From Halobaculum halobium (GTDB lineage Archaea; Halobacteriota; Halobacteria; Halobacteriales; Haloferacaceae), in contig NZ_CP126158.1 of NCBI RefSeq assembly GCF_030127145.1, forward strand, positions 1,488,001 through 1,552,000: a DNA stretch of 64,000 nucleotides. Direction: 5' to 3'. Each line of letters opens with the position of its first letter. Position 1 is the stretch's first letter. Positions 1-64,000 of the stretch are shown one piece after another. The notes beneath the pieces are model-generated. The model did not search any database and was not told the DNA's origin. It was given only the letters and a program-made list of their open reading frames with translations. The translations under genes and the position numbers were made by a program.

Positions 1-130
1 ATCGTTCGACATAGATGTCAGGAACGAACACGGCCGCAAGTGTCTTCGGGTATTTCCTCGCCCCCGGACCCGGTAGCGCCGCCGAAGCCGACCGCGAACG
101 CGGCCGACCGGCACCCGGGGTCGCTCCGAC

Positions 131-1420
131 TCACCCACGGAGCGACTCGACCGGGGGCTCCCACGCCGCGCGGTAGGCGGGATACAGCCCGCCGACGAGT
201 GCGACCGTCGCGCCGAAGGCGAACGCTCCCAGCGCCACGAACGCGTTCGTGGGCACGAGCACCGCCTCCAGCGGGAGCTCCGTGTTGAGCGCGACGAGGA
301 CGACGCCGACCGTGCCGAGCAGCACGCCGACCGCGCCGCCGCCGACGCCGAGCAGCGTCGCCTCCACGAGCAGCGTCCGCAACACCTGATCGCGGTGGAT
401 CCCGACCGCGCGCAGGACGCCGATCTCCCCGCGTCGCTCGGAGACGGTCATCAGCATCACGTTGAAGATGGACACGCCGGCGACGACGAGCGAGACGCCA
501 GCGACCGCGAGGAGGAAGCCGTTGAGCAGCGCGAAGAACTCCGTGATCTGATCGAGCACGCTCGTCAGCGAGAACACCGAGACCCGCCGTTCGCGGACGT
601 TGAGGCGCTCGCGGACCCCGCGGGCGACGGCGTCGGCGTCACCCCCTGAATCGGCCTGCACGACGACCTGCGAGAAGCCGTCGGTGGCGAACTCGCCGGG
701 CGGGAGAACGACCGCCGAGTCGGCCCGCAGCGGCGTGATGCTCGACTGCGGCGGGAGGACCGCGACGACCCGGTAGGTGTTCGACTCGATTGTGACCTGC
801 GACCCGACGCGGAGGTCGAGCGCCCCCGCCACGTCGGCGCCGACGAGCGCACCCTGCCGGTGGTAGTCGGGGACGCCGGGCGCGTCGCCGAACAACGGCC
901 GCGGGTTCGTCGTCCCGTACACCTGTGCGACCGTCTGGCCCCCGCCGCCGCTGACGGTTCCCCCGGTCGACTTCAGGGGGATCACCGTCCCGCGGCCGGC
1001 GGCGGCGCGCTCGACGGCCGCGAGGTCGCGGCTGTTGAGCGCCTCCTCGCCAGACTCGGCGGCCGGGCTGACGATCACCTGGTTCCCGAGCCCGCCGAGT
1101 TCGTCGGTCGCGGCCGTCTGGAGGGCGGTGCCGAGCATCCCAAGCGCGACGACCGCGAACACGCCGATGACGATGCCCAGCGCGGCCAGCCCCGCCCGGA
1201 GGCGCTGGCGCGAGAGGTTGCGAAGCGCGAGCGAGACCGCCGGGAAGCGGCGGCCCAGCGCGGTGACGGCGCGTCGCGTCCGGTCGACGACCGGCGCCGG
1301 CGCCGCCGAGACCGCGGCGGCGACGACCGTCGCGAGCGCGCGAGCGACCCGGCGGCGACCTCCCGCCGCACGCCGGCGAACTCCCCGAACCCCTCGCCGG
1401 AGCCGGGACCTGTCAGGCAT
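131..1420 (-). CDS. ABC transporter permease, MacB/FtsX type
   Basis: This 429-aa membrane protein is the permease half of a MacB/LolE-like ABC exporter. It has a first membrane segment at about residues 79-101, a long extracellular (MacB periplasmic-core-like) domain, and three C-terminal membrane segments at about 295-325, 348-377 and 393-415, the FtsX arrangement. The motif SERRGEIGVLRAVG after the second membrane segment is the coupling-helix signature of this family. The first 60 residues are Arg/Ala rich, so translation may really begin later. Its start overlaps the end of the ATPase gene by 8 nt, which points to translational coupling in a three-gene operon. The substrate is unknown. 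The neighbouring CARDB surface protein suggests export or envelope work. Confidence 0.88.
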   Translation of the reverse strand: MPDRSRLRRGVRGVRRRAAGGRRRVARALATVVAAAVSAAPAPVVDRTRRAVTALGRRFPAVSLALRNLSRQRLRAGLAALGIVIGVFAVVALGMLGTALQTAATDELGGLGNQVIVSPAAESGEEALNSRDLAAVERAAAGRGTVIPLKSTGGTVSGGGGQTVAQVYGTTNPRPLFGDAPGVPDYHRQGALVGADVAGALDLRVGSQVTIESNTYRVVAVLPPQSSITPLRADSAVVLPPGEFATDGFSQVVVQADSGGDADAVARGVRERLNVRERRVSVFSLTSVLDQITEFFALLNGFLLAVAGVSLVVAGVSIFNVMLMTVSERRGEIGVLRAVGIHRDQVLRTLLVEATLLGVGGGAVGVLLGTVGVVLVALNTELPLEAVLVPTNAFVALGAFAFGATVALVGGLYPAYRAAWEPPVESLRG

Positions 1421-2264
1421 CGCGGAGCACCCCGTCGACGAGTTCGACGGTCCGGTCGGCGTAGTCGGTCACGAGATCGTCGTGGGTGACGGCGACGACG
1501 CCGACGCCGCCGGCGGCGATCTCGCGGACCTCCTCGAGCACCGAGACGCCGGTGTCGCGGTCGAGATTGCCGGTCGGCTCGTCCGCGAGCAGCACGTCGG
1601 GCTCGTTGATCAGCGAGCGCGCGATGGCGACGCGCTGCTTCTGCCCGCCGGACAGTTCGTCCGGGGTGTGATCGAGCCGGTCGCCGAGGCCGACGCGTTC
1701 GAGCAGGTCGACCGCGCGGTCGGTCGCGTCCTCGGGGAGAAACGCCGTCGGGAGGCGCACGTTCTCGACGGCCGACAGCGTCGGGATGAGGTGGAAATCC
1801 TGAAACACGAACCCGATCGTCTCGCGGCGCACGTCGGTGCGTTCGCGCTCGGTTCGGCCGGCGACGGGCGCGCCGTGGAGTTCGACGCGGCCTTCGGTCG
1901 GGTCGTCGAGCAGGCCCAAGAGGTTCAGCATCGTCGACTTCCCCGACCCGGAGGGACCGACGACGGCGACGACCTCGCCGGCGTCGACTGCGAAGTCCAC
2001 GTCCGACAGGGCGGTGACGGTGCCGGCCCCGCCCTCGTAGCGCTTCGTCACGTTCGCGAGTCGCAACGGCGGGGTCGAGTCGTCCGCGTCTGCGGCGGCG
2101 GCCTCGCGGGCGGTCAGGCCAGCCGGTGTCGCGCCGGCGGCCGTGTCGGCTGTGTCGGCGGTATCGGAAGCCGTGTCGGCGGCGGGCGGCGATCGGGACC
2201 CGTCTGCCCGGGACGCGTCGGCGGTCGCGCTGTCGCCCGCCCCCGCGTTCGCGTCGCCGCTCAT
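1413..2264 (-). CDS. ABC transporter ATP-binding protein, LolD/MacB family
   Basis: This 283-aa ATPase powers the adjacent FtsX-type permease. Walker A (GPSGSGKST) lies at residues 103-111, the ABC signature LSGGQ at 204-208 and Walker B (LLADEP) at 225-230. The spacing and the TGNLD segment after Walker B fit the LolD/MacB/FtsE class. The first 66 residues are Ala/Asp/Thr rich and precede the conserved core ([10 protein letters not shown]), so they are either a disordered haloarchaeal extension or a wrong start. The start codon overlaps the stop of the upstream gene in an ATGA arrangement, which supports 2264 as the real start. Confidence 0.92.
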
Positions 2265-3858
2265 ACGTATCGGCGGACGAGCAGTCCGATCGCCAGGGGA
2301 ATCGCGAACCCGAGCGCCAGGAGGAAGCCCCCGGCGAGGTCGAGGGTGCCGAAGACGCCGGACAGCCCGCGCGCTGGCGGCTCCTCGGCCGGGAGCGGCA
2401 CCTCGATCACCTCGGTGACGCGCTCGTCGCCGGCGGTGTACGCCACCCGGACGGGAACCGTCGTCGCGTTCGCGGCGTCGACGCGGCCGGTCACGCTGAA
2501 GGGGGCGAACTCGCTGGCGCCGACGGTGCCCACGAAGTAGCTCCGCTGCGGGTACGCGGGAGCGGCGAGGTCAGAGCCGGCGACGCCGACCACCACTCCG
2601 GACACCTCGCCGTTCCCGACGTTGCCGAGGTTGCCGCCGATCGTGACGCGCCCGTCGTCGGCGACGCTGACGTTCAGGCCGGTCAGTTCGACGGCGCCGC
2701 GGTTCGGGCGGAAGTCGTACCCTGCGGCGGCCTCGCGGCGCTCGCCCGCGAGATCGTACCGGGCCACGAAGTCGATGTCCCCCGCGGTCTCGACGGTCGA
2801 GAGGTCGACGGTCACGGTCGCCTCCTCGCCGGGCGCGAGGGCGTCCGCGACGGCGACGCGGCCGATCGCGGGGACGACGGTGCCGTTGTCCCCCCGCGGA
2901 ACGAGCACGATCCGATCGATCGCGGCGTTGCCGAAGTTAGTCACGGTCACGTCGACGCGGTCGTCGCCACCGGCGTCGTCGTCACCGCCGCCGGTCGACG
3001 GCTGCAGGGCGCCGCCGCCACCGCCGCCGATGAGCCCCGCGAGCCCGGTCGCGCCGCCGGCGGCGTCGTCGCCCGCGGCGTCGCTCGCGGGCCCGACGCG
3101 GACCCCCACATCCGCGGAGAGGGCGCGACCGCGACGCCGCGTTCGTGTGTGACGGTCGCGCGGGTGCCCGCGGCGGTCGTGTAGTCGACGCGGACGCGGA
3201 ACGTCCGGTCGCCGGCCTCGCTCGGTCGAACCGAGAAATTGAGCGGTTGGCTCGCGCCCGCCGCGAGCGTCGCGACGGTGCGGCGGACTCGCTCGCCGTC
3301 GCTCGGGTCGACGACCGTGACCGTGAGGTCGCGCAGGGCGGCGGTCGTGGGGTTCGAGACGGTCACGTCGACCGTCGAGTCGGCGTCAACGACGGCGTCG
3401 ACGGCGGTCGCCTCGACCAGCGGCGCGCCCTGTTCGACGACCAACGAGAGCGGGCGACTGGCGGTCGCGGACTCGTCGTCGGAGTCGGAGACGGTGGCGA
3501 CGACCGTGAGCTCGGTCGCGCCGGGCTCGTCGACGGTGAGTGTCACAGGGACCGTGAGCGTCTCACCAGGCGAAAGCGTGCCGAGCCCGGTCGCCGCGCC
3601 CAAGACGGTACCGTTGGCGTCGCGGACGGCGACCCGGTCGAGGTCGGCGGCTGAGTCACTCCCGCCCGAGAGGCGGACGGTCGCCTCGACGGTGACCGGC
3701 GCCCCCGCGGTCGGCGTCGCCGGCGTGACTGTCGCGTCGGTCACCGAGACGCGGGCGTCGGGAACCGCGTCGGCGACGCCGACGAACGGGACGAGCACCG
3801 AGGTGGCGAGGAGGAGGGCTGCGGCGAGCGCGAGTGCTCCAGTCGAACGATCGTTCAA
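2261..3858 (-). pseudogene. CARDB/COG1361-type secreted surface protein, frameshifted
   Basis: The gene reads as two overlapping frames. Positions 3858 to about 3120 encode a signal peptide and extracellular beta-sandwich repeats (motifs such as LSPGETLTVPV and DVTVSNPTT). About 3118 to 2261 continue with the same kind of repeats (VDVTVTNFGN, LAPGEEATVTV) and end in a membrane anchor followed by RRYV. Together they give about 530 aa with the usual plan: signal peptide, CARDB-like domains, C-terminal membrane helix. The frames join if one base is added near 3118-3130, for example in the short G run at 3121-3123. The start is TTG at 3858, with a TATA-like element about 30 nt upstream. The 3' end overlaps the ABC ATPase start by 4 nt. 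The protein is probably the extracellular partner of the transporter. The break may be a real mutation or a sequence error. Confidence 0.78.
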
Positions 3859-4016
3859 GATAGCACGAATAGGGGACGGAGCCGCAAATACCTTCTCCGG
3901 CGGATCACAGCCGGCGGCGCGCTGAGCGCCGACCGGCGAACCGGGTCGGCCGAACGCGGCGGGCCCACCCGGAGTCGACGGCTACCGCTACCGACGGCGG
4001 CGCGTCGCGCCGCGGG

Positions 4017-4841
4017 TCACAGCTCGTACGTCTCCCCGTCGACCGCAAGCGGCTCCGCGAACGCCTCCTCGGGCGGGTAGTAGTGCGCGAGGTGGACGAG
4101 CCGGGTCTCGGCTGCGCCGAGGTCGTCGGCCAGCGCCAGCGCGCCCTCGCGGGTCATGTGCTTCGTGCCGAAGGTGTAGGGGGTACCGTCGGGGCCCTCG
4201 TCGTTCCCGCCCAGCGGGTGGTACTCGCAGAAGCGCGCGGGGACGATGCCGTCGGCCAGCAGGAGGTCCGGGTCGGCCAGCGCCGCCCGCGAGTCGTCTG
4301 GTACGTCGTAGCTCGTGTCCCCCGACAGCGACAGCTTCGCGCCCGTCTCGGGGTCCTCGACGCACAGCCCGTAGCAGACCAACGGCGGGTGGTCGACAGG
4401 CACGAGCGTCACGTCGAGCCCGCAGACCCGGGCCGACTCGAACGGCGAGACGTCCTCGACGGTGACGCGGTCGAGGTAGTCGTACTTCGAGCGGATCGTG
4501 TCGGCGACCGACTCGCCGGTGACGGGGTCGACCTCGTCGGCGGCGTACACCGGGAGGTCGTCGAACAGGCGGTAGGCGTTGCCGAGGCCGTCGAGGTGGT
4601 CGAAGTGGATGTGCGAGACGATCGCGGCGTCGGGGAGGGGCACGTCGTGAGTGAGAAACTGGTGGCGAAAATCCGGCGACAGGTCGATCAAAAGCGACTC
4701 GCCGGTGCGCTCGTTCTCGACGTGGACCGAGAAGCGCGAGCGCTCGATCCCCCGCTCGCGGGCCGCCTCGCACGTGTCGCAGTCGCAGCCGACGGTGGGC
4801 GTGCCGGTGGTGTCGCCCGTGCCGAGGAGCGTGACGCGCAT
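4017..4841 (-). CDS. MBL-fold metallohydrolase, PhnP-like
   Basis: This 274-aa cytoplasmic hydrolase has the metallo-beta-lactamase fold. The metal motif SHIHFDHLDG places ligands at H77, H79, D81 and H82. Further ligands are probably H151 (VDHPP), D175 (SGDTSYD) and H228 or H253. The N-terminal GTGDTTGTPTVGCDCDTC, with paired cysteines near residues 19-24, resembles PhnP-type cyclic phosphodiesterases. No phosphonate genes are nearby, so the substrate is open; a cyclic nucleotide or ribose phosphate is only a family-based guess. It appears to be a single gene, with about 200 nt of non-coding DNA before the AAA ATPase gene upstream. Confidence 0.82.
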   Translation of the reverse strand: MRVTLLGTGDTTGTPTVGCDCDTCEAARERGIERSRFSVHVENERTGESLLIDLSPDFRHQFLTHDVPLPDAAIVSHIHFDHLDGLGNAYRLFDDLPVYAADEVDPVTGESVADTIRSKYDYLDRVTVEDVSPFESARVCGLDVTLVPVDHPPLVCYGLCVEDPETGAKLSLSGDTSYDVPDDSRAALADPDLLLADGIVPARFCEYHPLGGNDEGPDGTPYTFGTKHMTREGALALADDLGAAETRLVHLAHYYPPEEAFAEPLAVDGETYEL

Positions 4842-5038
4842 CTATCGAGGGTGGGGAGAGGGGAGACAAAGCGGTGTCGGGAGCGCGGCCGACTGAACGG
4901 CGATCACGTTGCGAACAGCGGACGGATCGCGTACGGCGAGCGGAGTGACCCGTGCGCATGAGCGCGGTCAATCAGTGGCGAGACCGCGACAGCGAGCGGG
5001 GAGCAGCAACCCGCGAACAGCAGTGTGACAGATCGTCG

Positions 5039-6403
5039 TCAGTGATCGTGGTCGTGATCGTGGCCGCCGCCGCCGTCGCCGACGACCTCGGCGCCCTCGC
5101 CGTCGATCATGTCCATGTTCTTGAGGTTGTCGCGCTCCTCGAAATCCTGAACGGCGTCCATGATGTCTTCCTGTGTGATCTCCATCCGGTCGTCGGTGAG
5201 CGCCTCGAGCACGGCCTCTCGGAGCACGAGTCGGAGGTCCGAGCCCGTGAGCCCCTCCGTGCGATCGGCGACCTCGTCGGGGTCGAAGCTCGCGATCTCC
5301 ATCTGGCGGGTGATGACGCGGAGGATGTCCGAGCGCATCTGCCGGTCGGGCTTGGGGAAGTTGACGATCTCGTCGAAGCGGCGCCACGCGGCGGCGTCGA
5401 GCTGGTCGGGGTGGTTCGTCGCCGAGATCAGGAGCACCTCGTCGCGGACGAGCGAGACCTCGTCGATGCTCTTGAGCAGCGTGTTGACCGCGCGCTTGAG
5501 CGCGGCGTGCTCGTCGGACTTGCGCGTCTTCGCGACGGAGTCGAACTCGTCGATGAAGAGGATACACGGCGCCAGGCGCTTGGCGACCTCGAACGTCTTC
5601 TCGACGTTCTTCGCGGTCTCGCCGAGGTACTGGCTCGTCACCATCGAGAGCTTCACCTCGACGAACGGGAGGCCGAGTTCGTGCGCCAACGCGCGGGCGG
5701 CCGTCGTCTTCCCGGTGCCCGGCGGACCGACGAACAGGAGCTTGCCGATCTCGCGCAGACCGATGTTGGCGAGGTATTCGCGGTGTTCGATCGCTTTCAT
5801 CAGCTTGCGGATCTCACCCTCTTGATCGGCCGTGAGCACGAGATCCCGGAGAGTCATCTCGATCTCCTCGGGCGCCTTCACGGTGACGAGATCGAGCATC
5901 TCGGCGTCTTCCTCCTCGTCGAAGTACTCGCCGAGGAGGGCGTCGATCCACACGCGGTCGGCGCGGACCGGGCGGTTCTCCTCGCGGGCCTCGGTGTGGG
6001 TGACCGAGAAGTCGCGGTCGTGCTCGACGTCCGGGTCCTCGGCGAGCGCCGCGATCACTGGGTTGCTCAGGAGGTCGTCGTCGTCGACGCGGTCGAGGAG
6101 CCACTCGACGGCCATCTCCGGCTGAGACAGCGACACCTCGCCAGAGAAGTCCTTTCGCTGGGTGAACAGGAGATCCGAGATCGCCTCCCACGGGCGCTCG
6201 ACGCCGGTTGCGGTCTTTGCGGTCGATTCAGTCACGTGGAGCGGCCGCTCCACGCCGCCGGGTCCGTCCTCGTCTTCCGGGGACTCGCTCCAGAAGACCT
6301 TGCGGTACCGTGGCGGTAGGTCGTCGGCGTCGAGGTCGCGGTCCTCGTTGTAGCGGTGGACGGTTACGAGAAGCTCGACCACGTCCTCTGCCGGGTCACT
6401 CAT
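5039..6403 (-). CDS. AAA family ATPase with His-Asp C-terminal tail
   Basis: This 454-aa protein has a lineage-specific N-terminal region (1-190) and one AAA module. Walker A (GPPGTGKT) is at 226-233, Walker B (ILFIDEFD) at 281-288, sensor 1 (SATN) at 327-330 and an arginine-finger segment (RRFD) at 341-344, followed by a helical lid. The AAA core resembles Cdc48/proteasomal ATPases, but there is only one module and no proteasome partner nearby. The chain ends in HDHDHDH, a likely metal-binding tail. I start it at 6403 (MSDPAEDV) because a TATA-like element (CTTAAC on the minus strand, 6428-6433) sits 25-30 nt upstream. A longer reading to 6499 would cross that promoter. It is divergent from the thiolase gene. 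Confidence 0.85.
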   Translation of the reverse strand: MSDPAEDVVELLVTVHRYNEDRDLDADDLPPRYRKVFWSESPEDEDGPGGVERPLHVTESTAKTATGVERPWEAISDLLFTQRKDFSGEVSLSQPEMAVEWLLDRVDDDDLLSNPVIAALAEDPDVEHDRDFSVTHTEAREENRPVRADRVWIDALLGEYFDEEEDAEMLDLVTVKAPEEIEMTLRDLVLTADQEGEIRKLMKAIEHREYLANIGLREIGKLLFVGPPGTGKTTAARALAHELGLPFVEVKLSMVTSQYLGETAKNVEKTFEVAKRLAPCILFIDEFDSVAKTRKSDEHAALKRAVNTLLKSIDEVSLVRDEVLLISATNHPDQLDAAAWRRFDEIVNFPKPDRQMRSDILRVITRQMEIASFDPDEVADRTEGLTGSDLRLVLREAVLEALTDDRMEITQEDIMDAVQDFEERDNLKNMDMIDGEGAEVVGDGGGGHDHDHDH

Positions 6404-6518
6404 CCCCCAGGGATTGCCGGCGGAAGCTGTTAAGCGCGTCGAAGCGACCGAAACCACCGTGGGAATCCGACGCATGCGACAGGATAAACCCGCGGCCACG
6501 TCCGATCGGTTCTCCCGG

Positions 6519-6524
6519 ATTTAT
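6519..6524 (+). promoter_or_regulatory. TATA box of thiolase gene
   Basis: ATTTAT lies 26-31 nt upstream of the ATG at 6550, the spacing of a leaderless haloarchaeal promoter. The divergent AAA gene has its own element at 6428-6433, so the 146-nt gap holds two promoters. Confidence 0.5.
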
Positions 6525-6549
6525 CAGGCAGGACCGCCGAGAGCGTGGC

Positions 6550-7683
6550 ATGACAACGCCCGTCATCGCGGCCGCGTATCGTACCCCGTTCGGCAGGCAG
6601 GGAGGCGTCTTCGAGGACGTCCGGAGCGAGGACCTCTCGGTCACGCTCATCGACCACATCCTCGAGGAGCACGACCTCGACGCCGACGACGTGGACGACC
6701 TGATGTGGGGAGTCGCCCAGCAGCGCGGGGAGCAGGACAACAACGTCGCGCGCGTCATCGCGCTCCTCTCGGAGTTGGGCGAGGGGACGCCCGCGACGAG
6801 CATCAACCGCTGGTGCGCCTCCTCGATGCAGTCGATCATCTCCGCCAGCGACGCGGTCGCCGCGGGCAACCGCGAGTGCATCATCGCCGGCGGCGTCGAG
6901 AGCATGAGCCGAGTGCCGATGGACGGCGACTCCTACCAGCACCTCCATCCGGAGCTGTCGGAGCAGTACAACGTCTTCCAACTCCAGATGGGGATGACCG
7001 CCGAGAAGGTCGCCGAGGAGTACGAGGTGTCCCGCGAGGCGCAAGACGAGTTCGCCGTGCGGTCACACCACCGAGCCGCCGAGGCGACCGAGACCGGACG
7101 CTTCGACGACGAGATCGTTCCCGTGGAAACGGAGGACGGTGTCGTGGCGGAGGACGAGGGGATCCGCCCGAACACCGACATGGAGACGCTCGGCGGACTG
7201 TCGCCGGCGTTCACCGGAGACGGGAGCGTGACGGCGGGGAACTCCTCGCAGATCACCGACGGCGCGGCGGCGACGCTCGTCTGTTCGAAGGAGTTCGCCG
7301 ACGAGCACGGGCTGGAGGTGCTCGCGGAGGTCGGCACGAACCACGTCGCTGGCGTCGACCCGACGGTCATGGGCATCGGCCCGGTGCCGGCGACCCGCGG
7401 TCTCCTCGAGCGCGCCGGCAGCGACATCGACGACTACGGGCTCGTCGAGGTGAACGAGGCGTTCGCCTCCCAGTGTGAGTACACTCGCCGGGAGTTGGGT
7501 ATCGACGAGGACAGCTACAACGTCAACGGCGGCGCCATCGCGCTCGGGCACCCGCTGGGAGCGTCGGGCGCGCGCCTTCCCGTGACGCTTATCCACGAGA
7601 TGATCAAGCGCGACGTGGACCGCGGGCTGGCGTCGCTGTGCGTCGGCTTCGGGCAGGGCGCGGCGATCGAGTTCAGTCGGTAG
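6550..7683 (+). CDS. thiolase family protein (acetyl-CoA acetyltransferase / 3-ketoacyl-CoA thiolase)
   Basis: This 377-aa enzyme condenses or cleaves acyl-CoA thioesters. The nucleophile is C89 in [11 protein letters not shown]. The C-terminal catalytic pair is H334 in [10 protein letters not shown] and C364 in [15 protein letters not shown] is also typical of the family. An in-frame reading upstream to 6208 overlaps the AAA gene and lacks thiolase sequence, and the TATA element at 6519-6524 supports the ATG at 6550. The gene stands alone, so degradation (beta-oxidation) and biosynthesis (acetoacetyl-CoA) cannot be told apart from context. A long-chain acyl-CoA synthetase lies 32 kb away in the same window. 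Confidence 0.93.
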
Positions 7684-7828
7684 ATCGTCGCGATCGGCGG
7701 TTCGGGCCGCGCTTTCTCAGGGGTCAGTCTGATCGAGACCGTCCACGACATTCCCTTTGGGACGAGGTCGCGGTGCCGTCCGCCTCGTCCGGGTGACGCC
7801 CGGTGACGCAGTCACACGGACCCGACAC

Positions 7829-7836
7829 GGTTTAGG
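7829..7836 (+). promoter_or_regulatory. TATA box of serS
   Basis: GGTTTAGG lies 25-32 nt upstream of the serS ATG, consistent with a leaderless transcript. Confidence 0.5.
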
Positions 7837-7860
7837 CGTAACCACCGGAAGCGACAGATA

Positions 7861-9240
7861 ATGATTTCGAGGCAGTACCTCCGCGAGCACCCCGAGGAGG
7901 TTCGCGAGGGGATCGAGAACAAGGGGGTCGACGTCGATCTCGACCGGATTCTCGAACTCGACGAGGAGTGGCGCGACCTGAAGGGCCGCGGCGACACGCT
8001 GCGCCACGAGCGCAACGAGGTCTCGTCGGAGATCGGCCGGTTGAAACAGGAGGGGAAAGAGGAGGAGGCCCAGGACGCGATCGACAGGAGCCAGGACCTC
8101 AAATCGGAACTCAGCGAGATCGAAGACCGCGCCGACGAACTGGAAGCGGAACTGCACGAGGCGATGCTCCACCTGCCGCAGATCCCCGACGACGACGTGC
8201 CCGTGGGCGAGGACGAGTCCGAGAACGTCGAGCGCCGACGCGAGGGGTTCGACGACCTCCGACCCCTCCCCGAGGAGGTGACCCCGCACTACGACCTGGG
8301 CGAGGACCTGGACATCCTCGATTTCGACCGCGGGGCGAAGGTGTCGGGCGGCGGGTTCTACTTCGCGAAGGGCGAGGGCGCGATGCTGGAGCACGCGCTG
8401 ATCCAGTTCTTCCTCGAGGTCCACCGCGAGCAGGGGTACACCGACGTGTTCCCGCCGATCCCGGTGAACTCGAAATCGATGGAGGGGACCGGCCAGTTCC
8501 CGAAATTCGTCGAGGACGCCTACCGCGTCGGCGACGAGAACGCCGACGAGATCGACGACGACGACCTCTGGCTCTTGCCGACGGCGGAGGTTCCGGTGAC
8601 GAACATGTACCGCGACGAGATCCTGCTGGACGACGACCTCCCGATCAAACACCAGGCGTACTCGCCGAACTTCCGCCGCGAGGCCGGCGAGCACGGCACC
8701 GAGACGCGCGGGATCGTCCGCGTCCACCAGTTCAACAAGGTGGAGATGGTGAACTTCGTGCGCCCCGAGCGCAGCGAGGAGCGCTTCGAGCGCCTCGTCG
8801 AGGAGGCCGAGGAGGTGCTGCAACGCCTCGACCTCCCGTACCGCGTTCTGGAGATGTGCACCGGCGACCTGGGCTTCACGCAGGCGAAGAAGTACGACAT
8901 CGAGGTGTGGGCACCCGGCGACGACATGGCCGACGGCCCCGAGCAGGGCGGTCGCTGGCTGGAGGTCTCGTCGGTGTCGAACTTCCGCGACTTCCAGGCG
9001 CGCCGCGCCGGCCTGCGGTTCCGTCCCGAGCGCCACGAGAGCGCCGAGTACCTCCACACGCTCAACGGCTCGGGCGTGGCTGTCCCGCGCGTCGTCGTGG
9101 CGATCTTGGAGTACTACCAGAACGACGACGGTACCGTCGACGTGCCCGAACCCCTCCGGCCCTACATGGGCGGCCGCGAGGTCATCGAGGGTAGCGAGAA
9201 GGTCGGCGAGAGCGCCGTCGGCGCCGGCGAGAAGGAGTAG
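7861..9240 (+). CDS. serS: serine--tRNA ligase
   Basis: This 459-aa class II aminoacyl-tRNA synthetase charges tRNA(Ser). Residues 1 to about 110 form the long alpha-helical coiled-coil arm that grips the tRNA variable arm (Lys/Glu-rich heptads). The catalytic core follows, with the TAEVPVTN substrate loop, motif 2 (FRREAGEHGTETRGIVRVHQF) and motif 3 (GSGVAVPRVVVAILE). Length and domain order match the common bacterial/haloarchaeal SerRS rather than the rare methanogen type. It is monocistronic, with a TATA element just upstream. Confidence 0.98.
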   Translation: MISRQYLREHPEEVREGIENKGVDVDLDRILELDEEWRDLKGRGDTLRHERNEVSSEIGRLKQEGKEEEAQDAIDRSQDLKSELSEIEDRADELEAELHEAMLHLPQIPDDDVPVGEDESENVERRREGFDDLRPLPEEVTPHYDLGEDLDILDFDRGAKVSGGGFYFAKGEGAMLEHALIQFFLEVHREQGYTDVFPPIPVNSKSMEGTGQFPKFVEDAYRVGDENADEIDDDDLWLLPTAEVPVTNMYRDEILLDDDLPIKHQAYSPNFRREAGEHGTETRGIVRVHQFNKVEMVNFVRPERSEERFERLVEEAEEVLQRLDLPYRVLEMCTGDLGFTQAKKYDIEVWAPGDDMADGPEQGGRWLEVSSVSNFRDFQARRAGLRFRPERHESAEYLHTLNGSGVAVPRVVVAILEYYQNDDGTVDVPEPLRPYMGGREVIEGSEKVGESAVGAGEKE

Positions 9241-9282
9241 GCGCCGGAATCCGGCGGCCGTCGCAGGCGTCCCCGTCGATCC

Positions 9283-9669
9283 CTAGTTGGTGTACGTCGT
9301 CAGCCGCTCGACGGCGTCGCCGCTCGCGAGGCGGAACACGTCGACGAAGCCGAACATGTCGGCGCCGTCGCCGTCGAGTAGACGTCCTCGAACCACGACC
9401 TCGGCGGGTGTGTCAGTCTCTCCGCCGCTGTCCGGGCCGCCGGAAGCGTCATCATCGTCGTCGGTTCGGACGTACACCGCGTCGAGGCGGTGTGCCGTGT
9501 CCGTCCGGGGGCGGTCCTCGCGCATGAATCGGACGAACGACTCGCGGCCCGAGAGGGTCCGGTCGGGGCGCTCGTGGACGAATTCGGGCGCGAGCAGGTC
9601 GGCGAGCGCGTCGTACTCGCCGGCGTCGACGGCGTCGTAGTACGACCGCACGGTCGCGTCGGCTGTCAC
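9283..9669 (-). CDS. SnoaL-like / NTF2-fold protein
   Basis: This is a 128-aa small alpha+beta protein. The N-terminal [20 protein letters not shown], then [12 protein letters not shown] and a C-terminal strand [21 protein letters not shown], form the layout of the NTF2/SnoaL cone fold. Members are ketosteroid-isomerase-like enzymes or ligand binders, and the substrate here is unknown. An acidic insert ([15 protein letters not shown]) interrupts the fold near residues 70-85. The start is GTG at 9669. The longer frame to 10215 is antisense to tsr3 and has no family resemblance. It is divergent from tsr3. Confidence 0.72.
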
Positions 9670-9796
9670 GGATCGGATCCCGGGCCCGCGTGGCTTGAAT
9701 CGGTCGGGGACGACGCGGTCGGCCGTCCGTTCTGAGGTGCGTGTCGGCTCGTCCACTCCGGGGCGCTTATTCGCCCGCGCGGACTCTCCCCTCGGT

Positions 9797-10297
9797 GTGG
9801 ACCTGCACGTCCGGTACGAGGGCGACGACGACCCCGACAAGTGCACGGCCCGAAAGCTCGCGCGCTTCGATCTCGCGGAGCTCCATCGCTCGGACCGGGC
9901 GACGCCGTACGGAGTCGTGCTCAATCCCCACGCCGAGCGGGCGCTCTCGCCGGCCGACCGCGAGTCGGGCGACGGCGAGACGCTCGTCGCGCTCGACTGC
10001 TCGTGGGAGTCGGCGGGGGAAGCGATGTTCTCGCTGCCGGGCGAGCACCGCGCGCTCCCGTACCTCGTCGCCGCCAACCCGGTGAACTTCGGCCGCCCGA
10101 TGCAGTTGACGACGGTGGAAGCGTTCGCCGCGGCGCTGTGGATCCTCGGCGAACCGGCGCAGGCGACGGAGGTCCTCGCGAAGTTCACCTGGGGGGAGAC
10201 GTTCCTCGAACTCAACGAGGAGCCGTTGCGGCGCTACGGCGAGTGCGACGACTCGTCGGACGTCGTCGCGATCCAGCAGGAGTACCTCGACCGCTGA
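9797..10297 (+). CDS. tsr3: 18S/16S rRNA aminocarboxypropyltransferase Tsr3 (DUF367)
   Basis: This 166-aa enzyme transfers the aminocarboxypropyl group of S-adenosylmethionine to a modified base of small-subunit rRNA. Recognisable Tsr3 features are [13 protein letters not shown] near the N-terminus, the [15 protein letters not shown] strand-loop, ALDCSWE, and the highly conserved [20 protein letters not shown], followed by [11 protein letters not shown] and the C-terminal [16 protein letters not shown]. The start is GTG at 9797 (VDLHVRYEG), where similarity begins. The longer frame upstream adds 34 unrelated residues. Confidence 0.9.
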
Positions 10298-10329
10298 ACG
10301 CCGGGAGCCGCTTCGACCGCACGGAGGCG

Positions 10330-10695
10330 TTACTCGGCAAGCGCAGCGCCGATGGCGCCGGCGATAGCCGAGTCGATTGCGAACGCGAGCGTGATCACGA
10401 CCCCGAGCAGCAGGATCCCCGCGCCACCGACAAGGCCGCCGAGCGGACCGCCCCCTGCGAGTCCGAGCACGCCCCCGAGCAGCGCGAACAGGAGGGTGTA
10501 GGCGACGCCCGTCGCCGACCCCGCGAGCAGGCCGTGCCACGCGCCGTTGCCGAGGCCGCCGCCGGCGATGTAGCCCGCGACGCCGCCCCCGATGAGCCCG
10601 GCGCCGAATTGGCCGACGACCGGAATAGCGGTGCCGAACGCCGCGAGTACGAGGAACACGACCGCGCCCCACGCAACCGCACGCCAGTTGGTCAT
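10330..10695 (-). CDS. DUF5518-like four-helix membrane protein
   Basis: This is a 121-aa membrane protein, very rich in Gly and Ala. Hydrophobic segments lie at about residues 7-27, 30-50, 57-80 and 85-118, with glycine-zipper-like stretches (GAGLIGGGVAGYIAGGGLG). It resembles the haloarchaeal DUF5518 family of unknown function. It has no signal sequence cleavage site and no catalytic motif. It is followed on the same strand by nothing obvious and lies convergent with tsr3. Confidence 0.72.
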   Translation of the reverse strand: MTNWRAVAWGAVVFLVLAAFGTAIPVVGQFGAGLIGGGVAGYIAGGGLGNGAWHGLLAGSATGVAYTLLFALLGGVLGLAGGGPLGGLVGGAGILLLGVVITLAFAIDSAIAGAIGAALAE

Positions 10696-10722
10696 ACCTC
10701 GACATAGGCGCGAGGGCGGTAT

Positions 10723-11814
10723 CTACCTGTCGTCGGGGTCGCCGCCGGGGTCGTCATCGCCGTCGGCGGCGGCGTCGCGGTCGAACGCGGCCGCACCGTC
10801 GACGAACCGGCCTCCGGCGTCTGCGTCGGGGGCCGCGTCGTCGCCGTCGCCGCCCTGAACCGCGTACGCCGGGAGGTCCGCGGGTTCGACGTCGCCCGAG
10901 CGCAGGTCGGCGGGGTCGAGCGCTGCGAGACGGTCCGGGTCCGCGTGCTGTTCCTGCTCCGGATCCGTGTGCTGTTCCTGCTCCGGGGGCGCGTCCGCGG
11001 CGGCGGCCGTCTCGGGCTCACGGGTCGACGCGTCGTTGCCGCTGGAAGCGTCGCGTTCGCGATCGCTGTCCGATCCCTCGACGTCGTTGGCCGCTTCCTC
11101 GTTCCCTTCCCGCGCGGCCGCCAGTTGATCGGTCGTCGGGACGAACAGCCGGTCGGTCTCGGGGTCGTAGGGGCCGTCGGGGACGCCCGCGCGCGCTTCG
11201 GCGCGCAAGCCGTCGGCCGCCTCCGGTGCCGGATCCGGCGCCTTCTCGGCGTTCGCGCGGACGCGCTCGGCGTCGACGCCGCGGACGGCGGCCCACTCGT
11301 CGGGGTCGGCGCCCGCGGCGTCGACGGCCCACGCGTCGAGCGCGGCCGCCGGCGACGATCCGGACTCCAGCAGGCCGACGAGCGCCCGGAGCGCGCGCGT
11401 CTCGGCCTCGCGCCACCAGTCAGGCTTGGCGACGTAGACGGGGTAGAAGAACGGCGTGTCGCTGGCGTCGGCCAGATCGCGGGGGAACGAGACGGTGCGG
11501 TCGTGGACCTCTTGGAAGACAGTCATATTCACGGCGGCGACGGCCGCGAGCAGGTCCGGGTCCATCTCGTAGCCGGCGGCTTCGAGTTCGCCGCGTAGGT
11601 CCGCGAAGGCGAACGCGAACCACGCCGAGGCGGCGTCGTCGGCCAACAGGTGGTTCGGGGTCGAGTCGTCGCGGGCGCGGCGGTACTGCTCGACGATCCG
11701 GTCTTGGACGGCGTCGTGGAGGACTCGCAGGCCGATCCGCACGTCGTCGACGGCGAAGTCGGTGCGCTCGGCGACCTCCTCGATGTAGGCGTCGGGAACC
11801 GCCGGGCGGTGCAT
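10723..11814 (-). CDS. unrecognised acidic protein with repeat segment
   Basis: I do not recognise a family with confidence. The 363-aa protein has a predicted alpha-helical N-terminal half (1-200; DDVRIGLRVLHDAVQDRIVEQ, MTVFQEVHDRTVSFPRDLA, FFYPVYVAKPDWWREAE) and a disordered, strongly acidic C-terminal half. The latter holds the duplicated segment EQEQHTDP/EQEQHADP at about residues 279-294, encoded by a 24-bp direct repeat near 10940-10990. There is no membrane segment or signal peptide. It sits between the DUF5518 gene and hemB on the same strand. The aromatic-rich N-terminal half looks like the functional part. Confidence 0.62.
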   Translation of the reverse strand: MHRPAVPDAYIEEVAERTDFAVDDVRIGLRVLHDAVQDRIVEQYRRARDDSTPNHLLADDAASAWFAFAFADLRGELEAAGYEMDPDLLAAVAAVNMTVFQEVHDRTVSFPRDLADASDTPFFYPVYVAKPDWWREAETRALRALVGLLESGSSPAAALDAWAVDAAGADPDEWAAVRGVDAERVRANAEKAPDPAPEAADGLRAEARAGVPDGPYDPETDRLFVPTTDQLAAAREGNEEAANDVEGSDSDRERDASSGNDASTREPETAAAADAPPEQEQHTDPEQEQHADPDRLAALDPADLRSGDVEPADLPAYAVQGGDGDDAAPDADAGGRFVDGAAAFDRDAAADGDDDPGGDPDDR

Positions 11815-11840
11815 GTTGCGTGAGTGTGTCGGTTTCCGGG

Positions 11841-12857
11841 TTAAGGGTTCGTGTTCTCGCGATCGGCGCGGTCAGACGACAGCGACTCGGCGATCTCCTC
11901 GGCGAAGTACGTGAGGATCAGGTCGGCACCCGCGCGTTTCATCGAGAGGAGGGACTCGCGGGCCGTTTCCTCCAGGTCCAGCCAGCCGCGATCGGCAGCG
12001 GCGTGAAGCATCGCGTACTCGCCGGAGACGTTGTACGCCGCGACCGGGAGGTCGAACTCCTCGCGCACGTCGCGGACGATGTCGAGGTACGGGAGGCCGG
12101 GTTTCACCATGAGCACGTCGGCGCCCTCCTCGACGTCGAGGTGGGCCTCCCGGATCGCCTCGCGTCGGTTGGCGGGGTCCATCTGATAGTGCCGGCGGTC
12201 GCCGAACGCGGGCGCGCCGTCGGCGGCGTCGCGGAACGGCCCGTAGAAGGCAGATTCGTACTTCACTGCGTAGCTCATGATCGGCACCTCGGCGAACCCC
12301 GCGTCGTCCAGGCCCTGGCGGATTGCGCCGACCATGCCGTCGGTCATCGAGGAGGGCGCGACCATGTCCGCGCCGGCCTCGGCGTGAGAGGTCGCCGTGT
12401 TCCGGAGGAGATCGAGGGTCTCGTCGTTACGGACGGTGAGGGTCGGATCCTCGGCAGCGTGCTCCTCCAAGACGCCGCAGTGGCCGTGGTCGGTGTACTC
12501 ACAGAGGCACACGTCGGTGATCACGTACGCGTCCGTCTCGGCGGAGATGTCTCGGACGGCGCGCTGGACGACGCCGTCGTCGGCGTACGCCCGCGAACCC
12601 GCGTCGTCTTTCGACTCAGGGATCCCGAACACCATCACCGCCTCGACGCCTGTCGCCAGCGCCTCCTCAACGCGGTCGACCGCCTCGGCGACGGGGACGC
12701 GCTCGTGGCCGGGCATCGACTCGATGGCGACGCGTTCGTCGGTCGTCGCGTCGACGAACACCGGCGCGATCAGGTCCGACGCCGAGAGGTCAGTCTCGGA
12801 GACGAGCGGCCGGACGCCGTCCGTTCGCAGGCGGCGCGGCCGGTGGGTCGGGAACAT
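11841..12857 (-). CDS. hemB: delta-aminolevulinic acid dehydratase (porphobilinogen synthase)
   Basis: This 338-aa cytoplasmic enzyme joins two 5-aminolevulinate molecules into porphobilinogen, the first pyrrole of haem and cobamide synthesis. Metal-site cysteines are visible at C117, C119 and C127 (CLCEYTDHGHC), the pattern of zinc-dependent HemB. The two active-site lysines are K199 (SYAVKYES) and K252 (LMVKPGLPYLD). The frame runs open to 13802, but similarity begins at MFPTHRPRRLR (12857). A TATA-like element on the minus strand at 12882-12889 sits 25-32 nt upstream and fixes the start. No other haem gene is adjacent. Confidence 0.96.
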   Translation of the reverse strand: MFPTHRPRRLRTDGVRPLVSETDLSASDLIAPVFVDATTDERVAIESMPGHERVPVAEAVDRVEEALATGVEAVMVFGIPESKDDAGSRAYADDGVVQRAVRDISAETDAYVITDVCLCEYTDHGHCGVLEEHAAEDPTLTVRNDETLDLLRNTATSHAEAGADMVAPSSMTDGMVGAIRQGLDDAGFAEVPIMSYAVKYESAFYGPFRDAADGAPAFGDRRHYQMDPANRREAIREAHLDVEEGADVLMVKPGLPYLDIVRDVREEFDLPVAAYNVSGEYAMLHAAADRGWLDLEETARESLLSMKRAGADLILTYFAEEIAESLSSDRADRENTNP

Positions 12858-12881
12858 GCGTGAGCGTCGACCCGCATCGGA

Positions 12882-12889
12882 GGTAAAGC
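12882..12889 (-). promoter_or_regulatory. TATA box of hemB
   Basis: CTTTACC on the minus strand lies 25-32 nt before the hemB ATG at 12857. This supports a leaderless start and excludes the much longer open frame. Confidence 0.45.
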
Positions 12890-12969
12890 CGACGCTCGCG
12901 GCGCGGTCAGCCGGAGATCTTCCCGAGGGTCCGACGGCCCCTTCGGCCGCGTGAGGAATGACACAAGCC

Positions 12970-12975
12970 ATATAT
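12970..12975 (+). promoter_or_regulatory. TATA box of DedA-like gene
   Basis: ATATAT lies 24-29 nt upstream of GTG 12999. It lies inside the longer reading that begins at 12951, so it decides in favour of the shorter protein. Confidence 0.55.
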
Positions 12976-12998
12976 CCGGAGCCGGGCAACTCGCCTCC

Positions 12999-13526
12999 GT
13001 GACGCTCTCGCCCCTCCAGATCGGCGCGATGCCCCCCTGGCTGGAGTCGATGCTGACCTCGGAGTACGCTTACCTCGCGCTGTTCGCCGTCTTCGTGTTG
13101 GAGGGCGCGATGCTGATGTACTTCATGCCGAGCGAACTGATCGTCCCCGGATCGCTCATCCTGTTCGGCCACTCGCCCGACACCGTCTTGCTCGTGCTCG
13201 GAATCGCGGTGCTGGGCGCCACTGTCGGCCAAGTCGCGCTGTTCACGCTCGCCCAGCGCGGCGGCCGCGAGTGGCTCCTTCGAAAGCGGTGGTTCCGCGT
13301 GAGCGAGGACAGCCTCGACCGCTTCGACGGCTGGTTCGATCGCTGGGGACCGATCGTCGTGCCCGTCTCGAACGCGCTGTTGTTCACCCGCGGAATGCTC
13401 ACCGTTCCCGCCGGGCTGGCCGAGATGGACCGTCGGCGGTTCCTCGTGCTGTCTGCGCTGGGAACCCTGATCTTCGAGTCGGCGCTGGCGGGGCTGTACG
13501 TGTTCGGCGTCGATCTGCTGTGGTGA
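12999..13526 (+). CDS. DedA/SNARE-associated-like membrane protein
   Basis: This 175-aa integral membrane protein belongs to the DedA/VTT superfamily, whose members act in lipid flipping and membrane homeostasis. It has membrane segments at about residues 22-45 (YLALFAVFVLEGAMLMYFMP), 60-85 and two near the C-terminus. The reentrant-loop signatures are present: an early F-x-E-G-A segment with MPSELIVPGSLILFG, and the later VVPVSNALLFTRGMLTVPAGLAEM, which carries the conserved Arg/Gly pattern. The start is GTG at 12999, chosen from the TATA box at 12970-12975. The gene is divergent from hemB. Confidence 0.85.
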   Translation: MTLSPLQIGAMPPWLESMLTSEYAYLALFAVFVLEGAMLMYFMPSELIVPGSLILFGHSPDTVLLVLGIAVLGATVGQVALFTLAQRGGREWLLRKRWFRVSEDSLDRFDGWFDRWGPIVVPVSNALLFTRGMLTVPAGLAEMDRRRFLVLSALGTLIFESALAGLYVFGVDLLW

Positions 13527-13574
13527 CTTCCGCGTCGACCCGTTTCCGTGCGGCGCGTCCCCACGCCGACGCGG

Positions 13575-13581
13575 GATTTTT
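13575..13581 (+). promoter_or_regulatory. TATA box of GNAT gene
   Basis: GATTTTT lies 25-31 nt upstream of the ATG at 13606, consistent with leaderless transcription. Confidence 0.4.
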
Positions 13582-13605
13582 GAAACGAGCCCGAGACGTC
13601 CGGGT

Positions 13606-14145
13606 ATGCCCGGTCCCGTCTTTCTCGCCGGCGAGCGCGTCGCGCTCAGGACCGTCGAGGCCGAGGACGAGCTGTTCCTCCACGAGCACCGCAATCGCGC
13701 GTCTTTCCGCGACCCGCTCGGCGAGTTCGAACCGCTGACCGCCGAGGACGTGGCGGAATACCGCGAGGAGGTCGTCCGGGGAGACGACGGCGTCACGCTC
13801 ATCGTCTGTGTCGACGGCGACCCGGTCGGGCTGTGCTTCCTGTTCCGCGAAGACGCCCGTCGCGGCGTCGCTGAGATCGGCTACTGGCTCGTCCCCGACG
13901 CCGAGGGGAACGGTTACGCGACGGAAGCGGGCGGCCTCCTGTGCGACCACGCCTTCGACGAGCGGGGACTCCACCGACTCACCGCGCGGGTGTACGAGGG
14001 GAACGAGGCGTCGAGCGCGGTACTCGACCGCCTCGGCTTCGTCAAGGAGGGACGGCTCCGGGAGGACGCCGTCCGCGGCGGCGAGCGACGCGACGCGCTC
14101 CGCTACGGGCTACTGGCGCGCGAATGGCACGGCGAGGGCGAGTGA
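13606..14145 (+). CDS. GNAT N-acetyltransferase, RimJ/RimL type
   Basis: This 179-aa acetyl-CoA-dependent transferase is of the RimJ/RimL (Acetyltransf_3) class. The order is the N-terminal strand VALRTVEAEDE, then IGYWLVPDAEGNGYATEAGGLLCDHAFDE, in which the acetyl-CoA loop (Q/R-x-x-G-x-G/A) reads EGNGYA, and the C-terminal signature RVYEGNEASSAVLDRLGFVKEGRLRE. It may acetylate a ribosomal protein N-terminus or a small molecule. Context gives no substrate, since the flanking genes are a DedA-like protein and a zinc miniprotein. Confidence 0.9.
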   Translation: MPGPVFLAGERVALRTVEAEDELFLHEHRNRASFRDPLGEFEPLTAEDVAEYREEVVRGDDGVTLIVCVDGDPVGLCFLFREDARRGVAEIGYWLVPDAEGNGYATEAGGLLCDHAFDERGLHRLTARVYEGNEASSAVLDRLGFVKEGRLREDAVRGGERRDALRYGLLAREWHGEGE

Positions 14146-14188
14146 ACGGGCACACAGCGGAGCCGACCAGCGGGCGGACGGGGCCCGG

Positions 14189-14362
14189 TTACGACTCGCG
14201 GTCGGTCTGTGTCACGTCGACCTGCTCTCGGAGCGCCTCGAGCCCCTCGCTCTCGGCGAGCTCCTCGACACGGTCGCGGAAGTGCGACTCACAGAGCCCG
14301 ACCGTGACGCCGTCGCGCTCGACGCCGTACGCCGCATCCCGATCGCAGTAGTGACACTGCAT
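14189..14362 (-). CDS. zinc-binding miniprotein, DUF6757-like
   Basis: This is a 57-aa protein with a single treble-clef-like zinc site: C3-x2-C6 (MQCHYCDRDAA) paired with C24-x2-H27 (VGLCESHF), then a predicted helix (RVEELAESEGLEAL). It resembles the haloarchaeal DUF6757 family. The frame is open to 14491, but the first 43 residues are Arg rich and overlap the PHP gene, so ATG 14362 is chosen. The function is unknown. Small proteins of this kind in haloarchaea often have regulatory or RNA-binding roles. Confidence 0.75.
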   Translation of the reverse strand: MQCHYCDRDAAYGVERDGVTVGLCESHFRDRVEELAESEGLEALREQVDVTQTDRES

Positions 14363-14454
14363 ACCCGATCGAGCGGCTCGCTCGTATTTAACCCCGCGCC
14401 TCCGGGGGGCGTTCGTTCCGTCGACAGGCAGCCGGCGTTCGACTCGGCTCGTGG

Positions 14455-15255
14455 TCACGCGTCCGGCAGACACTCCCTGACCGCGGCCCACCGCTGTGCG
14501 TCGAGACCGGCGACCGCGAGTTCCTCACCGTGAGCGTCCGTTCCCCCCGTCAACAGTAGATCGTGCTCGCTCGCCAGCGACTCCACCGCGACCGAATCGT
14601 CGTCGACGCCGTCGCCGTACGGGTAGAAGCGCTCGACCGCGCCGAGGTCGTACTCGACGCAGAGGTCGAGCGCGGTCGCCGGATCGTCGTACCGGAACGG
14701 GTGCGCCAGCCCGACGACGGCGCAGGCCCCCTGGAGGAGGTCGACGCCGCGCTCGACGGGGGTGACGGCGCGAGGGACATAGCACGGACCGTCGTTGCCG
14801 ATCAGGTCCCCGAAGGCCCCCTCGTAGTCGTAGTCCGCGTCGCTCTCGTCGATGGCGCGGGCGATGTGCGGCCGGCCCAGCCCGGCCCGCGGCTCGACGC
14901 CCAGGTCGACGCCGAGACGCTCCTCGACGCGTTCGATGATCCGCCGACCGCGCTCGCGACGGTCCGCCTGTAATCGGTCGCACTCGGCGCGCAGGTCCGG
15001 GTCGTCGCCGACGCCGTACCCGAGGAGGTCGACGCGCTCGCCGTCGGGCCCGGTGTCGACGCGCAGCTCGATGCCGCGGACGACGGTCACCCCGCCACGC
15101 TCGACGACGGGGGCGTCGAGGTCGGGGTGGATCCGGTCGTGGTCGGTGACGGCGACCGCGTCGAGGCCCGCCTCGCGCGCCGTCGCGACCAGCGAGTCGA
15201 GCGTGAACGTCCCGTCGGAGACAGTCGTATGCGCGTGGAGGTCCGCGACGATCAT
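14455..15255 (-). CDS. PHP domain phosphoesterase
   Basis: This is a 266-aa metal-dependent phosphoesterase of the PHP superfamily. The first metal motif is DLHAHTTVSDG (H7, H9). The second is AVTDHDRI around residue 36, and the last is GGTDAHGE near the C-terminus, with an intermediate ALAHPFRY. This order matches YciV/TrpH-like PHP proteins, which hydrolyse 3',5'-nucleoside bisphosphates or short 5' RNA ends. The start is taken as MIVADLHAH (15255) because PHP proteins begin just before the first HxH. The open frame continues to 15348 without similarity. Confidence 0.88.
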   Translation of the reverse strand: MIVADLHAHTTVSDGTFTLDSLVATAREAGLDAVAVTDHDRIHPDLDAPVVERGGVTVVRGIELRVDTGPDGERVDLLGYGVGDDPDLRAECDRLQADRRERGRRIIERVEERLGVDLGVEPRAGLGRPHIARAIDESDADYDYEGAFGDLIGNDGPCYVPRAVTPVERGVDLLQGACAVVGLAHPFRYDDPATALDLCVEYDLGAVERFYPYGDGVDDDSVAVESLASEHDLLLTGGTDAHGEELAVAGLDAQRWAAVRECLPDA

Positions 15256-15373
15256 TACCGTCTTGCGGGTTCGCAGACGGGAAGGGCGTTCCGGTCGGCC
15301 GTACGTCCCGTCAACCGCGCATCGCGGCTCCACCGGTCGCGTCGCCACCGGCGCGACGCCGCGCCATGAAAGG

Positions 15374-15392
15374 ACATTATAATACGTTATAC
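15374..15392 (+). promoter_or_regulatory. AT-rich promoter upstream of DUF5789 gene
   Basis: ACATTATAATACGTTATAC is a strongly AT-rich island in a GC-rich background. The best TATA match (TTATAATA) is at 15378-15385. It lies about 75 nt before the ATG at 15459, implying a short leader rather than a leaderless message, unlike most genes here. Confidence 0.5.
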
Positions 15393-15458
15393 ACTACCGT
15401 TGCCACGAAGGTCGTACATGGACAATCGTTACATACTCGGGCCCCATCCGAGTAGTTG

Positions 15459-15743
15459 ATGCGCCTGAACGGCACGGAAGACGACCTATCCGCCCACGAG
15501 TACCCCGCGACGAGCGGTGAACTCATCGACGCGTACGGCGACACTCATATCGAACTGCAGGACGGGAGCGAGACGATTGGCGCGGTACTCGGTCGTCTGG
15601 GTTCCGAGACGTTCCACTCCGCTGACGACGTGTGGATGACCCTCCGCGGTGGCGTCGGCCACGAGGCCGTCGGCCGGCGCTTCTACAGCGACCGCGACGC
15701 GCCGACGGTCGGCGAGGACGGGCCGGACCCCGTCTCGTTCTGA
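15459..15743 (+). CDS. DUF5789-like small protein
   Basis: This is a 94-aa acidic protein without membrane segments. It starts MRLNGTEDDLSAHEYPATSGELI and ends with YSDRDAPTVGEDGPDPVSF. The pattern of an N-terminal ELID-GD-IELQDGSET segment, a central GRLGSETF and a GRRFYSDRD tail matches my memory of the haloarchaeal DUF5789 family, function unknown. ATG 15459 is preferred to the in-frame TTG at 15456. It is divergent from the PHP gene. Confidence 0.7.
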   Translation: MRLNGTEDDLSAHEYPATSGELIDAYGDTHIELQDGSETIGAVLGRLGSETFHSADDVWMTLRGGVGHEAVGRRFYSDRDAPTVGEDGPDPVSF

Positions 15744-15860
15744 TCGGCTTCGCGCGGCTGCTCGCCGCCGCCGCGCACCCGTTGACACTGCCATGCCGCG
15801 GCCCCGGTCCGGCTCAGTCACCCGCGCTCCGGGGCCGCACCGCCTATTGAGAACGCGAGC

Positions 15861-16901
15861 TCAGACCCATTCCAGCGCCGCGTCGAGCTCCAACGGCACG
15901 CTTCCCTTGCTGTACGCCTCCGTCCGCCCGTCTGGCCGAGAGCGGAACACGACGGCCGGTCGGTGCCCCACGTCGGGGCGTTCGCCGCGGACGGCGAACC
16001 AGTCGTCGTCCGGGAACGACGAGCAGTCGACGAACAGCGTGATCCCGCCGCCGTGGGCCTCCAGTTGCCCGCTCGTCTTCGTCTGGACGGTGTCGCGCAC
16101 GGCCGCCGAGGGTGTCCCCGCCGAGCGCTTGTTTGGCGCGACCGGACGGGTCACTTCCACCAGCGTCGAGGTGCCGTCGTCCCGGGTCGCGCGGAAGTCG
16201 ATCACGTGGTCGGTCGACACCTCGATCTCCGGCTCGATGTCGTAGCCGGCGTGTACCAGCAGGCGCGCCACGTCGAACTCGCCCATCGTCGCCGTCATGC
16301 GGGTGAGGTCGAGGTACTCGCTGGTACCGAGCTTGCTCGCCATCTCCTCGCGCTCGTCGTCGAGCACGCCCGTCGCGAGGAACTGCTCGTAAAACCCCAG
16401 CGCGTCGAACCGGTCTGCGTCCGGGAAGCCGGCCGCGTGCTCACGGAAGAACTCGCGGGTCGTCTCCGCCCCGTCCTTCGAGCACAACACCGGGAGAAAG
16501 TACCACGCGAGGTGCGGGAAGTCCTCGAGCCAGGGGTCCTCCTCGTACAGCACGGCCGTCAGTTCGCGTTCGGCCCACTGGGTCACCGGAAACGGCACAT
16601 CCGCGAGCGCGTACTTCTCCGTTCGCCACAACGAGGACGGCGTCTCCGTGTTCCCCAGCCAGTAGGCGCCGGCGCCGCCGCCGACGCCCGCCGGTCCCTC
16701 GCCGTCGTCCGTCCAACAGAACAGTGCGAGGCTCCCGTCGTCCATGTCGAAGCGGCGTGCCTCGTACCCCGCCGGCGGTGCGAACCACGGGTCGCGTTCG
16801 GTCGCCCCGAGATTGGCGTCGAGCGGTCGGTAGAGGTCGTCGCGGACCCGGGGCGCCGACCACGAACCGGGTGCGTATCTGAACCGTAGGGGACGTGCCA
16901 C
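15861..16901 (-). CDS. DUF5784-like protein with nuclease-like motif
   Basis: This is a 346-aa cytoplasmic protein resembling haloarchaeal DUF5784. The N-terminal half is aromatic rich (RFRYAPGSWSAPRVRDDLYRPLD, YWLGNTETPSSLWRTEKYALAD). Residues from about 210 carry ARLLVHAGYDIEPE, then DFRATRDDGTSTLVEVTRP with a following Lys/Arg (VAPNKRSAG). The spacing of D, E-x-T and K/R on adjacent strands resembles the D-(D/E)xK core of restriction-endonuclease-like nucleases, but the canonical ExK is not exact. A strand LFVDCSSF follows. No partner gene (helicase, methylase) adjoins it. The function is unknown. Confidence 0.72.
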   Translation of the reverse strand: MARPLRFRYAPGSWSAPRVRDDLYRPLDANLGATERDPWFAPPAGYEARRFDMDDGSLALFCWTDDGEGPAGVGGGAGAYWLGNTETPSSLWRTEKYALADVPFPVTQWAERELTAVLYEEDPWLEDFPHLAWYFLPVLCSKDGAETTREFFREHAAGFPDADRFDALGFYEQFLATGVLDDEREEMASKLGTSEYLDLTRMTATMGEFDVARLLVHAGYDIEPEIEVSTDHVIDFRATRDDGTSTLVEVTRPVAPNKRSAGTPSAAVRDTVQTKTSGQLEAHGGGITLFVDCSSFPDDDWFAVRGERPDVGHRPAVVFRSRPDGRTEAYSKGSVPLELDAALEWV

Positions 16902-17059
16902 ACCGGATCTGGTCGGGCGGTCAATTTGAACCCACCGCTCGGTGTCGCCGCCGGGCGCGTATCAGATGGCGTCAGGTTACAGTAGGGTACCGGTATCGTG
17001 ACCCCGCTGTGGCGTCGCGTGGCCAAACTTACCCACGGTCCGTGTGAACTTGCCCCACG

Positions 17060-17067
17060 ATTTATGG
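17060..17067 (+). promoter_or_regulatory. TATA box of DUF5786 gene
   Basis: ATTTATGG lies 24-31 nt before ATG 17091, giving a leaderless message and selecting MGMGNYD as the N-terminus. Confidence 0.5.
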
Positions 17068-17090
17068 TGGTGTACTCATAGGATGGACAT

Positions 17091-17261
17091 ATGGGCATGG
17101 GAAACTACGACGAAGCAGAGCACGAGCGTCGCGAGCAGAAGACCCAGGTCGACGGTGACTTCGCCGAGGAGCGAAGCGAGTACCGCGGGAGAGTCACCTA
17201 CGACACCGGCGACTCCACCGAGGACCTGCTCGACCAATTCAAGTCGATCAAAGGAGACTGA
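17091..17261 (+). CDS. 56-aa DUF5786-like protein
   Basis: This very short gene encodes 56 residues. The N-terminus MGMGNYDEAEHERREQK is followed by DGDFAEERSEYRGRVTYDTG and the C-terminus DSTEDLLDQFKSIKGD. The charged, helix-forming N-terminus, the Y-x-G-x-V-x-Y-D segment and the C-terminal DLLDQF helix match the haloarchaeal DUF5786 family. There is no membrane segment and no cysteine. A well-placed TATA box (17060-17067) supports expression. Its function is unknown, but the family appears to be widespread in haloarchaea. Confidence 0.78.
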   Translation: MGMGNYDEAEHERREQKTQVDGDFAEERSEYRGRVTYDTGDSTEDLLDQFKSIKGD

Positions 17262-17302
17262 TTCCGGCCCGTCCGCTGTACGGCGTCGTGGCCCGCTCCG
17301 TC

Positions 17303-18112
17303 CTATTCCTTCGTTAGCGACAGCGCGATCGCCGCCCCCGACACGACGGTGACGGCGACGACGTGACCGAGTACCGCGAACAGCAGTATCGGCCGGTCCG
17401 CGACGAACGGGACCAGCGCGAGTTGGACGAACGCGAACCCGACGTTGAGCGCGTCCAGGCGACGAAATCGGAGCCTGGTCCCGGGACCACACTCCAGGCG
17501 AAGCTCGCGGTACAGCGAGACGACCGCCGTCCACCAGGAGGTGCCGATCCGGTAACACAGGTCCCACACCACCACCAGCGCGAGGTAGACGGCCGGCACC
17601 GGCGGTTGGTCGCCGAACAGTTCCGTGACGATCGACTCTCCCGCCGGCGCCACCGAACCCGGGAGCAGGCGGGCGACGACCGCCGCTACGCCGCCGGTGG
17701 CCGGGTCGACGACGAACAGGTGCGTGATCACTCCCGCGAACGCCAGCACCGCGAGCACCACCTCGATACTCGATCCGAACAGCAGCCGGTAGTACGTCGG
17801 CGACACGGCCAGGGTCCGGTTCTCGTCGCCGAGCGTGAGCATGAGGAGGCTCCCGACGGCGGCGACGCCGACCGCGGCAGTGCCCGCCGGGACGGCGTCC
17901 CACAGGCCGTACACCGCAGCGAGCGCGAGGATACCCGCTTCGAAGACGACGACCTGGAGGGCGATGGCGACGGGAGCAGAGAGGGCCGCTCCCGGCACCG
18001 CGCCGACGATGCTCTCGTACACCCACGCGTCGCCGAAGTCGGCGCGCGCCGGCGGGGCATCCTCCGGTGTTCCGTCGGCGAACGCTTCGTCTTCCCCGGT
18101 CGGCTCGCTCAC
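17303..18112 (-). CDS. multi-pass membrane protein, unrecognised
   Basis: This is a 269-aa integral membrane protein. After a hydrophilic acidic N-terminus (1-27), about six or seven hydrophobic segments follow: near residues 38-65, 72-93, 113-135, 142-152, 174-190, 220-235 and 240-262. The loop WDLCYRIGTSWWTAVVSLYRELRL is rich in aromatic residues and arginine and may be the functional part. I recognise no transport signature. The start overlaps the stop region of the NAD(P)-binding gene upstream by 4 nt, so the two are probably co-transcribed. Confidence 0.72.
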   Translation of the reverse strand: MSEPTGEDEAFADGTPEDAPPARADFGDAWVYESIVGAVPGAALSAPVAIALQVVVFEAGILALAAVYGLWDAVPAGTAAVGVAAVGSLLMLTLGDENRTLAVSPTYYRLLFGSSIEVVLAVLAFAGVITHLFVVDPATGGVAAVVARLLPGSVAPAGESIVTELFGDQPPVPAVYLALVVVWDLCYRIGTSWWTAVVSLYRELRLECGPGTRLRFRRLDALNVGFAFVQLALVPFVADRPILLFAVLGHVVAVTVVSGAAIALSLTKE

Positions 18113-19256
18113 GTGGGCACCCCGGGACCGGCCGACCGGACGGCTGCCGTTTCGCTCCTGTCGGCGATCTCGTGGCCGTCGGCGTCCGTCTCGCGATCGG
18201 AGTCCGCCGGCCGTCGATGAACCGGATCAGTCGGGGGGTCGGTCCGGTCGTCTCGCCGGTCGAGCGCGGCGCGGAGGGCCTCGTCGAACGGCGTGAGGTC
18301 GACCGGAACCAGCTCGCGGATCGACTCGTCCTCGACGACGACCGGCGTGCGCAGGCCGTCGACGAGCGGATCGACCATCCCCTTGGGTACGTCGGTGACG
18401 AGGGTGACCCACCGCGAGGAGAGGCGTGGCGTGAGCACCGGAGCCGGGATCACGAACAACCGTCCGCCCAGTGCCCTCCGGGTCCGGCTGAGCAGCTCCC
18501 CGTAGGTGAGCACGTCCGGCCCGCCGATGTCGTAGGTCCCGCCGGCGGTCGCCGGGGTGTCGAGCACGCCGACCAGATACTCGATCACGTCGTCGACGAA
18601 GATGGGCTGGCACTCAGTTCGGACCCATCGGGGGGTGATCATCACGGGGAGTCGAGCGGCGAGCTGGCGGATGATCTCGAAGCTTGCGGAGCCGTCTCCG
18701 ATGATCACCGCCGCCCGAAGCGTCGTGAGATCGTACTCGCCGCTCGCGAGGATCCGTCCGACCTCGCGGCGCGATCGGAGGTGCTCCGAAAGCTCCTCCT
18801 CCCCCTCGTCGCCGAGCCCGCCGAGGTACACCACCCGGTCGAGGCCGCCCTCGTCGGCGGCGGCGCGGAACGCCTCGGCCGCTCGGCGGTCGGTCTCGAT
18901 GAAGTCGTCGCTCTCGCCCATCGAGTGGACGAGGTAGTACGCCGCCTCGCAGTCGAGCGCGGCGAGCCACTGCCCCAGCGGCTGGGCGGTCGTCTCCCCG
19001 GGGCCGGTGGCCAGGCGGACGTCGCCCGAGGCGAGGAGGTCTCCCTCGAGGACTCGAACGCCCGTCGCGGGACCGCCGGCGGTCGGTCGGTCGGCGTCGC
19101 CGCCCCCGACTCGTCGCCGTCGCCCACGCTACCGGCGGCCGTCTCGTACCGTTCCGCGTCGCGAACGAGGACGACCACCTCGTGGCCGGCCGCTCGCAGC
19201 GCGGGGACGAGACGACTTCCGACGAACCCGGTCGCTCCGGTCACGAGTACGCGCAT
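18109..19256 (-). pseudogene. NAD(P)-binding oxidoreductase (YbjT/NmrA-like), frameshifted
   Basis: This is an atypical short-chain dehydrogenase split into two frames. The N-terminal part from 19256 reads MRVLVTGATGFVGSRLV, a GxxGxxG Rossmann motif. Reading continues to about 19067, then must shift. The second frame gives ATGVRVLEGDLLASGD, LVHSMGESDDFIETDRRAAEAF, VVYLGGLGDEGEELSEHLRSR (split here by line only in the gene, not in sequence) and GGTYDIGGPDVLTYGEL, all typical of YbjT-like proteins. Adding one base near 19066-19068 restores a single protein of about 381 aa. The family binds NAD(P) and often handles quinones or redox sensing. The 3' end overlaps the membrane-protein gene by 4 nt. 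Confidence 0.78.
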
Positions 19257-19303
19257 ACAGTCCCCCTGTCGGCGGATCCCGATAACGGTTGGTCTCCGCG
19301 CGA

Positions 19304-20176
19304 TCACCCGTCCCAGTCGGTCGTCGCGGGCGCCCCGCGGTCGACCTCCACGCTGTCGGGGGCCGGCGCGTCGGCGACGCGGTCGCCGGGGTCCTCCGCG
19401 GCGGCGCGCCACTCCTCGGCGGCGGCACCGATCCACGAGTCGGCCGCGAGCACCCGGTCGCGGACGCGCTCGTAGTGCTCGTCGTTCACCGCGGCCGTCC
19501 CCGGCGCCGACGCGGCCGCGCAGGCGACGAACTCCGCCCGGTCGGCGGCGACGCCCTCGCCCGCGACGAGTCGTCCGACGGCGCCGTCGAGCGCGTCCGG
19601 GTCGTGGTGGAGGAACACCGTCGAGCCGAGCGCGCCGCGGCTCAGCGGCGGCGCCGGGAGGTCCGCGGGGACCGCGTCGTCGACGAGGCGCTCGCCGGGC
19701 TCGCCGTGAACGCGCTCGACGCGCTCACACTCGGTCTCGGCGTCGAGTTCGAGGTTATGTCCGGGGTAGGTCCGACACCGGTCCGGGTACCGGTCGCTGT
19801 CGTGGATCCGGCACTTCAGCGTGGACGGGTCGAGGAAGGCGCACGCCTCGAGCCAGACGCGATCGCCGTCGAACGGCGCCACCGGCTTCGGGAGTTTTCG
19901 GATTCCGACGAGGAACGCCGGTCGCCCGCCGACCCCGGCGACCTCGTGGCCGTCGACGACCGCCGTTCGGTCGCCGTCGGCGGCGAACAGCCGCGGGACG
20001 AGCGCGTCCCCGAGTCCCGCCTCGACGAACCCGCGGATCTCGTCTCGCGAGAGCGCGACGAGGTGGTACGCGTCGTCGAGCGCGCGGTAGCGCCCCTCGC
20101 GCTCGCGGTCGTCGGGCGCGCCCAGCGGCCGCCAGTCGAGACAGCACCCGGCGCAGCCCTCGCAGTTCACGTCCAT
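19304..20176 (-). CDS. YkgJ-family cysteine cluster protein
   Basis: This 290-aa protein has the cysteine cluster typical of the YkgJ/Fe-S or zinc-binding family: an N-terminal CEGCAGCC (C5, C8, C11, C12) and later WLEACAFLDPSTLKCRIHDS with DRCRTYPGHN. In related proteins these residues bind a zinc or iron ion, and the biochemical role is unsettled. The C-terminal third (from about residue 190) is haloarchaeal-specific, rich in Ala, and has no motif I can name. It is divergent from the 74-aa zinc-ribbon gene. Confidence 0.83.
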   Translation of the reverse strand: MDVNCEGCAGCCLDWRPLGAPDDREREGRYRALDDAYHLVALSRDEIRGFVEAGLGDALVPRLFAADGDRTAVVDGHEVAGVGGRPAFLVGIRKLPKPVAPFDGDRVWLEACAFLDPSTLKCRIHDSDRYPDRCRTYPGHNLELDAETECERVERVHGEPGERLVDDAVPADLPAPPLSRGALGSTVFLHHDPDALDGAVGRLVAGEGVAADRAEFVACAAASAPGTAAVNDEHYERVRDRVLAADSWIGAAAEEWRAAAEDPGDRVADAPAPDSVEVDRGAPATTDWDG

Positions 20177-20288
20177 GCCAGCCCTAGTCGACAGCGGCTC
20201 CGGGCAAGAAGCTGTCCCCGGTCGGACACGGCGGCGACGCGGCCACGACCGAGAACGCCGGAGGGCCGCGCCGGCGCCGGAGCCGCGG

Positions 20289-20295
20289 GCTTATC
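20289..20295 (+). promoter_or_regulatory. TATA box of 74-aa zinc protein gene
   Basis: GCTTATC lies 24-30 nt before the ATG at 20319, consistent with a leaderless start. Confidence 0.4.
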
Positions 20296-20318
20296 GCCGC
20301 GGCCCCCCGAACGGGGAC

Positions 20319-20543
20319 ATGAGCACACAGCGCTGCGACGGCTGCGATCGGCGCGTCCGTCTCGGCGGGGGGATCGGCGACTTCTGGTCGTTCGAGACGG
20401 GCAGCACCGACGGCCTGACGCTGGAGTTGGCAGACGGCTCCGAGTACTTCCTGTGTTACGACTGCATCGACGCGCTTCCCGACGACGAGGAGGTCACCCG
20501 CGCGCACGTCGAAGCGCTTCCGGACGCGAGCGACGACGACTGA
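20319..20543 (+). CDS. 74-aa zinc-ribbon miniprotein
   Basis: This is a small acidic protein with two CxxC knuckles: C6-x2-C9 (QRCDGCDRRV) and C48-x2-C51 (YFLCYDCIDAL), the layout of a one-zinc ribbon. Between them lies GGGIGDFWSFETGSTDGLTLELADGSE, predicted as beta strands. The start MSTQRC at 20319 is set by a TATA-like element 24-30 nt upstream. The in-frame extension to 20175 is Arg/Pro rich and overlaps the YkgJ promoter region. The family is unknown. Confidence 0.75.
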   Translation: MSTQRCDGCDRRVRLGGGIGDFWSFETGSTDGLTLELADGSEYFLCYDCIDALPDDEEVTRAHVEALPDASDDD

Positions 20544-20646
20544 CGGGACGGCGCGGACAGCCGAGCACCCGCCGGGTTCCGCCCGGTCGCCGGGGTTCCG
20601 CCATCCGACACCCTTAGGCCCGCCGCCACGGTCTCTTCGACCGAAC

Positions 20647-22782
20647 GTGGACCCCTCCCGAATTCGATCGGAGTTTCCCGCGCCCTCCTTTCGCGGCGCT
20701 CAGAAACAGGCGCTGGAGGACATCGCCGACTCGTTCGCCGACGGCAACCGCGTCGTCCTCGTGCGCGCGCCGACCGGCAGCGGGAAGTCGCTGCTTGCGC
20801 GGGCGATCGCGGGGTCGGCCCGCACCGTCGAGGAGGCGAGCCCCTCGGAGGCGACCGGCGCGTACTACACGACGCCGCAGGTGTCCCAACTGGACGACGT
20901 GTCAGAGGACGACCTGCTCGACGACCTGAACGTGATCCGCGGGAAGTCCAACTACACCTGCATCCTCCCCGGCGAGGAGGACACCCCGGTGAACCGCGCG
21001 CCGTGTGCCCGCCAGCGGGGGTACGACTGCTCGGTGCAACACCGCTGTCCGTACTACTCTGACCGCGCGATCGCCTCCAACCGGCCGATCGCCGCGATGA
21101 CGCTGGCGTACTTCATGCAGACGGCCGGGTCGGACGTGTTCCGGAAGCGCGACGTGGTCGTTGTCGACGAGGCTCACGGCCTCGCGGAGTGGGCGGAAAT
21201 GTACGCGACGATCGAGCTGTCGCCACAGACGGTCCCCGTGTGGGACGACGTGGGCGTCCCCGACGTGCACAACGACGAGGTCGGCCCCCTCGAACGCACC
21301 GCCCGGTTCGCGAAGGCGCTGCTGGGCGTCTGTTCGGACGAGAAGGACGAACTGCTCCGGCAGGGCGACCTGAGCCCAGAAGAGGCCGCGCGGCGCGACC
21401 GCCTTCAGGAGCTGATCTCCGATCTGAAGTGGTTCCTGGAGGACTACCGGGACAGCCAGTCGGCGACGACCTGGGTCGTCGACCAGCCCGACGGCGAGGG
21501 CGGCGCGCTGACCATCAAACCGCTCGATCCCGAGAAGTACCTGAAACACACCGTCTGGGACCGCGGGAACCGCTTCGCGCTGCTGTCGGCGACCATCCTC
21601 AGCAAGGAGTCGTTCTGCCGCGGCGTCGGCCTCGATCCCGAGGAGGTCGCCCTCGTTGACGTGGAACACACCTTCCCCGTCGAGAACCGGCCGCTGTTCG
21701 ACACCACGCAGGGGAAGATGACATACGAGCACCGCGAGGAGACGCTCCCGAAGGTCGCGCGGCTGTGCCTGCGGCTGATGGCGCGCCACCCCGACGAGAA
21801 GGGGCTGATCCACGCCCACAGCTACGCCATCGCGCGACAACTGGCCGAGCGGTTCGACCAGTTCGGCGTCAGCGCCCGCGTCCGCCGTCACGACAGCGAC
21901 GACCGCGACGCCCAACTGGAGGCGTGGAAGGCCAGCGGGGACCCGGAGGTGTTCGTCTCGGTGAAGATGGAGGAGGCGCTCGACTTGAGAGGGGACCTGT
22001 GCCGCTGGCAGGTGCTGTGCAAGGCGCCGTACCTCAACACCGGCGACTCGCGCGTCGCCGCGCGCCTGGAGGACGGCCAGTGGGCGTGGTACCACCGCGC
22101 CGCCCTCAGGACGGTGATCCAGGCGTGCGGCCGGGTCGTCCGCGCGCCCGACGACCACGGCGCGACGTATCTCGCCGACTCCAGCCTGCTGGACCTCTTT
22201 GAACGGGCCGAGGCCGACACCCCGCCCTGGTTCCGCGACCAGATCGATCGGATGTCGACGCCGGATCTCCCCGAGTTCGACCCGGAGGCGGCGATGGCGG
22301 GGATGGACGCCGACCCCGGGCCGAGTTCCGGCGCGGGCCACGGCGTCGGCCGCGGGCGGTCGAGCGCGGGTGGGACCGGGAAGAGTCGGTCCACCAAGGG
22401 CTTCAGCGGGGGTCCGGCGGCTCGCGCCGATCGACCGGTGGTTCGGGCGGCGGCGGACGCAGCAGCGGGCGCGACGGGAGCAGCGCCGGCAACGAGGATG
22501 GGTCCGGGGACCGCGACGGCGACGAGGACGATCCGATGGCGGACCACCCGCTGTCGGACGTGTGGGGAGAGTAGTCCCCCCTTCGAGAGCCGGCGGACTG
22601 TGAGTACGTCCTTATACTACGTAGTCGGAAAGCCGCACGCCGTCGAGGATATCATGACATATTATCTCACGAAGGATTATGTATTCCTTTGTAGTATCGG
22701 GAGCCATGACGATCCACGGTGTCGACACCGCCCTGACGCTGTTCAAGGCCGGAACGCTCACGCGAACGCAGGCCGCCCGTAA
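20647..22782 (+). CDS. XPD/DinG-like ATP-dependent DNA helicase, C-terminal tail frameshifted
   Basis: This is a superfamily 2 helicase. Walker A (APTGSGKS) is at residues 41-48 and DEAH at 174-177. Four cysteines between them (C105, C120, C128, C134) fit the 4Fe-4S cluster of XPD/DinG helicases. The C-terminal helicase domain includes GLIHAHSYAIARQLAERF and the motif VI region VIQACGRVVRAPDDHG. The start is GTG. From about position 22408 the Gly/Ser-rich acidic tail continues in another frame, ending MADHPLSDVWGE with a stop at 22572-22574. The printed frame runs on to 22782 through atypical Arg/Thr-rich sequence and overlaps the next gene. A missing G in the run 22408-22412 explains this. 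The role is probably DNA repair. Confidence 0.9.
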   Translation: MDPSRIRSEFPAPSFRGAQKQALEDIADSFADGNRVVLVRAPTGSGKSLLARAIAGSARTVEEASPSEATGAYYTTPQVSQLDDVSEDDLLDDLNVIRGKSNYTCILPGEEDTPVNRAPCARQRGYDCSVQHRCPYYSDRAIASNRPIAAMTLAYFMQTAGSDVFRKRDVVVVDEAHGLAEWAEMYATIELSPQTVPVWDDVGVPDVHNDEVGPLERTARFAKALLGVCSDEKDELLRQGDLSPEEAARRDRLQELISDLKWFLEDYRDSQSATTWVVDQPDGEGGALTIKPLDPEKYLKHTVWDRGNRFALLSATILSKESFCRGVGLDPEEVALVDVEHTFPVENRPLFDTTQGKMTYEHREETLPKVARLCLRLMARHPDEKGLIHAHSYAIARQLAERFDQFGVSARVRRHDSDDRDAQLEAWKASGDPEVFVSVKMEEALDLRGDLCRWQVLCKAPYLNTGDSRVAARLEDGQWAWYHRAALRTVIQACGRVVRAPDDHGATYLADSSLLDLFERAEADTPPWFRDQIDRMSTPDLPEFDPEAAMAGMDADPGPSSGAGHGVGRGRSSAGGTGKSRSTKGFSGGPAARADRPVVRAAADAAAGATGAAPATRMGPGTATATRTIRWRTTRCRTCGESSPPFESRRTVSTSLYYVVGKPHAVEDIMTYYLTKDYVFLCSIGSHDDPRCRHRPDAVQGRNAHANAGRP
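22616..22625. promoter_or_regulatory. 10-bp perfect palindrome in AT-rich intergenic DNA
   Basis: ACTACGTAGT is self-complementary. It lies in the AT-rich stretch 22610-22690 between the true helicase stop (22574) and the small HTH gene (22706). It could be an operator, possibly autoregulatory. The assignment is by position only. Confidence 0.3.
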
Positions 22783-22891
22783 GGCGGGCGTCGACCTCAA
22801 TCGCTTCGACGAGCTGTGTGCGAAACGCGGCATCCCGACTGGCAGCTCGGTCGCCGGTCCGAGCGGCCTCTCCGGGATCAACGCCGACTGA
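22706..22891 (+). CDS. 61-aa helix-turn-helix-like protein
   Basis: This miniprotein begins MTIHGVDTALTLFKAGTLT and continues RTQAARKAGVDLNRFDELCAKRG, a helix-turn-helix pattern (ARKAG turn) like UPF0175/DUF7317-type haloarchaeal proteins. The C-terminal 15 residues are Gly/Ser rich. ATG 22706 is preferred to 22679, because the earlier nine residues overlap a TATA-like stretch (GGATTATGTATTCC, near 22671-22684). Its promoter region contains the palindrome at 22616-22625. It probably binds DNA. The target is unknown. Confidence 0.68.
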   Translation: MTIHGVDTALTLFKAGTLTRTQAARKAGVDLNRFDELCAKRGIPTGSSVAGPSGLSGINAD

Positions 22892-22971
22892 GCGACGGAG
22901 TCCCCGTTTCCTCGTTCCCGGTCGCTCCCCCCAGCAGAACACTCAAGCGCCAGCCGCGCGCGTCACGGCCC

Positions 22972-23517
22972 GTGAGCTACACCGTCGAGACGGCGACGGT
23001 CTCGTACTGCCCCTCCTGCGGCGCGTCGCTCAACGCACGCAAGACACACGAGGGCGAGCGTCCGTACTGCCCCGACTGCGATCTGACGCTGTACCGGAAC
23101 CCGGTCCCGATGGCCCGCGCGACGGTCGTCGACCGCGACGCGGCGCTGCTGATCGAGATGGGCGAAGGGAGAGACGAAGGGGCGTGGGCGCTCCCGGGCG
23201 GACACTGCCTCCACGACGAACCGCCGCGGGCGACGGCCGCGCGGGAACTGGCCGAGGAGACGGGGCTGGCGGTCGACCCGTCGGACCTCACGCTCATCGG
23301 CGACGGTCACCTCTCGTTTCCCGATGGCGCGCCGATGGTGTCGTTCAACTACGCTGCTGCGACCGCCGACGCGACGGGAACGGTCGCGGCAGCCGACGAC
23401 GCCGCAGACGCACGATTCTGGACGCGCACCGAGATCGAGGAGTCGCCGCCGTTGCTGCGGGCGTCCGGGACGAAGCAGGTGCTCGACGCGATAGCGCGGT
23501 TCAGAACGGACGGGTGA
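22972..23517 (+). CDS. zinc-ribbon NUDIX hydrolase
   Basis: This is a 181-aa hydrolase with an N-terminal zinc ribbon (C13, C16, C33, C36; YCPSCG and YCPDCD) and a NUDIX domain. The Nudix box occupies about residues 77-99 (GGHCLHDEPPRATAAREL then AEETGL) and matches G-x5-E-x7-RE-x2-EE-x-G. A zinc ribbon in front of a NUDIX domain occurs in NudC-like NADH or mRNA-cap pyrophosphatases and in related ADP-ribose hydrolases. The NudC-specific SQPWPFP motif is absent, so the substrate is open. GTG 22972 is chosen because similarity starts there. It is convergent with nmd3. Confidence 0.86.
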   Translation: MSYTVETATVSYCPSCGASLNARKTHEGERPYCPDCDLTLYRNPVPMARATVVDRDAALLIEMGEGRDEGAWALPGGHCLHDEPPRATAARELAEETGLAVDPSDLTLIGDGHLSFPDGAPMVSFNYAAATADATGTVAAADDAADARFWTRTEIEESPPLLRASGTKQVLDAIARFRTDG

Positions 23518-23524
23518 GCGGCGC

Positions 23525-24694
23525 TTACTCGGCCGGATCGGCGGGGTCGCTCCCGGTTTCCGCGGCGTCCGCGGCGTCGCCACCCGACGGCACCACGTAC
23601 AGTCCCGCGTCGGTCTTCACCGCCTCGACGGTCTCGTCGTCCTCGTCGATGCTCGGCGGACGCGCGACTGTCACCGCCTCGTACGTCTCGGGGTCGAGCA
23701 CCTGCACCGCGTTGTCGTCCTCGACGGCGACGACGGTCGTCTCGACGGCGTCGTCCGCCTCGCCAACCTTCTCGGCGTCTGGCGTCTCGCCCTCCTCGAA
23801 GCGGGCCTCGTACGGCTCGCCGGTGGCGATGCGGATCCCCTTGAGGTTCCCCTGAACCGACCGCACGAGCACAGGCCCGTCGCCGTCGTCGGGGTCGATC
23901 ACGTCGCCGGGGCGGAACTTCGGCAGGCGGACCGCGAAGGTGACGCGGTACACCTCGTTGCCGTCGCCGTCCTCGGTGACCAGCGTCGGTGCCTCCGAGT
24001 AGCTTCCCCCCAACTCCTCGGTGATCTGGGTCGCGACGGCCTTCCCGAGCTTGTTGGTGGAGAGCTTCACGTCCTTCCCCTCCGGCTGGTCGATCACCTC
24101 GGTGACGAACGACTCCCGGTCGCCGTCCTCCTCGCGCTCGGCGACGAGCGACTCGGCGATCTCGACGGCCTTCGACTGCTCGGCCGAGTCGGGGACGCGG
24201 TCGCGCCCGCGGATCTGCACCTCCGCGGCGTAGCTCCCGCCCGAGATGCGCCCGCAGCGGTCGCAGGTCCCGCGGCTGATCTTCACCGGGACGACGACCT
24301 CCGCTTCGACGTGGGTCCCGCGGACGACCCCCGCGAACGTGCAGTGCATCCGGATCGTGTTCTGGTCGACCTGCTCGGGGTCGACGCCCCACTGGATCTG
24401 CTCGGCCTTCAGGTGGACCGCCAGCGCCTCCGACACCTCGTCGACGGCCACGTCGGTGTAGTCGCGGGCGCCGACGTCGACCCAGCGGTTGCCGCGGTGG
24501 ACCGCCCCGCAGTGCGAGCAGACGGTCACCTCGACGCGGTCGGGCGCGTCGACCAGTTCGAAGTCCTCGAAGTAGCAGGCGTCACAGAGCACGCGGTCTC
24601 GCTCGCGCGGCTCGCCCGGGAGCGGTTCCGCGCGCTCGGGCACCGGGTCGCCGCAGCGCGGGCAGAAGTCCCGCGTGTCGCGTGTCTCGCTCAT
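23525..24694 (-). CDS. nmd3: NMD3-family ribosome biogenesis protein
   Basis: This 389-aa protein is homologous to eukaryotic NMD3, the 60S subunit export and maturation adapter. The N-terminal region has paired zinc knuckles: FCPRCGD (C11, C14), LCDACYF, VCSHCGAVHRGNRW and later TCDRCGRISGG. Then come SVQGNLKGIRI and an OB/SH3-like region. The last 50 residues are a disordered acidic tail. Archaea lack a nucleus, so the role is presumably in large-subunit assembly or quality control. It is upstream on the same strand from nothing obvious and convergent with the NUDIX gene. Confidence 0.9.
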   Translation of the reverse strand: MSETRDTRDFCPRCGDPVPERAEPLPGEPRERDRVLCDACYFEDFELVDAPDRVEVTVCSHCGAVHRGNRWVDVGARDYTDVAVDEVSEALAVHLKAEQIQWGVDPEQVDQNTIRMHCTFAGVVRGTHVEAEVVVPVKISRGTCDRCGRISGGSYAAEVQIRGRDRVPDSAEQSKAVEIAESLVAEREEDGDRESFVTEVIDQPEGKDVKLSTNKLGKAVATQITEELGGSYSEAPTLVTEDGDGNEVYRVTFAVRLPKFRPGDVIDPDDGDGPVLVRSVQGNLKGIRIATGEPYEARFEEGETPDAEKVGEADDAVETTVVAVEDDNAVQVLDPETYEAVTVARPPSIDEDDETVEAVKTDAGLYVVPSGGDAADAAETGSDPADPAE

Positions 24695-24787
24695 TGTCCC
24701 TCGTACTCGGCAGAGCCGGTTAAGCGGCGCGACTGACCGCCTGCGTGTGGACGCGACTCGTCCGTGAAACCGGATCCTCGGACGCCG

Positions 24788-25939
24788 TCACTCCGACTCG
24801 TAGGTCGACTCCCACTCCGGGGCCGCCTCCGAACCGGTCTCCGCCTCCGGTTCAAGCATCTCGGCGACGGAGTCGAGCCCGAGCAACTCCCGCTCGTCGT
24901 CGTCGAACTCCAGCGAGTCCAGCGCCGCGGAGTCCTGCACATCAGACCCCGAGAGCTGTTGACCGTAGCGACCGAGCAGGCTCGTCAGCTCCTGCGGGAT
25001 CACGAAGGTGGTGGACTCGCCCTGGCCGATCGACGCCAGGGTCTCCATACCCTTGTCGACGATGGCGCGCTCGCCCATCGACTCGGCCGACCGAGCGCGC
25101 AGCACGGTCGAGATGGCGTCGCCCTGCGCCTCCAGCACCGATGCGACTTTCTCGCCTTGCGCGGAGAGGACGTTCGCCGTCCGCTCGCCCTCGGCGGCCT
25201 CGACGGCCGCGCGGCGCTCGCCCTGCGCCTCCAGGATCATGGCGCGGCGGCGGCGCTCGGCGGAGGTCTGCTCCTCCATGGCGTCGACGACGCCCCGGGT
25301 CGGGAGCACTTCCTTCACCTCGACCATCTCGACGTCGACGCCCCAGTCGTCGGTCGGCCCCTGGAGGCTCTTTCGGATGCGCCGGTTGATCTCGTCGCGC
25401 CGCGAGAGCGTCTCGTCGAGTTCCATGTCGCCGATGACCGCCCGGAGAGACGTCTGTGCCAGCAGCGCGGTCGCACGGCGGTAGTTTTCGACGTTGAGGA
25501 ACGACCGCTTGGCGTCGACGACGCGCACGTAGACGACCGCGTCGGCGGTCACCGGCGAGTTGTCGCGGGTGATCGCCTCCTGGGTCGGCACGTCGATCGT
25601 CTGGACGCGCTTGTCGAACCGGTAGGTCCTGGAGACGAACGGGGGGATCAGGTGGATCCCAGGGTCGAGGAGCCCGCGGTAGGAGCCGAGCACCGTGAGC
25701 GCGCGCTGCTCGTAGGCCTGCACGATCTCGACAGTCGAGAGCAGCGTGACCAGCGCCAGGACGAGCGCCGTCCCCCCGACCGCGTACATCGTCGGGAGGA
25801 GAGCCCACGCGAGGAGGGCGAGCGCGACGCCGAGGCCGATCTGGAATCGACCGTCGTCGGGGAGCAGGTCCGGGAGGCCGACCTCGCCGGCGCTCATGCG
25901 ACCCAGCGTTCGAAAGAACCGACCGCCGGCGTCGTTCAT
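24788..25939 (-). CDS. SPFH/band-7 (stomatin-like) membrane protein
   Basis: This 383-aa protein has two adjacent hydrophobic segments (about 33-66), then a band-7/SPFH domain (about 68-240) with the stomatin hallmarks DPGIHLIPPFV, RVQTIDVPTQEAITRDN and NRRIRKSLQ. A predicted coiled coil (240-310) with repeated EAQGE and AEGER motifs and an acidic tail follow. SPFH proteins form ring-shaped membrane cages and often scaffold membrane proteases. No NfeD partner is adjacent. It stands downstream of an intergenic 25-bp tandem repeat (26002-26092), which lies in its promoter region. Confidence 0.9.
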   Translation of the reverse strand: MNDAGGRFFRTLGRMSAGEVGLPDLLPDDGRFQIGLGVALALLAWALLPTMYAVGGTALVLALVTLLSTVEIVQAYEQRALTVLGSYRGLLDPGIHLIPPFVSRTYRFDKRVQTIDVPTQEAITRDNSPVTADAVVYVRVVDAKRSFLNVENYRRATALLAQTSLRAVIGDMELDETLSRRDEINRRIRKSLQGPTDDWGVDVEMVEVKEVLPTRGVVDAMEEQTSAERRRRAMILEAQGERRAAVEAAEGERTANVLSAQGEKVASVLEAQGDAISTVLRARSAESMGERAIVDKGMETLASIGQGESTTFVIPQELTSLLGRYGQQLSGSDVQDSAALDSLEFDDDERELLGLDSVAEMLEPEAETGSEAAPEWESTYESE

Positions 25940-26001
25940 GCCCCGATTTGGACGACAGGCTATTTACAGGTTTCGCGGGACCGAACGGTTTCGGGTCGAC
26001 G

Positions 26002-26092
26002 CCGGCGATCGGAGAAGCGATCGAAACCGGCGATCGGAGAAGCGATCGAAACCGGCGATCGGAGAAGCGATCGAAACCGGCGATCGGAGAAG
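26002..26092. repeat. 25-bp tandem repeat, about 3.6 copies
   Basis: A 25-bp unit starting CCGGCGATCGGAGAAGCGAT recurs at 26002, 26027, 26052 and 26077. The last copy breaks off at about 26092. Each unit holds an inverted pair CGATC-8 nt-GATCG. The array lies in the 178-nt gap between the stop of the secreted repeat protein (26118) and the SPFH start (25939). The period is not a multiple of three, which argues against coding. It may be a protein-binding array or a hotspot of copy-number change. Confidence 0.9.
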
Positions 26093-26117
26093 GATTCGAC
26101 GCGGGAGACACGCGACT

Positions 26118-27314
26118 TCAGCGGGGTGCGAGGTACCGCCCGTCGTCGACGCGGGGGTCGTCGCCGTCGTCCTCGGGAGACGGAGTCGGGGTCGCGGTGC
26201 CGTCGTCGGGCGGGCCGTTGCCGTTCTCGCGGCCGTCGCCGTCGGCACCATCCCTGTCGCTGCTGTCACCGGCGTCTGTCCCGCTCGATCCGTCCGCGGC
26301 GGCGTCGCCGTCGTTCGCGTTCCCGCGATCGTCCGCGGCGTCACTCGTCTCACCCGGAGTGCCCGATTGGCCCGCGTCGTCGGTCCCGTTCTCGTCGGCC
26401 TCGCCGGCGTCCGTCGTTCGGTTCCCGTTGCCGCGGTCGCCGGCCCCGTCGTCGTCGGCCTCGCCGTTCTCGCCCCCTGACTCGCTCCGGTTCGCGTTCC
26501 CGCGATCGTCGTCGGGGGGACCGGCGGCACCCTCGCCGCGGTCGTCGGCGTCGCCGTCATCGTCGACCGGTCCGGCGTCCTCGGGCGGACCTGACTCGTT
26601 GTCGCCGGGCGGACCCGCGTCCTCGGGCGGACCTGACTCGTTGTCGCCGGGCGGCCCCGCGTCCGCAGGCGGACCCGCGTCCTCGGGCGGACCTGACTCG
26701 TTGTCGCCGGGCGGCCCCGCGTCCGCAGGCGGACCCGCGTCCTCGGGCGGCCCCGGGTCGCCGGCGAGTCCGTTGCCGGTGTCGGCGCCGCCGATCCCGC
26801 GTGCCGCCTCAGCGACCTCCCCGCCGCCCATCTCCGAAGCGTTCCGACGAAGTTCGTCGATCGCGGAGGCGTTCACGCCGCGCTCACGCAGGCTCTCCTC
26901 GGGGATTCCCTCCGCTGCCGCGGCGGTGGCGTTCAGGCGGTGTTCGAGCGTGCGGATCTGCGCGCCGATGCGCGCGAGCCTGGATCGGTACTCGCCACGG
27001 GTGATCTCGCCCGATTGGTACCGCTGCTCCAGCGTCTCGCGGCGCTCGCGAAGCGTCGAGAGCTGTTGACGGGCGTTCTCGGTCTCTCCGGCGACGACCG
27101 CCGCCTTCGAGGCGTTCGACTCCGCACCGGCCAGGCGCCGGTCGAGCGATCGCTGGGCGACTTCGCCCTCGACTTCCGCTCCCTGCACCCCGACGACGCC
27201 GGCGAACGTCGCCCCCGGCTGCTCCCCAGACGATTCCTGGGCGAACGCGGCCGTCGCGGGAATTCCCGCCACGACGAGCATCGCGACCGCCAGGAGCACA
27301 GTCGTCCGACTCAT
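26118..27314 (-). CDS. secreted Pro/Gly/Asp repeat protein
   Basis: This is a 398-aa exported protein. A Sec signal peptide is clear (SRTTVLLAVAMLVVAG then AFAQE). The mature N-terminal domain (about 25-170) is helical and contains a predicted coiled coil (NARQQLSTLRERRETLEQRY, RSRLARIGAQIRTLEHRLN). The rest is low-complexity, acidic and disordered. It contains a 20-residue repeat of the type PPEDAGPPADAGPPGDNESG, plus stretches rich in Asp, Gly and Asn. There is no C-terminal membrane anchor or sortase-type tail. The start MSRTTV at 27314 is preferred to the frame start at 27335. It lies downstream of the tethered regulator gene on the same strand. Confidence 0.75.
   Translation of the reverse strand: MSRTTVLLAVAMLVVAGIPATAAFAQESSGEQPGATFAGVVGVQGAEVEGEVAQRSLDRRLAGAESNASKAAVVAGETENARQQLSTLRERRETLEQRYQSGEITRGEYRSRLARIGAQIRTLEHRLNATAAAAEGIPEESLRERGVNASAIDELRRNASEMGGGEVAEAARGIGGADTGNGLAGDPGPPEDAGPPADAGPPGDNESGPPEDAGPPADAGPPGDNESGPPEDAGPPGDNESGPPEDAGPVDDDGDADDRGEGAAGPPDDDRGNANRSESGGENGEADDDGAGDRGNGNRTTDAGEADENGTDDAGQSGTPGETSDAADDRGNANDGDAAADGSSGTDAGDSSDRDGADGDGRENGNGPPDDGTATPTPSPEDDGDDPRVDDGRYLAPR
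26611..26750. repeat. 60-bp-period in-frame coding repeat
   Basis: Bases 26611-26690 and 26671-26750 are identical at a 60-bp offset, with a shorter related unit just before. The repeat encodes the 20-residue Pro/Gly/Asp unit of the secreted protein. Near-identity at the DNA level suggests recent duplication or slippage. Confidence 0.85.
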
Positions 27315-27432
27315 ACCTCCGACATGGACACCCACCTACTAATACCGTCCACTCACTCACGTCGGATTTACCGCGCTTAAGCGACGTTAAGTCCGCGTCG
27401 TCGTCCGGTTTCTCGAAGAGCGAGGCGAGCCG

Positions 27433-28773
27433 TCAGGCGTCCGACCCGTCGTCGCCGTGGGTCGGGTCGCCCGGGTGGGGATCGTCGTCAGCCTCCGGGA
27501 TGCGGAGGACGTTCTCCCGACCGAGTCGGAAGCTCTCGATGTCACCGTCGTCACGCAGGTCGCCGACGACCTGGCTGGTCCGGGCGGCGCTCCACCCGAG
27601 TTCCTCGGTCACGTCCGCCTGTTTCATCCGCCCGCCGTTGTCCGTCACGAGGCGCGTCACCCGCTCGTGCGGGCTGAGAAGTTCCTCCGGCGGAGTCGTG
27701 GCGTCTCCATCGCCGTCACCGTGTTCGGAGTCCGAATCGGTGCCGGCCGCGGCCGAACCGCCGGAGTCCGGGCCGTCTCCACCGGGGCCGCCGGCGTCGG
27801 CGACAGCGCCGTCCGTCGTCTCTCCGGCGGTCTGTCCGGGGCCGGCCGAGCCGCCCTCGCCCGCCGCGGTGCCGGCACCCTCGTCGCCCGCGAGCGGACC
27901 GCGGTCGTCGCCGGTGCCGATCGGGAGATCGCCGCGGCGGCGGAGGAGGACGGCGCCGACGATGCCCAGCAGCACGACCGCCGCGGCCGCGAGGTAGACG
28001 GGGCGAATCGGCAGCGCTGACGCCGGAGCGAGCACCACTTGCGGCTGATCCGGACCGAAGTTTCGCTCGCCGCGCCACGTCGCGGCCGTCTCCGAGCGCT
28101 CGTCGGCCGCCGGCGACACCGTCCGCGCGTCGTACGCCTCGGGCCACGCGATCGTGAGGACGGTCCCCGAGTCGAGGTACAGACCGGCTAACGAGTCGCC
28201 GGCGACGACGCGCTGGCCCTGGGTCCCGGCGAAGCCCTCCCAGGCGAACGTGTAGGCGACGACGCCGTAGTCGGTGCTGGTCGGGAACGGGTTGCGCTGG
28301 GCGGTCACCGAGAAGTTCGAAGCGGCCATCTCCCGGCCGGTGGCGTTCTCGGCGGCCGCGACGGTCGTGGCCATCCGACCCTCGAAGCGGGCGACGTACG
28401 CGGACGTGTTCTCGCGGATGTCCGACTGGAGGCTCTCGAACGCCGCGGTCGTGTTCTCGTCGCTCAACTCGATCCGGTAGGCGATCCGCCACTGTGCGTC
28501 GCCGTCGGGTTGGATCTCCGCCCGGAGGACGACGGTGTCGGCAGCGATGTCGCCGGTCTGTGCGAAGCCGGCGCCGAGGTCGCGCGGAGACGATCCCGGC
28601 GGCCTGAGCCGAGCGGGGTCGCCATCGGTTGGGGCCGGCGTGGCGGAGTCGGCGGAACTGACGAACCCAGAGAGATCGGCAGCGCCGGGCCCCGTCGCGG
28701 CCGCGACCGCCGGAGCGACGCCGGCGAGCGCGAGAACGATGGCGAGCGCGATGGCCGCGGCGGGGCGTCGCAT
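27433..28773 (-). CDS. membrane-tethered winged-helix regulator with extracellular domain
   Basis: This is a 446-aa protein in four parts. First is a signal peptide (residues 1-25, ending VAPAVAAA). Second is an extracellular domain (about 60-255), beta-rich and with many N-glycosylation sequons. Third is one membrane segment (about 258-280, YLAAAAVVLLGIVGAVLL) followed by RRRGD, which places the rest inside. Fourth, after an acidic disordered linker, is a winged helix near the C-terminus (SPHERVTRLVTDNGGRMKQA, then DVTEELGWSAARTSQVVGDL and RDDGDIESFRLGRENVLRI). The architecture suggests a one-component sensor that could act while tethered or after release. It is divergent from the 60-aa membrane peptide gene, a natural target. 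Confidence 0.82.
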   Translation of the reverse strand: MRRPAAAIALAIVLALAGVAPAVAAATGPGAADLSGFVSSADSATPAPTDGDPARLRPPGSSPRDLGAGFAQTGDIAADTVVLRAEIQPDGDAQWRIAYRIELSDENTTAAFESLQSDIRENTSAYVARFEGRMATTVAAAENATGREMAASNFSVTAQRNPFPTSTDYGVVAYTFAWEGFAGTQGQRVVAGDSLAGLYLDSGTVLTIAWPEAYDARTVSPAADERSETAATWRGERNFGPDQPQVVLAPASALPIRPVYLAAAAVVLLGIVGAVLLRRRGDLPIGTGDDRGPLAGDEGAGTAAGEGGSAGPGQTAGETTDGAVADAGGPGGDGPDSGGSAAAGTDSDSEHGDGDGDATTPPEELLSPHERVTRLVTDNGGRMKQADVTEELGWSAARTSQVVGDLRDDGDIESFRLGRENVLRIPEADDDPHPGDPTHGDDGSDA

Positions 28774-28834
28774 ACCCGTCCTCACCGCAGGGGCGCCCAA
28801 AACGGTTTTCGTCGGCGGCGAGTCACTCCGTGAT

Positions 28835-29017
28835 ATGGCTCTGGACGTGGAGGATCTGCTGAAGATCGTGTTGCTGCTCGTGATAGTCTGGCTGATCGTC
28901 GAGATCGTCACCGGGGTGCTCGGGTTCGCACTCGGGCTGATCGCCGGCCCCCTGAAGGGCGTCATCGGACTCGTCATCGTCGTGCTCATCGTGCTGTGGC
29001 TGACCGACAACCTCTGA
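28835..29017 (+). CDS. 60-aa two-helix membrane protein (DUF7554-like)
   Basis: This tiny membrane protein has two hydrophobic helices, residues 9-33 (IVLLLVIVWLIVEIVTGVLG) and 38-57 (GPLKGVIGLVIVVLIVLWLT), with few charged residues. It resembles the haloarchaeal DUF7554 family of unknown function. The ATG at 28835 is in a longer open frame whose upstream part is antisense to the regulator gene. The next gene's GTG begins 4 nt after its stop, so the pair is probably one message. Confidence 0.68.
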   Translation: MALDVEDLLKIVLLLVIVWLIVEIVTGVLGFALGLIAGPLKGVIGLVIVVLIVLWLTDNL

Positions 29018-29021
29018 GCCG

Positions 29022-29594
29022 GTGTACAGCGTCAACGTCCCCGTTCCGTGGTCGGTGCAGCGCCTCGCGGCGTCGCTCGAGCCCGCACTCACCGGCTTCG
29101 CGTCGATCCGCGACAGACACACGCTCGTGGTGAAGCGCCTCGACGGCCGCGACCTGAACGATCTCCACCGGATCCGCGAGCGACTGCGGCCCGCGCTGCG
29201 AGGCGTCGCTCCGTTCGAGGTGCGCGTCACCGGCGTCGACGCGTTCGAGGCTCCGCCTTTGGGGGACGCGCCGGTCGTCTATCTCGCGGTCGAGGCGGTG
29301 CCCCAAGGCGCCGGCGACAGCGGCGACGACGGCGGCGACGCCGATCCGGCCCCGCTGCGAGCGATACACGACCGACTCGTCCGGGAGTTCGGCGCGGTTT
29401 CGGGGCTGGAGGAGGCGGACTACGTCCCGCACGTCACGCTCGCACGGGGATGGGAGGGAGCGGGCGACCCAGCCGATGCCGTCTCGCGCTTGCGCGAGCG
29501 CGACCTCGAGGCGGTGCGCTGGACGGTCGACGAACTGGGCGTCTGGACGCGCGAGTACAAGGAGATCGCCGCGCGGGTGCCGCTTCGGGGGTGA
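29022..29594 (+). CDS. 2H phosphoesterase superfamily protein (2'-5' RNA ligase-like)
   Basis: This 190-aa protein has the two-lobed LigT/2H fold. The second catalytic motif is intact (PHVTLARGW, HxTL). In the first lobe the corresponding segment reads RHTLVVKRL, where H is followed directly by T, so the first HxT appears altered. The family hydrolyses or forms 2',5' or cyclic phosphodiester bonds in RNA or nucleotides. The altered first motif could mean lost or changed activity. The start is GTG at 29022, 4 nt after the stop of the two-helix membrane protein, implying coupled expression. Confidence 0.8.
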   Translation: MYSVNVPVPWSVQRLAASLEPALTGFASIRDRHTLVVKRLDGRDLNDLHRIRERLRPALRGVAPFEVRVTGVDAFEAPPLGDAPVVYLAVEAVPQGAGDSGDDGGDADPAPLRAIHDRLVREFGAVSGLEEADYVPHVTLARGWEGAGDPADAVSRLRERDLEAVRWTVDELGVWTREYKEIAARVPLRG

Positions 29595-29625
29595 GCTGAG
29601 GGCTGCCTCGCCTCGGTGGCCCGCC

Positions 29626-30978
29626 TCAGCGCTCGGACAGTCGGAGCGGCATCGGGTGGCCGGGGTGCATCGTCAGCGACCCGCGCAGGTCCAGCTCCGA
29701 CCCCTCGTAATCGAAGTCGAACGCGCGGCCCACGGTCGCGAGAATCAGCTTCGCCTCCAACAGCGAGAACTGCTTGCCGATGCAGTGGCGCGGTCCGGCA
29801 CCGAACGGGAAGTACGCGAACCGTTCCCGCTCGCTCGCCCGGTCCGGGGCCCATCGGTCCGGATCGAACGCCAGCGGGTCGTCGTACCAGCGCTCCGAGC
29901 GGTGGATCACCCACTGGGGAAGCATGAGCAACGAGCCCTCCGGGATCCGGTAGCCGGCGATCCGCGTGTCGACCTTCGACTCGCGGAACAGGGTGTAGAC
30001 GGGCGGGTACAGCCGCATCGCCTCCGAGAGCACGCGGTCGGTGAACGGCAGGTCGCGGAGGTCGTCCGCGGTCGGGGCGCCGTCTAGGGCGTCGACCTCC
30101 GCCTGGAACCGCGCCTTCGCGTCGGGATGTTGCGAGAGCAGGTAGAACGTGTAGGTGAGCGCGAGCGCGGTCGTGTCGTGGCCCGCTAACAGCATCGTCA
30201 TCAGTTCGTCGCGCAGGTCTCCCTCGGTCTGTTCGCCCCGGTTCTGCGCCCGCAGGAGGATCGAGAGGAGGTCCATCGGCATCGGGGAGTCGACGGCGTC
30301 GCCCGCGGGATCGGACGCGGTCTCCTCGGTGCCGCGTCGGCGCGCGACGAGGTCGTCGATGACGCCCTCCAGCGTCGCGACGGCGTCGTCGAACTGGCGG
30401 TTCTCCCGGGTCGGGGCCCAGTTCGGGATCACCGCACGCATCGGGTTCGGCTCGAAGCGCTGCCCGAGCGGTTCGAGATTCTCTTGGACGGTCTTCACCG
30501 TCTCTTCGCCGATGTCGGTCCCGAACATCGCGGTGACGATGATGCGGACGGTGAGGCGCGCGAGTTCGAGTTGCACGTCGATCCGGTCGCCGGCTTCCCA
30601 TCCCGAGAGGGCATCCTCAGTGTGGCCGACGACGGCGTCGTCGAGCCCGGCGATGCGGCGGGCGTGAAAGGCGGGGTTCGCGAGGTCTCGCTGCTGTCGC
30701 CAGCGGTCGCCCTCGCTCATGAGCAGGCCGTCGCCGAGCAGGTCGTCGACGGCGTCGTCGAGATTCGGCTTTCCGAACGCCGCCCAGTCGGACACGAGCA
30801 CGCGCTCGACGTCGCGGGGGTTCGTGAGCATGTACGTCTCTCGCGGGCCCAAATCCAGGCGGATCACGTCGCCGTAGGCGTCCGCGACAGCGGTCATGAA
30901 CGCGAAGGGGTCGCGGGAGTAGCGCCGGCCGTTGCCGAGCAGGGGCTCGCCGCGGGGGCCCGGCGGTCGTGTACTCAT
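29626..30978 (-). CDS. cytochrome P450
   Basis: This is a 450-aa haem-thiolate monooxygenase. The haem-binding loop FPFGAGPRHCIGKQFS contains the cysteine ligand C399. The I-helix oxygen-binding motif AGHDTTA and the K-helix ExxR (SEAMRLYPP) are intact, and the PERF-like region is FDPDRWAP. It has no membrane anchor, so it is a soluble enzyme needing ferredoxin or a reductase, none of which is adjacent. It resembles haloarchaeal CYP174-type enzymes by memory. The frame is open far upstream, but MSTRPPGPRG at 30978 has a TATA-like element (GTATTTCC on the minus strand, 31003-31010) 25-32 nt upstream. Confidence 0.93.
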   Translation of the reverse strand: MSTRPPGPRGEPLLGNGRRYSRDPFAFMTAVADAYGDVIRLDLGPRETYMLTNPRDVERVLVSDWAAFGKPNLDDAVDDLLGDGLLMSEGDRWRQQRDLANPAFHARRIAGLDDAVVGHTEDALSGWEAGDRIDVQLELARLTVRIIVTAMFGTDIGEETVKTVQENLEPLGQRFEPNPMRAVIPNWAPTRENRQFDDAVATLEGVIDDLVARRRGTEETASDPAGDAVDSPMPMDLLSILLRAQNRGEQTEGDLRDELMTMLLAGHDTTALALTYTFYLLSQHPDAKARFQAEVDALDGAPTADDLRDLPFTDRVLSEAMRLYPPVYTLFRESKVDTRIAGYRIPEGSLLMLPQWVIHRSERWYDDPLAFDPDRWAPDRASERERFAYFPFGAGPRHCIGKQFSLLEAKLILATVGRAFDFDYEGSELDLRGSLTMHPGHPMPLRLSER

Positions 30979-31085
30979 GCACAGAGACAGGGGAGCGAGC
31001 CGGAAATACTCTCGGGCGCGCGCGAGCGCGCGACGAGAAGCCGAGTGCACCTGCCGCCCCGCTTCGGACGAACCTGCCGCCCCGC

Positions 31086-33053
31086 TCAGTCGTCGGCCGC
31101 CGCCAGCGCCTCCGTCTCCTCGTCTTCGCCCGCCTGCCGGGCCCACAGGGCCGCGTAGTCGCCGTCCGCGTCGACCAACTCGTCGTGTGAGCCCTGCTCG
31201 ATGACGCGGCCGTCCTCCATGACGACGACGCGGTCGGCGTCGCGGATGGTCGACAGCCGGTGGGCGATGACGAACGCCGTCCGGTCGGCGATGAGACGGC
31301 GGAGGCTGCGCTGGATCAGTTCCTCCGTCTCGGTGTCGACGTCGGAGGTCGCCTCGTCGAGGACGATGATCTCCGGGTCGTTCAGGAGGGCGCGCGCGAT
31401 GGCGATGCGCTGGCGCTGGCCGCCCGAGAGCTTGACTCCGCGCTCGCCGATCTGAGTGTCGTAGCCGTCCGGGAGGTCCGTGATGAACTCGTGGGCCTCG
31501 GCGGCCTTCGCGGCCTCGACGATGCGCTCGCTCGGAGCCTCGTCGACCGCGCCCGCGTCGCCGTCGCTGGCGACGGCGCCATCGCCCGCGTCGCCGTCGA
31601 GCGCCGAGAGGTCGCCGTAGCCGATGTTCTCGGCGGCGGTACCCGAGAACATGTAGGGGTTCTGCTCGACGATGCCGACGTGTTCGCGAAGGGCGGTGAG
31701 GTCGTACTCGCGCACGTCGACGCCGTCGATCCGGACGGCTCCGGAATCCACGTCGTACAGCCGGGAGATGAGCTTCAACAGCGTCGACTTCCCGGCGCCC
31801 GTCGTCCCCGCGAGACCGATCGTCTCGCCCGGCTCCACGTCCAGATCGATCCCGGAGATGACCTCCTCGTCGTCGGTGTAGCCGAAGCGCACGTCGTCGA
31901 AGGCGACGCGGCCCTCGACCGACTCGGGGACGTGCGCGTTCTCCGGGGAGGTCACGTCGGGGTCGTGCCCGAGCAGGCCGAATACGCGCTCGGCGCTGGA
32001 CTTGGCGAGCTGGTACTTGTTCGCCGTCTTGCCCACGCGGCGCATCGGCGAGTAGAGCCGGCGCAAGAGGAGGAAAAACAGCGCGACCGAGCCGGCGGTA
32101 AGCGTCGCCGGGTCGGTGTTGCCGAGGCCGTAGCGGATGATGTCGCTGCCGGCGATCCAGAGGATGGCGACGAAGACGACGCCCGTGAGCAGGCGCAGTC
32201 CGGAGAAGAACGCCCGCCGCGCCTTGATCGCCTCGACCTTCTCGTCGTGGTACCGCTCGCTTTGGGCGGCGACGCGGTCCAGCTCGAACTCGTGGCGGTT
32301 GAACGCCTTGATCACGCGGGCGCCGCCGATGTTGTTCTCCAGCCGGGAGTTGAGCCGGGAGACCGTCTCGCGGATGCCGCGGTATTTCGGCTCGATCCAC
32401 GTGAGAAACCGGCCCGAGGCCAGCCCGATGATCGGCACCGGCGCCAGCGCGACCAGCGCGAGTTTCGGCGAGTAGGTGTACATGATCGCCGCGATGCCGC
32501 CGACGGTCGCGACGACGCGGATCCCCTGCCGGATCTCGGTGTTGAGGAACTGCTCCAGGCGGTTCACGTCCTGATTCAGCACGGACATCATCGCGCCCGT
32601 CTGGTGGTCCGCGAAGAAGCCGAGCGAGAGGTGCTGCATGTGGTCGTAGGTGTCGTTTCGGAGGTCGCGCTGGACCTTCTGGGCGGTCGACTGGAACAGG
32701 TACCGCGAGGCGAAGCGCGTCACCGACCGGATCAGATACGCCAGCGCCGCGATGACGACGAGCCGTTGGAGAAACGCTATCCGAGCCGCCTCGCCCGTGA
32801 TCGTGTTCGTCGGGAGCAGTCCCGCCTGCGCGAGGAGGCCGGGTTCGCCGCTCCCGAGGATGACGCGGTCGATGGCCGCCGCCACCAGCAGCGAGGGGAG
32901 CAGGCGGGCGAGCCGCGTGACTATCGCCGCCACCAGTCCGATCGACAGCCGCGGCCAGTACGGCACGCAGTACCGGAGCAGTCCGGACATCGGGTTGCCG
33001 TCCACGGACTCGCGGATCGACGAGAAGTCGCCGTGGTCGTCGTCGTCGCTCAT
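31086..33053 (-). CDS. ABC transporter, fused permease-ATPase (exporter half-transporter)
   Basis: This is a 655-aa half-transporter. An N-terminal six-helix exporter domain (about 25-320) precedes an ATPase domain with Walker A (GTTGAGKST), a signature LSGGQRQR, Walker B (IIVLDEATSDVD) and the H-loop (VIAHRLSTI). Between the Q loop and the signature lies an unusual acidic insert of about 30 residues (LDGDAGDGAVASDGDAG). It probably works as a homodimer, exporting a lipid or drug-like molecule. The start MSDDDDHGD at 33053 replaces the frame start at 33101. It lies upstream of the P450 on the same strand, with 107 nt between them. Confidence 0.95.
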   Translation of the reverse strand: MSDDDDHGDFSSIRESVDGNPMSGLLRYCVPYWPRLSIGLVAAIVTRLARLLPSLLVAAAIDRVILGSGEPGLLAQAGLLPTNTITGEAARIAFLQRLVVIAALAYLIRSVTRFASRYLFQSTAQKVQRDLRNDTYDHMQHLSLGFFADHQTGAMMSVLNQDVNRLEQFLNTEIRQGIRVVATVGGIAAIMYTYSPKLALVALAPVPIIGLASGRFLTWIEPKYRGIRETVSRLNSRLENNIGGARVIKAFNRHEFELDRVAAQSERYHDEKVEAIKARRAFFSGLRLLTGVVFVAILWIAGSDIIRYGLGNTDPATLTAGSVALFFLLLRRLYSPMRRVGKTANKYQLAKSSAERVFGLLGHDPDVTSPENAHVPESVEGRVAFDDVRFGYTDDEEVISGIDLDVEPGETIGLAGTTGAGKSTLLKLISRLYDVDSGAVRIDGVDVREYDLTALREHVGIVEQNPYMFSGTAAENIGYGDLSALDGDAGDGAVASDGDAGAVDEAPSERIVEAAKAAEAHEFITDLPDGYDTQIGERGVKLSGGQRQRIAIARALLNDPEIIVLDEATSDVDTETEELIQRSLRRLIADRTAFVIAHRLSTIRDADRVVVMEDGRVIEQGSHDELVDADGDYAALWARQAGEDEETEALAAADD

Positions 33054-33118
33054 TACGATTCGAAACACGCCGGCGACACAAAGGGCCACGGGACCCGGCA
33101 CGTCGCGTCCGGGGGGCG

Positions 33119-33439
33119 CTACTCGTCTAACAGCCGCGTCTGATCGATCGGGATCGCCGCGAGCCCGCCCGCGTTGGTGCCGTTGTTGGAGTAGGCGTAC
33201 AGCACGACGCCGGCCTCCACGTCGACGGCGCGTTTGAGCGTCCCGTTGAAGTCGTCGTCGCGGAACTGGGCGCCGACGAGCTTCGAGAGGACGTCTTCGT
33301 TCCCGTCGGCTTCGCCGCCATCACGCCCGGCGTCGGAGTCGGCGGTGCCGGCGATCGGCTCGAACGACGGTCCCTCGGCGTCCGCATCGGCGTCGACATC
33401 GTCGTCGCTCATGTCGGTGTCGCGATCGAACAGACCCAT
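33119..33439 (-). CDS. unrecognised small acidic protein
   Basis: This is a 106-aa protein with a strongly acidic, disordered first half (MSDDDVDADADAEGP; GRDGGEADGNED). The second half is more ordered: LVGAQFRDDDFNGTLKRAVD and EAGVVLYAYSNNGTNAGGLAAI, followed by DQTRLLDE. It has no cysteine, membrane segment or signal. It is transcribed in the same direction as the ABC exporter, 65 nt downstream of which the exporter begins, so the two may share a message. The function is unknown. Confidence 0.65.
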   Translation of the reverse strand: MGLFDRDTDMSDDDVDADADAEGPSFEPIAGTADSDAGRDGGEADGNEDVLSKLVGAQFRDDDFNGTLKRAVDVEAGVVLYAYSNNGTNAGGLAAIPIDQTRLLDE

Positions 33440-33526
33440 ACAGACGAGGACTCGCGGTCGTGTGAAAAACGTGACGCGAACGCCGCGGGTCGCGCGGGCG
33501 GTTCGGCTCGACGGCGTCCCGCCCGG

Positions 33527-34951
33527 CTACCGGTTCAGCGTGTGGATCGCCTGGCCCATCGCGTTCTCGGCGGCCTCCATCGTCGCCTCCGCGAGCGTCG
33601 GGTGGGTGTGGATCGTCGCGGCCACGTCCTCCAGCGTCGCGCCCATCTCGACGGCGAGCGCGAGTTCGGCGATCAGCTCGGAAGCCTCGGGGCCGACGAT
33701 CTGGCCGCCGAGCACGAAGCCGGTCTCCTCGTCGGCGACGATGCGGACGAACCCCTCGGTGTGGGTCGTCGTCAGCGCCCGGCCGGAGGCGTTGAACGGC
33801 ATCTGGCCGACGGCGGGCGTGAACCCTTCTTCCTCCGCCTCCGCCTCGGTGAGCCCGACGGTGGCGATCTCGGGCTCGGTGAAGACGGCGGCGGGGACGG
33901 CCTGGTGGTCGAGCGCCGCGGGCTCGCCGGCGGCGACCTCGGCGGCGACGATGCCCTCCGCGCTGGCCTTGTGCGCGAGCATCGGCTCGCCGGCGACGTC
34001 GCCGACGGCGAAGATCGAGTCCACGTCGGTGCGGGCCTGATGATCCGTCTCGATGAAGCCGGCGTCGTTCGGCTCCAGTCCGGCGTTCTCCAGTTGGAGA
34101 GTGTCCGTGACGGGCGAGCGTCCGACGGCGACGAGCACCTGATCTGCGAGGTACTCGGACTCCTCGCCGGCCTCCGTCTCGGCGGCGACAGCAACGCCCT
34201 CGGCGGTCTCCTCCCAGCCGGCGGCGCCCTCGCCGAAGCGGAACTCGACGCCCAGTTCCTCGGCGCGGGTCCGGACGATCCGCTGGACGTCCTCCTCGTA
34301 GCCGGGGAGCACGTCGTCGAGCATCTCGATCACGGTCACGTCGGTGCCGAGCTTCGCGAGCATCGTCGACAGCTCCATCCCGATGTAGCCCGCGCCGACG
34401 ACCACGAGGCTGTCGGGGAGCGTCTCCATCCCGAGCAGGTCGCGCGAGGAGAGCACGTGCTCGCCGTCGAACTCGAAGCCCGGGACCTGGATCGGCCGCG
34501 ACCCCGTGGCGACGATGGCGTGCTCGAACTCGATGGACTCGCTGCCCTGGCCGGCGCCGTCGTGGGCGACGCGGAGCTTGTGCTCGTCGGCGAACGTCGC
34601 GGTCCCCTCGACGAGGTTGACGCCGTTGGCCTTGCACAGCTTCTCGACGCCGCCGGTGAGGCGGTCGACGACCCCCTGCTTCCAGCGCTGCATGCGCTCC
34701 ACGTCGACGGCGGGGTCGGCGTAGACGCCCAGCTCCTCGGCGTTGGCGGCCTCGTGGGCGACGCCGGCGCCGTGGATGAACGCCTTCGACGGGATGCAGC
34801 CGTGGTTGAGGCAGACGCCCCCGTAGGCGTCACGCTCGATGAGCGTGGTGTCGAGCCCCAGCTGTGCCGCGCGGATGGCGGCGACGTAGCCCCCGGGACC
34901 GGCCCCGATGACGGCGACGTCCGTTCCGGTCGAGATGTCTCCGACGACCAT
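33527..34951 (-). CDS. lpdA: dihydrolipoyl dehydrogenase
   Basis: This 474-aa flavoprotein reoxidises dihydrolipoyl groups of 2-oxoacid dehydrogenase complexes or the glycine cleavage system. FAD-binding GAGPGG is at 16-21. The redox disulfide is C47/C52 in GGVCLNHGCIPSK, one residue off the usual GGTCLN but with intact cysteines. NAD-binding GAGYIGMEL follows, then AVGDVAGEPMLAHKA. The catalytic base pair HTHPTLAE lies at about 448-455. No E1/E2 genes are adjacent, so it serves complexes encoded elsewhere. A TATA-like element lies 27-33 nt upstream. Confidence 0.96.
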   Translation of the reverse strand: MVVGDISTGTDVAVIGAGPGGYVAAIRAAQLGLDTTLIERDAYGGVCLNHGCIPSKAFIHGAGVAHEAANAEELGVYADPAVDVERMQRWKQGVVDRLTGGVEKLCKANGVNLVEGTATFADEHKLRVAHDGAGQGSESIEFEHAIVATGSRPIQVPGFEFDGEHVLSSRDLLGMETLPDSLVVVGAGYIGMELSTMLAKLGTDVTVIEMLDDVLPGYEEDVQRIVRTRAEELGVEFRFGEGAAGWEETAEGVAVAAETEAGEESEYLADQVLVAVGRSPVTDTLQLENAGLEPNDAGFIETDHQARTDVDSIFAVGDVAGEPMLAHKASAEGIVAAEVAAGEPAALDHQAVPAAVFTEPEIATVGLTEAEAEEEGFTPAVGQMPFNASGRALTTTHTEGFVRIVADEETGFVLGGQIVGPEASELIAELALAVEMGATLEDVAATIHTHPTLAEATMEAAENAMGQAIHTLNR

Positions 34952-34977
34952 TACGCGAGGTATTCCGGATCCGGGAT

Positions 34978-34984
34978 GATAAAC
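34978..34984 (-). promoter_or_regulatory. TATA box of lpdA
   Basis: GTTTATC on the minus strand lies 27-33 nt before the lpdA ATG at 34951. Confidence 0.5.
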
Positions 34985-35045
34985 TGGCAGGAATTGCGGA
35001 CGGCGCGACCCGCGAGCGGGCTTTCAACCCGGCTGGAGCGGTGAC

Positions 35046-35061
35046 CCGGCTATTTAGCCGG
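35046..35061. promoter_or_regulatory. inverted repeat over the TATA box of the beta-helix gene
   Basis: CCGGCTATTTAGCCGG is a 16-bp inverted repeat with 7-bp arms and a 2-nt centre. It contains the TATA element (TATTTAG, 35051-35057), which lies 26-32 nt before ATG 35083. A repressor binding here would block TBP, so it is a candidate operator. Confidence 0.5.
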
Positions 35062-35082
35062 TCGGACCCACCGCCACGGACG

Positions 35083-36324
35083 ATGACACGCGAGCCACGG
35101 GAACGGCGATCGGTATCGGGACGCGACCGCCCGCGGCGACTGTCGCGCCGGGGGGCGCTTCGCGCGAGCACCCTCGCGGCCGGCGGGATCGCGCTCGCCC
35201 GCCTCGGCGCGGGGCGCGCGGCCGCGCAGACGACCGTCACCGGCGGGGGCGACGCGCTTCAGGAGGCCATCGATGCCGCGGACGAGGGCGACACGGTCGT
35301 CGTCGCCGACGACGCGACGTACGACCCGGTCACGATCGACGTGGCCGACCTCGCCGTCGAGGCCGACGGCGATCCGACGGTGGAGGGCGCGGGCGGAACC
35401 GGCGCGGCCGTCACCGTCGAGGCCGACGGGGTCACGCTCTCGGGGATCACCGTCACGAATCCGGGCGGCCTGCTCGGGATCAAAGTGGAGGCCGGGTTCG
35501 ACGACGCCGCGATCGTGAACAACGTCATCGAGGACGTCGGGCCGACGGGTCGCCTCGGCGTCACCGGGATCGTCGTGGGACAGGGCGACCACGACGGGAT
35601 CGAGATCGCGAACAACGAGATCCGCGACCTGGACCAGGAGACGACCGACGACTCCGGGTTCCCGACGGCCAACGGGATCCTGTTCGATGCGGACAACAGC
35701 AAGCCGGGGACGATCTCGGACTGTTCGGTCGTGAACAACACCATCGAGGGGATCGAGAGCGACGTCGCCCCGCTGGGGATCGTGGTCCAGCACGCGACTG
35801 CGGGGCTCTCCATCGTGAACAACGAGGTCCGCGACCTCGTCGCGGCCGACGACACCGACTCCGACCAGTCCGACTCGGTCGACTTCGGATTCACCTTCGC
35901 GCAGGGCCTGAACGTCGCGTCCCCCTCGACGGCGGATACCGTCGTCGCGCGCAATACCTTCGAGGACATCACGAGCGCCGAGACGATCCTCCCGGAGGCC
36001 GTGAAGATCGACGGCGACGGCGGCGGCGTCCGCTTCCACGCGAACGTCTTCGCCGTCGCCATCGGCGTCAACAACCGCAACGGCGACGACGACGGGAGCC
36101 GCGACCCGAGCGGCGACCCGACGGTCGACGCGCGCAACAACTACTGGGGGAGCCGCGAGGGCCCCGAGGAGGCAGACTTCAACCAGGCCGCCGACGACGA
36201 CGACCGCGCGGACGTGGTCGGCCGGGTGGCGTACGAGCCGTACCTCCGTAACGGTCCGGGCGGCCGCGGCGGCGGCGACAACGGCGGGAACGGACAGGGC
36301 GGCGGTAACGGCCGGGGCGGCTGA
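35083..36324 (+). CDS. Tat-exported right-handed beta-helix protein
   Basis: This 413-aa exported protein begins with a twin-arginine signal: LSRRGALRAS at about 20-29 and cleavage near GRAAAQT. The mature part is a right-handed parallel beta-helix with PbH1-type rungs (VNNTIEGIES, IANNEIRDLD, IVNNEVRDLV, RNNYWGSREGP). It ends in a Gly/Asn-rich tail (GRGGGDNGGNGQGGG). Such folds occur in pectate-lyase-like enzymes and surface adhesins. No catalytic residues stand out, so a polysaccharide-binding or surface role is more likely. ATG 35083 is set by the TATA element. The GTG at 35041 would lie upstream of it. Confidence 0.85.
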   Translation: MTREPRERRSVSGRDRPRRLSRRGALRASTLAAGGIALARLGAGRAAAQTTVTGGGDALQEAIDAADEGDTVVVADDATYDPVTIDVADLAVEADGDPTVEGAGGTGAAVTVEADGVTLSGITVTNPGGLLGIKVEAGFDDAAIVNNVIEDVGPTGRLGVTGIVVGQGDHDGIEIANNEIRDLDQETTDDSGFPTANGILFDADNSKPGTISDCSVVNNTIEGIESDVAPLGIVVQHATAGLSIVNNEVRDLVAADDTDSDQSDSVDFGFTFAQGLNVASPSTADTVVARNTFEDITSAETILPEAVKIDGDGGGVRFHANVFAVAIGVNNRNGDDDGSRDPSGDPTVDARNNYWGSREGPEEADFNQAADDDDRADVVGRVAYEPYLRNGPGGRGGGDNGGNGQGGGNGRGG

Positions 36325-36381
36325 CCCGCCGCCGGTCGCCCGCCCGACGCGCTGTACGCCCCGGAACCGGGGCGACCGTCC

Positions 36382-38250
36382 TCACTCGGGATGTAACTGC
36401 CGCCGAGCCTCCTGCACCTCCTCGCGACCGCCGATGAGGGTGACTCGATCGCCCAGTTGGAGGGTGTAATCGTCGTCGGGAACCTGGGTCACGTCGTCGC
36501 GACACACGAGCGCGATCATGCTCCCGTCGGGAAGCTCGGTGCCGATTTCGCTGACGGTGATACCGGCCAGTTCCTCGCTGGTGATCTCGACTTCGATCAC
36601 GTCGCCCGAGCGGCCGATCTCGCCCATCCAGTTGGCCATCGCCGGCCGCTCGATGTAGTTGTCGATGGCCTGGGCGGTCGCCAGCACCGAAGAGACGGTG
36701 CGGACGCCCAGCTCCTCGAAGGCGTCGACGTTGTCCGGGTTGTTCACCCGCGCGAGTACCGTCTCGACGCCGTCGAACTTCGAGTCGGACAGCTGTGCCA
36801 CCAGCAGGTTCACGTCGTCGTCGCCGGTGGCGGCGACGACCGTCCGGGCGTTCTCGGCGCCGGCCGAGCGAAGCACCTCGGTGTCGGTTCCGTCGCCGAT
36901 GTGGACCGCGTATCCTTCGTTTCTGGCGATCTGTACGACCTCCTCGTCGGTTTCGATGATGACCACGTTCTCGCCGCGGTCCTCGAGGCGTTCGGCGAGC
37001 GTCCGGCCCACCTTTCCGCCTCCGATGATGAGTACGCGCATTGGGATTACGTCGAGCTTCTCCGCGATTTGCCTGGCGAACCCGCCCTCCAACGCCACCG
37101 TCGCCATGATGACGAGGAAGACGGTGCCGACGAGCGTGTTCGCCGCCGTCGTCATGCCGTTGTTCGCCAGTTCGACGGCGAACAGGGTGGCGACCGACGC
37201 CGGGATGATCCCGCGCGGGCCGACGAACGACATGAACACGCGCTCGTTTCGTTGAAAACTCCCGCCAACCGTCGACAGCATGACCAGCACCGGCCGGATG
37301 ACGAACATCACCGCGGCGACGACGATGATTCCACCGACACCGAGTTGGATCAGGGTGTCGAACTCCAGCAGCGCCGCCAGCGAGATGAACACGAACGAGA
37401 GGACGAGCAGCGTGATGTCGCCTTTGAAATCCGTGATCTGTTCCTCGTATGGGATGTCAGCGTTGCCGAGCAGGATCCCGGCGACCGCGACCGCCGCGAT
37501 TCCCGCCTCCGTGCGGACGAGGTTCGCCTCGCCGTAGGCGACGAGCGCGCCGGCCAATACGAGCAGGCGCGCGTTCTGCGGGGCGTTGCCCGGCGAGAGG
37601 TCGATGTACCGGAGGGCGTAGTAGACGGCCCCCGCGACGACGACGCCGACGACGACGCCGACGCCGAGCCGTTCGGCGAACAGCGCGATCAGTTCGGCGG
37701 GGTCGGTCGTGTCGGAGACGATGGCCTCGAAGATGACGACCGCGAGGATCGCCGCCGTCACGTCGTTGACGATCCCCTCGGTGTCGAGCGCAGTCGCGAC
37801 CTTGTCGCGCACCGGCACCACCTCCAATATCGGCGCGATCACCGTCGGTCCTGTCGCCACGAGCAACGCGCCGATGAGTGCGGCGACGAGCCACTCGGTC
37901 CCGAGTGCGACTCGGACGACCACGGTCGTCGCGACGAACGCGATCGCGGCGCCGATCGTGACGAGGCGCAGCGACGCCGCTGGTGCCTGCCGAAGCTCGT
38001 CGATCTTGAGGTGGAACGCGCCCTCGAACACGATGATCGCGACCGAGAGCCCGACGATCGTCGACAGCCCCGTCAGCCCGAACGTCTCCTGGGTGACGAT
38101 TCCGAGTCCCTCGGGGCCGAGCGCGACTCCCGCAGCGATGAGGAAGATGATGCTCGGGAGCTGAAATCTGTCAGAGAGGATCTGTGCGGCGACGCCGGTG
38201 GCGATGATGACGGCGACGATCGCGATCAGTTGCCCGGCTCCCGCCGACAT
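36382..38250 (-). CDS. cation/proton antiporter with TrkA (RCK) domain
   Basis: This 622-aa protein joins a CPA1-type Na+/K+:H+ antiporter (about 12 membrane helices, residues 8-400, with LVATGPTVIAPIL and SFVGPRGIIPASVATL) to a cytoplasmic regulatory module. A TrkA_N Rossmann domain starts near residue 404 (MRVLIIGGGKVGRTLAERL, GxGxxG for NAD or ATP). A TrkA_C domain follows from about 551 (VEITSEELAGITVSEIG). It probably exports Na+ or K+ with proton exchange, gated by nucleotide binding, a role expected in a salt-in organism. It is a single gene convergent with the beta-helix gene. Confidence 0.94.
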   Translation of the reverse strand: MSAGAGQLIAIVAVIIATGVAAQILSDRFQLPSIIFLIAAGVALGPEGLGIVTQETFGLTGLSTIVGLSVAIIVFEGAFHLKIDELRQAPAASLRLVTIGAAIAFVATTVVVRVALGTEWLVAALIGALLVATGPTVIAPILEVVPVRDKVATALDTEGIVNDVTAAILAVVIFEAIVSDTTDPAELIALFAERLGVGVVVGVVVAGAVYYALRYIDLSPGNAPQNARLLVLAGALVAYGEANLVRTEAGIAAVAVAGILLGNADIPYEEQITDFKGDITLLVLSFVFISLAALLEFDTLIQLGVGGIIVVAAVMFVIRPVLVMLSTVGGSFQRNERVFMSFVGPRGIIPASVATLFAVELANNGMTTAANTLVGTVFLVIMATVALEGGFARQIAEKLDVIPMRVLIIGGGKVGRTLAERLEDRGENVVIIETDEEVVQIARNEGYAVHIGDGTDTEVLRSAGAENARTVVAATGDDDVNLLVAQLSDSKFDGVETVLARVNNPDNVDAFEELGVRTVSSVLATAQAIDNYIERPAMANWMGEIGRSGDVIEVEITSEELAGITVSEIGTELPDGSMIALVCRDDVTQVPDDDYTLQLGDRVTLIGGREEVQEARRQLHPE

Positions 38251-38371
38251 CTCCTCACCTCCATACCGTGTGCTTGGCTGCGCGCGGGAAAAAGACGACT
38301 ACTGCGGCGACGGCGGCCGGCCCCGCCGCCCTCGACCGCACCCGGTTAAGACGCGACCGAGACCCGGCGTG

Positions 38372-40303
38372 TCACGACTCCGCGTACATACTGCCGATGT
38401 CGTCGGCGTACCGCTCGAGGATGTTGCGCCGCTTCTTCTTCATCGTGGGCGTGAGGAGATCGTTCTCCTCGGTGAACTCCTCGGCGACGATCCGGAACTG
38501 CTTGATCGTCTCGTGGGCCTCGAACTCCCCGTTGACGCGGTCGACCTCCGTCTGGATCAGGTCGCGGACGCGGTCGTCGCGACACAGCGCGTCGTCGTCC
38601 GCGGGGAGGTCGTACCCCTGTGCGTCGCCCCACTCGCGGACGCCTGCGAGGTTCAACACGATGAGCGCGGAGACGAACTTCTTCGAGTCGCCGATCACCA
38701 TCGCCTGTTCGACGTACTCGGAGGCCGCAAACGAGTCCTCGATGGCGCCCGGCGGGACGTACTTGCCCGTCGAGAGCTTCATGAGCTGCTTGGCGCGCTC
38801 GCGGAACGCGATGTAGTCGTCCTCGCGGATCTCCACCACGTCGCCGGTTCGGAACCACCGTTCGCCGTCGATCTCCGTGAACGCCTCCTCGGTCTGCTCG
38901 GGGAGGTTCCGGTAGCCGCGGAAGACGTTCGGCCCGCGAACGAGCAACTCGCCGACGTCGCCGCCGTCGGCGTCGACGGCGCCCACCCCCTCGTCGACGC
39001 GGACGTCCACGTCGTAGACGGGCGGCCCGATAGTACCGACTTTCGGCTCCTCGGGCGGGTTCACCGCGACGACCGGCGCCGTCTCGGTCAGGCCGTACCC
39101 CTCCAGGATGGGGACGCCCATCCCGTGGTACAGCTCGCACAGGTCCGCCGACAGCGACCCTCCGCCCGAGATGAAGAACTCGATGTTTCCCCCGAGCGCC
39201 TCCTTCACCGTCGAGAAGACGAGCCGGTCGGCCAGCCCGTAGCGCGTCCGCAGTCCGAGGCCGGGGTCGTCGGCGCGGTGGTACGCTCGACCGACGCCGG
39301 TCGCCCAGTTGAAGATGCGCTCTTTCACGCTCGATTCGGACGCCTGCTCGCGGATGGCGGCGTACAGTTTCTCGTAGACGCGGGGGACGCTCGTCGCCGT
39401 CGACGGGCGAACGAGCCCGAAGTCCTCCCGGAGCGTGTCAGACGACTCGGCGTACGCGACGGTGGCGCCCGTGGCGTACATCATGAAGTGGCCCGCGAGG
39501 CGCTCGAACACGTGCGCGAGCGGGAGAAACGACAGCGTGACGCTCTCCTCGTCGACGACCGAAGCGTCCGCGGGCTTGTCCGGTCGGGGACCGAACCGGC
39601 GCATGCACTGGTCGACGTTCGCGAGGAAGTTGCGGTGCGTGAGTTCGACGCCCTTGGGCTGGCCGGTGGTGCCGGAGGTGTAGATGAGGCTCGCGAGGTC
39701 GTCGATGTCGCGGTCGATCACCCAGCCGTCGCCGGGGTCGACCGCCGCACCGAGCTCGTGGATCTCTCCGAGCGTGTACACGTCGTCGCGCTCGTGTTCC
39801 GTGCCGTCGACGAGGACGACGAACTCCAGATCGAGGTCGTCCTCGACGGCGAGCACGCGGTCGAGCAGGTCGCGGTTCTCGACGACGACGCCGGAGGCGC
39901 CGGGGTCGTCGAGGAGGTGGCGCACCTGTCCCGGTGACGACGACTTGTACACCGTCGTGACGACCGCTCCGGCGCCGAGCAGCGCGAAGTCGCTGTGGGC
40001 CCACTCCATACGCGTGTTCGAGAAGATGCCGACGCGGTCGCCGGCGGCGACCCCGAGTTCGCGGAAGCCGGCCGAGAGCCGTCGGACCAGATCGCGCATC
40101 TCGGCGTACGTGAGGTCCGCGTAGTCGCCGTCGGGGGCGGCGTCGACGACGCCCGAGCCGACGAGCGTCCGGTCGTACACCCCGCCCTTGTACCGCTGTG
40201 CCACCCGGTCGGCGTGCTCGCGGGCGCTCGCGTCGAACGTCGCCGCCAGCGAGTCCCGGGTGACCCCCGGGTCGTACTCGCGTTCCGCCTGGCGCCAATC
40301 CAT
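38372..40303 (-). CDS. long-chain acyl-CoA synthetase (AMP-dependent ligase)
   Basis: This is a 643-aa ANL-superfamily enzyme that activates fatty acids with ATP and CoA. The P-loop-like AMP motif is at about 206-221 (SLIYTSGTTGQPKGVE). The adenine-binding region is EGYGLTETAPVV. The hinge motif includes WFRTGDVVEIREDDYIAF then RAKQLMKLSTGKYVPPGAIED, a pattern of long-chain (FadD15/bubblegum-like) synthetases. It could feed beta-oxidation through the thiolase at 6.5 kb. The same-strand neighbour downstream is the antiporter, with no obvious functional link. Confidence 0.94.
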   Translation of the reverse strand: MDWRQAEREYDPGVTRDSLAATFDASAREHADRVAQRYKGGVYDRTLVGSGVVDAAPDGDYADLTYAEMRDLVRRLSAGFRELGVAAGDRVGIFSNTRMEWAHSDFALLGAGAVVTTVYKSSSPGQVRHLLDDPGASGVVVENRDLLDRVLAVEDDLDLEFVVLVDGTEHERDDVYTLGEIHELGAAVDPGDGWVIDRDIDDLASLIYTSGTTGQPKGVELTHRNFLANVDQCMRRFGPRPDKPADASVVDEESVTLSFLPLAHVFERLAGHFMMYATGATVAYAESSDTLREDFGLVRPSTATSVPRVYEKLYAAIREQASESSVKERIFNWATGVGRAYHRADDPGLGLRTRYGLADRLVFSTVKEALGGNIEFFISGGGSLSADLCELYHGMGVPILEGYGLTETAPVVAVNPPEEPKVGTIGPPVYDVDVRVDEGVGAVDADGGDVGELLVRGPNVFRGYRNLPEQTEEAFTEIDGERWFRTGDVVEIREDDYIAFRERAKQLMKLSTGKYVPPGAIEDSFAASEYVEQAMVIGDSKKFVSALIVLNLAGVREWGDAQGYDLPADDDALCRDDRVRDLIQTEVDRVNGEFEAHETIKQFRIVAEEFTEENDLLTPTMKKKRRNILERYADDIGSMYAES

Positions 40304-40463
40304 GCCACTCCCTGCCGCGCCGCCCGTAATAAGTCGGTCCCCTCGCGACGCCCGTTGTTCCGCGTTGTTTTCATCGCGCTGTCGCGACGTTCGTTCGACG
40401 TGGCATCGCGGCGCTCGTTCGTCCGCGCCGCCGGCGAGTGCGAAGCGTCGACCCCTCAGCCCC

Positions 40464-41396
40464 TCAGATTGTCTTCCCCTGCTTCTCCATGTAGTCGAGG
40501 TACCTGAGCACGCCGCGGGTGTTCATGCGCTCCTCCTCGCGCGCCTTCCGTTCGTTCCACACGTCGAGGTGCTCTTGGGGCGCGTGCGCGGCGAAGTGCT
40601 CGATAACGGCCTCGTCGTCGCCCAACTCCTCGCGCTTCTGGCGGACCGCCTCCACCCACTCGGCGAGCGTCCGCTTATATCCGGCGAGCAATTCGTCGTC
40701 GAACTCGCGGGGACCGAAGTGCCCGAAGCAGAGGTACCGCGGCTCGAGGTCCCGGATCATGTCGGCGTCGTCCTGGCACCCGTGGAGATCGAACTGGGAG
40801 GGAGGCGTGGTCTGTTCGACGGTGTCCAGTTGCGGGATGTAAATGCCGGCGGCGTCGGCGGTGAACACCACGTCGTCGCCGCGGTCGTGGAAGACGACCT
40901 GGTGGGGCGCGTGGCCCGGCGCGTAGTGGGCGTCGAGGTCCCGATCGCCCAGATCGAGGGTCTCGCCGCCCGAGAGCGGTTCGATCCGGTCTTCGGGGAT
41001 CGGCTCCGGCTCGACGTAGAACTGCCACTGGTCGCCGACGGCTGACTTCGTGCCCTCGACGAGGCGCGCGGGGTCGACGAGGTGCTCCACGCCGGTCTCG
41101 TGGATCATCACCGTCGCGTCCGGGTAGCGCTCTGCGAGAAAGCCCGCGCCGCCCGCGTGGTCGAGGTGGACGTGCGTGGGAAGGATGTACTCGGGGGTGA
41201 TCCCGAGGTCGTCGAGCGCGTCGAAGAGGTACTCGCGGTTGTTGCCGATCCCCGTGTCGATCACCGCGGGACGCTCGGCGTCGAGGAGGTACACCGATCC
41301 GTAGTTGACGGTCCCGTACATTCCGGTGTCGAGGTAGTACAGGTCCGCACAGCCGGGCACCGGGGCGTAATCCCCGGGCTCGATATCCGTGGCCAT
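40464..41396 (-). CDS. MBL-fold metallohydrolase (glyoxalase II-like)
   Basis: This is a 310-aa hydrolase with the metal motif THVHLDHAGG. Further ligands come from the region HYAPGHAPHQVVFHDRGDDVVFTADAAG, and the late LCFGHFGPREFDDEL fits the last conserved His. An N-terminal strand GCADLYYLDTGMYGTVNYGSVYL precedes the fold. The fold resembles glyoxalase II or lactonase-like enzymes, and the substrate is unknown. The start MATDIEPGDYAPVPG at 41396 is chosen. Upstream in-frame residues to 41501 lack similarity, and a weak TATA-like stretch lies near 41421-41428. Confidence 0.88.
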   Translation of the reverse strand: MATDIEPGDYAPVPGCADLYYLDTGMYGTVNYGSVYLLDAERPAVIDTGIGNNREYLFDALDDLGITPEYILPTHVHLDHAGGAGFLAERYPDATVMIHETGVEHLVDPARLVEGTKSAVGDQWQFYVEPEPIPEDRIEPLSGGETLDLGDRDLDAHYAPGHAPHQVVFHDRGDDVVFTADAAGIYIPQLDTVEQTTPPSQFDLHGCQDDADMIRDLEPRYLCFGHFGPREFDDELLAGYKRTLAEWVEAVRQKREELGDDEAVIEHFAAHAPQEHLDVWNERKAREEERMNTRGVLRYLDYMEKQGKTI

Positions 41397-41643
41397 ACTC
41401 GAACCCGCGTCAGTCGGTACCAAAAGGATTCGGTAGCCGTCCTCATCGAGCCACCCCACGGTCGTCACGCGTCCGCTCAGCGTCGACGAGGGCCCGCTCA
41501 CGTCGCGAGCCCGGGGCTCACAGACCGTGCCACGCGGAGGGCGGGACGGAGGGCAGTCAGGGTCGTGCGGGGTCGCGTACGACGAGCGACGGAGGCGCCA
41601 CGCGCGAGCGGACCCGGAACGCGGCGAGCGGATCCGGCGATGC

Positions 41644-41937
41644 TCAGGCGTTCACGTCCGGGCCGTCGTCGACGAATCGGACGGTGAACCGCTCGTAGCC
41701 CCCGTAGGCGGTCTCCAGCGAGCCGAGCCACCAGTTCCACCGTTCGACCAGGTCGTGGTCGTCGGGAGCGTCCGCCATGTTCCCGATGACGTCCTCCACG
41801 GTGAGCTCGTGGCCGCGATCCGTCTCGATCACGCCGGCGTCTGCCAGGTCCCGCGCCTGGCGAGCGACGGTCCGGCGGGCCGCCTCGGTTCCCTCGAACT
41901 CTCGCTCGAGGGCCGCCGTGAGTTCTCTGCTGTCCAC
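41644..41937 (-). CDS. small winged-helix-like protein
   Basis: This is a 97-aa acidic protein. The first half reads as a winged helix: LTAALEREFEGTEAARRTVA, then RQARDLADAGVIETDRGHEL, with the wing between strands. The second half is aromatic rich (WNWWLGSLETAYGGYERFTV). The GTG start at 41937 (VDSRELTA) fits a TATA-like element on the minus strand at 41961-41969, 24-32 nt upstream. It may be a transcription factor or a nucleic-acid-binding protein next to rnpB. The family is not recognised. Confidence 0.62.
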   Translation of the reverse strand: MDSRELTAALEREFEGTEAARRTVARQARDLADAGVIETDRGHELTVEDVIGNMADAPDDHDLVERWNWWLGSLETAYGGYERFTVRFVDDGPDVNA

Positions 41938-41960
41938 ACTGTCGGTTGGGATTCCATCGG

Positions 41961-41969
41961 TTTTAGTTA
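41961..41969 (-). promoter_or_regulatory. TATA-like element of small winged-helix gene
   Basis: TAACTAAAA on the minus strand lies 24-32 nt before GTG 41937. Confidence 0.4.
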
Positions 41970-42072
41970 GTCGGAGGCGTGTCAGCCACTCGCACGACCG
42001 TCGTCGGACGGTAGTCACCCGCCTACCGCCGAGTTCGGGGAGACGCCGGTGCCGTCGCTGGCGAGCGCGAGA

Positions 42073-42528
42073 TCGGCTGAGGGGAGTAAGCCCCCTTCTG
42101 TTCGGCCCGACATTCGGCTAAGCGTCCGCGTCAGTCCCAGGGCGTGAGCCCCGGTCGCTCGCGCGAGCCGCGCGAGCACCCGGACTACCATCGGGGCGGC
42201 CGCCGCGCGGCGACCGCCCGTCGACGCGGGCTTGCACCGGCGAGGATTCGCCGTTCCATCCGTTCCCGCCCGTCGACCCTCGGTGGGTTCGCTCCCTTCC
42301 CTCTCGGGTCGGTTCGCGCGCCCGCGGCGTGGCCGCGAGCGCCGGCGGCGACCGGTCGGTCGCCACCGCACCTCATCGGTCGGGGCGGGGGGTCTCGTTG
42401 CTGTTCCAGCGCCAGCCGTCTCCGACTCCGGGCTTGCGCCCGGTCGCTCGTCCAGGGGTGGGGGGACTTTCCTCATGCGCCGTCGCCGCGAGGGTCGAGC
42501 GCACGGGGGTCGGGCTCCCTCTGCCGAC
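42073..42528 (-). ncRNA. rnpB: RNase P RNA, archaeal type
   Basis: The minus strand here is the catalytic RNA that trims tRNA 5' leaders. Near the 5' side it contains GAGGAAAGTCCCCCC (about 42480-42466), the conserved CR-I/P4 segment. Near the 3' end it has ACAGAAGGGGGCTTA (about 42102-42088), the CR-V/P4 partner. The ends pair as P1: UCGGC-A-GAGGG near 42527-42517 with CUCCC-CUC-AGCCGA ending at 42073. A TATA element lies about 25 nt before the inferred 5' end. The many GC-rich hairpins between fit domain S. Any protein frames across 42.1-42.6 kb are artefacts. Exact termini are inferred from the P1 pairing and are uncertain by several nucleotides. Confidence 0.93.
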
Positions 42529-42548
42529 CCGAAGTACGCCGGTGGGTC

Positions 42549-42557
42549 GGATAAAGC
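42549..42557 (-). promoter_or_regulatory. TATA box of rnpB
   Basis: CTTTATCC on the minus strand lies about 25 nt before the inferred RNase P RNA 5' end at 42527-42528. Confidence 0.55.
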
Positions 42558-42686
42558 GTTCGGGGGCGCGCCGGCGCGTGCGTGAAAGCACCGGGATCGG
42601 CCGGCTCGTCGCTCCTGCGAAGATAGCGTGCGAATAACCCGCACGAAGAGGGAAGGCTTCAAGTTAGCACAGCCCCCAGCAGGTGT

Positions 42687-43289
42687 ATGTCCGAAGCGAA
42701 GGCCGTGCGGCTCACCTACGAGGACGGTGCACGTGCGGTCGAACTCGCTCGGGAGTCGGTCGAGGCGTTCGTACTCCAAGGCCAGCGAGAGCAGCCAGGG
42801 AGTATGCGCGACGCCTTCTACGCCCGGACGGGCGCGTTCGTCCGACTTCAATCCACCCGCGGCCGCGGGCGGATGCGAGGGTGTGCAGGGTCGTATCGGG
42901 GGAAAGACCAGCTCGGCCACGCCATCGTCGAGGCGGCGATCAAGGCGGCCTCCGACGACACCGGCGGCTCCGAACTCGAACCGAAGGAACTCGACTCCGT
43001 TCTCGTCTCGACGTACGTCGTCTCGGGGGTCACGCTCACCAACGATCCGGTCTCCGACCTCGAACTCGGCCTCCACGGCGTCGCAATCGACCACAACGGT
43101 CACCACGGCTGGCTCTACCCGACGATCCCCGTGGAGAACGACTGGAGCAAGGAGCGGTTCCTCTCGCGCGTCTGCCGGAAGGCCGGTCTCTCGCCGATGG
43201 CCTGGCAAGACGACGACACCATGGTGACGCTCATCGACGGCCAGGTGTTCCGCGAGCGCGCCGACGGCGGTAGCGTCGAACAGTTGTAG
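42687..43289 (+). CDS. AMMECR1 / TIGR00296 family protein
   Basis: This 200-aa protein is of the AMMECR1 family, conserved from archaea to humans, whose biochemical function is still unclear. The signature region is RMRGCAGSYRGKDQLGHAI (family LRGCIG motif), with GVTLTNDPVSDLELGLHGVA, HHGWLYPTIPVENDWSKERF and FLSRVCRKAGLSPMAW. A role in RNA or protein modification has been proposed from its fold. It is divergent from rnpB, and a TATA-like stretch (TTCAAGTTAG) lies 21-30 nt upstream. Confidence 0.93.
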   Translation: MSEAKAVRLTYEDGARAVELARESVEAFVLQGQREQPGSMRDAFYARTGAFVRLQSTRGRGRMRGCAGSYRGKDQLGHAIVEAAIKAASDDTGGSELEPKELDSVLVSTYVVSGVTLTNDPVSDLELGLHGVAIDHNGHHGWLYPTIPVENDWSKERFLSRVCRKAGLSPMAWQDDDTMVTLIDGQVFRERADGGSVEQL

Positions 43290-43368
43290 CGGCGATCGAC
43301 GACGACGATCGGCTGAACCGAACTGTCCCGGTGAGCCGTCCGATACCTCCGACGAGTTCGGTGTCTCG

Positions 43369-44532
43369 TTATTCGCCGCCGAACCCGACTCGAGTCGCGT
43401 CCGCCAGCGCCCGCCCGGCGGCGTCGTCGATGTCGAACGTCCGGACGACCTCGCCGTCGCGGATCAGCGGTTCCATGAGCGACTCCCCGCCCTCGGGGCC
43501 GTCGCGACCGCGGAGACCCACGTGGTGGCCCCCGTCGGGCGTCCGGTACACCTCCTTCGTCCCTGAGAGCTTCCCGCGCTTGGCGGCCGGTTCCCCGTCG
43601 ACTTCGACGATGTCGAGCGCGAAGTCGACGGGGTCGGCGTTGGAGACGGAGCCGCCGACGCCGAAGCCGTCGGCGACGTCCCGGAGGCGACGAAGCTCCG
43701 CGGGGCCGAGCCCCCCCGAGAGGAACACGTCCACGTCGTCGTGGCCGCGGGCGTCGAGTTCCCACTGCACCTCGCGGACGATGTGCCGGAAGTCGCCGCG
43801 GCGGGATCCGGTGGTGTCGAGGCGGACGCCGTCGAGGCGCTCGCCGAGCGTCTCCACGGCGCGAATGACCTCGTCTTTCTCGTCGCCGTAGGTGTCACAC
43901 AGCGCGATCCGGGGGACGGAGTCGGGGACCGCTTCGTCGAAGGCCCGCCAGGCGTCCTCCTGGTTGCCGCGGCCGAAGCAGATGAGCAGCGCGTGGGGCA
44001 TCGTCCCCGACGGCTCGCGCCCGAGCATCTCGCCGGCGGCGACGTGCGAGAAGCCGTCCAGGCCGCCGACGAGCGCGCTGCGCTCGACCATCGCGGCGAT
44101 CGACGGGTGGACGTGGCGCGCGCCGAACGACAGCAGGTCCGAGTCGGGTGCCGCGCGTCGGCACGAAAGCGCCGCCGTGGCGACGCCGGAGGCGTGCGAG
44201 AGAAAGCCCAGCAGCGACGTTTCCAGCGCCGCGAACTCCAGATAGGTGCCCTCGACCCGCAGCACCGGGCCGCCGTCGAACAGGGTTCCCTCCGGGATCG
44301 CGTCCGCGTCAACGCCGTGGCCGGCCAACAGCGCTGCGGCGTCTTTCACCCCCGCGAGCAGTTCGAAGTCGCCGTCGGGGAACTGATCGGCGGTCACCTC
44401 GGCGACGACGGTCGGATTCCGGTCGGCGTGGCGCAGCGTCTCGACGGTTCGATCGAAGTACGCGTCCGTCGCCGATCCGTCGCGGACGGCGTCAGCCCCG
44501 ACGATGTCAAATTCGGGGGTCGAAGCGGTCAT
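43369..44532 (-). CDS. pncB: nicotinate phosphoribosyltransferase
   Basis: This is a 387-aa enzyme of NAD salvage that joins nicotinate to PRPP. Type II phosphoribosyltransferase features are SFGARHVHPSIAAMVERSA, the phosphate-binding GEMLGREPSGTMPHALL, and LDTTGSRRGDFRHIVREV plus the barrel segment VFLSGGLGPAELR and FGVGGSVSNADPVDFALDI. The start MTASTPEF at 44532 has a T-rich TATA-like stretch about 26-31 nt upstream. Nicotinamidase, which supplies nicotinate, lies 2 kb away at 46470-47057. Confidence 0.93.
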   Translation of the reverse strand: MTASTPEFDIVGADAVRDGSATDAYFDRTVETLRHADRNPTVVAEVTADQFPDGDFELLAGVKDAAALLAGHGVDADAIPEGTLFDGGPVLRVEGTYLEFAALETSLLGFLSHASGVATAALSCRRAAPDSDLLSFGARHVHPSIAAMVERSALVGGLDGFSHVAAGEMLGREPSGTMPHALLICFGRGNQEDAWRAFDEAVPDSVPRIALCDTYGDEKDEVIRAVETLGERLDGVRLDTTGSRRGDFRHIVREVQWELDARGHDDVDVFLSGGLGPAELRRLRDVADGFGVGGSVSNADPVDFALDIVEVDGEPAAKRGKLSGTKEVYRTPDGGHHVGLRGRDGPEGGESLMEPLIRDGEVVRTFDIDDAAGRALADATRVGFGGE

Positions 44533-44589
44533 GTCCCCGGATTCGCCGGGACGACGCAAAAAGTCACGCCATCCGCGCGGAGTGGTCGG

Positions 44590-46299
44590 TCAGCGGCGCC
44601 GGCGAGCCAGCAAGCCGGCTATCGCCACCGCAGCGGCCGCGACGCCGAAGCCGAAGCCGGCGCCGCTCGTCTCGGTCGTCTCCGCCGTGTCATCGCCGGC
44701 GTCGGCGTCAGCGCCGGTGTCGTCGCCGCCGTCACCGGCGTCGCCCGGGGTCGCCGTGGGCGTCGCGTCGGCGTCCTCGCCGTTCCCCGCAGTGGCCGTC
44801 TCGGCGGGTTCGAGCGACGGGCGGATGTCCCGAACGTCGTCGACAGTGGGACCGTTCACGATCGTGACTCGCTCGCCATCGAGGCGAACGAGGAACGCGT
44901 CGGCGAAGGGACCGTCGGGAACGACGTAGTAGCCCTCGTCGGTCTCTCGGACGTCGTGGGCATCGAGCATTCGGAGGTAGGTGTCGTGGAACTCCTGCGC
45001 GTCGGTCTCGGTGTCCCACTCGGTGATCCACACGTAGCCGTACTCGGCGTCGTCACCCTCGCCGTTGCGGTACGGGAACAGCCGGTCGTTCGCCCAGCCG
45101 TTCGACGGCTCGGCGTCGTAGTTGTACGTGTCGTACGGGCTGTCGGTCTGGAACAGGCCGTTCGGGTTGATCGTGTTCGCCTGGTACTCGCGCGCCTGGT
45201 ACCAGAACATCGCGTAGATCGACGCCTCGCCCACGGTGTCGGAGCCGTTCTGGCCGAGCTGCGGGTTGTCGCGCGGGAAGGTGCTCCAGCCGTTCGTCCC
45301 CTCGCCTGTGAACTCGATGGAGCGTGGCGTCTCGTCGGTCCGGTGGATCACCTGCTCGGAGGAGACCGGTGGGTTCCGGAAGCGCTCGTCGAAGGCGTCC
45401 CAACCGCCCTCCTCGACGATCTCGTTCACGTACACCGGGCCGTCAGAGTAGGGGTTGAGCAGGGTGAGCAGGATGCCGAGGTTCGGTCCGCCGCCGCCAC
45501 CGCCGCCGCCCCCGCTCGCCTGCGGCGTGTCGACGCACTCCCACTCGGCGCCGCAGCGCTGGGCGTAGTTCGTCTCGATGTAGTTCGCCTCCCCCTCGAC
45601 GACGCCGTCGACCGCGAGGTCACCGTCCTGGGTGGGGGCGCGATAGGTCTCGTTCGTCAGGTCGTAGCGCTGGTCCTGCAGCGCGTGGACCAACTCGTGG
45701 ACCAGCGTCGCGTTGTTGATCGTCGGCGAGTCCGGGGAGCCGGTGACGATCGTGATCTCGTCGCGCGTCGGCGAGTAGAAGCCCAGCACCGAGGAGCCGG
45801 TCGTCTCGCCGATCTCCTCGCCGGAGCCGGTCGACTCGCCGACGATGAACAGCCCCTCCCACACTTGATCGTTCCAGCGGTTGTACTCGGTCCGGTTCGC
45901 GCTGGGACCACCGGCGCTCCGGTTGCGATACTGCTCACGGGAGATCACCGAGACGGGGACCCGGGAGTCGAACTCCGCGTCGCGGAGGTACTCGACGCGG
46001 GCCATCGCCCGAGCCACGTACGCGTCGAGTTCCTCGTCGCTCAGGCCGTCGGACTGGTCGACGTCGATGCTCTCGTTGTGCCAGTAGCCGTCTTCCCACC
46101 CGATCACGTCGGACTCTGGATCCTGCGGGGCCTCCTGTTGGGCCGTGAGTCCACTCGCGTTCGCGAGTCGGTCGGTCCCCGCGTCCGTTGCGGGGGGTGC
46201 CGCCGCCGCGAGCGGCGGCGCCGCGGCGGTACACACGAGCGCGAACACGAGCACGAGGGCGCCGAGTCGCGAGAGCGGGTGCGGGGCCGATCGTCGCAT
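44590..46299 (-). CDS. secreted surface protein with HExxH motif (Hvo_1808-like)
   Basis: This is a 569-aa exported protein. It has a signal peptide (1-34), a helical domain, and the motif LVHELVHALQDQ (H201, E202, H205) followed 30 residues on by EGEANYIE (E235, E237), a gluzincin-like metalloprotease arrangement. A poly-Gly run lies near residue 265. The C-terminus has a Thr/Asp-rich linker, then SGAGFGFGVAAAAVAIAGLL and RRRR, a PGF-CTERM-like archaeosortase tail. It resembles the Hvo_1808 family of haloarchaeal surface proteins, in which peptidase activity is not, to my knowledge, established. It lies between two NAD-salvage genes without an evident link. Confidence 0.85.
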   Translation of the reverse strand: MRRSAPHPLSRLGALVLVFALVCTAAAPPLAAAAPPATDAGTDRLANASGLTAQQEAPQDPESDVIGWEDGYWHNESIDVDQSDGLSDEELDAYVARAMARVEYLRDAEFDSRVPVSVISREQYRNRSAGGPSANRTEYNRWNDQVWEGLFIVGESTGSGEEIGETTGSSVLGFYSPTRDEITIVTGSPDSPTINNATLVHELVHALQDQRYDLTNETYRAPTQDGDLAVDGVVEGEANYIETNYAQRCGAEWECVDTPQASGGGGGGGGGPNLGILLTLLNPYSDGPVYVNEIVEEGGWDAFDERFRNPPVSSEQVIHRTDETPRSIEFTGEGTNGWSTFPRDNPQLGQNGSDTVGEASIYAMFWYQAREYQANTINPNGLFQTDSPYDTYNYDAEPSNGWANDRLFPYRNGEGDDAEYGYVWITEWDTETDAQEFHDTYLRMLDAHDVRETDEGYYVVPDGPFADAFLVRLDGERVTIVNGPTVDDVRDIRPSLEPAETATAGNGEDADATPTATPGDAGDGGDDTGADADAGDDTAETTETSGAGFGFGVAAAAVAIAGLLARRRR

Positions 46300-46469
46300 A
46301 CCTCCGCATTGGCCTGGGGGTAGAAGTACCTTGTCCGCGTGTTGGGGCGTCTAATCCGCGGAACATTCGCGGAGAATCCGCCGGTCGATCCCGGTGGCGA
46401 CACCCACCGGTCCGTCCCCGAGACGGCACCCGCCGATCGATTTTGTGGTCGCGGTCCAAACGGCCGGTC

Positions 46470-47057
46470 ATGCCCCCGGAGCAGGACGCCTTCGACCCCG
46501 ACCGCACCGCCGTCGTCGTCGTGGACATGCAGAACGGCTTCTGTCACCCCGACGGGAGCCTCTACGCCGAGCCCAGCGCGGCGGCGATCGACCCCGTCCG
46601 GACGCTCGTCGAGCGCGCCGCCGACGTCGGCGCGCGCGTGGTTTACACCCGAGACGTCCATCCGCCCGAGCAGTTCGAGGACGCCCACTACTACGACGAG
46701 TTCGACCGCTGGGGCGAGCACGTCGCGGAGGGGAGCTGGGACGCCGAGTTGGTCGCCGACCTCCCGACTGAGGACGCCGCCCACGTCGTCGAGAAGCACA
46801 CCTACGACGCGTTCCACGACACCGAGCTGGAGGGGTGGCTCGACGCCCGCGGGATCGACGATCTGTTGATCTGCGGGACGCTCGCGAACGTCTGCGTCCT
46901 CCACACCGCCGGCTCAGCGGGCCTGCGCGACTACCGACCGGTCGTCATCGAGGACGCGCTGGGGTACATCGCCGAGGAGCACCGCGAGTACGCGGTCGAT
47001 CACGCCGACTGGCTGTTCGGCGAGACCGCGTCGCTGACGGACGTATCGTTCACGTAG
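46470..47057 (+). CDS. pncA: nicotinamidase / isochorismatase-like hydrolase
   Basis: This is a 195-aa amidase that converts nicotinamide to nicotinate. The catalytic triad is D19 (VVVVDMQNGF), K109 (VEKHTYDAF) and C142 (GTLANVCVLHT). A metal-binding region is TRDVHPPEQF (D62, H64). Start 46470 (MPPEQDAF) follows a TATA-like stretch (GATTTTGT, about 46438-46445) by roughly 26-33 nt. The upstream frame to 46188 is antisense to the surface-protein gene. With the phosphoribosyltransferase at 43.4 kb it forms the salvage route nicotinamide to nicotinate mononucleotide. Confidence 0.92.
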   Translation: MPPEQDAFDPDRTAVVVVDMQNGFCHPDGSLYAEPSAAAIDPVRTLVERAADVGARVVYTRDVHPPEQFEDAHYYDEFDRWGEHVAEGSWDAELVADLPTEDAAHVVEKHTYDAFHDTELEGWLDARGIDDLLICGTLANVCVLHTAGSAGLRDYRPVVIEDALGYIAEEHREYAVDHADWLFGETASLTDVSFT

Positions 47058-47106
47058 CCGTCGATTGGTCGGAGATCCGCGAACTCAGTCCGTTGGACGG
47101 TGCGGT

Positions 47107-47631
47107 CTACTCCTCGGGCGTCGACTCGCCCCAATCGTCGGGGTACAGCGTCTCCGGCTCGGCGAGCGAGAACACGACCCGGTCGGAGTCGTCGAGCGGT
47201 CGGAGATACGCGCGGAGTTCGCCCGCGGCGTCGGCGCGCTCCAGCATCGGCGCCGCCTGCCGTTCGGCGTAGTACAGCGGGAACGCGACCGCCTGTCCCG
47301 CAGCCTCGGCTTTCATCACGACGACGAGGAACACGACCTCGGACTGCTGGGCCCGATACGCCTCGTACTCGTCGAACGGCTCCTCGGTCTCCTCGACGAG
47401 TTCCCGTGCGGCGGCGAATTCGTCGCCCGGAAGGAGCACGTCGAACCCGGTGCGATCGACGTCGATCCCGGTGCCGTCGGTGGAGACGTTCGGGAGCGGG
47501 GTCACGTCGCCCGGGTGGAGTTCGAGCACGTCCCAGCCCGCCTCGCGATACTCCTCGGCGGTGGCCTCCATGTCGGCCATCACATCGTCCCAGAACTCGG
47601 TGTATCCAGCGAGCGGGTGGCTGCCGGCCAT
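47107..47631 (-). CDS. unrecognised 174-aa protein (DUF7529-like)
   Basis: This is a cytoplasmic acidic protein of unknown function, perhaps of the haloarchaeal DUF7529 family. Visible features are a helical start (FWDDVMADMEATAEEYREAG), WDVLELHPGDVTPLPN, a FDVLLPGDEF strand, a hydrophobic strand SEVVFLVVVMKAEAAGQAVA and a C-terminal VVFSLAEPETLYPDDWGES. There are no cysteines, signal or membrane helix. It is convergent with nicotinamidase and 114 nt downstream of the dihydroorotase start side, same strand. Confidence 0.68.
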   Translation of the reverse strand: MAGSHPLAGYTEFWDDVMADMEATAEEYREAGWDVLELHPGDVTPLPNVSTDGTGIDVDRTGFDVLLPGDEFAAARELVEETEEPFDEYEAYRAQQSEVVFLVVVMKAEAAGQAVAFPLYYAERQAAPMLERADAAGELRAYLRPLDDSDRVVFSLAEPETLYPDDWGESTPEE

Positions 47632-47745
47632 ACACCACCGGCGGCGGCGCGAGGGGAAAACGGTTGCCGTGTGGAGTCGCGAGGCGAGTGGGACGGATAA
47701 CTCCCCGCCGCCGGCGAGCTCGGCGAGCGGGCGGTCGATCGCCGC

Positions 47746-49062
47746 TTACACCCGGACGTTCTCGCCGACCGCCTCACCGAACGTCTCGTCGCCCCCGCGA
47801 GCGTCGTAGGCGACGTGGCCGCGCACGAGCGTCACCTCGGGGAAAACGGCCTCGCGGCCCTCGAACGGCGTCCACTCGCACTTCGAGTGGAGGTCGTCGC
47901 CGCGGATCTCGCGGCTCGCTTCGAGGTCGACGAGCACGAGGTCCGCGTCGGTGCCCTCGACGATCCGACCCTTCCCCTCGATGTCGAAGACCGTCGCCGG
48001 GTTCGCGGCGACGAGGTCGCGGACGCGCTCCAGGTCCAGCGTCCCCTCGCGCACCTCCTGCAGGAGCAGCGGGAGCATCGTCTCGACGCCCGGCACCCCC
48101 GACGGGGCGTCCCGAACGCTCGCGTCCTTCTCCGCGCGGGTGTGCGGGGCGTGGTCGGTGGCGACGATGTCGACGGTCCCGTCGGCGACGCGCTCGAAGA
48201 CGGCCTCCCTGCGCGCCTCGCTTCGGAGCGGCGGGTTCATCCGACCGAAGGTGCCCAGTTCGTCGAGGTCCTCGCGCGAGAGGAACAAGTGGTGCGGCGT
48301 CACCTCGCAGGTCGCGCCCGCGTCGCTGGCGGCGTCGATCCCCTCGGGCGTGGACGTGTGTGCGATGTGGATGGCGGCCTCGGAGTCGGCGCCGACCTCC
48401 AGCGCGCGGTCGACGGCCGCGGCCTCGGCCTCGGCCGTACGGAAGGCGCTCCAGGCGTCGGCATCGCCGTCGCGGCCGGTCCCGTCGCCGGCGCGCTCCA
48501 GGGCCGCCGGATCGAACAGGGCGGCGTCCTCGGCGTGGACGGTGACGACGGTGTCCTCGCGGGCGGCGCGAGCGACGGCGTCGGCGAAGAGGTCCGCCTC
48601 GATACCCATGTCGCCGGTGGAGTCGGCGAGGAACACCTCGCCGAGCGCGAATATCGGGCGGTCGAACAGCGAGTCGGGGTCCCAGTCCTCCGTCACGCCG
48701 CCGTTGATCCCGAAGTCGACCGAGGACTTCGCGGCGAGTTCGGCTTTCTCGTCCACGGCCGCGCCCGTGACCGTCGGCGGCTCGGTGTTGGGCTGATCGA
48801 CGACGGTCGTGACCCCGCCCGCGGCCGCCGATCGCGACCCGGTGTGCCAGTCTTCCTTGTGGGCGAAGCCGGGCTCACGGAAGTGGACGTGCGCGTCGAC
48901 GGCGCCCGGGAGGAGGTGCTTCCCGTCGCAGTCGACGACCTCGTCGGCGTCGGCGGGAGCGAGGGTGCCGGCGGCCGCGACTTCGGCGATCGTCTCGCCC
49001 GCGACCAGCACGTCGCAGACGCGGTCGTCGGCGAGCGTGGCGTTCGTGAACAGCGTGCTCAT
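47746..49062 (-). CDS. pyrC: dihydroorotase
   Basis: This is a 438-aa amidohydrolase that cyclises carbamoyl aspartate in pyrimidine synthesis. The first metal motif DAHVHFREPG gives H58 and H60. The strand after carries the usual Lys position (GGVTTVVDQPNTEPPT follows HTGSRSAAAGG). Later motifs are VTVHAEDAALF, IHIAHTSTPEG and DIVATDHAPHTRAEKD, the catalytic Asp/His pair. GKGRIVEGTDADLVLVDLE is a typical C-terminal beta-barrel segment. It is a type I enzyme of the usual length. No other pyr gene is adjacent. Confidence 0.95.
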   Translation of the reverse strand: MSTLFTNATLADDRVCDVLVAGETIAEVAAAGTLAPADADEVVDCDGKHLLPGAVDAHVHFREPGFAHKEDWHTGSRSAAAGGVTTVVDQPNTEPPTVTGAAVDEKAELAAKSSVDFGINGGVTEDWDPDSLFDRPIFALGEVFLADSTGDMGIEADLFADAVARAAREDTVVTVHAEDAALFDPAALERAGDGTGRDGDADAWSAFRTAEAEAAAVDRALEVGADSEAAIHIAHTSTPEGIDAASDAGATCEVTPHHLFLSREDLDELGTFGRMNPPLRSEARREAVFERVADGTVDIVATDHAPHTRAEKDASVRDAPSGVPGVETMLPLLLQEVREGTLDLERVRDLVAANPATVFDIEGKGRIVEGTDADLVLVDLEASREIRGDDLHSKCEWTPFEGREAVFPEVTLVRGHVAYDARGGDETFGEAVGENVRV

Positions 49063-49146
49063 GACGCGACGGTGGGCGGGGCGCGGGCGTAAGTGCGGTG
49101 GATCCGGCGCGAACGGTTCGGATCTGGCGCGAACAGTGTGACTCCG

Positions 49147-49941
49147 TCAGGTGTCGCCGCCGACGGAGAGGTCGGCCGCGTCGTGGACGGCGACGTCCCG
49201 GTCGTCGACGAACGCGGCTTCGAGTGCCTCTCGAACCGCTCCAGCGTCGCCCGGGCCGCCGGCCTGCGCCACGGAGCCGACCGAGTCGGGGTCGAACGGC
49301 ACGCCGAGCGCGTCGTACACGGGCGAGAGGACCGCCCGAATGGGGCCGCGCTCGGCGACCGTGACGCACCCGGAGACGAGCGCGGCGTCCTGCCGGACGC
49401 GCTGGGCGATTCCCGCCACCTTGCCGCCGTCGGCGACGCGGACCGAGTACTCGCCCGGGCAGTACGAGGCGGGCGGCTCCCCTCTGTCCACGTCGGCGCC
49501 AGCGTCGCGGAGGGCGGTCACGAGCGTCGAGACGGCTGTCTCGTAGCGGTCGTTCAACCCGGATCGGGCGTCCTCGAGGGGGACGGCGTGCGCGAACGCC
49601 AGCGTCGACTCGGCGTACGCGACCGCGCGGCCGCCGACCGAGCGCTCGACCGGCGGGAAGCCGTGCTCGCGGGCGGCCGCCGTCGCCCGCGGGTAGCCGT
49701 CCGCGCGGGCGTCGCGCCGACCGAACGCGAGCGATCGCCCCGGCGCCCACACACGGAGGGCGGGGACCCCCGAGTCACCGGCCTCGGCGAGCATCGCGGC
49801 GGTGGCGGCGCGGTCGGCCTCCCGGGACTCGCGGGTCCTTTCTCCCCGCTCGCCGTCCGCGGCCTCGCTGGCCTCGACCCCGCGCTCGGATCGGCGACCG
49901 GTGTACACGCGAACGCGCCCCGTCTCGTCGCGGTTCCTCAC
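49147..49941 (-). CDS. lipoate--protein ligase family protein
   Basis: This is a 264-aa LplA/LipB-fold ligase or transferase that attaches lipoyl or octanoyl groups to lysine. The family core is visible: PALRVWAPGRSLAFGRRDA, the substrate loop ERSVGGRAVAYAESTLAFA (degenerate version of RRxSGGGAVYHD), and the catalytic lysine in GGKVAGIAQRVRQDA. The N-terminal 45 residues are Arg/Glu rich, so the true start may be later. It may load the 2-oxoacid dehydrogenase or glycine cleavage proteins that lpdA (33.5 kb) serves. It is divergent from the M23/lipoyl-like gene, 52 nt apart. Confidence 0.85.
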   Translation of the reverse strand: MRNRDETGRVRVYTGRRSERGVEASEAADGERGERTRESREADRAATAAMLAEAGDSGVPALRVWAPGRSLAFGRRDARADGYPRATAAAREHGFPPVERSVGGRAVAYAESTLAFAHAVPLEDARSGLNDRYETAVSTLVTALRDAGADVDRGEPPASYCPGEYSVRVADGGKVAGIAQRVRQDAALVSGCVTVAERGPIRAVLSPVYDALGVPFDPDSVGSVAQAGGPGDAGAVREALEAAFVDDRDVAVHDAADLSVGGDT

Positions 49942-49993
49942 GCCCGTCGCTGGGAGTCGGGTCGCCTAAGCGCTTGCGTCGCCTGCGGCGGGT

Positions 49994-50905
49994 ATGGAGG
50001 AGTCGGGAGAGTCGACGGAGTCGGCTGAGCCGGTCGCCGTACCCGAATCGGTGCTCGCGCGCTATCGGAAATTCTCGCTGTACAACTCGCCGTATCCGGC
50101 CCACGACCGCGCGTGCGCCGTCGATCTCTACCCCGCCTCGAACGCCGGCGTCTTGCCCGTCGCCGGGGAAGTGCTCGACACCCGGACCGTTGGCTGCCCG
50201 GACCGGGAGTACGCCGTCAACCGCGACCACCTGATCGTGATCGACACGGGGGACGACCTCGCCCGCGTGCTCCACGTCGAGCCGGCCGTCGAACCGGGCG
50301 ACGAAGTGGCCGTCGGCGACGCGCTCGGCGAGCTGGTGCGCTCGGGCTTCTTCGGGCGCTGGGTCGACAACCACGTCCACCTGGAGTTCCGCGAGCGCGA
50401 TCGGAATCCGTACCGGGCATCGGGATCGCTCCCGCTCGTCGCCGACGCAGACGTGGCGGCGCTCTCGTGGGACGGCACCGGGACGGTCGTCGAGACGGGG
50501 CCGAGCCACGCGGTGTTGGACGCGCCGACCCGCCCCGGCGACCTCGGTGCCCGCGAGTTCGCCGCGGTCGCCGACGACGACGGTCGCCCGCTCGACGGCG
50601 GCCTCGCGCACTACACCGGGGGCGGCGTTCCCGGCGCCGGCTCCGACGGCGGCGAGACCGGCCCGGTCTCGCTGCTCGGGGCCAGAGTCGGAACCCGCGC
50701 CGGCCGCCACGTCGACTGGGCCGACGTGGCCGTGCTCGCGAACGGCGACCGGGTCACCGGGCTGTCGCTGTTCGCCTCGCGTGCCCCGGACGCCGGCGGC
50801 GCGAAGCTCGTGACCCGACCCGAGGCGGGCGACCCGCAGTTCGCCGTCGGCGACGAGGTCCGCGTCGAGATCGTCCCCGACGACGACCCGATTCGACTCG
50901 GCTGA
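49994..50905 (+). CDS. M23-peptidase-like / lipoyl-hammerhead-like cytoplasmic protein
   Basis: This is a 303-aa protein without signal peptide or membrane helix. Residues about 30-140 resemble an M23 (lysostaphin-type) or biotinyl/lipoyl-like sandwich fold: DRACAVDLYPASN (H/D ligand region), GEVLDTRTVGC, HVEPAVEPGDEVAVGDALGEL and NHVHLEFRERDRNPYRA. The last matches the HxH ligand pair of M23 enzymes. The second half (beta rich, VSLLGARVGTRAGRHVDWAD) is of unknown fold. Since there is no peptidoglycan and no export signal, peptidase activity is doubtful. It is divergent from a lipoate ligase. Confidence 0.7.
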   Translation: MEESGESTESAEPVAVPESVLARYRKFSLYNSPYPAHDRACAVDLYPASNAGVLPVAGEVLDTRTVGCPDREYAVNRDHLIVIDTGDDLARVLHVEPAVEPGDEVAVGDALGELVRSGFFGRWVDNHVHLEFRERDRNPYRASGSLPLVADADVAALSWDGTGTVVETGPSHAVLDAPTRPGDLGAREFAAVADDDGRPLDGGLAHYTGGGVPGAGSDGGETGPVSLLGARVGTRAGRHVDWADVAVLANGDRVTGLSLFASRAPDAGGAKLVTRPEAGDPQFAVGDEVRVEIVPDDDPIRLG

Positions 50906-50961
50906 GTCGCCGGTGCGGTCGCGGGCGGGGGCGGCGGCCGTGTCACCGCGCGAGCGAGCGC

Positions 50962-51462
50962 TCACCGCGCGGCGACCGCGACGGCGACGAGGCCGAGGAA
51001 CGACCCGCCGAGCGCAAGAAGGACGACGACCGCGTCGCTCGCGCCGAACCACAGCGCCGGCGCCAACGGGAGCAACAGGGCGCCACAGATCAGCACCGCC
51101 CCGCCGAGCCGCCGGGCGGTCTCCGGCGACGCGTTCGGCACCGTGAGGAGTTCGGAGCGACCGCGATAGCGGACGAGCCAGCCGAGGACGAAACAGCAGC
51201 CGGCGGCCGCAAGCAGCGCGGCGAGTCCGACGAGCCGCTCCGGGAGGTCCGCGGCGACCGCGCCCGCGAGCAGGAGGGTCCCGACGCCGACGGCGGTCAC
51301 GACGGCCGCGTTCGAGCGCGCCGCGGCGTCGTCAGCGGGATCGATCCGGTAGGCCCGCCGGAGGCCGCTGTCGGATTTGCGGCTCGCGAGCGCGAACGCG
51401 ACGAGCGCCCCGCCGGTGAGCGCGAGGAGGGCAACCGCGACTGTCTCGTCCGGCGAGACCAT
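50962..51462 (-). CDS. four-helix membrane protein, unrecognised
   Basis: This is a 166-aa membrane protein with hydrophobic segments at about residues 8-26, 53-70, 77-98 and a C-terminal pair at 118-165 (LGGAVLICGALLLPLAPALW, DAVVVLLALGGSFLGLVAVA). A cytoplasmic loop holds YRIDPADDAAARSN. It has no transport motif. The ATG at 51462 is preferred, because the longer frame to 51732 overlaps the divergent secreted-protein gene. It is convergent with the M23-like gene. Confidence 0.7.
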   Translation of the reverse strand: MVSPDETVAVALLALTGGALVAFALASRKSDSGLRRAYRIDPADDAAARSNAAVVTAVGVGTLLLAGAVAADLPERLVGLAALLAAAGCCFVLGWLVRYRGRSELLTVPNASPETARRLGGAVLICGALLLPLAPALWFGASDAVVVLLALGGSFLGLVAVAVAAR

Positions 51463-51581
51463 GTGGGTACGCTGATCGAGAGCCGACAAAAACGTCGCGG
51501 CGGGCTCCCTCCAGTCGTGTCGACCACCGCGCCGACGGAGAATCGCGCCGATGAGGACGGCCCCCGTCCGCACCGGTGATG

Positions 51582-51588
51582 TTTTAAT
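51582..51588 (+). promoter_or_regulatory. TATA box of secreted/anchored protein gene
   Basis: TTTTAAT lies 25-31 nt before ATG 51613, so the in-frame ATG at 51595 is probably not used. Confidence 0.5.
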
Positions 51589-51612
51589 GACACGATGCGA
51601 CTGGTCGTTCCG

Positions 51613-52470
51613 ATGAACCGACGCCTCCGGATCGCCGTCGTCGCGGGGCTGGTCGTCCTCCTCGTCGCGGCGGCCGTCCTCGCGTTCGGGTTCTGGCAGT
51701 TCACCCGTCCGGTCCCGGAGTCGTACAGCCACACCGCGGAGTACCGCGCGTCCGTTCAGCCGAACGCGACGCTGACGAACGTCACGCTGTATCTCCCGCT
51801 GCCGGTCGAGGCCGGGAGCAGCCCCGTCGGCGACGCGCTCGCCGACGACTCGCCGAACGTCGTCGACGCGCCGCCGGACTGGTCAGTCGAGGTCGCACAG
51901 ACCGAGTCCGGCCCGATGCTCGCGGTGTCGCTGCCGACGTTGGAGCCGGCGTACCGGGAGCGCCCGCCGCCGCGCCCGATCGACCCGGACGCGGAGACCG
52001 CGACGCCGGGCGCGGCGACGGCGACGCCGGATCCGCAGTCCACGCCGATCCGGACGCTCGACGACTACCGCGTGCGCGTCGAGATGGCGTTCGACGAGCC
52101 GATCGACACGCGCTCGCCGGTCGGTTCAGAGCCGGTGTTGCGGCCGCGGTTCGATGCCACGGAGACGGAGTGTCCGTTCCCGGCGCCCGAGTCGACCGTC
52201 TGTCGAGAGTTCGGCACCCGCATGTTCCTCTCGTACGATGCGCCCGCGGACGCGACCGTCGAGGTCACCGTCAGCTACGAGGCGCGCAACGAGTGGTTCG
52301 CCGGCGGCTGGACGGGCAACAGCTACCGGCAGTCGACCCGGACGGTCGTGACCGGTGACGGCCCCGGCTGGGTGGCGGTCCGAGCCACCGAAGCCGTCGG
52401 CGAGGGCACCTATCGCGGTGCGCCGGCGGTGGCGGTCAGTGGGGCCGCCGCGACGGTTCGACCGACGTAA
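51613..52470 (+). CDS. exported membrane-anchored protein, unrecognised
   Basis: This is a 285-aa protein with an uncleaved N-terminal anchor (residues 6-28, [20 protein letters not shown]) and an extracellular beta-rich domain with Asn glycosylation sites ([12 protein letters not shown]). It includes a disordered Thr/Pro/Asp linker near 120-145 and two cysteines ([12 protein letters not shown]), possibly a disulfide. The last part [20 protein letters not shown] may be the functional domain. Start 51613 follows the TATA element. It is divergent from the four-helix membrane protein gene. Confidence 0.7.
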
Positions 52471-52772
52471 GCCGCAGGGCCGGATGCCACAGTACTCACG
52501 GCTCACACGGTTCACCGTTCGCTCGTCCTCGGTCGGTACGCTCCTTCCGACCGCGCTTTCCTTCTGTGCGGTTCGGATCACGCGGCCTCGCTCCGTTCGG
52601 CAACGGACACCTCGCCGCAGAGAGTCGTGGCCTCGGGCCCGCGGTTCTCGGCCACGCGTTTTCGTGGGCGGCGCGCCCGCGAGCGCGGCGCCGTGCTCCG
52701 TGGTCCTCGGCCTCACGGCCTCGGACCACGCTTTCGACGGTCTTTTCTCTCACCGCCGAGCATGACCCCGTA
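52471..52772. other. 302-bp non-coding stretch before S6e gene
   Basis: No convincing protein gene lies here. Around 52699-52728 is an imperfect inverted repeat (GTGGTCC ... GGACCAC, about 29 nt overall) and direct repeats of CCTCGG. A T-rich element (GTCTTTTCTC, about 52738-52747) lies 26-35 nt before the S6e ATG and is its likely promoter. The rest could be a leader or regulatory region. Confidence 0.4.
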
Positions 52773-53198
52773 ATGGCCGAATTCAAGATCGTCGTGGGCG
52801 ACGACGCCGGCGACACGCGGCAGTTCGACGTGGACGGACAGGACGCCAACCGATTCCTCAGCCGAGAGATCGGCGACGAGGTCGACGGCGCGGCCGTCGG
52901 CGCCGACGGCGTCGACCTGACCCTGACCGGCGGCTCCGACAAGGCCGGTCGCCCGATGCGCGAGGACGTCCCCGGCGGCGAGCTGAAGGAGCTCCTGCTC
53001 GAGGGCGGCGTCGGCTACAAGCCCTCGCGCGACGGCGAGCGCAAGCGCGTCACCGTCCGCGGTCGCCAGGTGTCAGAAGAGACCGTCCAGATCAACGCCC
53101 ACATCGAGGGCTCGATCGCAGCGGCGCTCGGCGAGGAGACCGAGGAGGAGGAAGACGACGCTGCGGCCGACGCGGACGACGAAGCCGACGAGGAGTAA
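52773..53198 (+). CDS. rps6e: 30S ribosomal protein S6e
   Basis: This is a 141-aa small-subunit protein shared by archaea and eukaryotes. It begins [20 protein letters not shown]. The core includes [41 protein letters not shown] and [15 protein letters not shown]. The acidic tail ([18 protein letters not shown]) is typical of haloarchaeal versions. The first ATG of the region (52762, a 4-codon frame) is not used. It is followed 24 nt downstream by the DUF7112-like gene, probably in one transcript. Confidence 0.96.
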
Positions 53199-53221
53199 CG
53201 CGGCCCCCCGTTTTCATCCCC

Positions 53222-53668
53222 ATGAGCGACAGACTCGCCAGCGACGCAGACGACGTGACCAGCCTGCGGGCGCGTCTCGCGCGCTCGGGCGGCACCAGAC
53301 TCCCCTGCCTCCGGATACCGGACGAGGCCGATCTCTCGGCCGGCGACGAGATCCGGCTCGTCCTCGACGGCGACCAGCGCCACGCGACGGTGGCGAGCGA
53401 CTCGCGGGGGGCGCTCGTGCGCGGCGCCTACGACGATCGCAAGCGCATGCGCGAGGCGACCGAAGGAACGAGCAGCGACGCCGAGAACCGGCTCGTCGAG
53501 TGGGCGCGCGAGCACGGCCGCGAGCCCGGCGACGCCGTGGACCTGGACGAGGTCGACCCGGGCTACCTCTACGGGGTGCGCGTCCCCGGCGAACGCGCCG
53601 TGTACACCGTGACGAAGCGGCCGGACGAGGGGCTGCAAGACATCGCCGACTCGCTGTACGATCGCTGA
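53222..53668 (+). CDS. DUF7112-like acidic protein
   Basis: This is a 148-aa cytoplasmic protein of unknown function, recalling haloarchaeal DUF7112. It begins with a disordered leader and LRARLARSGGTRLPCLRIPD, then AGDEIRLVLDGDQRHATVA, GALVRGAYDDRKRMRE, AENRLVEWAREHGREPGDAV and VPGERAVYTVTKRPDEGLQD. The AGDEIRLVLDG and GD-VDLDEV stretches look like beta barrels of the AbrB/OB sort. Close spacing to S6e suggests co-expression, so a ribosome- or RNA-related role is conceivable. One cysteine only. Confidence 0.72.
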   Translation: MSDRLASDADDVTSLRARLARSGGTRLPCLRIPDEADLSAGDEIRLVLDGDQRHATVASDSRGALVRGAYDDRKRMREATEGTSSDAENRLVEWAREHGREPGDAVDLDEVDPGYLYGVRVPGERAVYTVTKRPDEGLQDIADSLYDR

Positions 53669-53697
53669 TCGCGCGGCGGTCGGCGGCCCGCGCGTGA

Positions 53698-55149
53698 TCA
53701 GTCGGCGGGCTCCGCGGGTCCGACCGCGCCGCCGCAGTCGACCCCGGTGACCTCGAACCGCGCGCCGCCGTCGGCGCTCTCAGTTGACTCGATCTCCCAG
53801 CCGTGCGCGTCGGCGATCCGCGTGACGATCGAGAGCCCGAATCCCGTCCCCTTCTCTATCGTGGTGTAGCCGTCGTCGAACACGTTTCCGCGCTGGTCCT
53901 CTGGTATCCCCCGCCCGTCGTCTTCGACGTAGAACCCGTCGCCGTCGGGGAGCATGCCCGCAGTCACCCGTACCATCGCCTCGTTGTGCTCGATGGCGTT
54001 GCGGAGGAGGTTCTCGACCGCCTCCTTGAGCCGGACGGGATCGCACTCGATCGGTGCGGTCGACTCGACCGTGAGCCGCGCGTCCGCCATGGCGACGTTG
54101 TGCTCGGCGGACTCGACCACCTCGCCGAGCTCGGCGGGCTCGGGGTCGCTGACCGCGTTGCCCGTGCGCGCGAGCGACAGGAGGTCCGACAGGAGTTCGT
54201 CCATCCGCTCGACCGCCCGGGCACTGGCCTCCAGGTGCGGACTGTCGAACTCCTCGCGGGCCAACCCGAGGTGCCCGTCGGCGATGTTGACGGGGTTGCG
54301 GAGGTCGTGGGCGACCGTGGAGGTGAACTGATCCAACTGCTCGTTCGTGGTCGCAAGTTCGCGCTCGCGCGTTTTCCGGTTCGTGATATCGCGGGTGAAC
54401 CCCGTCATGCGCTCGACCGCGCCCGCGTCGTCGGTGATGGGTTCACAGTGGGACTCCACCCACAGCTCGACCGACTCCGACGGCTGAATTCGGTACTCGA
54501 CGCTCTGAGAGTGCCCCGCCGCGGCCCGCTCCATCGCGACCGTGAGGCGGTCGACGTCGTCCGGGTGGACCTTGTCGATGAAGGCACGTGGCTCCGCGTA
54601 CAGCGCCTCCGTCGACTGGCCGAACAACCGCTCGTGGGCCTCGTTGATGAACAACAGCTCCTCCCAGTCGCCCGAAAAGACCCACAGCACGTCGTTGGCA
54701 ACGCCCGCGAGCTCGTGGAGCCGGTCGTTGACCCGCTCGGCACGACGCTCCGCGCGGCGTCGGTCGACGTAGGTGGCGATCTTCCGCGCCAGGAGTTCGT
54801 GCTGCGTCCCGACGGCTTTCTCGATGATGTAGTCGGTGACGCCCGCCGAGATGGCCTCGCTGGCGACCTGCTCGCTCCCCGTCTCGGCGAAGATGACGAA
54901 CGGGATCTCCGGTTCGGTCTCGCGGACCGACCGGAGCAGGTCGACCCCGCTCCCACCGGGCATCGAGTAGTCGCTCACGACGCAGTGCACGCCGCCGTCG
55001 CGGAACCGCTCCAGCGCCGCCGCCGCCGATCCCGCCGTGTCGACGACTAGCCGATCAGACTGCCGCTCCAGCCCCCTTTGAAAGAGATCGAGGAGCTCCG
55101 GCTCGTCGTTGACGTAGAGGACGACGATCCGGTCAGCATCCGAATGCAT
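53698..55149 (-). CDS. receiver-PAS-histidine kinase hybrid
   Basis: This is a 483-aa soluble signalling protein. A receiver domain (1-125) carries acidic residues D15/E16, phospho-acceptor D60 (VVSDYSMPGGSG) and K111. A PAS domain (about 145-265, with NEAHERLFGQ and GFTRDITNRK) precedes the dimerisation helix with H281 (TVAHDLRNPVNIADGHL). The ATPase domain has an N-box (VENLLRNAIEHNE), DDGRGIPEDQ and GTGFGLSIV. It has no membrane segment, so PAS probably senses redox or a ligand in the cytoplasm. No cognate output regulator is adjacent. Confidence 0.93.
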   Translation of the reverse strand: MHSDADRIVVLYVNDEPELLDLFQRGLERQSDRLVVDTAGSAAAALERFRDGGVHCVVSDYSMPGGSGVDLLRSVRETEPEIPFVIFAETGSEQVASEAISAGVTDYIIEKAVGTQHELLARKIATYVDRRRAERRAERVNDRLHELAGVANDVLWVFSGDWEELLFINEAHERLFGQSTEALYAEPRAFIDKVHPDDVDRLTVAMERAAAGHSQSVEYRIQPSESVELWVESHCEPITDDAGAVERMTGFTRDITNRKTRERELATTNEQLDQFTSTVAHDLRNPVNIADGHLGLAREEFDSPHLEASARAVERMDELLSDLLSLARTGNAVSDPEPAELGEVVESAEHNVAMADARLTVESTAPIECDPVRLKEAVENLLRNAIEHNEAMVRVTAGMLPDGDGFYVEDDGRGIPEDQRGNVFDDGYTTIEKGTGFGLSIVTRIADAHGWEIESTESADGGARFEVTGVDCGGAVGPAEPAD

Positions 55150-55296
55150 TTGTTCGAAGTATCGGGCAGGTCTATTTAGCAGTCGGGGTTCGGCTATCAG
55201 AACTGGTGACGGCGATCGGCGTCACCGGGTGGAGGGTCGGTGCAGACCGGTACCGTCGACTGGCGGACGGTACAGCCCGCGGCCCGCGACGGACGC

Positions 55297-55303
55297 CCTT
55301 ATC
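55297..55303 (+). promoter_or_regulatory. TATA-like element of DUF5807 gene
   Basis: CCTTATC lies 24-30 nt before ATG 55327, supporting the short reading of the gene. Confidence 0.4.
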
Positions 55304-55326
55304 CGACTCGCGCGCCGATCCCGAGT

Positions 55327-55833
55327 ATGACCGACGACGCCGACAGCGACGCCGAGACGGGTATCGACGCCGACGACGGGAAACTCGCGGAGTTCCTCGC
55401 GGGCGAGCACCTCGACAACGTGGCGATCTACCTCACGCACGACCACCTCGACGAGCAGGGGAAGATCGCCAACATGGGCGAGGCCGTCGACGAGGGCGTC
55501 GTCCTCGTCGTGCCCGGCGACGACGGGCGGCAGGCGTTCGCCGCCGGTACCGGCATGGACCCGATGGAGTTCTCGAAGAACGCGATGGCGCGCGACGGCG
55601 TGATCTACCCCGATCTGGGCGGGGGCGAGTGTCCCGATGCCGCCGAGAATCCCGAGGCGGACCACCGCGCGGAGTTCGTCTTCGCGTTCGCCGAGGAGCA
55701 AAACGAGGGCGTCGGCGGTCTGTACGCCGAGGGCGACGTGATGCACGCGTACGCCCACTGCAGTTGTGGGACCGACTACTCGCACAAGTGGCTCATGGGC
55801 GAGTACAGCGAGGATCCGGCAGCCGGGGAGTGA
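55327..55833 (+). CDS. DUF5807-like protein
   Basis: This is a 168-aa acidic protein resembling haloarchaeal DUF5807. The body reads EFLAGEHLDNVAIYLTHDHL, GVVLVVPGDDGRQAFAAGTG, DPMEFSKNAMARDGVIYPDL, GGECPDAAEN and a histidine/cysteine segment VMHAYAHCSCGTDYSHKWLMGEY near the C-terminus. That segment (H-x-H-C-x-C-x6-H) could bind a metal. The start MTDDADSD at 55327 is favoured over the frame start at 55240. The function is unknown. It is divergent from the histidine kinase. Confidence 0.75.
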   Translation: MTDDADSDAETGIDADDGKLAEFLAGEHLDNVAIYLTHDHLDEQGKIANMGEAVDEGVVLVVPGDDGRQAFAAGTGMDPMEFSKNAMARDGVIYPDLGGGECPDAAENPEADHRAEFVFAFAEEQNEGVGGLYAEGDVMHAYAHCSCGTDYSHKWLMGEYSEDPAAGE

Positions 55834-56036
55834 AATCGGGTCGCCGAGAGAACCGGCGTCGAGGACGCCTGCATCGTGTTGCGGACGGCCGTCGCTCACG
55901 AGTGTAGAGCGACGGGGTAGGCCAGTCGACGGTACCCGCGGCGGGGTGACCCACCTGGGTGAAAGGTGCCGCCTGACCGTGCCGTCTTCCTACCGGAGCG
56001 GCCGCGCATACAAAGGGGCTCCGGTCGAGCCGTCGG

Positions 56037-57038
56037 CTACGGTTCGAGAACGACGCGGAAGCGCGCCTCGTTGTCGATCATCCGGTCGTACGCCTCGTCC
56101 ACGTCCTCGAGGTCGTACGTCTCGATCTCCGGGGTGATCTCGCGGAGGTCGCTGAACTCCAGCGTGTCCTGTGAGTCCCGGGCGTTGCCGGAGGCCCAGG
56201 CGTCGACGCCGCCGCGGACGCCGACGAGCGACTGCGCGTCGACCGACACCTCCTGCCCGGGGACGCCGACGACGACCACGCGGCCGTCCGTCCCGAGTCC
56301 GTCGATCACCGACTCGATCGCGGGCGCCGACGGTGCGGTCGCGAGCACCACGTCGGCGCCGCCGAGTTCCTCCAGCGCGGCTGCGGCGTCCTCCTCGTCC
56401 GTGTTCACGAAGTGGTCCGCGCCGAGGTCTGCGGCCAACTCCTCCTTGTCGGGAGAGCGCGAGAGCGCGACCGTCTCGAAGCCCGCCGCGTGAGCGTACT
56501 GGACCCCGAGATGACCGAGGCCGCCGACGCCCTGCACGGCGACCAGATCGCCCGGCTGCGCGTCGGTGTTTCGCAGCGCGTTGAACGTCGTCACGCCGGC
56601 GCAAAGCAGCGGCGCGGCGTCGACGGCGTCCAAGTCGTCCGGGACCGCCGCCAGCGCCTCCGCCGGCGCAGTCATGTACTCGGCGTAGCCGCCGTCGTAC
56701 GCGATCCCGGTTATCTGCGCGTTCGCACACTGCTGGAAGTCGCCGCGTCGGCACGCCTCGCACTCGAAGCAGTGGCCGCCGTGCCAGCCGACGCCGACGC
56801 GGTCCCCCTCGCTCCAGGCGGTCACGTCGTCGCCGACGGCGTCGACGCGGCCCGCGACCTCGTGGCCCGGGACGCGGGGGTAGTCGATCGGATACGCGCC
56901 CTCCTTCACGAACGCGTCGCTGTGACAGATCCCGCAGGCGTCCACGGCGATCCGTACCTCGCCGGGATTCGGCTCCGGCGTTTCGACGTCGACGACCTCG
57001 AAGTCCGCGCCCGCTTCGGGAACCCGTGCCGCTCTCAT
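56037..57038 (-). CDS. zinc-dependent alcohol dehydrogenase
   Basis: This is a 333-aa medium-chain dehydrogenase. The catalytic zinc ligand is C35 (DACGICHSD), with H59/E60 (VPGHEVAG) and C146 (LLCAGVT). The structural zinc cysteines C90, C93, C96 and C104 are complete. The NAD(P)-binding motif is GVGGLGHLGVQYA. This order (CHSD; GVGGLGH) matches class I-like prokaryotic alcohol dehydrogenases (AdhP/AdhT type) rather than threonine dehydrogenase. The frame runs upstream to 57176, but MRAARVPEAG at 57038 is where similarity begins. Substrate likely a primary alcohol. Confidence 0.92.
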   Translation of the reverse strand: MRAARVPEAGADFEVVDVETPEPNPGEVRIAVDACGICHSDAFVKEGAYPIDYPRVPGHEVAGRVDAVGDDVTAWSEGDRVGVGWHGGHCFECEACRRGDFQQCANAQITGIAYDGGYAEYMTAPAEALAAVPDDLDAVDAAPLLCAGVTTFNALRNTDAQPGDLVAVQGVGGLGHLGVQYAHAAGFETVALSRSPDKEELAADLGADHFVNTDEEDAAAALEELGGADVVLATAPSAPAIESVIDGLGTDGRVVVVGVPGQEVSVDAQSLVGVRGGVDAWASGNARDSQDTLEFSDLREITPEIETYDLEDVDEAYDRMIDNEARFRVVLEP

Positions 57039-57229
57039 CGTGACCCACCGCACGCTGTTCGGTTCATGTGTGGACGGTCCGACGGCCGCCGGACGGAAAC
57101 CCCTGCGGGCCGATCGGAGAACCACTGGAACCGCCAGACGTATTGGTGTCGTTCGCCGCCGCCAGTCGGAGAGCATCGATCCGATCGGGGTCGCCCCGAG
57201 CGTCAGCCTCGTCCGAAGGGGACGCCGAC

Positions 57230-58453
57230 CTACTCCGCCGCGTCGGTCGCGTTCTCCGCCGCGGGGTCCTCGACGAGCGACTCGAACGCCCGGAGGATGA
57301 CGCGCTTTGCCGTCGCACCCTCTGTCGTCCAGTGGTGGCCGTAATCGAGCATATCGTCGTAGATGTCGGGCTTACAGCCGGCGGCCTTCGGGTGGCCGCC
57401 GCCGTTCACCTGTCCAGCCACCTCGTGACAGCGCTCGAAGTCGTCGGACCCGCGGATCGACGCCGAGCCGGAGGGCTTGACGATCACCGCGGCGTCCATC
57501 CCCTGCTCGCGTAGCGTGTCGGCGACCTCGTTCTGCGAGCACCGACCGTAGGTGACGCCGACCGACCACTCGCCGAGTTCGTGTTCGACGGCGCGGTCGA
57601 CCGCCTTCTCGATGAGCAGCCCCTTCTCGACGCGGCGCTGTTCGACGTACTCCATCGCGACCGCCGGCAGGTCGACGCCGTAGGCGCCGACGATCGCGGC
57701 GTACTCCTCGCCGCCGGTCCAGTAGGCGAAGTCGGCCAGGTCCTGCGATCGCTCGTCCTCCTTGAGCCAGAGGTCGTGGTCGCGGGTGACGACCGCCAGC
57801 TCGCGAAAGCGCTCGTCGAAGTCGTACGACAGCGAGCGCAGCGTCACGTCCGTCGAACACTCCTCGTCGCTCTCGCCGACGACCAGGTCGATCCCGAGTT
57901 CTCGCACCGACGCCGCCAGTTCCTCGTCCCACTGGTGGTGGTCGAACCAGCGGACCGCCTCGGCGCGGCGGACGACCGCGCGGAGGTCCTCGGCGATGTA
58001 CTCGAAGGCGTCGGGACAGATGTCGCAGACGAACACGTCGGTTCCCTCCTCGAGGAACTCGGCGACGTAGCCGAGGTCCTCCTCGAACGAGTGGGGACCG
58101 GAGGGGAGCAGCGCGACCGACGACTCGGCGCGGTCGGCGGGGTCCTCGTCGTCGCTGTCGGCGTCCTCCCCGTACTGCGCTTCGTAGGTGCCGTCGAGCT
58201 TCGCCTGCCGTCGCTCCTCGAACGGCGTCGGGTCGAGCGCGGCGTCGTACGCCTCGCGGACGAGCGCGATGCAGCCGAGGCCGTCGGCGTCGGAGTCGGT
58301 GATCACGACCGCCTCGGCGCCCTCGACGGCCTCCTTCGCGCGCTCCTCCGAGCGGTCCTCGTCCAGCGAATCCGGGTAGAAGAAGCCCGTCCCGGGGAGT
58401 CGCGACTTGCGGTCCAGCGGGAGGGTGTCGCTCTCGATGAGTTCGTCGTCCAT
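57230..58453 (-). CDS. DHH-family phosphoesterase
   Basis: This 407-aa protein is a DHH/DHHA1 phosphoesterase. The DHH domain has VVITDSDADGLGC (Mn ligands), VFVCDICP and WFDHHQWDEE. The C-terminal DHHA1 domain has VIVKPSGSASIRGSDDFERC and GGGHPKAAG. The order matches archaeal RecJ-like/NrnA-like enzymes, which degrade short RNA or cyclic dinucleotide products, with a long acidic insert (DADSDDEDPADRAE) between. The usual first D of the first motif is present. It is upstream of the alcohol dehydrogenase gene on the same strand, with 190 nt between. Confidence 0.9.
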   Translation of the reverse strand: MDDELIESDTLPLDRKSRLPGTGFFYPDSLDEDRSEERAKEAVEGAEAVVITDSDADGLGCIALVREAYDAALDPTPFEERRQAKLDGTYEAQYGEDADSDDEDPADRAESSVALLPSGPHSFEEDLGYVAEFLEEGTDVFVCDICPDAFEYIAEDLRAVVRRAEAVRWFDHHQWDEELAASVRELGIDLVVGESDEECSTDVTLRSLSYDFDERFRELAVVTRDHDLWLKEDERSQDLADFAYWTGGEEYAAIVGAYGVDLPAVAMEYVEQRRVEKGLLIEKAVDRAVEHELGEWSVGVTYGRCSQNEVADTLREQGMDAAVIVKPSGSASIRGSDDFERCHEVAGQVNGGGHPKAAGCKPDIYDDMLDYGHHWTTEGATAKRVILRAFESLVEDPAAENATDAAE

Positions 58454-58600
58454 ATCCGGGGGTCGCGACGCGGGGGCAAAACAGCGGTGGTGTGGGACGT
58501 GGCCCGGACCGGAGACAACCGGAGCGAACCGACTGCGTCCGTCCGTAGTCGGCGCACGGGCCGGTACCGTTTTGCGGAACGGCGGCGTCGGTCGGACGCG

Positions 58601-58810
58601 ATGTCGGACCCCGACCTCGCGGCCCACCTCGTGGACTGCAAATACCTCCTCGTCGCGGCCATCATCGTGACCGTCGCCGCCGAGGCGGCGGCGGCCAGCT
58701 ACGACGGCAACGGGACGGCGGTCCTGATCGTCGCCGCGTTCGCCGTCGCCCCGGTCGTGTTCGTGTACCTCGTGTTCGAAACGTCGCGGGTGAGGGAGGG
58801 GACGGCGTAG
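58601..58810 (+). CDS. 69-aa two-helix membrane protein
   Basis: This small membrane protein starts MSDPDLAAHLVDCKYLLVAA. Hydrophobic segments occupy about residues 15-33 and 40-60 (AVLIVAAFAVAPVVFVYLVF), with a polar end TSRVREGTA. There is no recognised family. It lies divergent from the DHH gene and convergent with the UspA gene. The ATG at 58601 is the only sensible start in a longer frame that is antisense to the DHH gene upstream. Confidence 0.6.
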   Translation: MSDPDLAAHLVDCKYLLVAAIIVTVAAEAAAASYDGNGTAVLIVAAFAVAPVVFVYLVFETSRVREGTA

Positions 58811-58821
58811 GCCGCCGCGCG

Positions 58822-59289
58822 TCAGACCGGCGCGCCGCCGTAGCCGTCGTCGCCGTTCTCGCCGGCCAGCTGCCGGACCGTGAGCACCGGAACGGGACAG
58901 GTCCGGACGACGCGCTCGGCGACCGAGCCGATGAGGAAGCGGTTCTCGCCGTGGCGTCCGCGGGTGCCGGTGGCGACCAGATCGGCGTCGATCTCTCGGG
59001 CGTAGTCGGCGATCTCGTTGGCGGGGCGGCCCTCGCGGACGACTGCGGTCACGTCTCGGTCGGCGCGCTTCTGGACGGCGACGATCGCCTCGCCGCCGCG
59101 CTCCTGGAGGGCGTTGCGCATCTGCTCGCGCACCGCCTCCGGGGATGAGTCGACCTCGCCGCTGTCGACGACGTACAAGACGTGCACCGCGGCGTCGAAC
59201 CGCTCGGCCAGGTCGAGCGCGACCTCGACGGCGCGCGAGACGCTGTCGGAGCCGTCGGTGGCGACGACGATGGTGTCGATCTCGGGCAT
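58822..59289 (-). CDS. universal stress protein (UspA family)
   Basis: This is a 155-aa UspA-fold protein. It begins TIVVATDGSDSVSRAVEVAL with ATDGS typical of the family. The ATP-binding signature near the C-terminus is GTRGRHGENRFLIGSVAERV and PVPVLTVR (G-2x-G-9x-G(S/T)), intact here, so it probably binds ATP. Start 59289 (MPEIDTIVV) is set by similarity, and the long open frame upstream is antisense to the kinase. It is divergent from the 927-aa sensor kinase. Confidence 0.94.
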   Translation of the reverse strand: MPEIDTIVVATDGSDSVSRAVEVALDLAERFDAAVHVLYVVDSGEVDSSPEAVREQMRNALQERGGEAIVAVQKRADRDVTAVVREGRPANEIADYAREIDADLVATGTRGRHGENRFLIGSVAERVVRTCPVPVLTVRQLAGENGDDGYGGAPV

Positions 59290-59466
59290 TACCCCGGCGT
59301 TCTCCGGGCGCGTGCTTAAAACTCGGCGCTCCCTCGACGCGGGCTCGGTTCCCCGCACGGATCCATCGGCGACCACGGCCGGAAGCAGCCGTCGATCACC
59401 GTTCCGGCTGGCTGACGGCCACCGTTTAAGTCCCCCCAGTGTCTCTGCGGACAGAAGTAGATTCCC

Positions 59467-62250
59467 ATGGCCGACACGCACGACGCGATACGGGTACTCC
59501 ACGTCGACGACGAGCCGGAATTTTCCGAGTTGGTCGCGACGTTCCTCGAGCGCGAACACGACCGGATCGACGTCCGTGGCGCGACCGACGCCGAAGCGGG
59601 ACTGGATGTGCTGGCTGGGGAAGACGTAGACTGCATCGTGTCCGATCACGACATGCCCGGCAGGGACGGAATCGAGTTCCTCCGTGCGGTCCGCGAAGAG
59701 CACCCGAACCTCCCGTTCCTGCTGTTCACCGGCAAGGGGAGCGAGGAGATTGCGAGCGACGCGATCTCCGCCGGCGTGACCGACTACCTTCAGAAGGGAG
59801 GGGGAACCGACCAGTACGCGCTGCTGGCCAACCGGATCGTGAACGCCGTCGAGGCGTCCCAGTCGCGCCGGATGCTGACCGAGCGGACGCGCCGTCTGGA
59901 GACCCTCATCGGCAATCTCCCGGGGGTCGTCTACCGCTGTCGCAACGATCCGAGTTGGCCCATGGAGACCGTCGACGGGGAAGTGGAGCCGCTGACGGGC
60001 TACACCGCGAGAGAACTGGAATCCGGTCGGGTCGAATGGGGGACTGAAGTCATCCATCCCGACGACCGCGAAGCCATGTGGGACGCCGTGCAGGAGGGGC
60101 TCGACGCGGACGGCTCCTTCGAGGTCACGTATCGAATCCGAACGCGCGACGGCGAACAGAAGTGGATGTGGGAGCGTGGTCACGGCGTGTACGGCGACGA
60201 CGGAAGTATCGCGGCGCTTGAGGGGTTCATCACTGATATCACCGACCGTAAGGAGCGCGAGGACCGCCTGGCGCAGACAAGCGCCCGGCTCGAGGCGCTC
60301 TTCGAAGAGTCGCCGGACATGATCAACGTCCACGACGCAGAGGGGAATATCCTCGATGCGAACCCGCAGTTCTGCGCGGAGATCGGATACACGGAAGCCG
60401 AGGTCACGTCGATGAAGGTGTGGGAGATCGATCGGACGCTCGATCCGACCAGTGGATACGAGATCTGGGAGGAGATGGAGGTCGGCGACCGACGGGAGCT
60501 AGAGGGAGCGTACACCCGCAGCGACGGGTCGACGTTCCCCGTTACCATCCATATCAGACGCCTCGGCCTCGCCGATGCCGACCGATTTCTCGTCAGCAGT
60601 CGCAACGTCTCCGAGCGTCAGCGACGGGACCGGAAGCTCGAACGGCTCCGGGAGCGCTCGCGCGCGCTCAACTACACCCGAACCGTCGACGAAACGGCGC
60701 AGTTGGCGACGGACGCGGCCGCCGATATCATCGGTGCCGAGTTGAGTTCCGTCCACCTCGTGAACGACGCCGGCGACCGGTTGGAGCCGGTGTCTGTCGC
60801 CGACTCCGTCACGAGGGTGTTCGACGAGCTCCCGACGTACGATCGATCGGCGCCGTCGGGAACCCGGGCACACTTCGCATGGGAGGCGTTCGGGGCAGAC
60901 GAGCCCACCCACGTCCGGTCGGTATCCAAGGCGGACAGGATCGCAGAGGAAACCCCGGCGGAGAGCGTCCTCTTCCACCCGATCAACGGGCACGGCCTGT
61001 TCATCATGTCCTCGACGAACACCGACGCGTTCACCGAGACCGATGTCCTCCTCGTCGAGATCCTCGCGAACTACCTCGAGGCCGCCCTCGATCGCGTGGC
61101 CCGCGAGGGGACGCTCAGAGAACGACAACACCGCCTCGAACTGCTGCACGACGCGACGCAGGAGCTCATCCGGGCGGACTCCGAGCGGGCGATCGCCGAC
61201 CGGATCGTCGAAGCGGCCGAGGAGATCCTCGGCTTCAGCGTCGTAGTCGTTCGGTTTTTCGACTCGGACACGGCGGAGTTGGTTCCGGTCGCCGAGTCCG
61301 ATCAGGTCGCGGACATCCTCCCGGAGCGCGAGCCGTTCACCGCCGACTCGGGCAGCCTCAACTGGGCCAGTTTCGAGACAGCGGAGGTCCGGGTGTACGA
61401 CGACATCGAAGACGACACCGGAGCGGTCGACGACGGGACCGGGCTCCGGAGCCTCATGGTGCTTCCCCTGGGCGAACACGGGACCGTCTCGGTCGGCGAG
61501 ACCACCCCCGACGCGTTCGACTCGACCGACGAATTTCTCGCGCGGATCCTGGCGACGGCCGCAGAGACGGCGCTCGACGAGCACGGGCACGAACGGACGC
61601 TCCGCGAGAACCGCGACGAACTGCGGCGGCAAAACGAGCGGCTGGAGGAGTTCGTCTCGGTCGTCAGTCACGACCTCCGAAACCCGCTGAACGTCGCCAC
61701 GGGCCGGATGGACCTCGCCCGCGACGACTGCGAGAGCGAGCACTTCGACGCCGTCGAGCGCGCGCACAGCCGGATGGAGGCGCTGATCGAAGACCTCCTC
61801 GCGCTGGCTCGCGAGGGCGAGGCAGCGACCGACCTGACGCCCGTCGACCTCACGTCGACGGTCCGGGAGTGCTGGACGAACGTCGAGACGGGCGACGCGT
61901 CGCTCGTCGTCGACGCCGACCGAGCGATCCTGGCCGACGAGCGGCGCATCAGACAGCTGTTCGAGAACCTCGTTCGCAACGCGGTCGAACACGGCGGCGA
62001 CGGCGTCACCGTGACCGTCGGCGGACTGGACGACGGCTTCTTCCTCGAGGACGACGGCGTCGGGATCCCGGCCGACCGGCGCGAATCGGTGTTCGAGGCG
62101 GGCTACTCGACGAGCGAGGAGGGGACGGGCTTCGGACTCCGCATCGTCAAACAGGTGGTCACCGCCCACGGGTGGGAGATCCGCGCGTGCGACGGACGCG
62201 ACGGCGGTGCCCGGTTCGAGGTGACGGGCGTGACGGCTGCCGACGAGTAG
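59467..62250 (+). CDS. receiver-PAS-PAS-GAF-GAF histidine kinase
   Basis: This is a 927-aa soluble sensor. A receiver (1-130, phospho-acceptor D60 in VSDHDMPGRDG) is followed by PAS domains (about 140-255 and 270-395), two GAF domains (about 400-545 and 550-715) and a kinase core. The phospho-acceptor is H735 in VVSHDLRNPLNVATG. The ATPase boxes are FENLVRNAVEHGG (N), DDGVGIPADRRE (G1) and GTGFGLRIVKQ (G2). Several PAS/GAF modules suggest integration of redox, light or small-molecule signals. No output regulator is adjacent. A TATA-like element (CGTTTAAG, about 59423-59430) suggests a short leader. Confidence 0.93.
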   Translation: MADTHDAIRVLHVDDEPEFSELVATFLEREHDRIDVRGATDAEAGLDVLAGEDVDCIVSDHDMPGRDGIEFLRAVREEHPNLPFLLFTGKGSEEIASDAISAGVTDYLQKGGGTDQYALLANRIVNAVEASQSRRMLTERTRRLETLIGNLPGVVYRCRNDPSWPMETVDGEVEPLTGYTARELESGRVEWGTEVIHPDDREAMWDAVQEGLDADGSFEVTYRIRTRDGEQKWMWERGHGVYGDDGSIAALEGFITDITDRKEREDRLAQTSARLEALFEESPDMINVHDAEGNILDANPQFCAEIGYTEAEVTSMKVWEIDRTLDPTSGYEIWEEMEVGDRRELEGAYTRSDGSTFPVTIHIRRLGLADADRFLVSSRNVSERQRRDRKLERLRERSRALNYTRTVDETAQLATDAAADIIGAELSSVHLVNDAGDRLEPVSVADSVTRVFDELPTYDRSAPSGTRAHFAWEAFGADEPTHVRSVSKADRIAEETPAESVLFHPINGHGLFIMSSTNTDAFTETDVLLVEILANYLEAALDRVAREGTLRERQHRLELLHDATQELIRADSERAIADRIVEAAEEILGFSVVVVRFFDSDTAELVPVAESDQVADILPEREPFTADSGSLNWASFETAEVRVYDDIEDDTGAVDDGTGLRSLMVLPLGEHGTVSVGETTPDAFDSTDEFLARILATAAETALDEHGHERTLRENRDELRRQNERLEEFVSVVSHDLRNPLNVATGRMDLARDDCESEHFDAVERAHSRMEALIEDLLALAREGEAATDLTPVDLTSTVRECWTNVETGDASLVVDADRAILADERRIRQLFENLVRNAVEHGGDGVTVTVGGLDDGFFLEDDGVGIPADRRESVFEAGYSTSEEGTGFGLRIVKQVVTAHGWEIRACDGRDGGARFEVTGVTAADE

Positions 62251-62341
62251 TGAGCGTCGTCCGGTCGAACGCGACTCCGGTCTCGCCCTGGCCGCCGAAC
62301 CACGACACCTAAGCCGTCGACCCACACAACACACGATACTC

Positions 62342-62929
62342 GTGCCCCGGTTCGCGTACCCCTGCCCCGGCTGTCGCACCACGAACAGCCTGCACGACGC
62401 CGGCTGCGACTTCGAGGGGACCGAGTGGCACCACATCGAACAGGCGTACACCGACGTGCTCGCCGTCCTCGTCGACGGGGCCGTCACCGAGTCCGCGCTC
62501 CAGCACGCCGTCCACGACGAGTGGTCCGGGCTTCACCGCGCCGCGCTGGACCTGCTCCAGCGCGAGGGCCGCGTCGAGGCGGACGGCGACACGCTCGGGC
62601 TGCTTACCGCCGAGCGGTACCGCGAGGAGGTGTCCGAGCCCACCCGCGAGCCCATGGCGACCATCTATCGGGAGGGAAGCTACCCCGGGTGTCACGATAA
62701 TTCCATTTTCGCGCTCGTGGCCTGGTACGAGATGGTCGGGCTGTCGTGGGCGGAGACCAGACAGAACGTGCTCGAGTGGCTCGATCGCTCGGGGACCTGG
62801 GACCGGGGCGGGTTCGAGGAGTCGAGTCCCGAGCAGCTCGTCGACAGCAAGCGTCACGTGTACGAGGCCGGGTACGGCTGGAAGGAGAAGGCGCAGGCCG
62901 CAAAGCGCGTGATCGAGCGACACGGCTGA
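62342..62929 (+). CDS. zinc-knuckle acidic protein, unrecognised
   Basis: This is a 195-aa protein starting with a cysteine knuckle: FAYPCPGCRTTNSLHDAGCDF, giving C8, C11 and C22, with nearby His as a possible fourth ligand (EWHHIEQ). Then comes a winged-helix-like helical middle (VLVDGAVTESALQHAVHDEW, RREGRVEADGDTLGLL). Last is an aromatic-rich domain (YREGSYPGCHDNSIFALVAW, LSWAETRQNVLEWLDRSGTW) with the conserved-looking GYGWKEKAQAAKRVIE. The function is unknown. The start is GTG 62342. It directly follows the sensor kinase with 91 nt of spacing, possibly its own promoter. Confidence 0.72.
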   Translation: MPRFAYPCPGCRTTNSLHDAGCDFEGTEWHHIEQAYTDVLAVLVDGAVTESALQHAVHDEWSGLHRAALDLLQREGRVEADGDTLGLLTAERYREEVSEPTREPMATIYREGSYPGCHDNSIFALVAWYEMVGLSWAETRQNVLEWLDRSGTWDRGGFEESSPEQLVDSKRHVYEAGYGWKEKAQAAKRVIERHG

Positions 62930-62968
62930 CCACGGTACCGCCGCCCGCAACGATCGGCCGTCCGCGCG

Positions 62969-63721
62969 CTACGCTCGCCAGCGGTTGAACGCGAGCGTCC
63001 CCACCCCGACCAGCGCCGCGACGACGCCGACAGCGGAGCCGACCAGCCCGAGCAGCAGCCCGTCGGGGAAGTCGAAGTCGTCGGTGTGGGAGGTCACCTC
63101 GACGGCGTAGTAGGTCCCGTCGCGCTCGACGATCGGCCGCTCGGGGACCGGCTCGTCGCTCCACGGTCGGTAGTCGTACGCCTCCTCGGAGACGGTCGCG
63201 TTGCGGATCTTCCGGAAGGTGCGCCGCTCGGCGGGCGGGAGCGAACTGTAGTCCGCGATCGACTGCTCGCGGACGACCGCGGCGATCTCGGAGTCGTTCG
63301 CGGCAGTCGCCGTGAGCTCCCCGTCGGCGACGTCGAAGGCGTAGTAGGTGTCGGACTCTGCCGTCACAAACGCGTAGTTCCGTTCGATCCGCCGGAGGTC
63401 GGCGGCGACCGCGTCCGATTCGACGGGCGCGGTGCCGTCGGCTATCGCGGTTTCGAGCGCTTCGCGCGTCCGATTCGGCGCGCGGTACTCCTCGCGCACG
63501 TGCCGGTACGCAAAGCTCGCGGGCCGAACGCTGTGGTCGACCGCGTAGCGATTCGCCAAGACCGTGTCGTTCGACACGTCGATCTCGGTCGCCGAGTAGC
63601 CCGCTGACGACCGGTGTCTGTCGGCGCCGCCGAGGTCGTCGAGCGCGAACGCGTACGCCGGGCCGGGTATCAAGAGGAGCCCGACGAGGACGACCGCGAG
63701 GGCGGTGCGATCGGAGGGCAT
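62969..63721 (-). CDS. exported protein with C-terminal membrane anchor, unrecognised
   Basis: This is a 250-aa secreted protein, anchored at its end. The signal peptide (TALAVVLVGLLLIPGPAYAF) precedes an extracellular domain (about 25-205) with N-linked sites and motifs AVDHSVRPASFAYRHVREE and YYAFDVADGELTATAAN. A C-terminal membrane helix (DGLLLGLVGSAVGVVAALVG) with FNRWRA ends it. The domain contains a twice-used YYA(F/V) strand, hinting at a duplicated fold. ATG 63721 is preferred to the TTG at 63748. It is divergent from the gene at the right edge. Confidence 0.72.
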   Translation of the reverse strand: MPSDRTALAVVLVGLLLIPGPAYAFALDDLGGADRHRSSAGYSATEIDVSNDTVLANRYAVDHSVRPASFAYRHVREEYRAPNRTREALETAIADGTAPVESDAVAADLRRIERNYAFVTAESDTYYAFDVADGELTATAANDSEIAAVVREQSIADYSSLPPAERRTFRKIRNATVSEEAYDYRPWSDEPVPERPIVERDGTYYAVEVTSHTDDFDFPDGLLLGLVGSAVGVVAALVGVGTLAFNRWRA

Positions 63722-63806
63722 CGTCGGCAGTGGACGCAGGATCGACAAGTGTCTTGTCGTGAGAACCCGCCGCGACGGCTAAGTCACCGCCGCTCGACGA
63801 TCCGAC

Positions 63807-64000
63807 GTGCGCGCTCCCCGCGACGAGTCTTCCCCCGGTTCAGACGACGCAGCAACCGGTCCCGAAGAGCCCGCAAACGGCGCCAACCCCGTCAACGACG
63901 CCAACGGCGCCGACGAGGCCGCAGCCGGCCCAGCGGACACCGACGACGACGCTCGTGGCTCCCGTCGCGCGGTCGCGGTCGTGATCGGCGTCGTCTTCCT
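63807..64000 (+). CDS. start of a membrane-associated protein, cut by window end
   Basis: Only the first 64 codons are present. The GTG at 63807 (VRAPRDESSPGSDD) begins a disordered, Asp/Ala/Asn-rich N-terminus (EEPANGANPVNDANGADE), then SRRAVAVVIGVVF, which looks like the start of a membrane helix after a positive patch. No stop occurs before the edge. The likely class is a transporter or membrane protein with a cytoplasmic acidic leader. It cannot be identified without the continuation. Confidence 0.5.
   Translation, partial: MRAPRDESSPGSDDAATGPEEPANGANPVNDANGADEAAAGPADTDDDARGSRRAVAVVIGVVF

Follow-up and report, generated by a model that had tools for sequence, protein, structure and literature searches.

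A predicted membrane-tethered winged-helix regulator and a secreted helical protein form a conserved pair in haloarchaea

Two neighbouring genes of Halobaculum halobium, one for a predicted membrane-tethered regulator (REG1) and one for a secreted helical protein (D96-1), make up a unit that recurs across the haloarchaeal order, without the SPFH gene that lies beside them here. The names REG1 and D96-1, like REG2 and D96-2 for a paralogous pair, were coined in this analysis. Both genes lie in the window, that is, the whole 64,000-nucleotide stretch of DNA analysed, on contig 1 of a 3.46-Mb genome. Among named organisms, Halobaculum gomorrense and H. litoreum match this genome most closely. We consider it rather likely that REG1 is a transmembrane transcription regulator that controls D96-1 and probably senses through it, a reading in which we infer both the DNA binding and the contact between the two proteins. 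An earlier note on this DNA had described a regulator, a secreted protein, an SPFH scaffold and a divergent two-helix gene, and Pfam searches and models agree with all four at the coordinates given below.

REG1 (27433–28773, minus strand, 446 aa) consists, as judged from Pfam, a structure model and sequons, of a DUF7345 sensor, a membrane helix, an acidic linker and a DUF7343 winged helix. Residues 85–214 (28132–28521, minus strand) match Pfam DUF7345 with 105.3 bits and an E-value of 3.3e-30 (curated cut-off 27.5), and residues 365–426 (27496–27681, minus strand) match the DNA-binding DUF7343 with 90.4 bits and an E-value of 6.3e-26 (curated cut-off 27.6), the latter at the same position in a whole-genome search. 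The structure model of residues 66–285 has a mean pLDDT of 91.0 and contains a long terminal helix, model residues 193–214, which together with hydrophobicity assessed by eye is read as the membrane helix, residues 258–279 of REG1 (27937–28002, minus strand). The signal peptide was likewise judged by eye from the sequence, without a predictor. Between the predicted membrane helix and the winged helix runs a long, acidic, low-complexity linker. When sensor and winged-helix ORFs were pooled, 317 N-x-S/T sequons were counted in 16,023 residues on the sensor side of the regulators, against 14 in 14,005 cytoplasmic residues; since sequons are abundant on the one side and scarce on the other, they support a topology with the sensor outside and the winged helix inside. 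The D96 proteins carry 241 such sequons in 12,922 residues.

The fold of the sensor model gives little guidance towards its ligand. A Foldseek match to FMO had an E-value of 6.2e-7 but a TM-score of only 0.27, and structural alignments (VIA) gave Z 8.7 with an rmsd of 6.0 over 135 residues for FMO and Z 7.6 with an rmsd of 4.4 over 129 for LppM. The likeness to the FMO, OST1 and LppM domains is thus weak and in every case at or near the range that the tool rates as common, and therefore no ligand class can be inferred from it. A PDB sequence search with the sensor alignment returned only an antibody chain at E 0.83, which does not show the fold to be new, and an NCBIfam search with REG1 gave no match.

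D96-1 (26118–27314, minus strand, 398 aa) is described by Pfam, a structure model and conservation as a secreted DUF7096-type helical protein. Its conserved helical domain, at about residues 33–174 (26793–27218, minus strand) according to alignments and the model, precedes a repetitive tail rich in Pro, Gly, Asp and Glu. The match to Pfam DUF7096 is weak (E 1.1e-6, 29.2 bits, cut-off 27.0) and covers only profile positions 75–197 of 208. The model of residues 26–185 (pLDDT 88.6) shows three long helices and some shorter ones. No PDB match to the domain had an E-value below 0.001, the best being mostly designed helical proteins, which again does not show a new fold; NCBIfam returned low-complexity or coiled-coil matches only.

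A REG1 query matches 195 of 197 relatives, paralogues included. Gene order was examined in 60 regions, of which 58 were counted, hand-picked from the best REG1 matches and hence a non-random set; it includes L082, which carries a type-2 regulator, and leaves out both L093, the genome's own REG2, and the placeholder region L094. Domains were placed for these counts by profile coordinates, with errors of at most a few hundred bases, and the classes were re-derived with sequence coordinates. Of the 58 loci, 48 have a D96 gene close to the regulator and on its strand (44 downstream, 4 upstream), one (L082) has it on the opposite strand, and nine have none nearby. In a separate collection of 80 named loci, whose organisms overlap with those of the first, D96 was found within the flanks examined in 71. 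The regulator and the secreted protein therefore form an order-wide unit, which is part of the larger one that the earlier note had proposed, and the conservation of gene order across haloarchaea that it put forward as a check holds for the secreted protein.

The same does not hold for the rest of the proposed cluster. Downstream of REG1 and D96-1 in the window stand an SPFH/Band_7 gene (24788–25939, minus strand, Pfam E 7.8e-37) and an NMD3 gene, and an SPFH gene is found on the same strand within the examined region in only 13 of the 58 loci, all from four genera (g1, g16, g15 and g8); on gene order, SPFH, NMD3 and other window genes were rejected as order-wide members. On the divergent side, the two-helix DUF7554 membrane protein (28835–29017, plus strand, Pfam E 3.6e-19) is the regulator's neighbour at 22 of the 58 loci, with one more farther off, and the gene of a protein like 2'-5' RNA ligase or RNA 2',3'-cyclic phosphodiesterase (29022–29594, plus strand, identified by Pfam) is divergent in 24, with two more farther off. 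Both are accordingly frequent and non-constant neighbours, so the two-helix protein keeps its place near the regulator as a common companion and loses it as a fixed part of the unit. Behind the pair come, in several families, argG and argH genes, a LysW-like gene and a lysX-like gene, and elsewhere other genes. The pair thus stays together while its flanking genes differ between families.

The two genes also occur together across genomes. With REG1 presence called at an E-value of 1e-30 in genomes taken from REG1 and D96-1 profile searches, 133 of the 138 REG1-positive genomes carried D96-1, and none of the 56 negative ones did; as related species share ancestry, neither these counts nor those of loci are independent events, and the Fisher values for the association ignore that ancestry. 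The figures depend on the threshold, being 133/147 and 0/47 at 1e-26, and 128/131 and 5/63 at 1e-36. The best D96-1 E-value per genome is bimodal, lying either at about 1e-37 or lower, or at about 1e-23 and higher. Among the five REG1-positive genomes without D96-1, the G031 locus is of the REG2 type and the G087 assembly is 73% complete. REG1-negative genomes turn up inside the otherwise positive genera g4, g5, g18, g21 and g23, some of them as incomplete assemblies, and this scatter is consistent with repeated joint loss of REG1 and D96-1.

The gap between REG1 and D96-1 holds a conserved sequence block. In a genus alignment it comprises TTAA-type words spaced 10 bp apart together with a TATA-like box, which in the window is GGTATTAGTA (27337–27346, minus strand). 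Three in-phase decamers (27381–27390, 27371–27380 and 27361–27370; together 27361–27390, minus strand) are a candidate operator, based on conservation and pattern searches. Among 84 distinct regions upstream of the D96-1 TATA box, with the list of TATA-like motifs defined by ourselves, 59 carry a pair of TTAA, TTGA or TGAA words at exactly 10 bp and 25 carry none at that spacing, against a mean of 0.92 regions and a maximum of 4 in 100 shuffles. Word pairs at other spacings were found in 14 (9 bp), 14 (11 bp) and 30 (20 bp) of these regions. The pooled repeat unit reads roughly TTRAYCSGSS, with TTRA every 10 bp, and the TATA-like box mostly follows the last word at a gap of 20–22 or 30–32 bp, the values clustering as if helically phased.

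These repeats follow D96-1. Where D96-1 lies upstream of REG1, they stay with D96-1 (42 pairs spaced by 10 bp across 26 regions), and in the 12 genomes in which, by coordinates, the two genes are apart (G017, G020, G023, G024, G045, G047, G063, G127, G143, G169, G183 and G190), the in-phase pair before D96-1 is kept in all except G127. Secondary D96-1-like copies are mostly devoid of repeats, with none in L310–L316 and one pair each in L317 and L318. The 61-bp intergenic region that REG1 shares with the divergent DUF7554 gene (28774–28834, from the genus alignment) contains CGAAAACCGTTTTGGG at about 28796–28811, unchanged in all six aligned sequences of the Halobaculum type; with the regular expression used, this REG1 promoter element turned up in one of 56 regions, and no order-wide conservation was seen.

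A genus pattern matched in 7 of 12 genomes, once each and always in the REG1–D96-1 gap, with no control matches and no exact match in the window's own genome. There, a strict triple pattern had one match, the site at 27361–27390, and so had the reversed control pattern. Over 118 genomes, a strict two-decamer pattern had a single match, which precedes D96-1 in the Halorubrum-type genome G022. A looser triple pattern matched in 35 of 194 genomes, with control matches too, and its matches mix D96-1, a zinc-ribbon gene of genus g24, simple-sequence arrays (G109 and G113) and single others. A broad regulon was thus rejected on the single strict match and the mixed looser ones. Since 10 genomes of g24 (L227, L228 and L230–L237) have the repeats in front of an unrelated gene for a 66-aa zinc-ribbon protein, the element is not exclusive to D96-1. 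That gene found no support as a general second target beyond g24: 30 loci from a 60-genome search show two pairs at 10-bp spacing, and most of its relatives in other genera lack the repeats. The earlier note had the regulator controlling its neighbours; in D96-1, with its conserved promoter-proximal repeats, there is a plausible local target, and the SPFH gene falls outside the unit.

The genome of the window has a second DUF7345–DUF7343 gene and, right beside it in divergent orientation, a canonical DUF7096 gene. Among 41 loci with such a canonical DUF7096 gene (D96-2), 38 have a divergent regulator (REG2), the exceptions being L102, L110 and L134. Trees were built without an outgroup and with type labels fixed beforehand; the two types separate fully among the regulators (56 type 1 and 39 type 2, local support 0.949) and again among the D96 domains (49 and 42, local support 0.982), and the separation in both trees persists when further members are added. 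On the sequences, this fits a duplication of the pair as one unit. Conserved positions of the winged helix hold different residues in REG1 and REG2, for example T38/V38, V41/L41 and R46/A46, as expected if the two proteins read different sites, and this is not proof that they do. A repeat element common to both pairs was rejected, with none in 39 D96-2 regions and, over wider intervals, two pairs at 10 bp among 40; beside REG2, 35 of the 39 regions carry instead a AAAACGCTTTCCAT-like sequence, seen in none of 20 shuffles.

DUF7345 also occurs beside D96 genes without a winged helix. At ten loci (L061, L082, L084, L087, L226, L295, L296, L299, L300 and L301) a DUF7345-only protein adjoins a D96 gene, the one in L226 being partial at the end of its locus. 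The L084 protein, the one tested, has a PGF-CTERM anchor signal (Pfam E 3.7e-5, over the cut-off), and those of L061, L082 and L087 finish in similar letters. Because DUF7345-only proteins repeatedly accompany D96 genes, they point to a tie between D96 and the sensor domain itself.

In the mechanism that we favour, the DUF7345 domain would lie outside the cell, one helix would span the membrane and the DUF7343 winged helix would read DNA from the membrane. REG1, probably as several subunits, would bind the in-phase decamers shortly before the TATA box of D96-1 and, once bound, would activate rather than repress D96-1. The secreted D96-1 would then return to the DUF7345 domain and report on the state of the compartment that separates the membrane from the S-layer, presumably the signal sensed, thereby closing a feedback loop. 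The REG2/D96-2 pair would work in parallel, through another recognition helix and another conserved promoter element. We infer, as the earlier note did, that REG1 may sense the envelope state and bind its own locus.

Other explanations account for part of these observations. REG1 might be a plain one-component regulator that alone senses a small molecule or a physical cue, with D96-1 as a secreted structural or surface-protective output outside the receptor. The conserved repeats would suit D96-1 as a target gene, its long low-complexity tail is one that a structural protein might have, and linkage and co-loss are also expected of a regulator with one main target; we nevertheless find this somewhat unlikely, given the DUF7345-only proteins that repeatedly accompany D96 genes and the retention of the REG2 pair though its promoter region is without the repeats. 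REG1 is by its sequence context the best-placed candidate reader of the decamers, and another regulator could read them, leaving REG1 to control other genes and be linked to D96-1 through a common envelope process. The repeats before the g24 zinc-ribbon gene would agree with this, yet D96-1 is missing from each of the 56 genomes scored REG1-negative at 1e-30 and the REG2/D96-2 regions lack repeats, so that such a reader appears improbable.

The acidic linker, as a possible cleavage or tether region, would allow REG1 to be freed by proteolysis and to act as a soluble factor instead of from the membrane; we give this little credence, since the gene-order table, in which the unnamed clusters were partly identified, showed no recognisable protease gene that regularly accompanies the pair. 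As for a single surface-sensing cluster that would join the SPFH scaffold and the divergent two-helix protein to the regulator and its secreted partner, Halobaculum and the related genus g16 do keep these genes in a constant order; other genera have different genes behind the pair, and the confinement of SPFH to four genera largely refutes such a cluster across the order and makes it very improbable indeed.

Transmembrane transcription regulators (TTRs) are common in archaea according to Demey et al. 2023 (PMC10269533), and REG1, with its predicted DNA-binding domain and membrane region in one chain, is like them and fits their definition; the passages of that account compared here contain neither the DUF7345–DUF7343 architecture nor a secreted partner nor an operator, and its main text has no occurrence of 'Halobacter'. 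VtrA/VtrC and ToxR/ToxS (Kinch et al. 2022, PMC9214523) likewise combine a membrane regulator with an extracytoplasmic protein encoded next to it, as seen here in 48 of 58 loci. In the passages compared, however, their DNA-binding domain is N-terminal and the co-component partner lipocalin-like, whereas the order in REG1 is reversed (sensor 85–214, helix 258–279, winged helix 365–426) and the D96-1 domain is predicted to be all-helical (pLDDT 88.6); the text of that paper has no occurrence of 'Archaea'. As domain order and partner fold, the two features tested, both differ, REG1/D96-1 lies outside the co-component class and is by analogy ToxR/ToxS-like in logic without being a member. ArnR and ArnR1 of Sulfolobus acidocaldarius are membrane-bound one-component regulators of surface structures (PMC6396743, PMC13286277), and REG1 resembles them as an archaeal regulator of this kind; their helix-turn-helix is N-terminal (PMC13286277) while the winged helix of REG1 is C-terminal, and the passages compared from the two papers mention no secreted partner.

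The domains themselves are already in Pfam, where DUF7345, DUF7343 and DUF7096 are curated families of unknown function whose cut-offs the REG1 and D96-1 domains exceed; the pairing, the paralogous types and the promoter element come from the present analysis. A text search of an open-access collection for DUF7343, DUF7345, DUF7096, DUF7554 and three Pfam accessions found no paper, and COG2512 gave unrelated matches only.

Haloarchaea have no outer membrane, and their S-layer is held just above the cell membrane. The pair looks like a previously undescribed means by which haloarchaea monitor the condition of their cell surface, and the unit bears on how they sense the condition of the S-layer by offering a named receptor, a partner and a DNA site across the order. 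We put forward only tentatively that it is an archaeal counterpart of the co-component systems, of separate origin and inverted topology, in which the DUF7345 receptor and the secreted DUF7096 helical protein would jointly form the extracytoplasmic receptor. Haloarchaea would have two or more such versions in parallel, each under a promoter element of its own, and in an autoregulatory loop several winged helices held at the membrane would dock onto helically phased decamers along one face of the DNA. The REG1/D96 unit is also present in Haloferax (L181, L199, L201, L202, L211 and L212), where genetics is routine. It makes the question of membrane-to-DNA signalling directly testable and would add a topologically inverted and independently evolved case to membrane-bound transcription regulation.

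The regulator REG1 (window 27433-28773, minus strand), which joins a DUF7345 sensor and a membrane helix to a DUF7343 winged helix, is adjoined in several families by a recurrent divergent pair of genes, encoding a DUF7554 membrane protein and a cyclic-phosphodiesterase-like protein (window 28835-29594). The latter is, by kind, an RNA-end enzyme.

Genes for the secreted DUF7096-type partners are adjoined at loci L061, L084, L087, L295, L296 and L299-L301 by DUF7345 sensor domains that carry no winged helix, and the single DUF7345-only protein tested (L084) has a PGF-CTERM surface-anchor signal. At L046 (genome G008, Halobaculum), the REG1 gene is broken across two reading frames, with the sensor and the winged helix in separate ORFs, owing to either a frameshift or a sequencing error.

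The in-phase TTAA decamers upstream of the partner gene D96-1, a candidate operator, also precede a small zinc-ribbon gene at L227, L228 and L230-L237 (genus g24); this arrangement is restricted to g24, perhaps also occurring in genome G035 (L252). The gap between D96-1 and the SPFH gene holds a perfect tandem repeat (window 26002-26092; 3.6 copies of the 25-bp unit CCGGCGATCGGAGAAGCGATCGAAA), a 21-base piece of which had no match in the compared loci from other genomes.

In the second, divergently arranged pair, REG2/D96-2, a AAAACGCTTTCCAT-like element is conserved adjoining the REG2 start in 35 of the 39 divergent regions (for example, L093), as against none in each of 20 shuffles. This element is a putative promoter or operator of the REG2/D96-2 pair.
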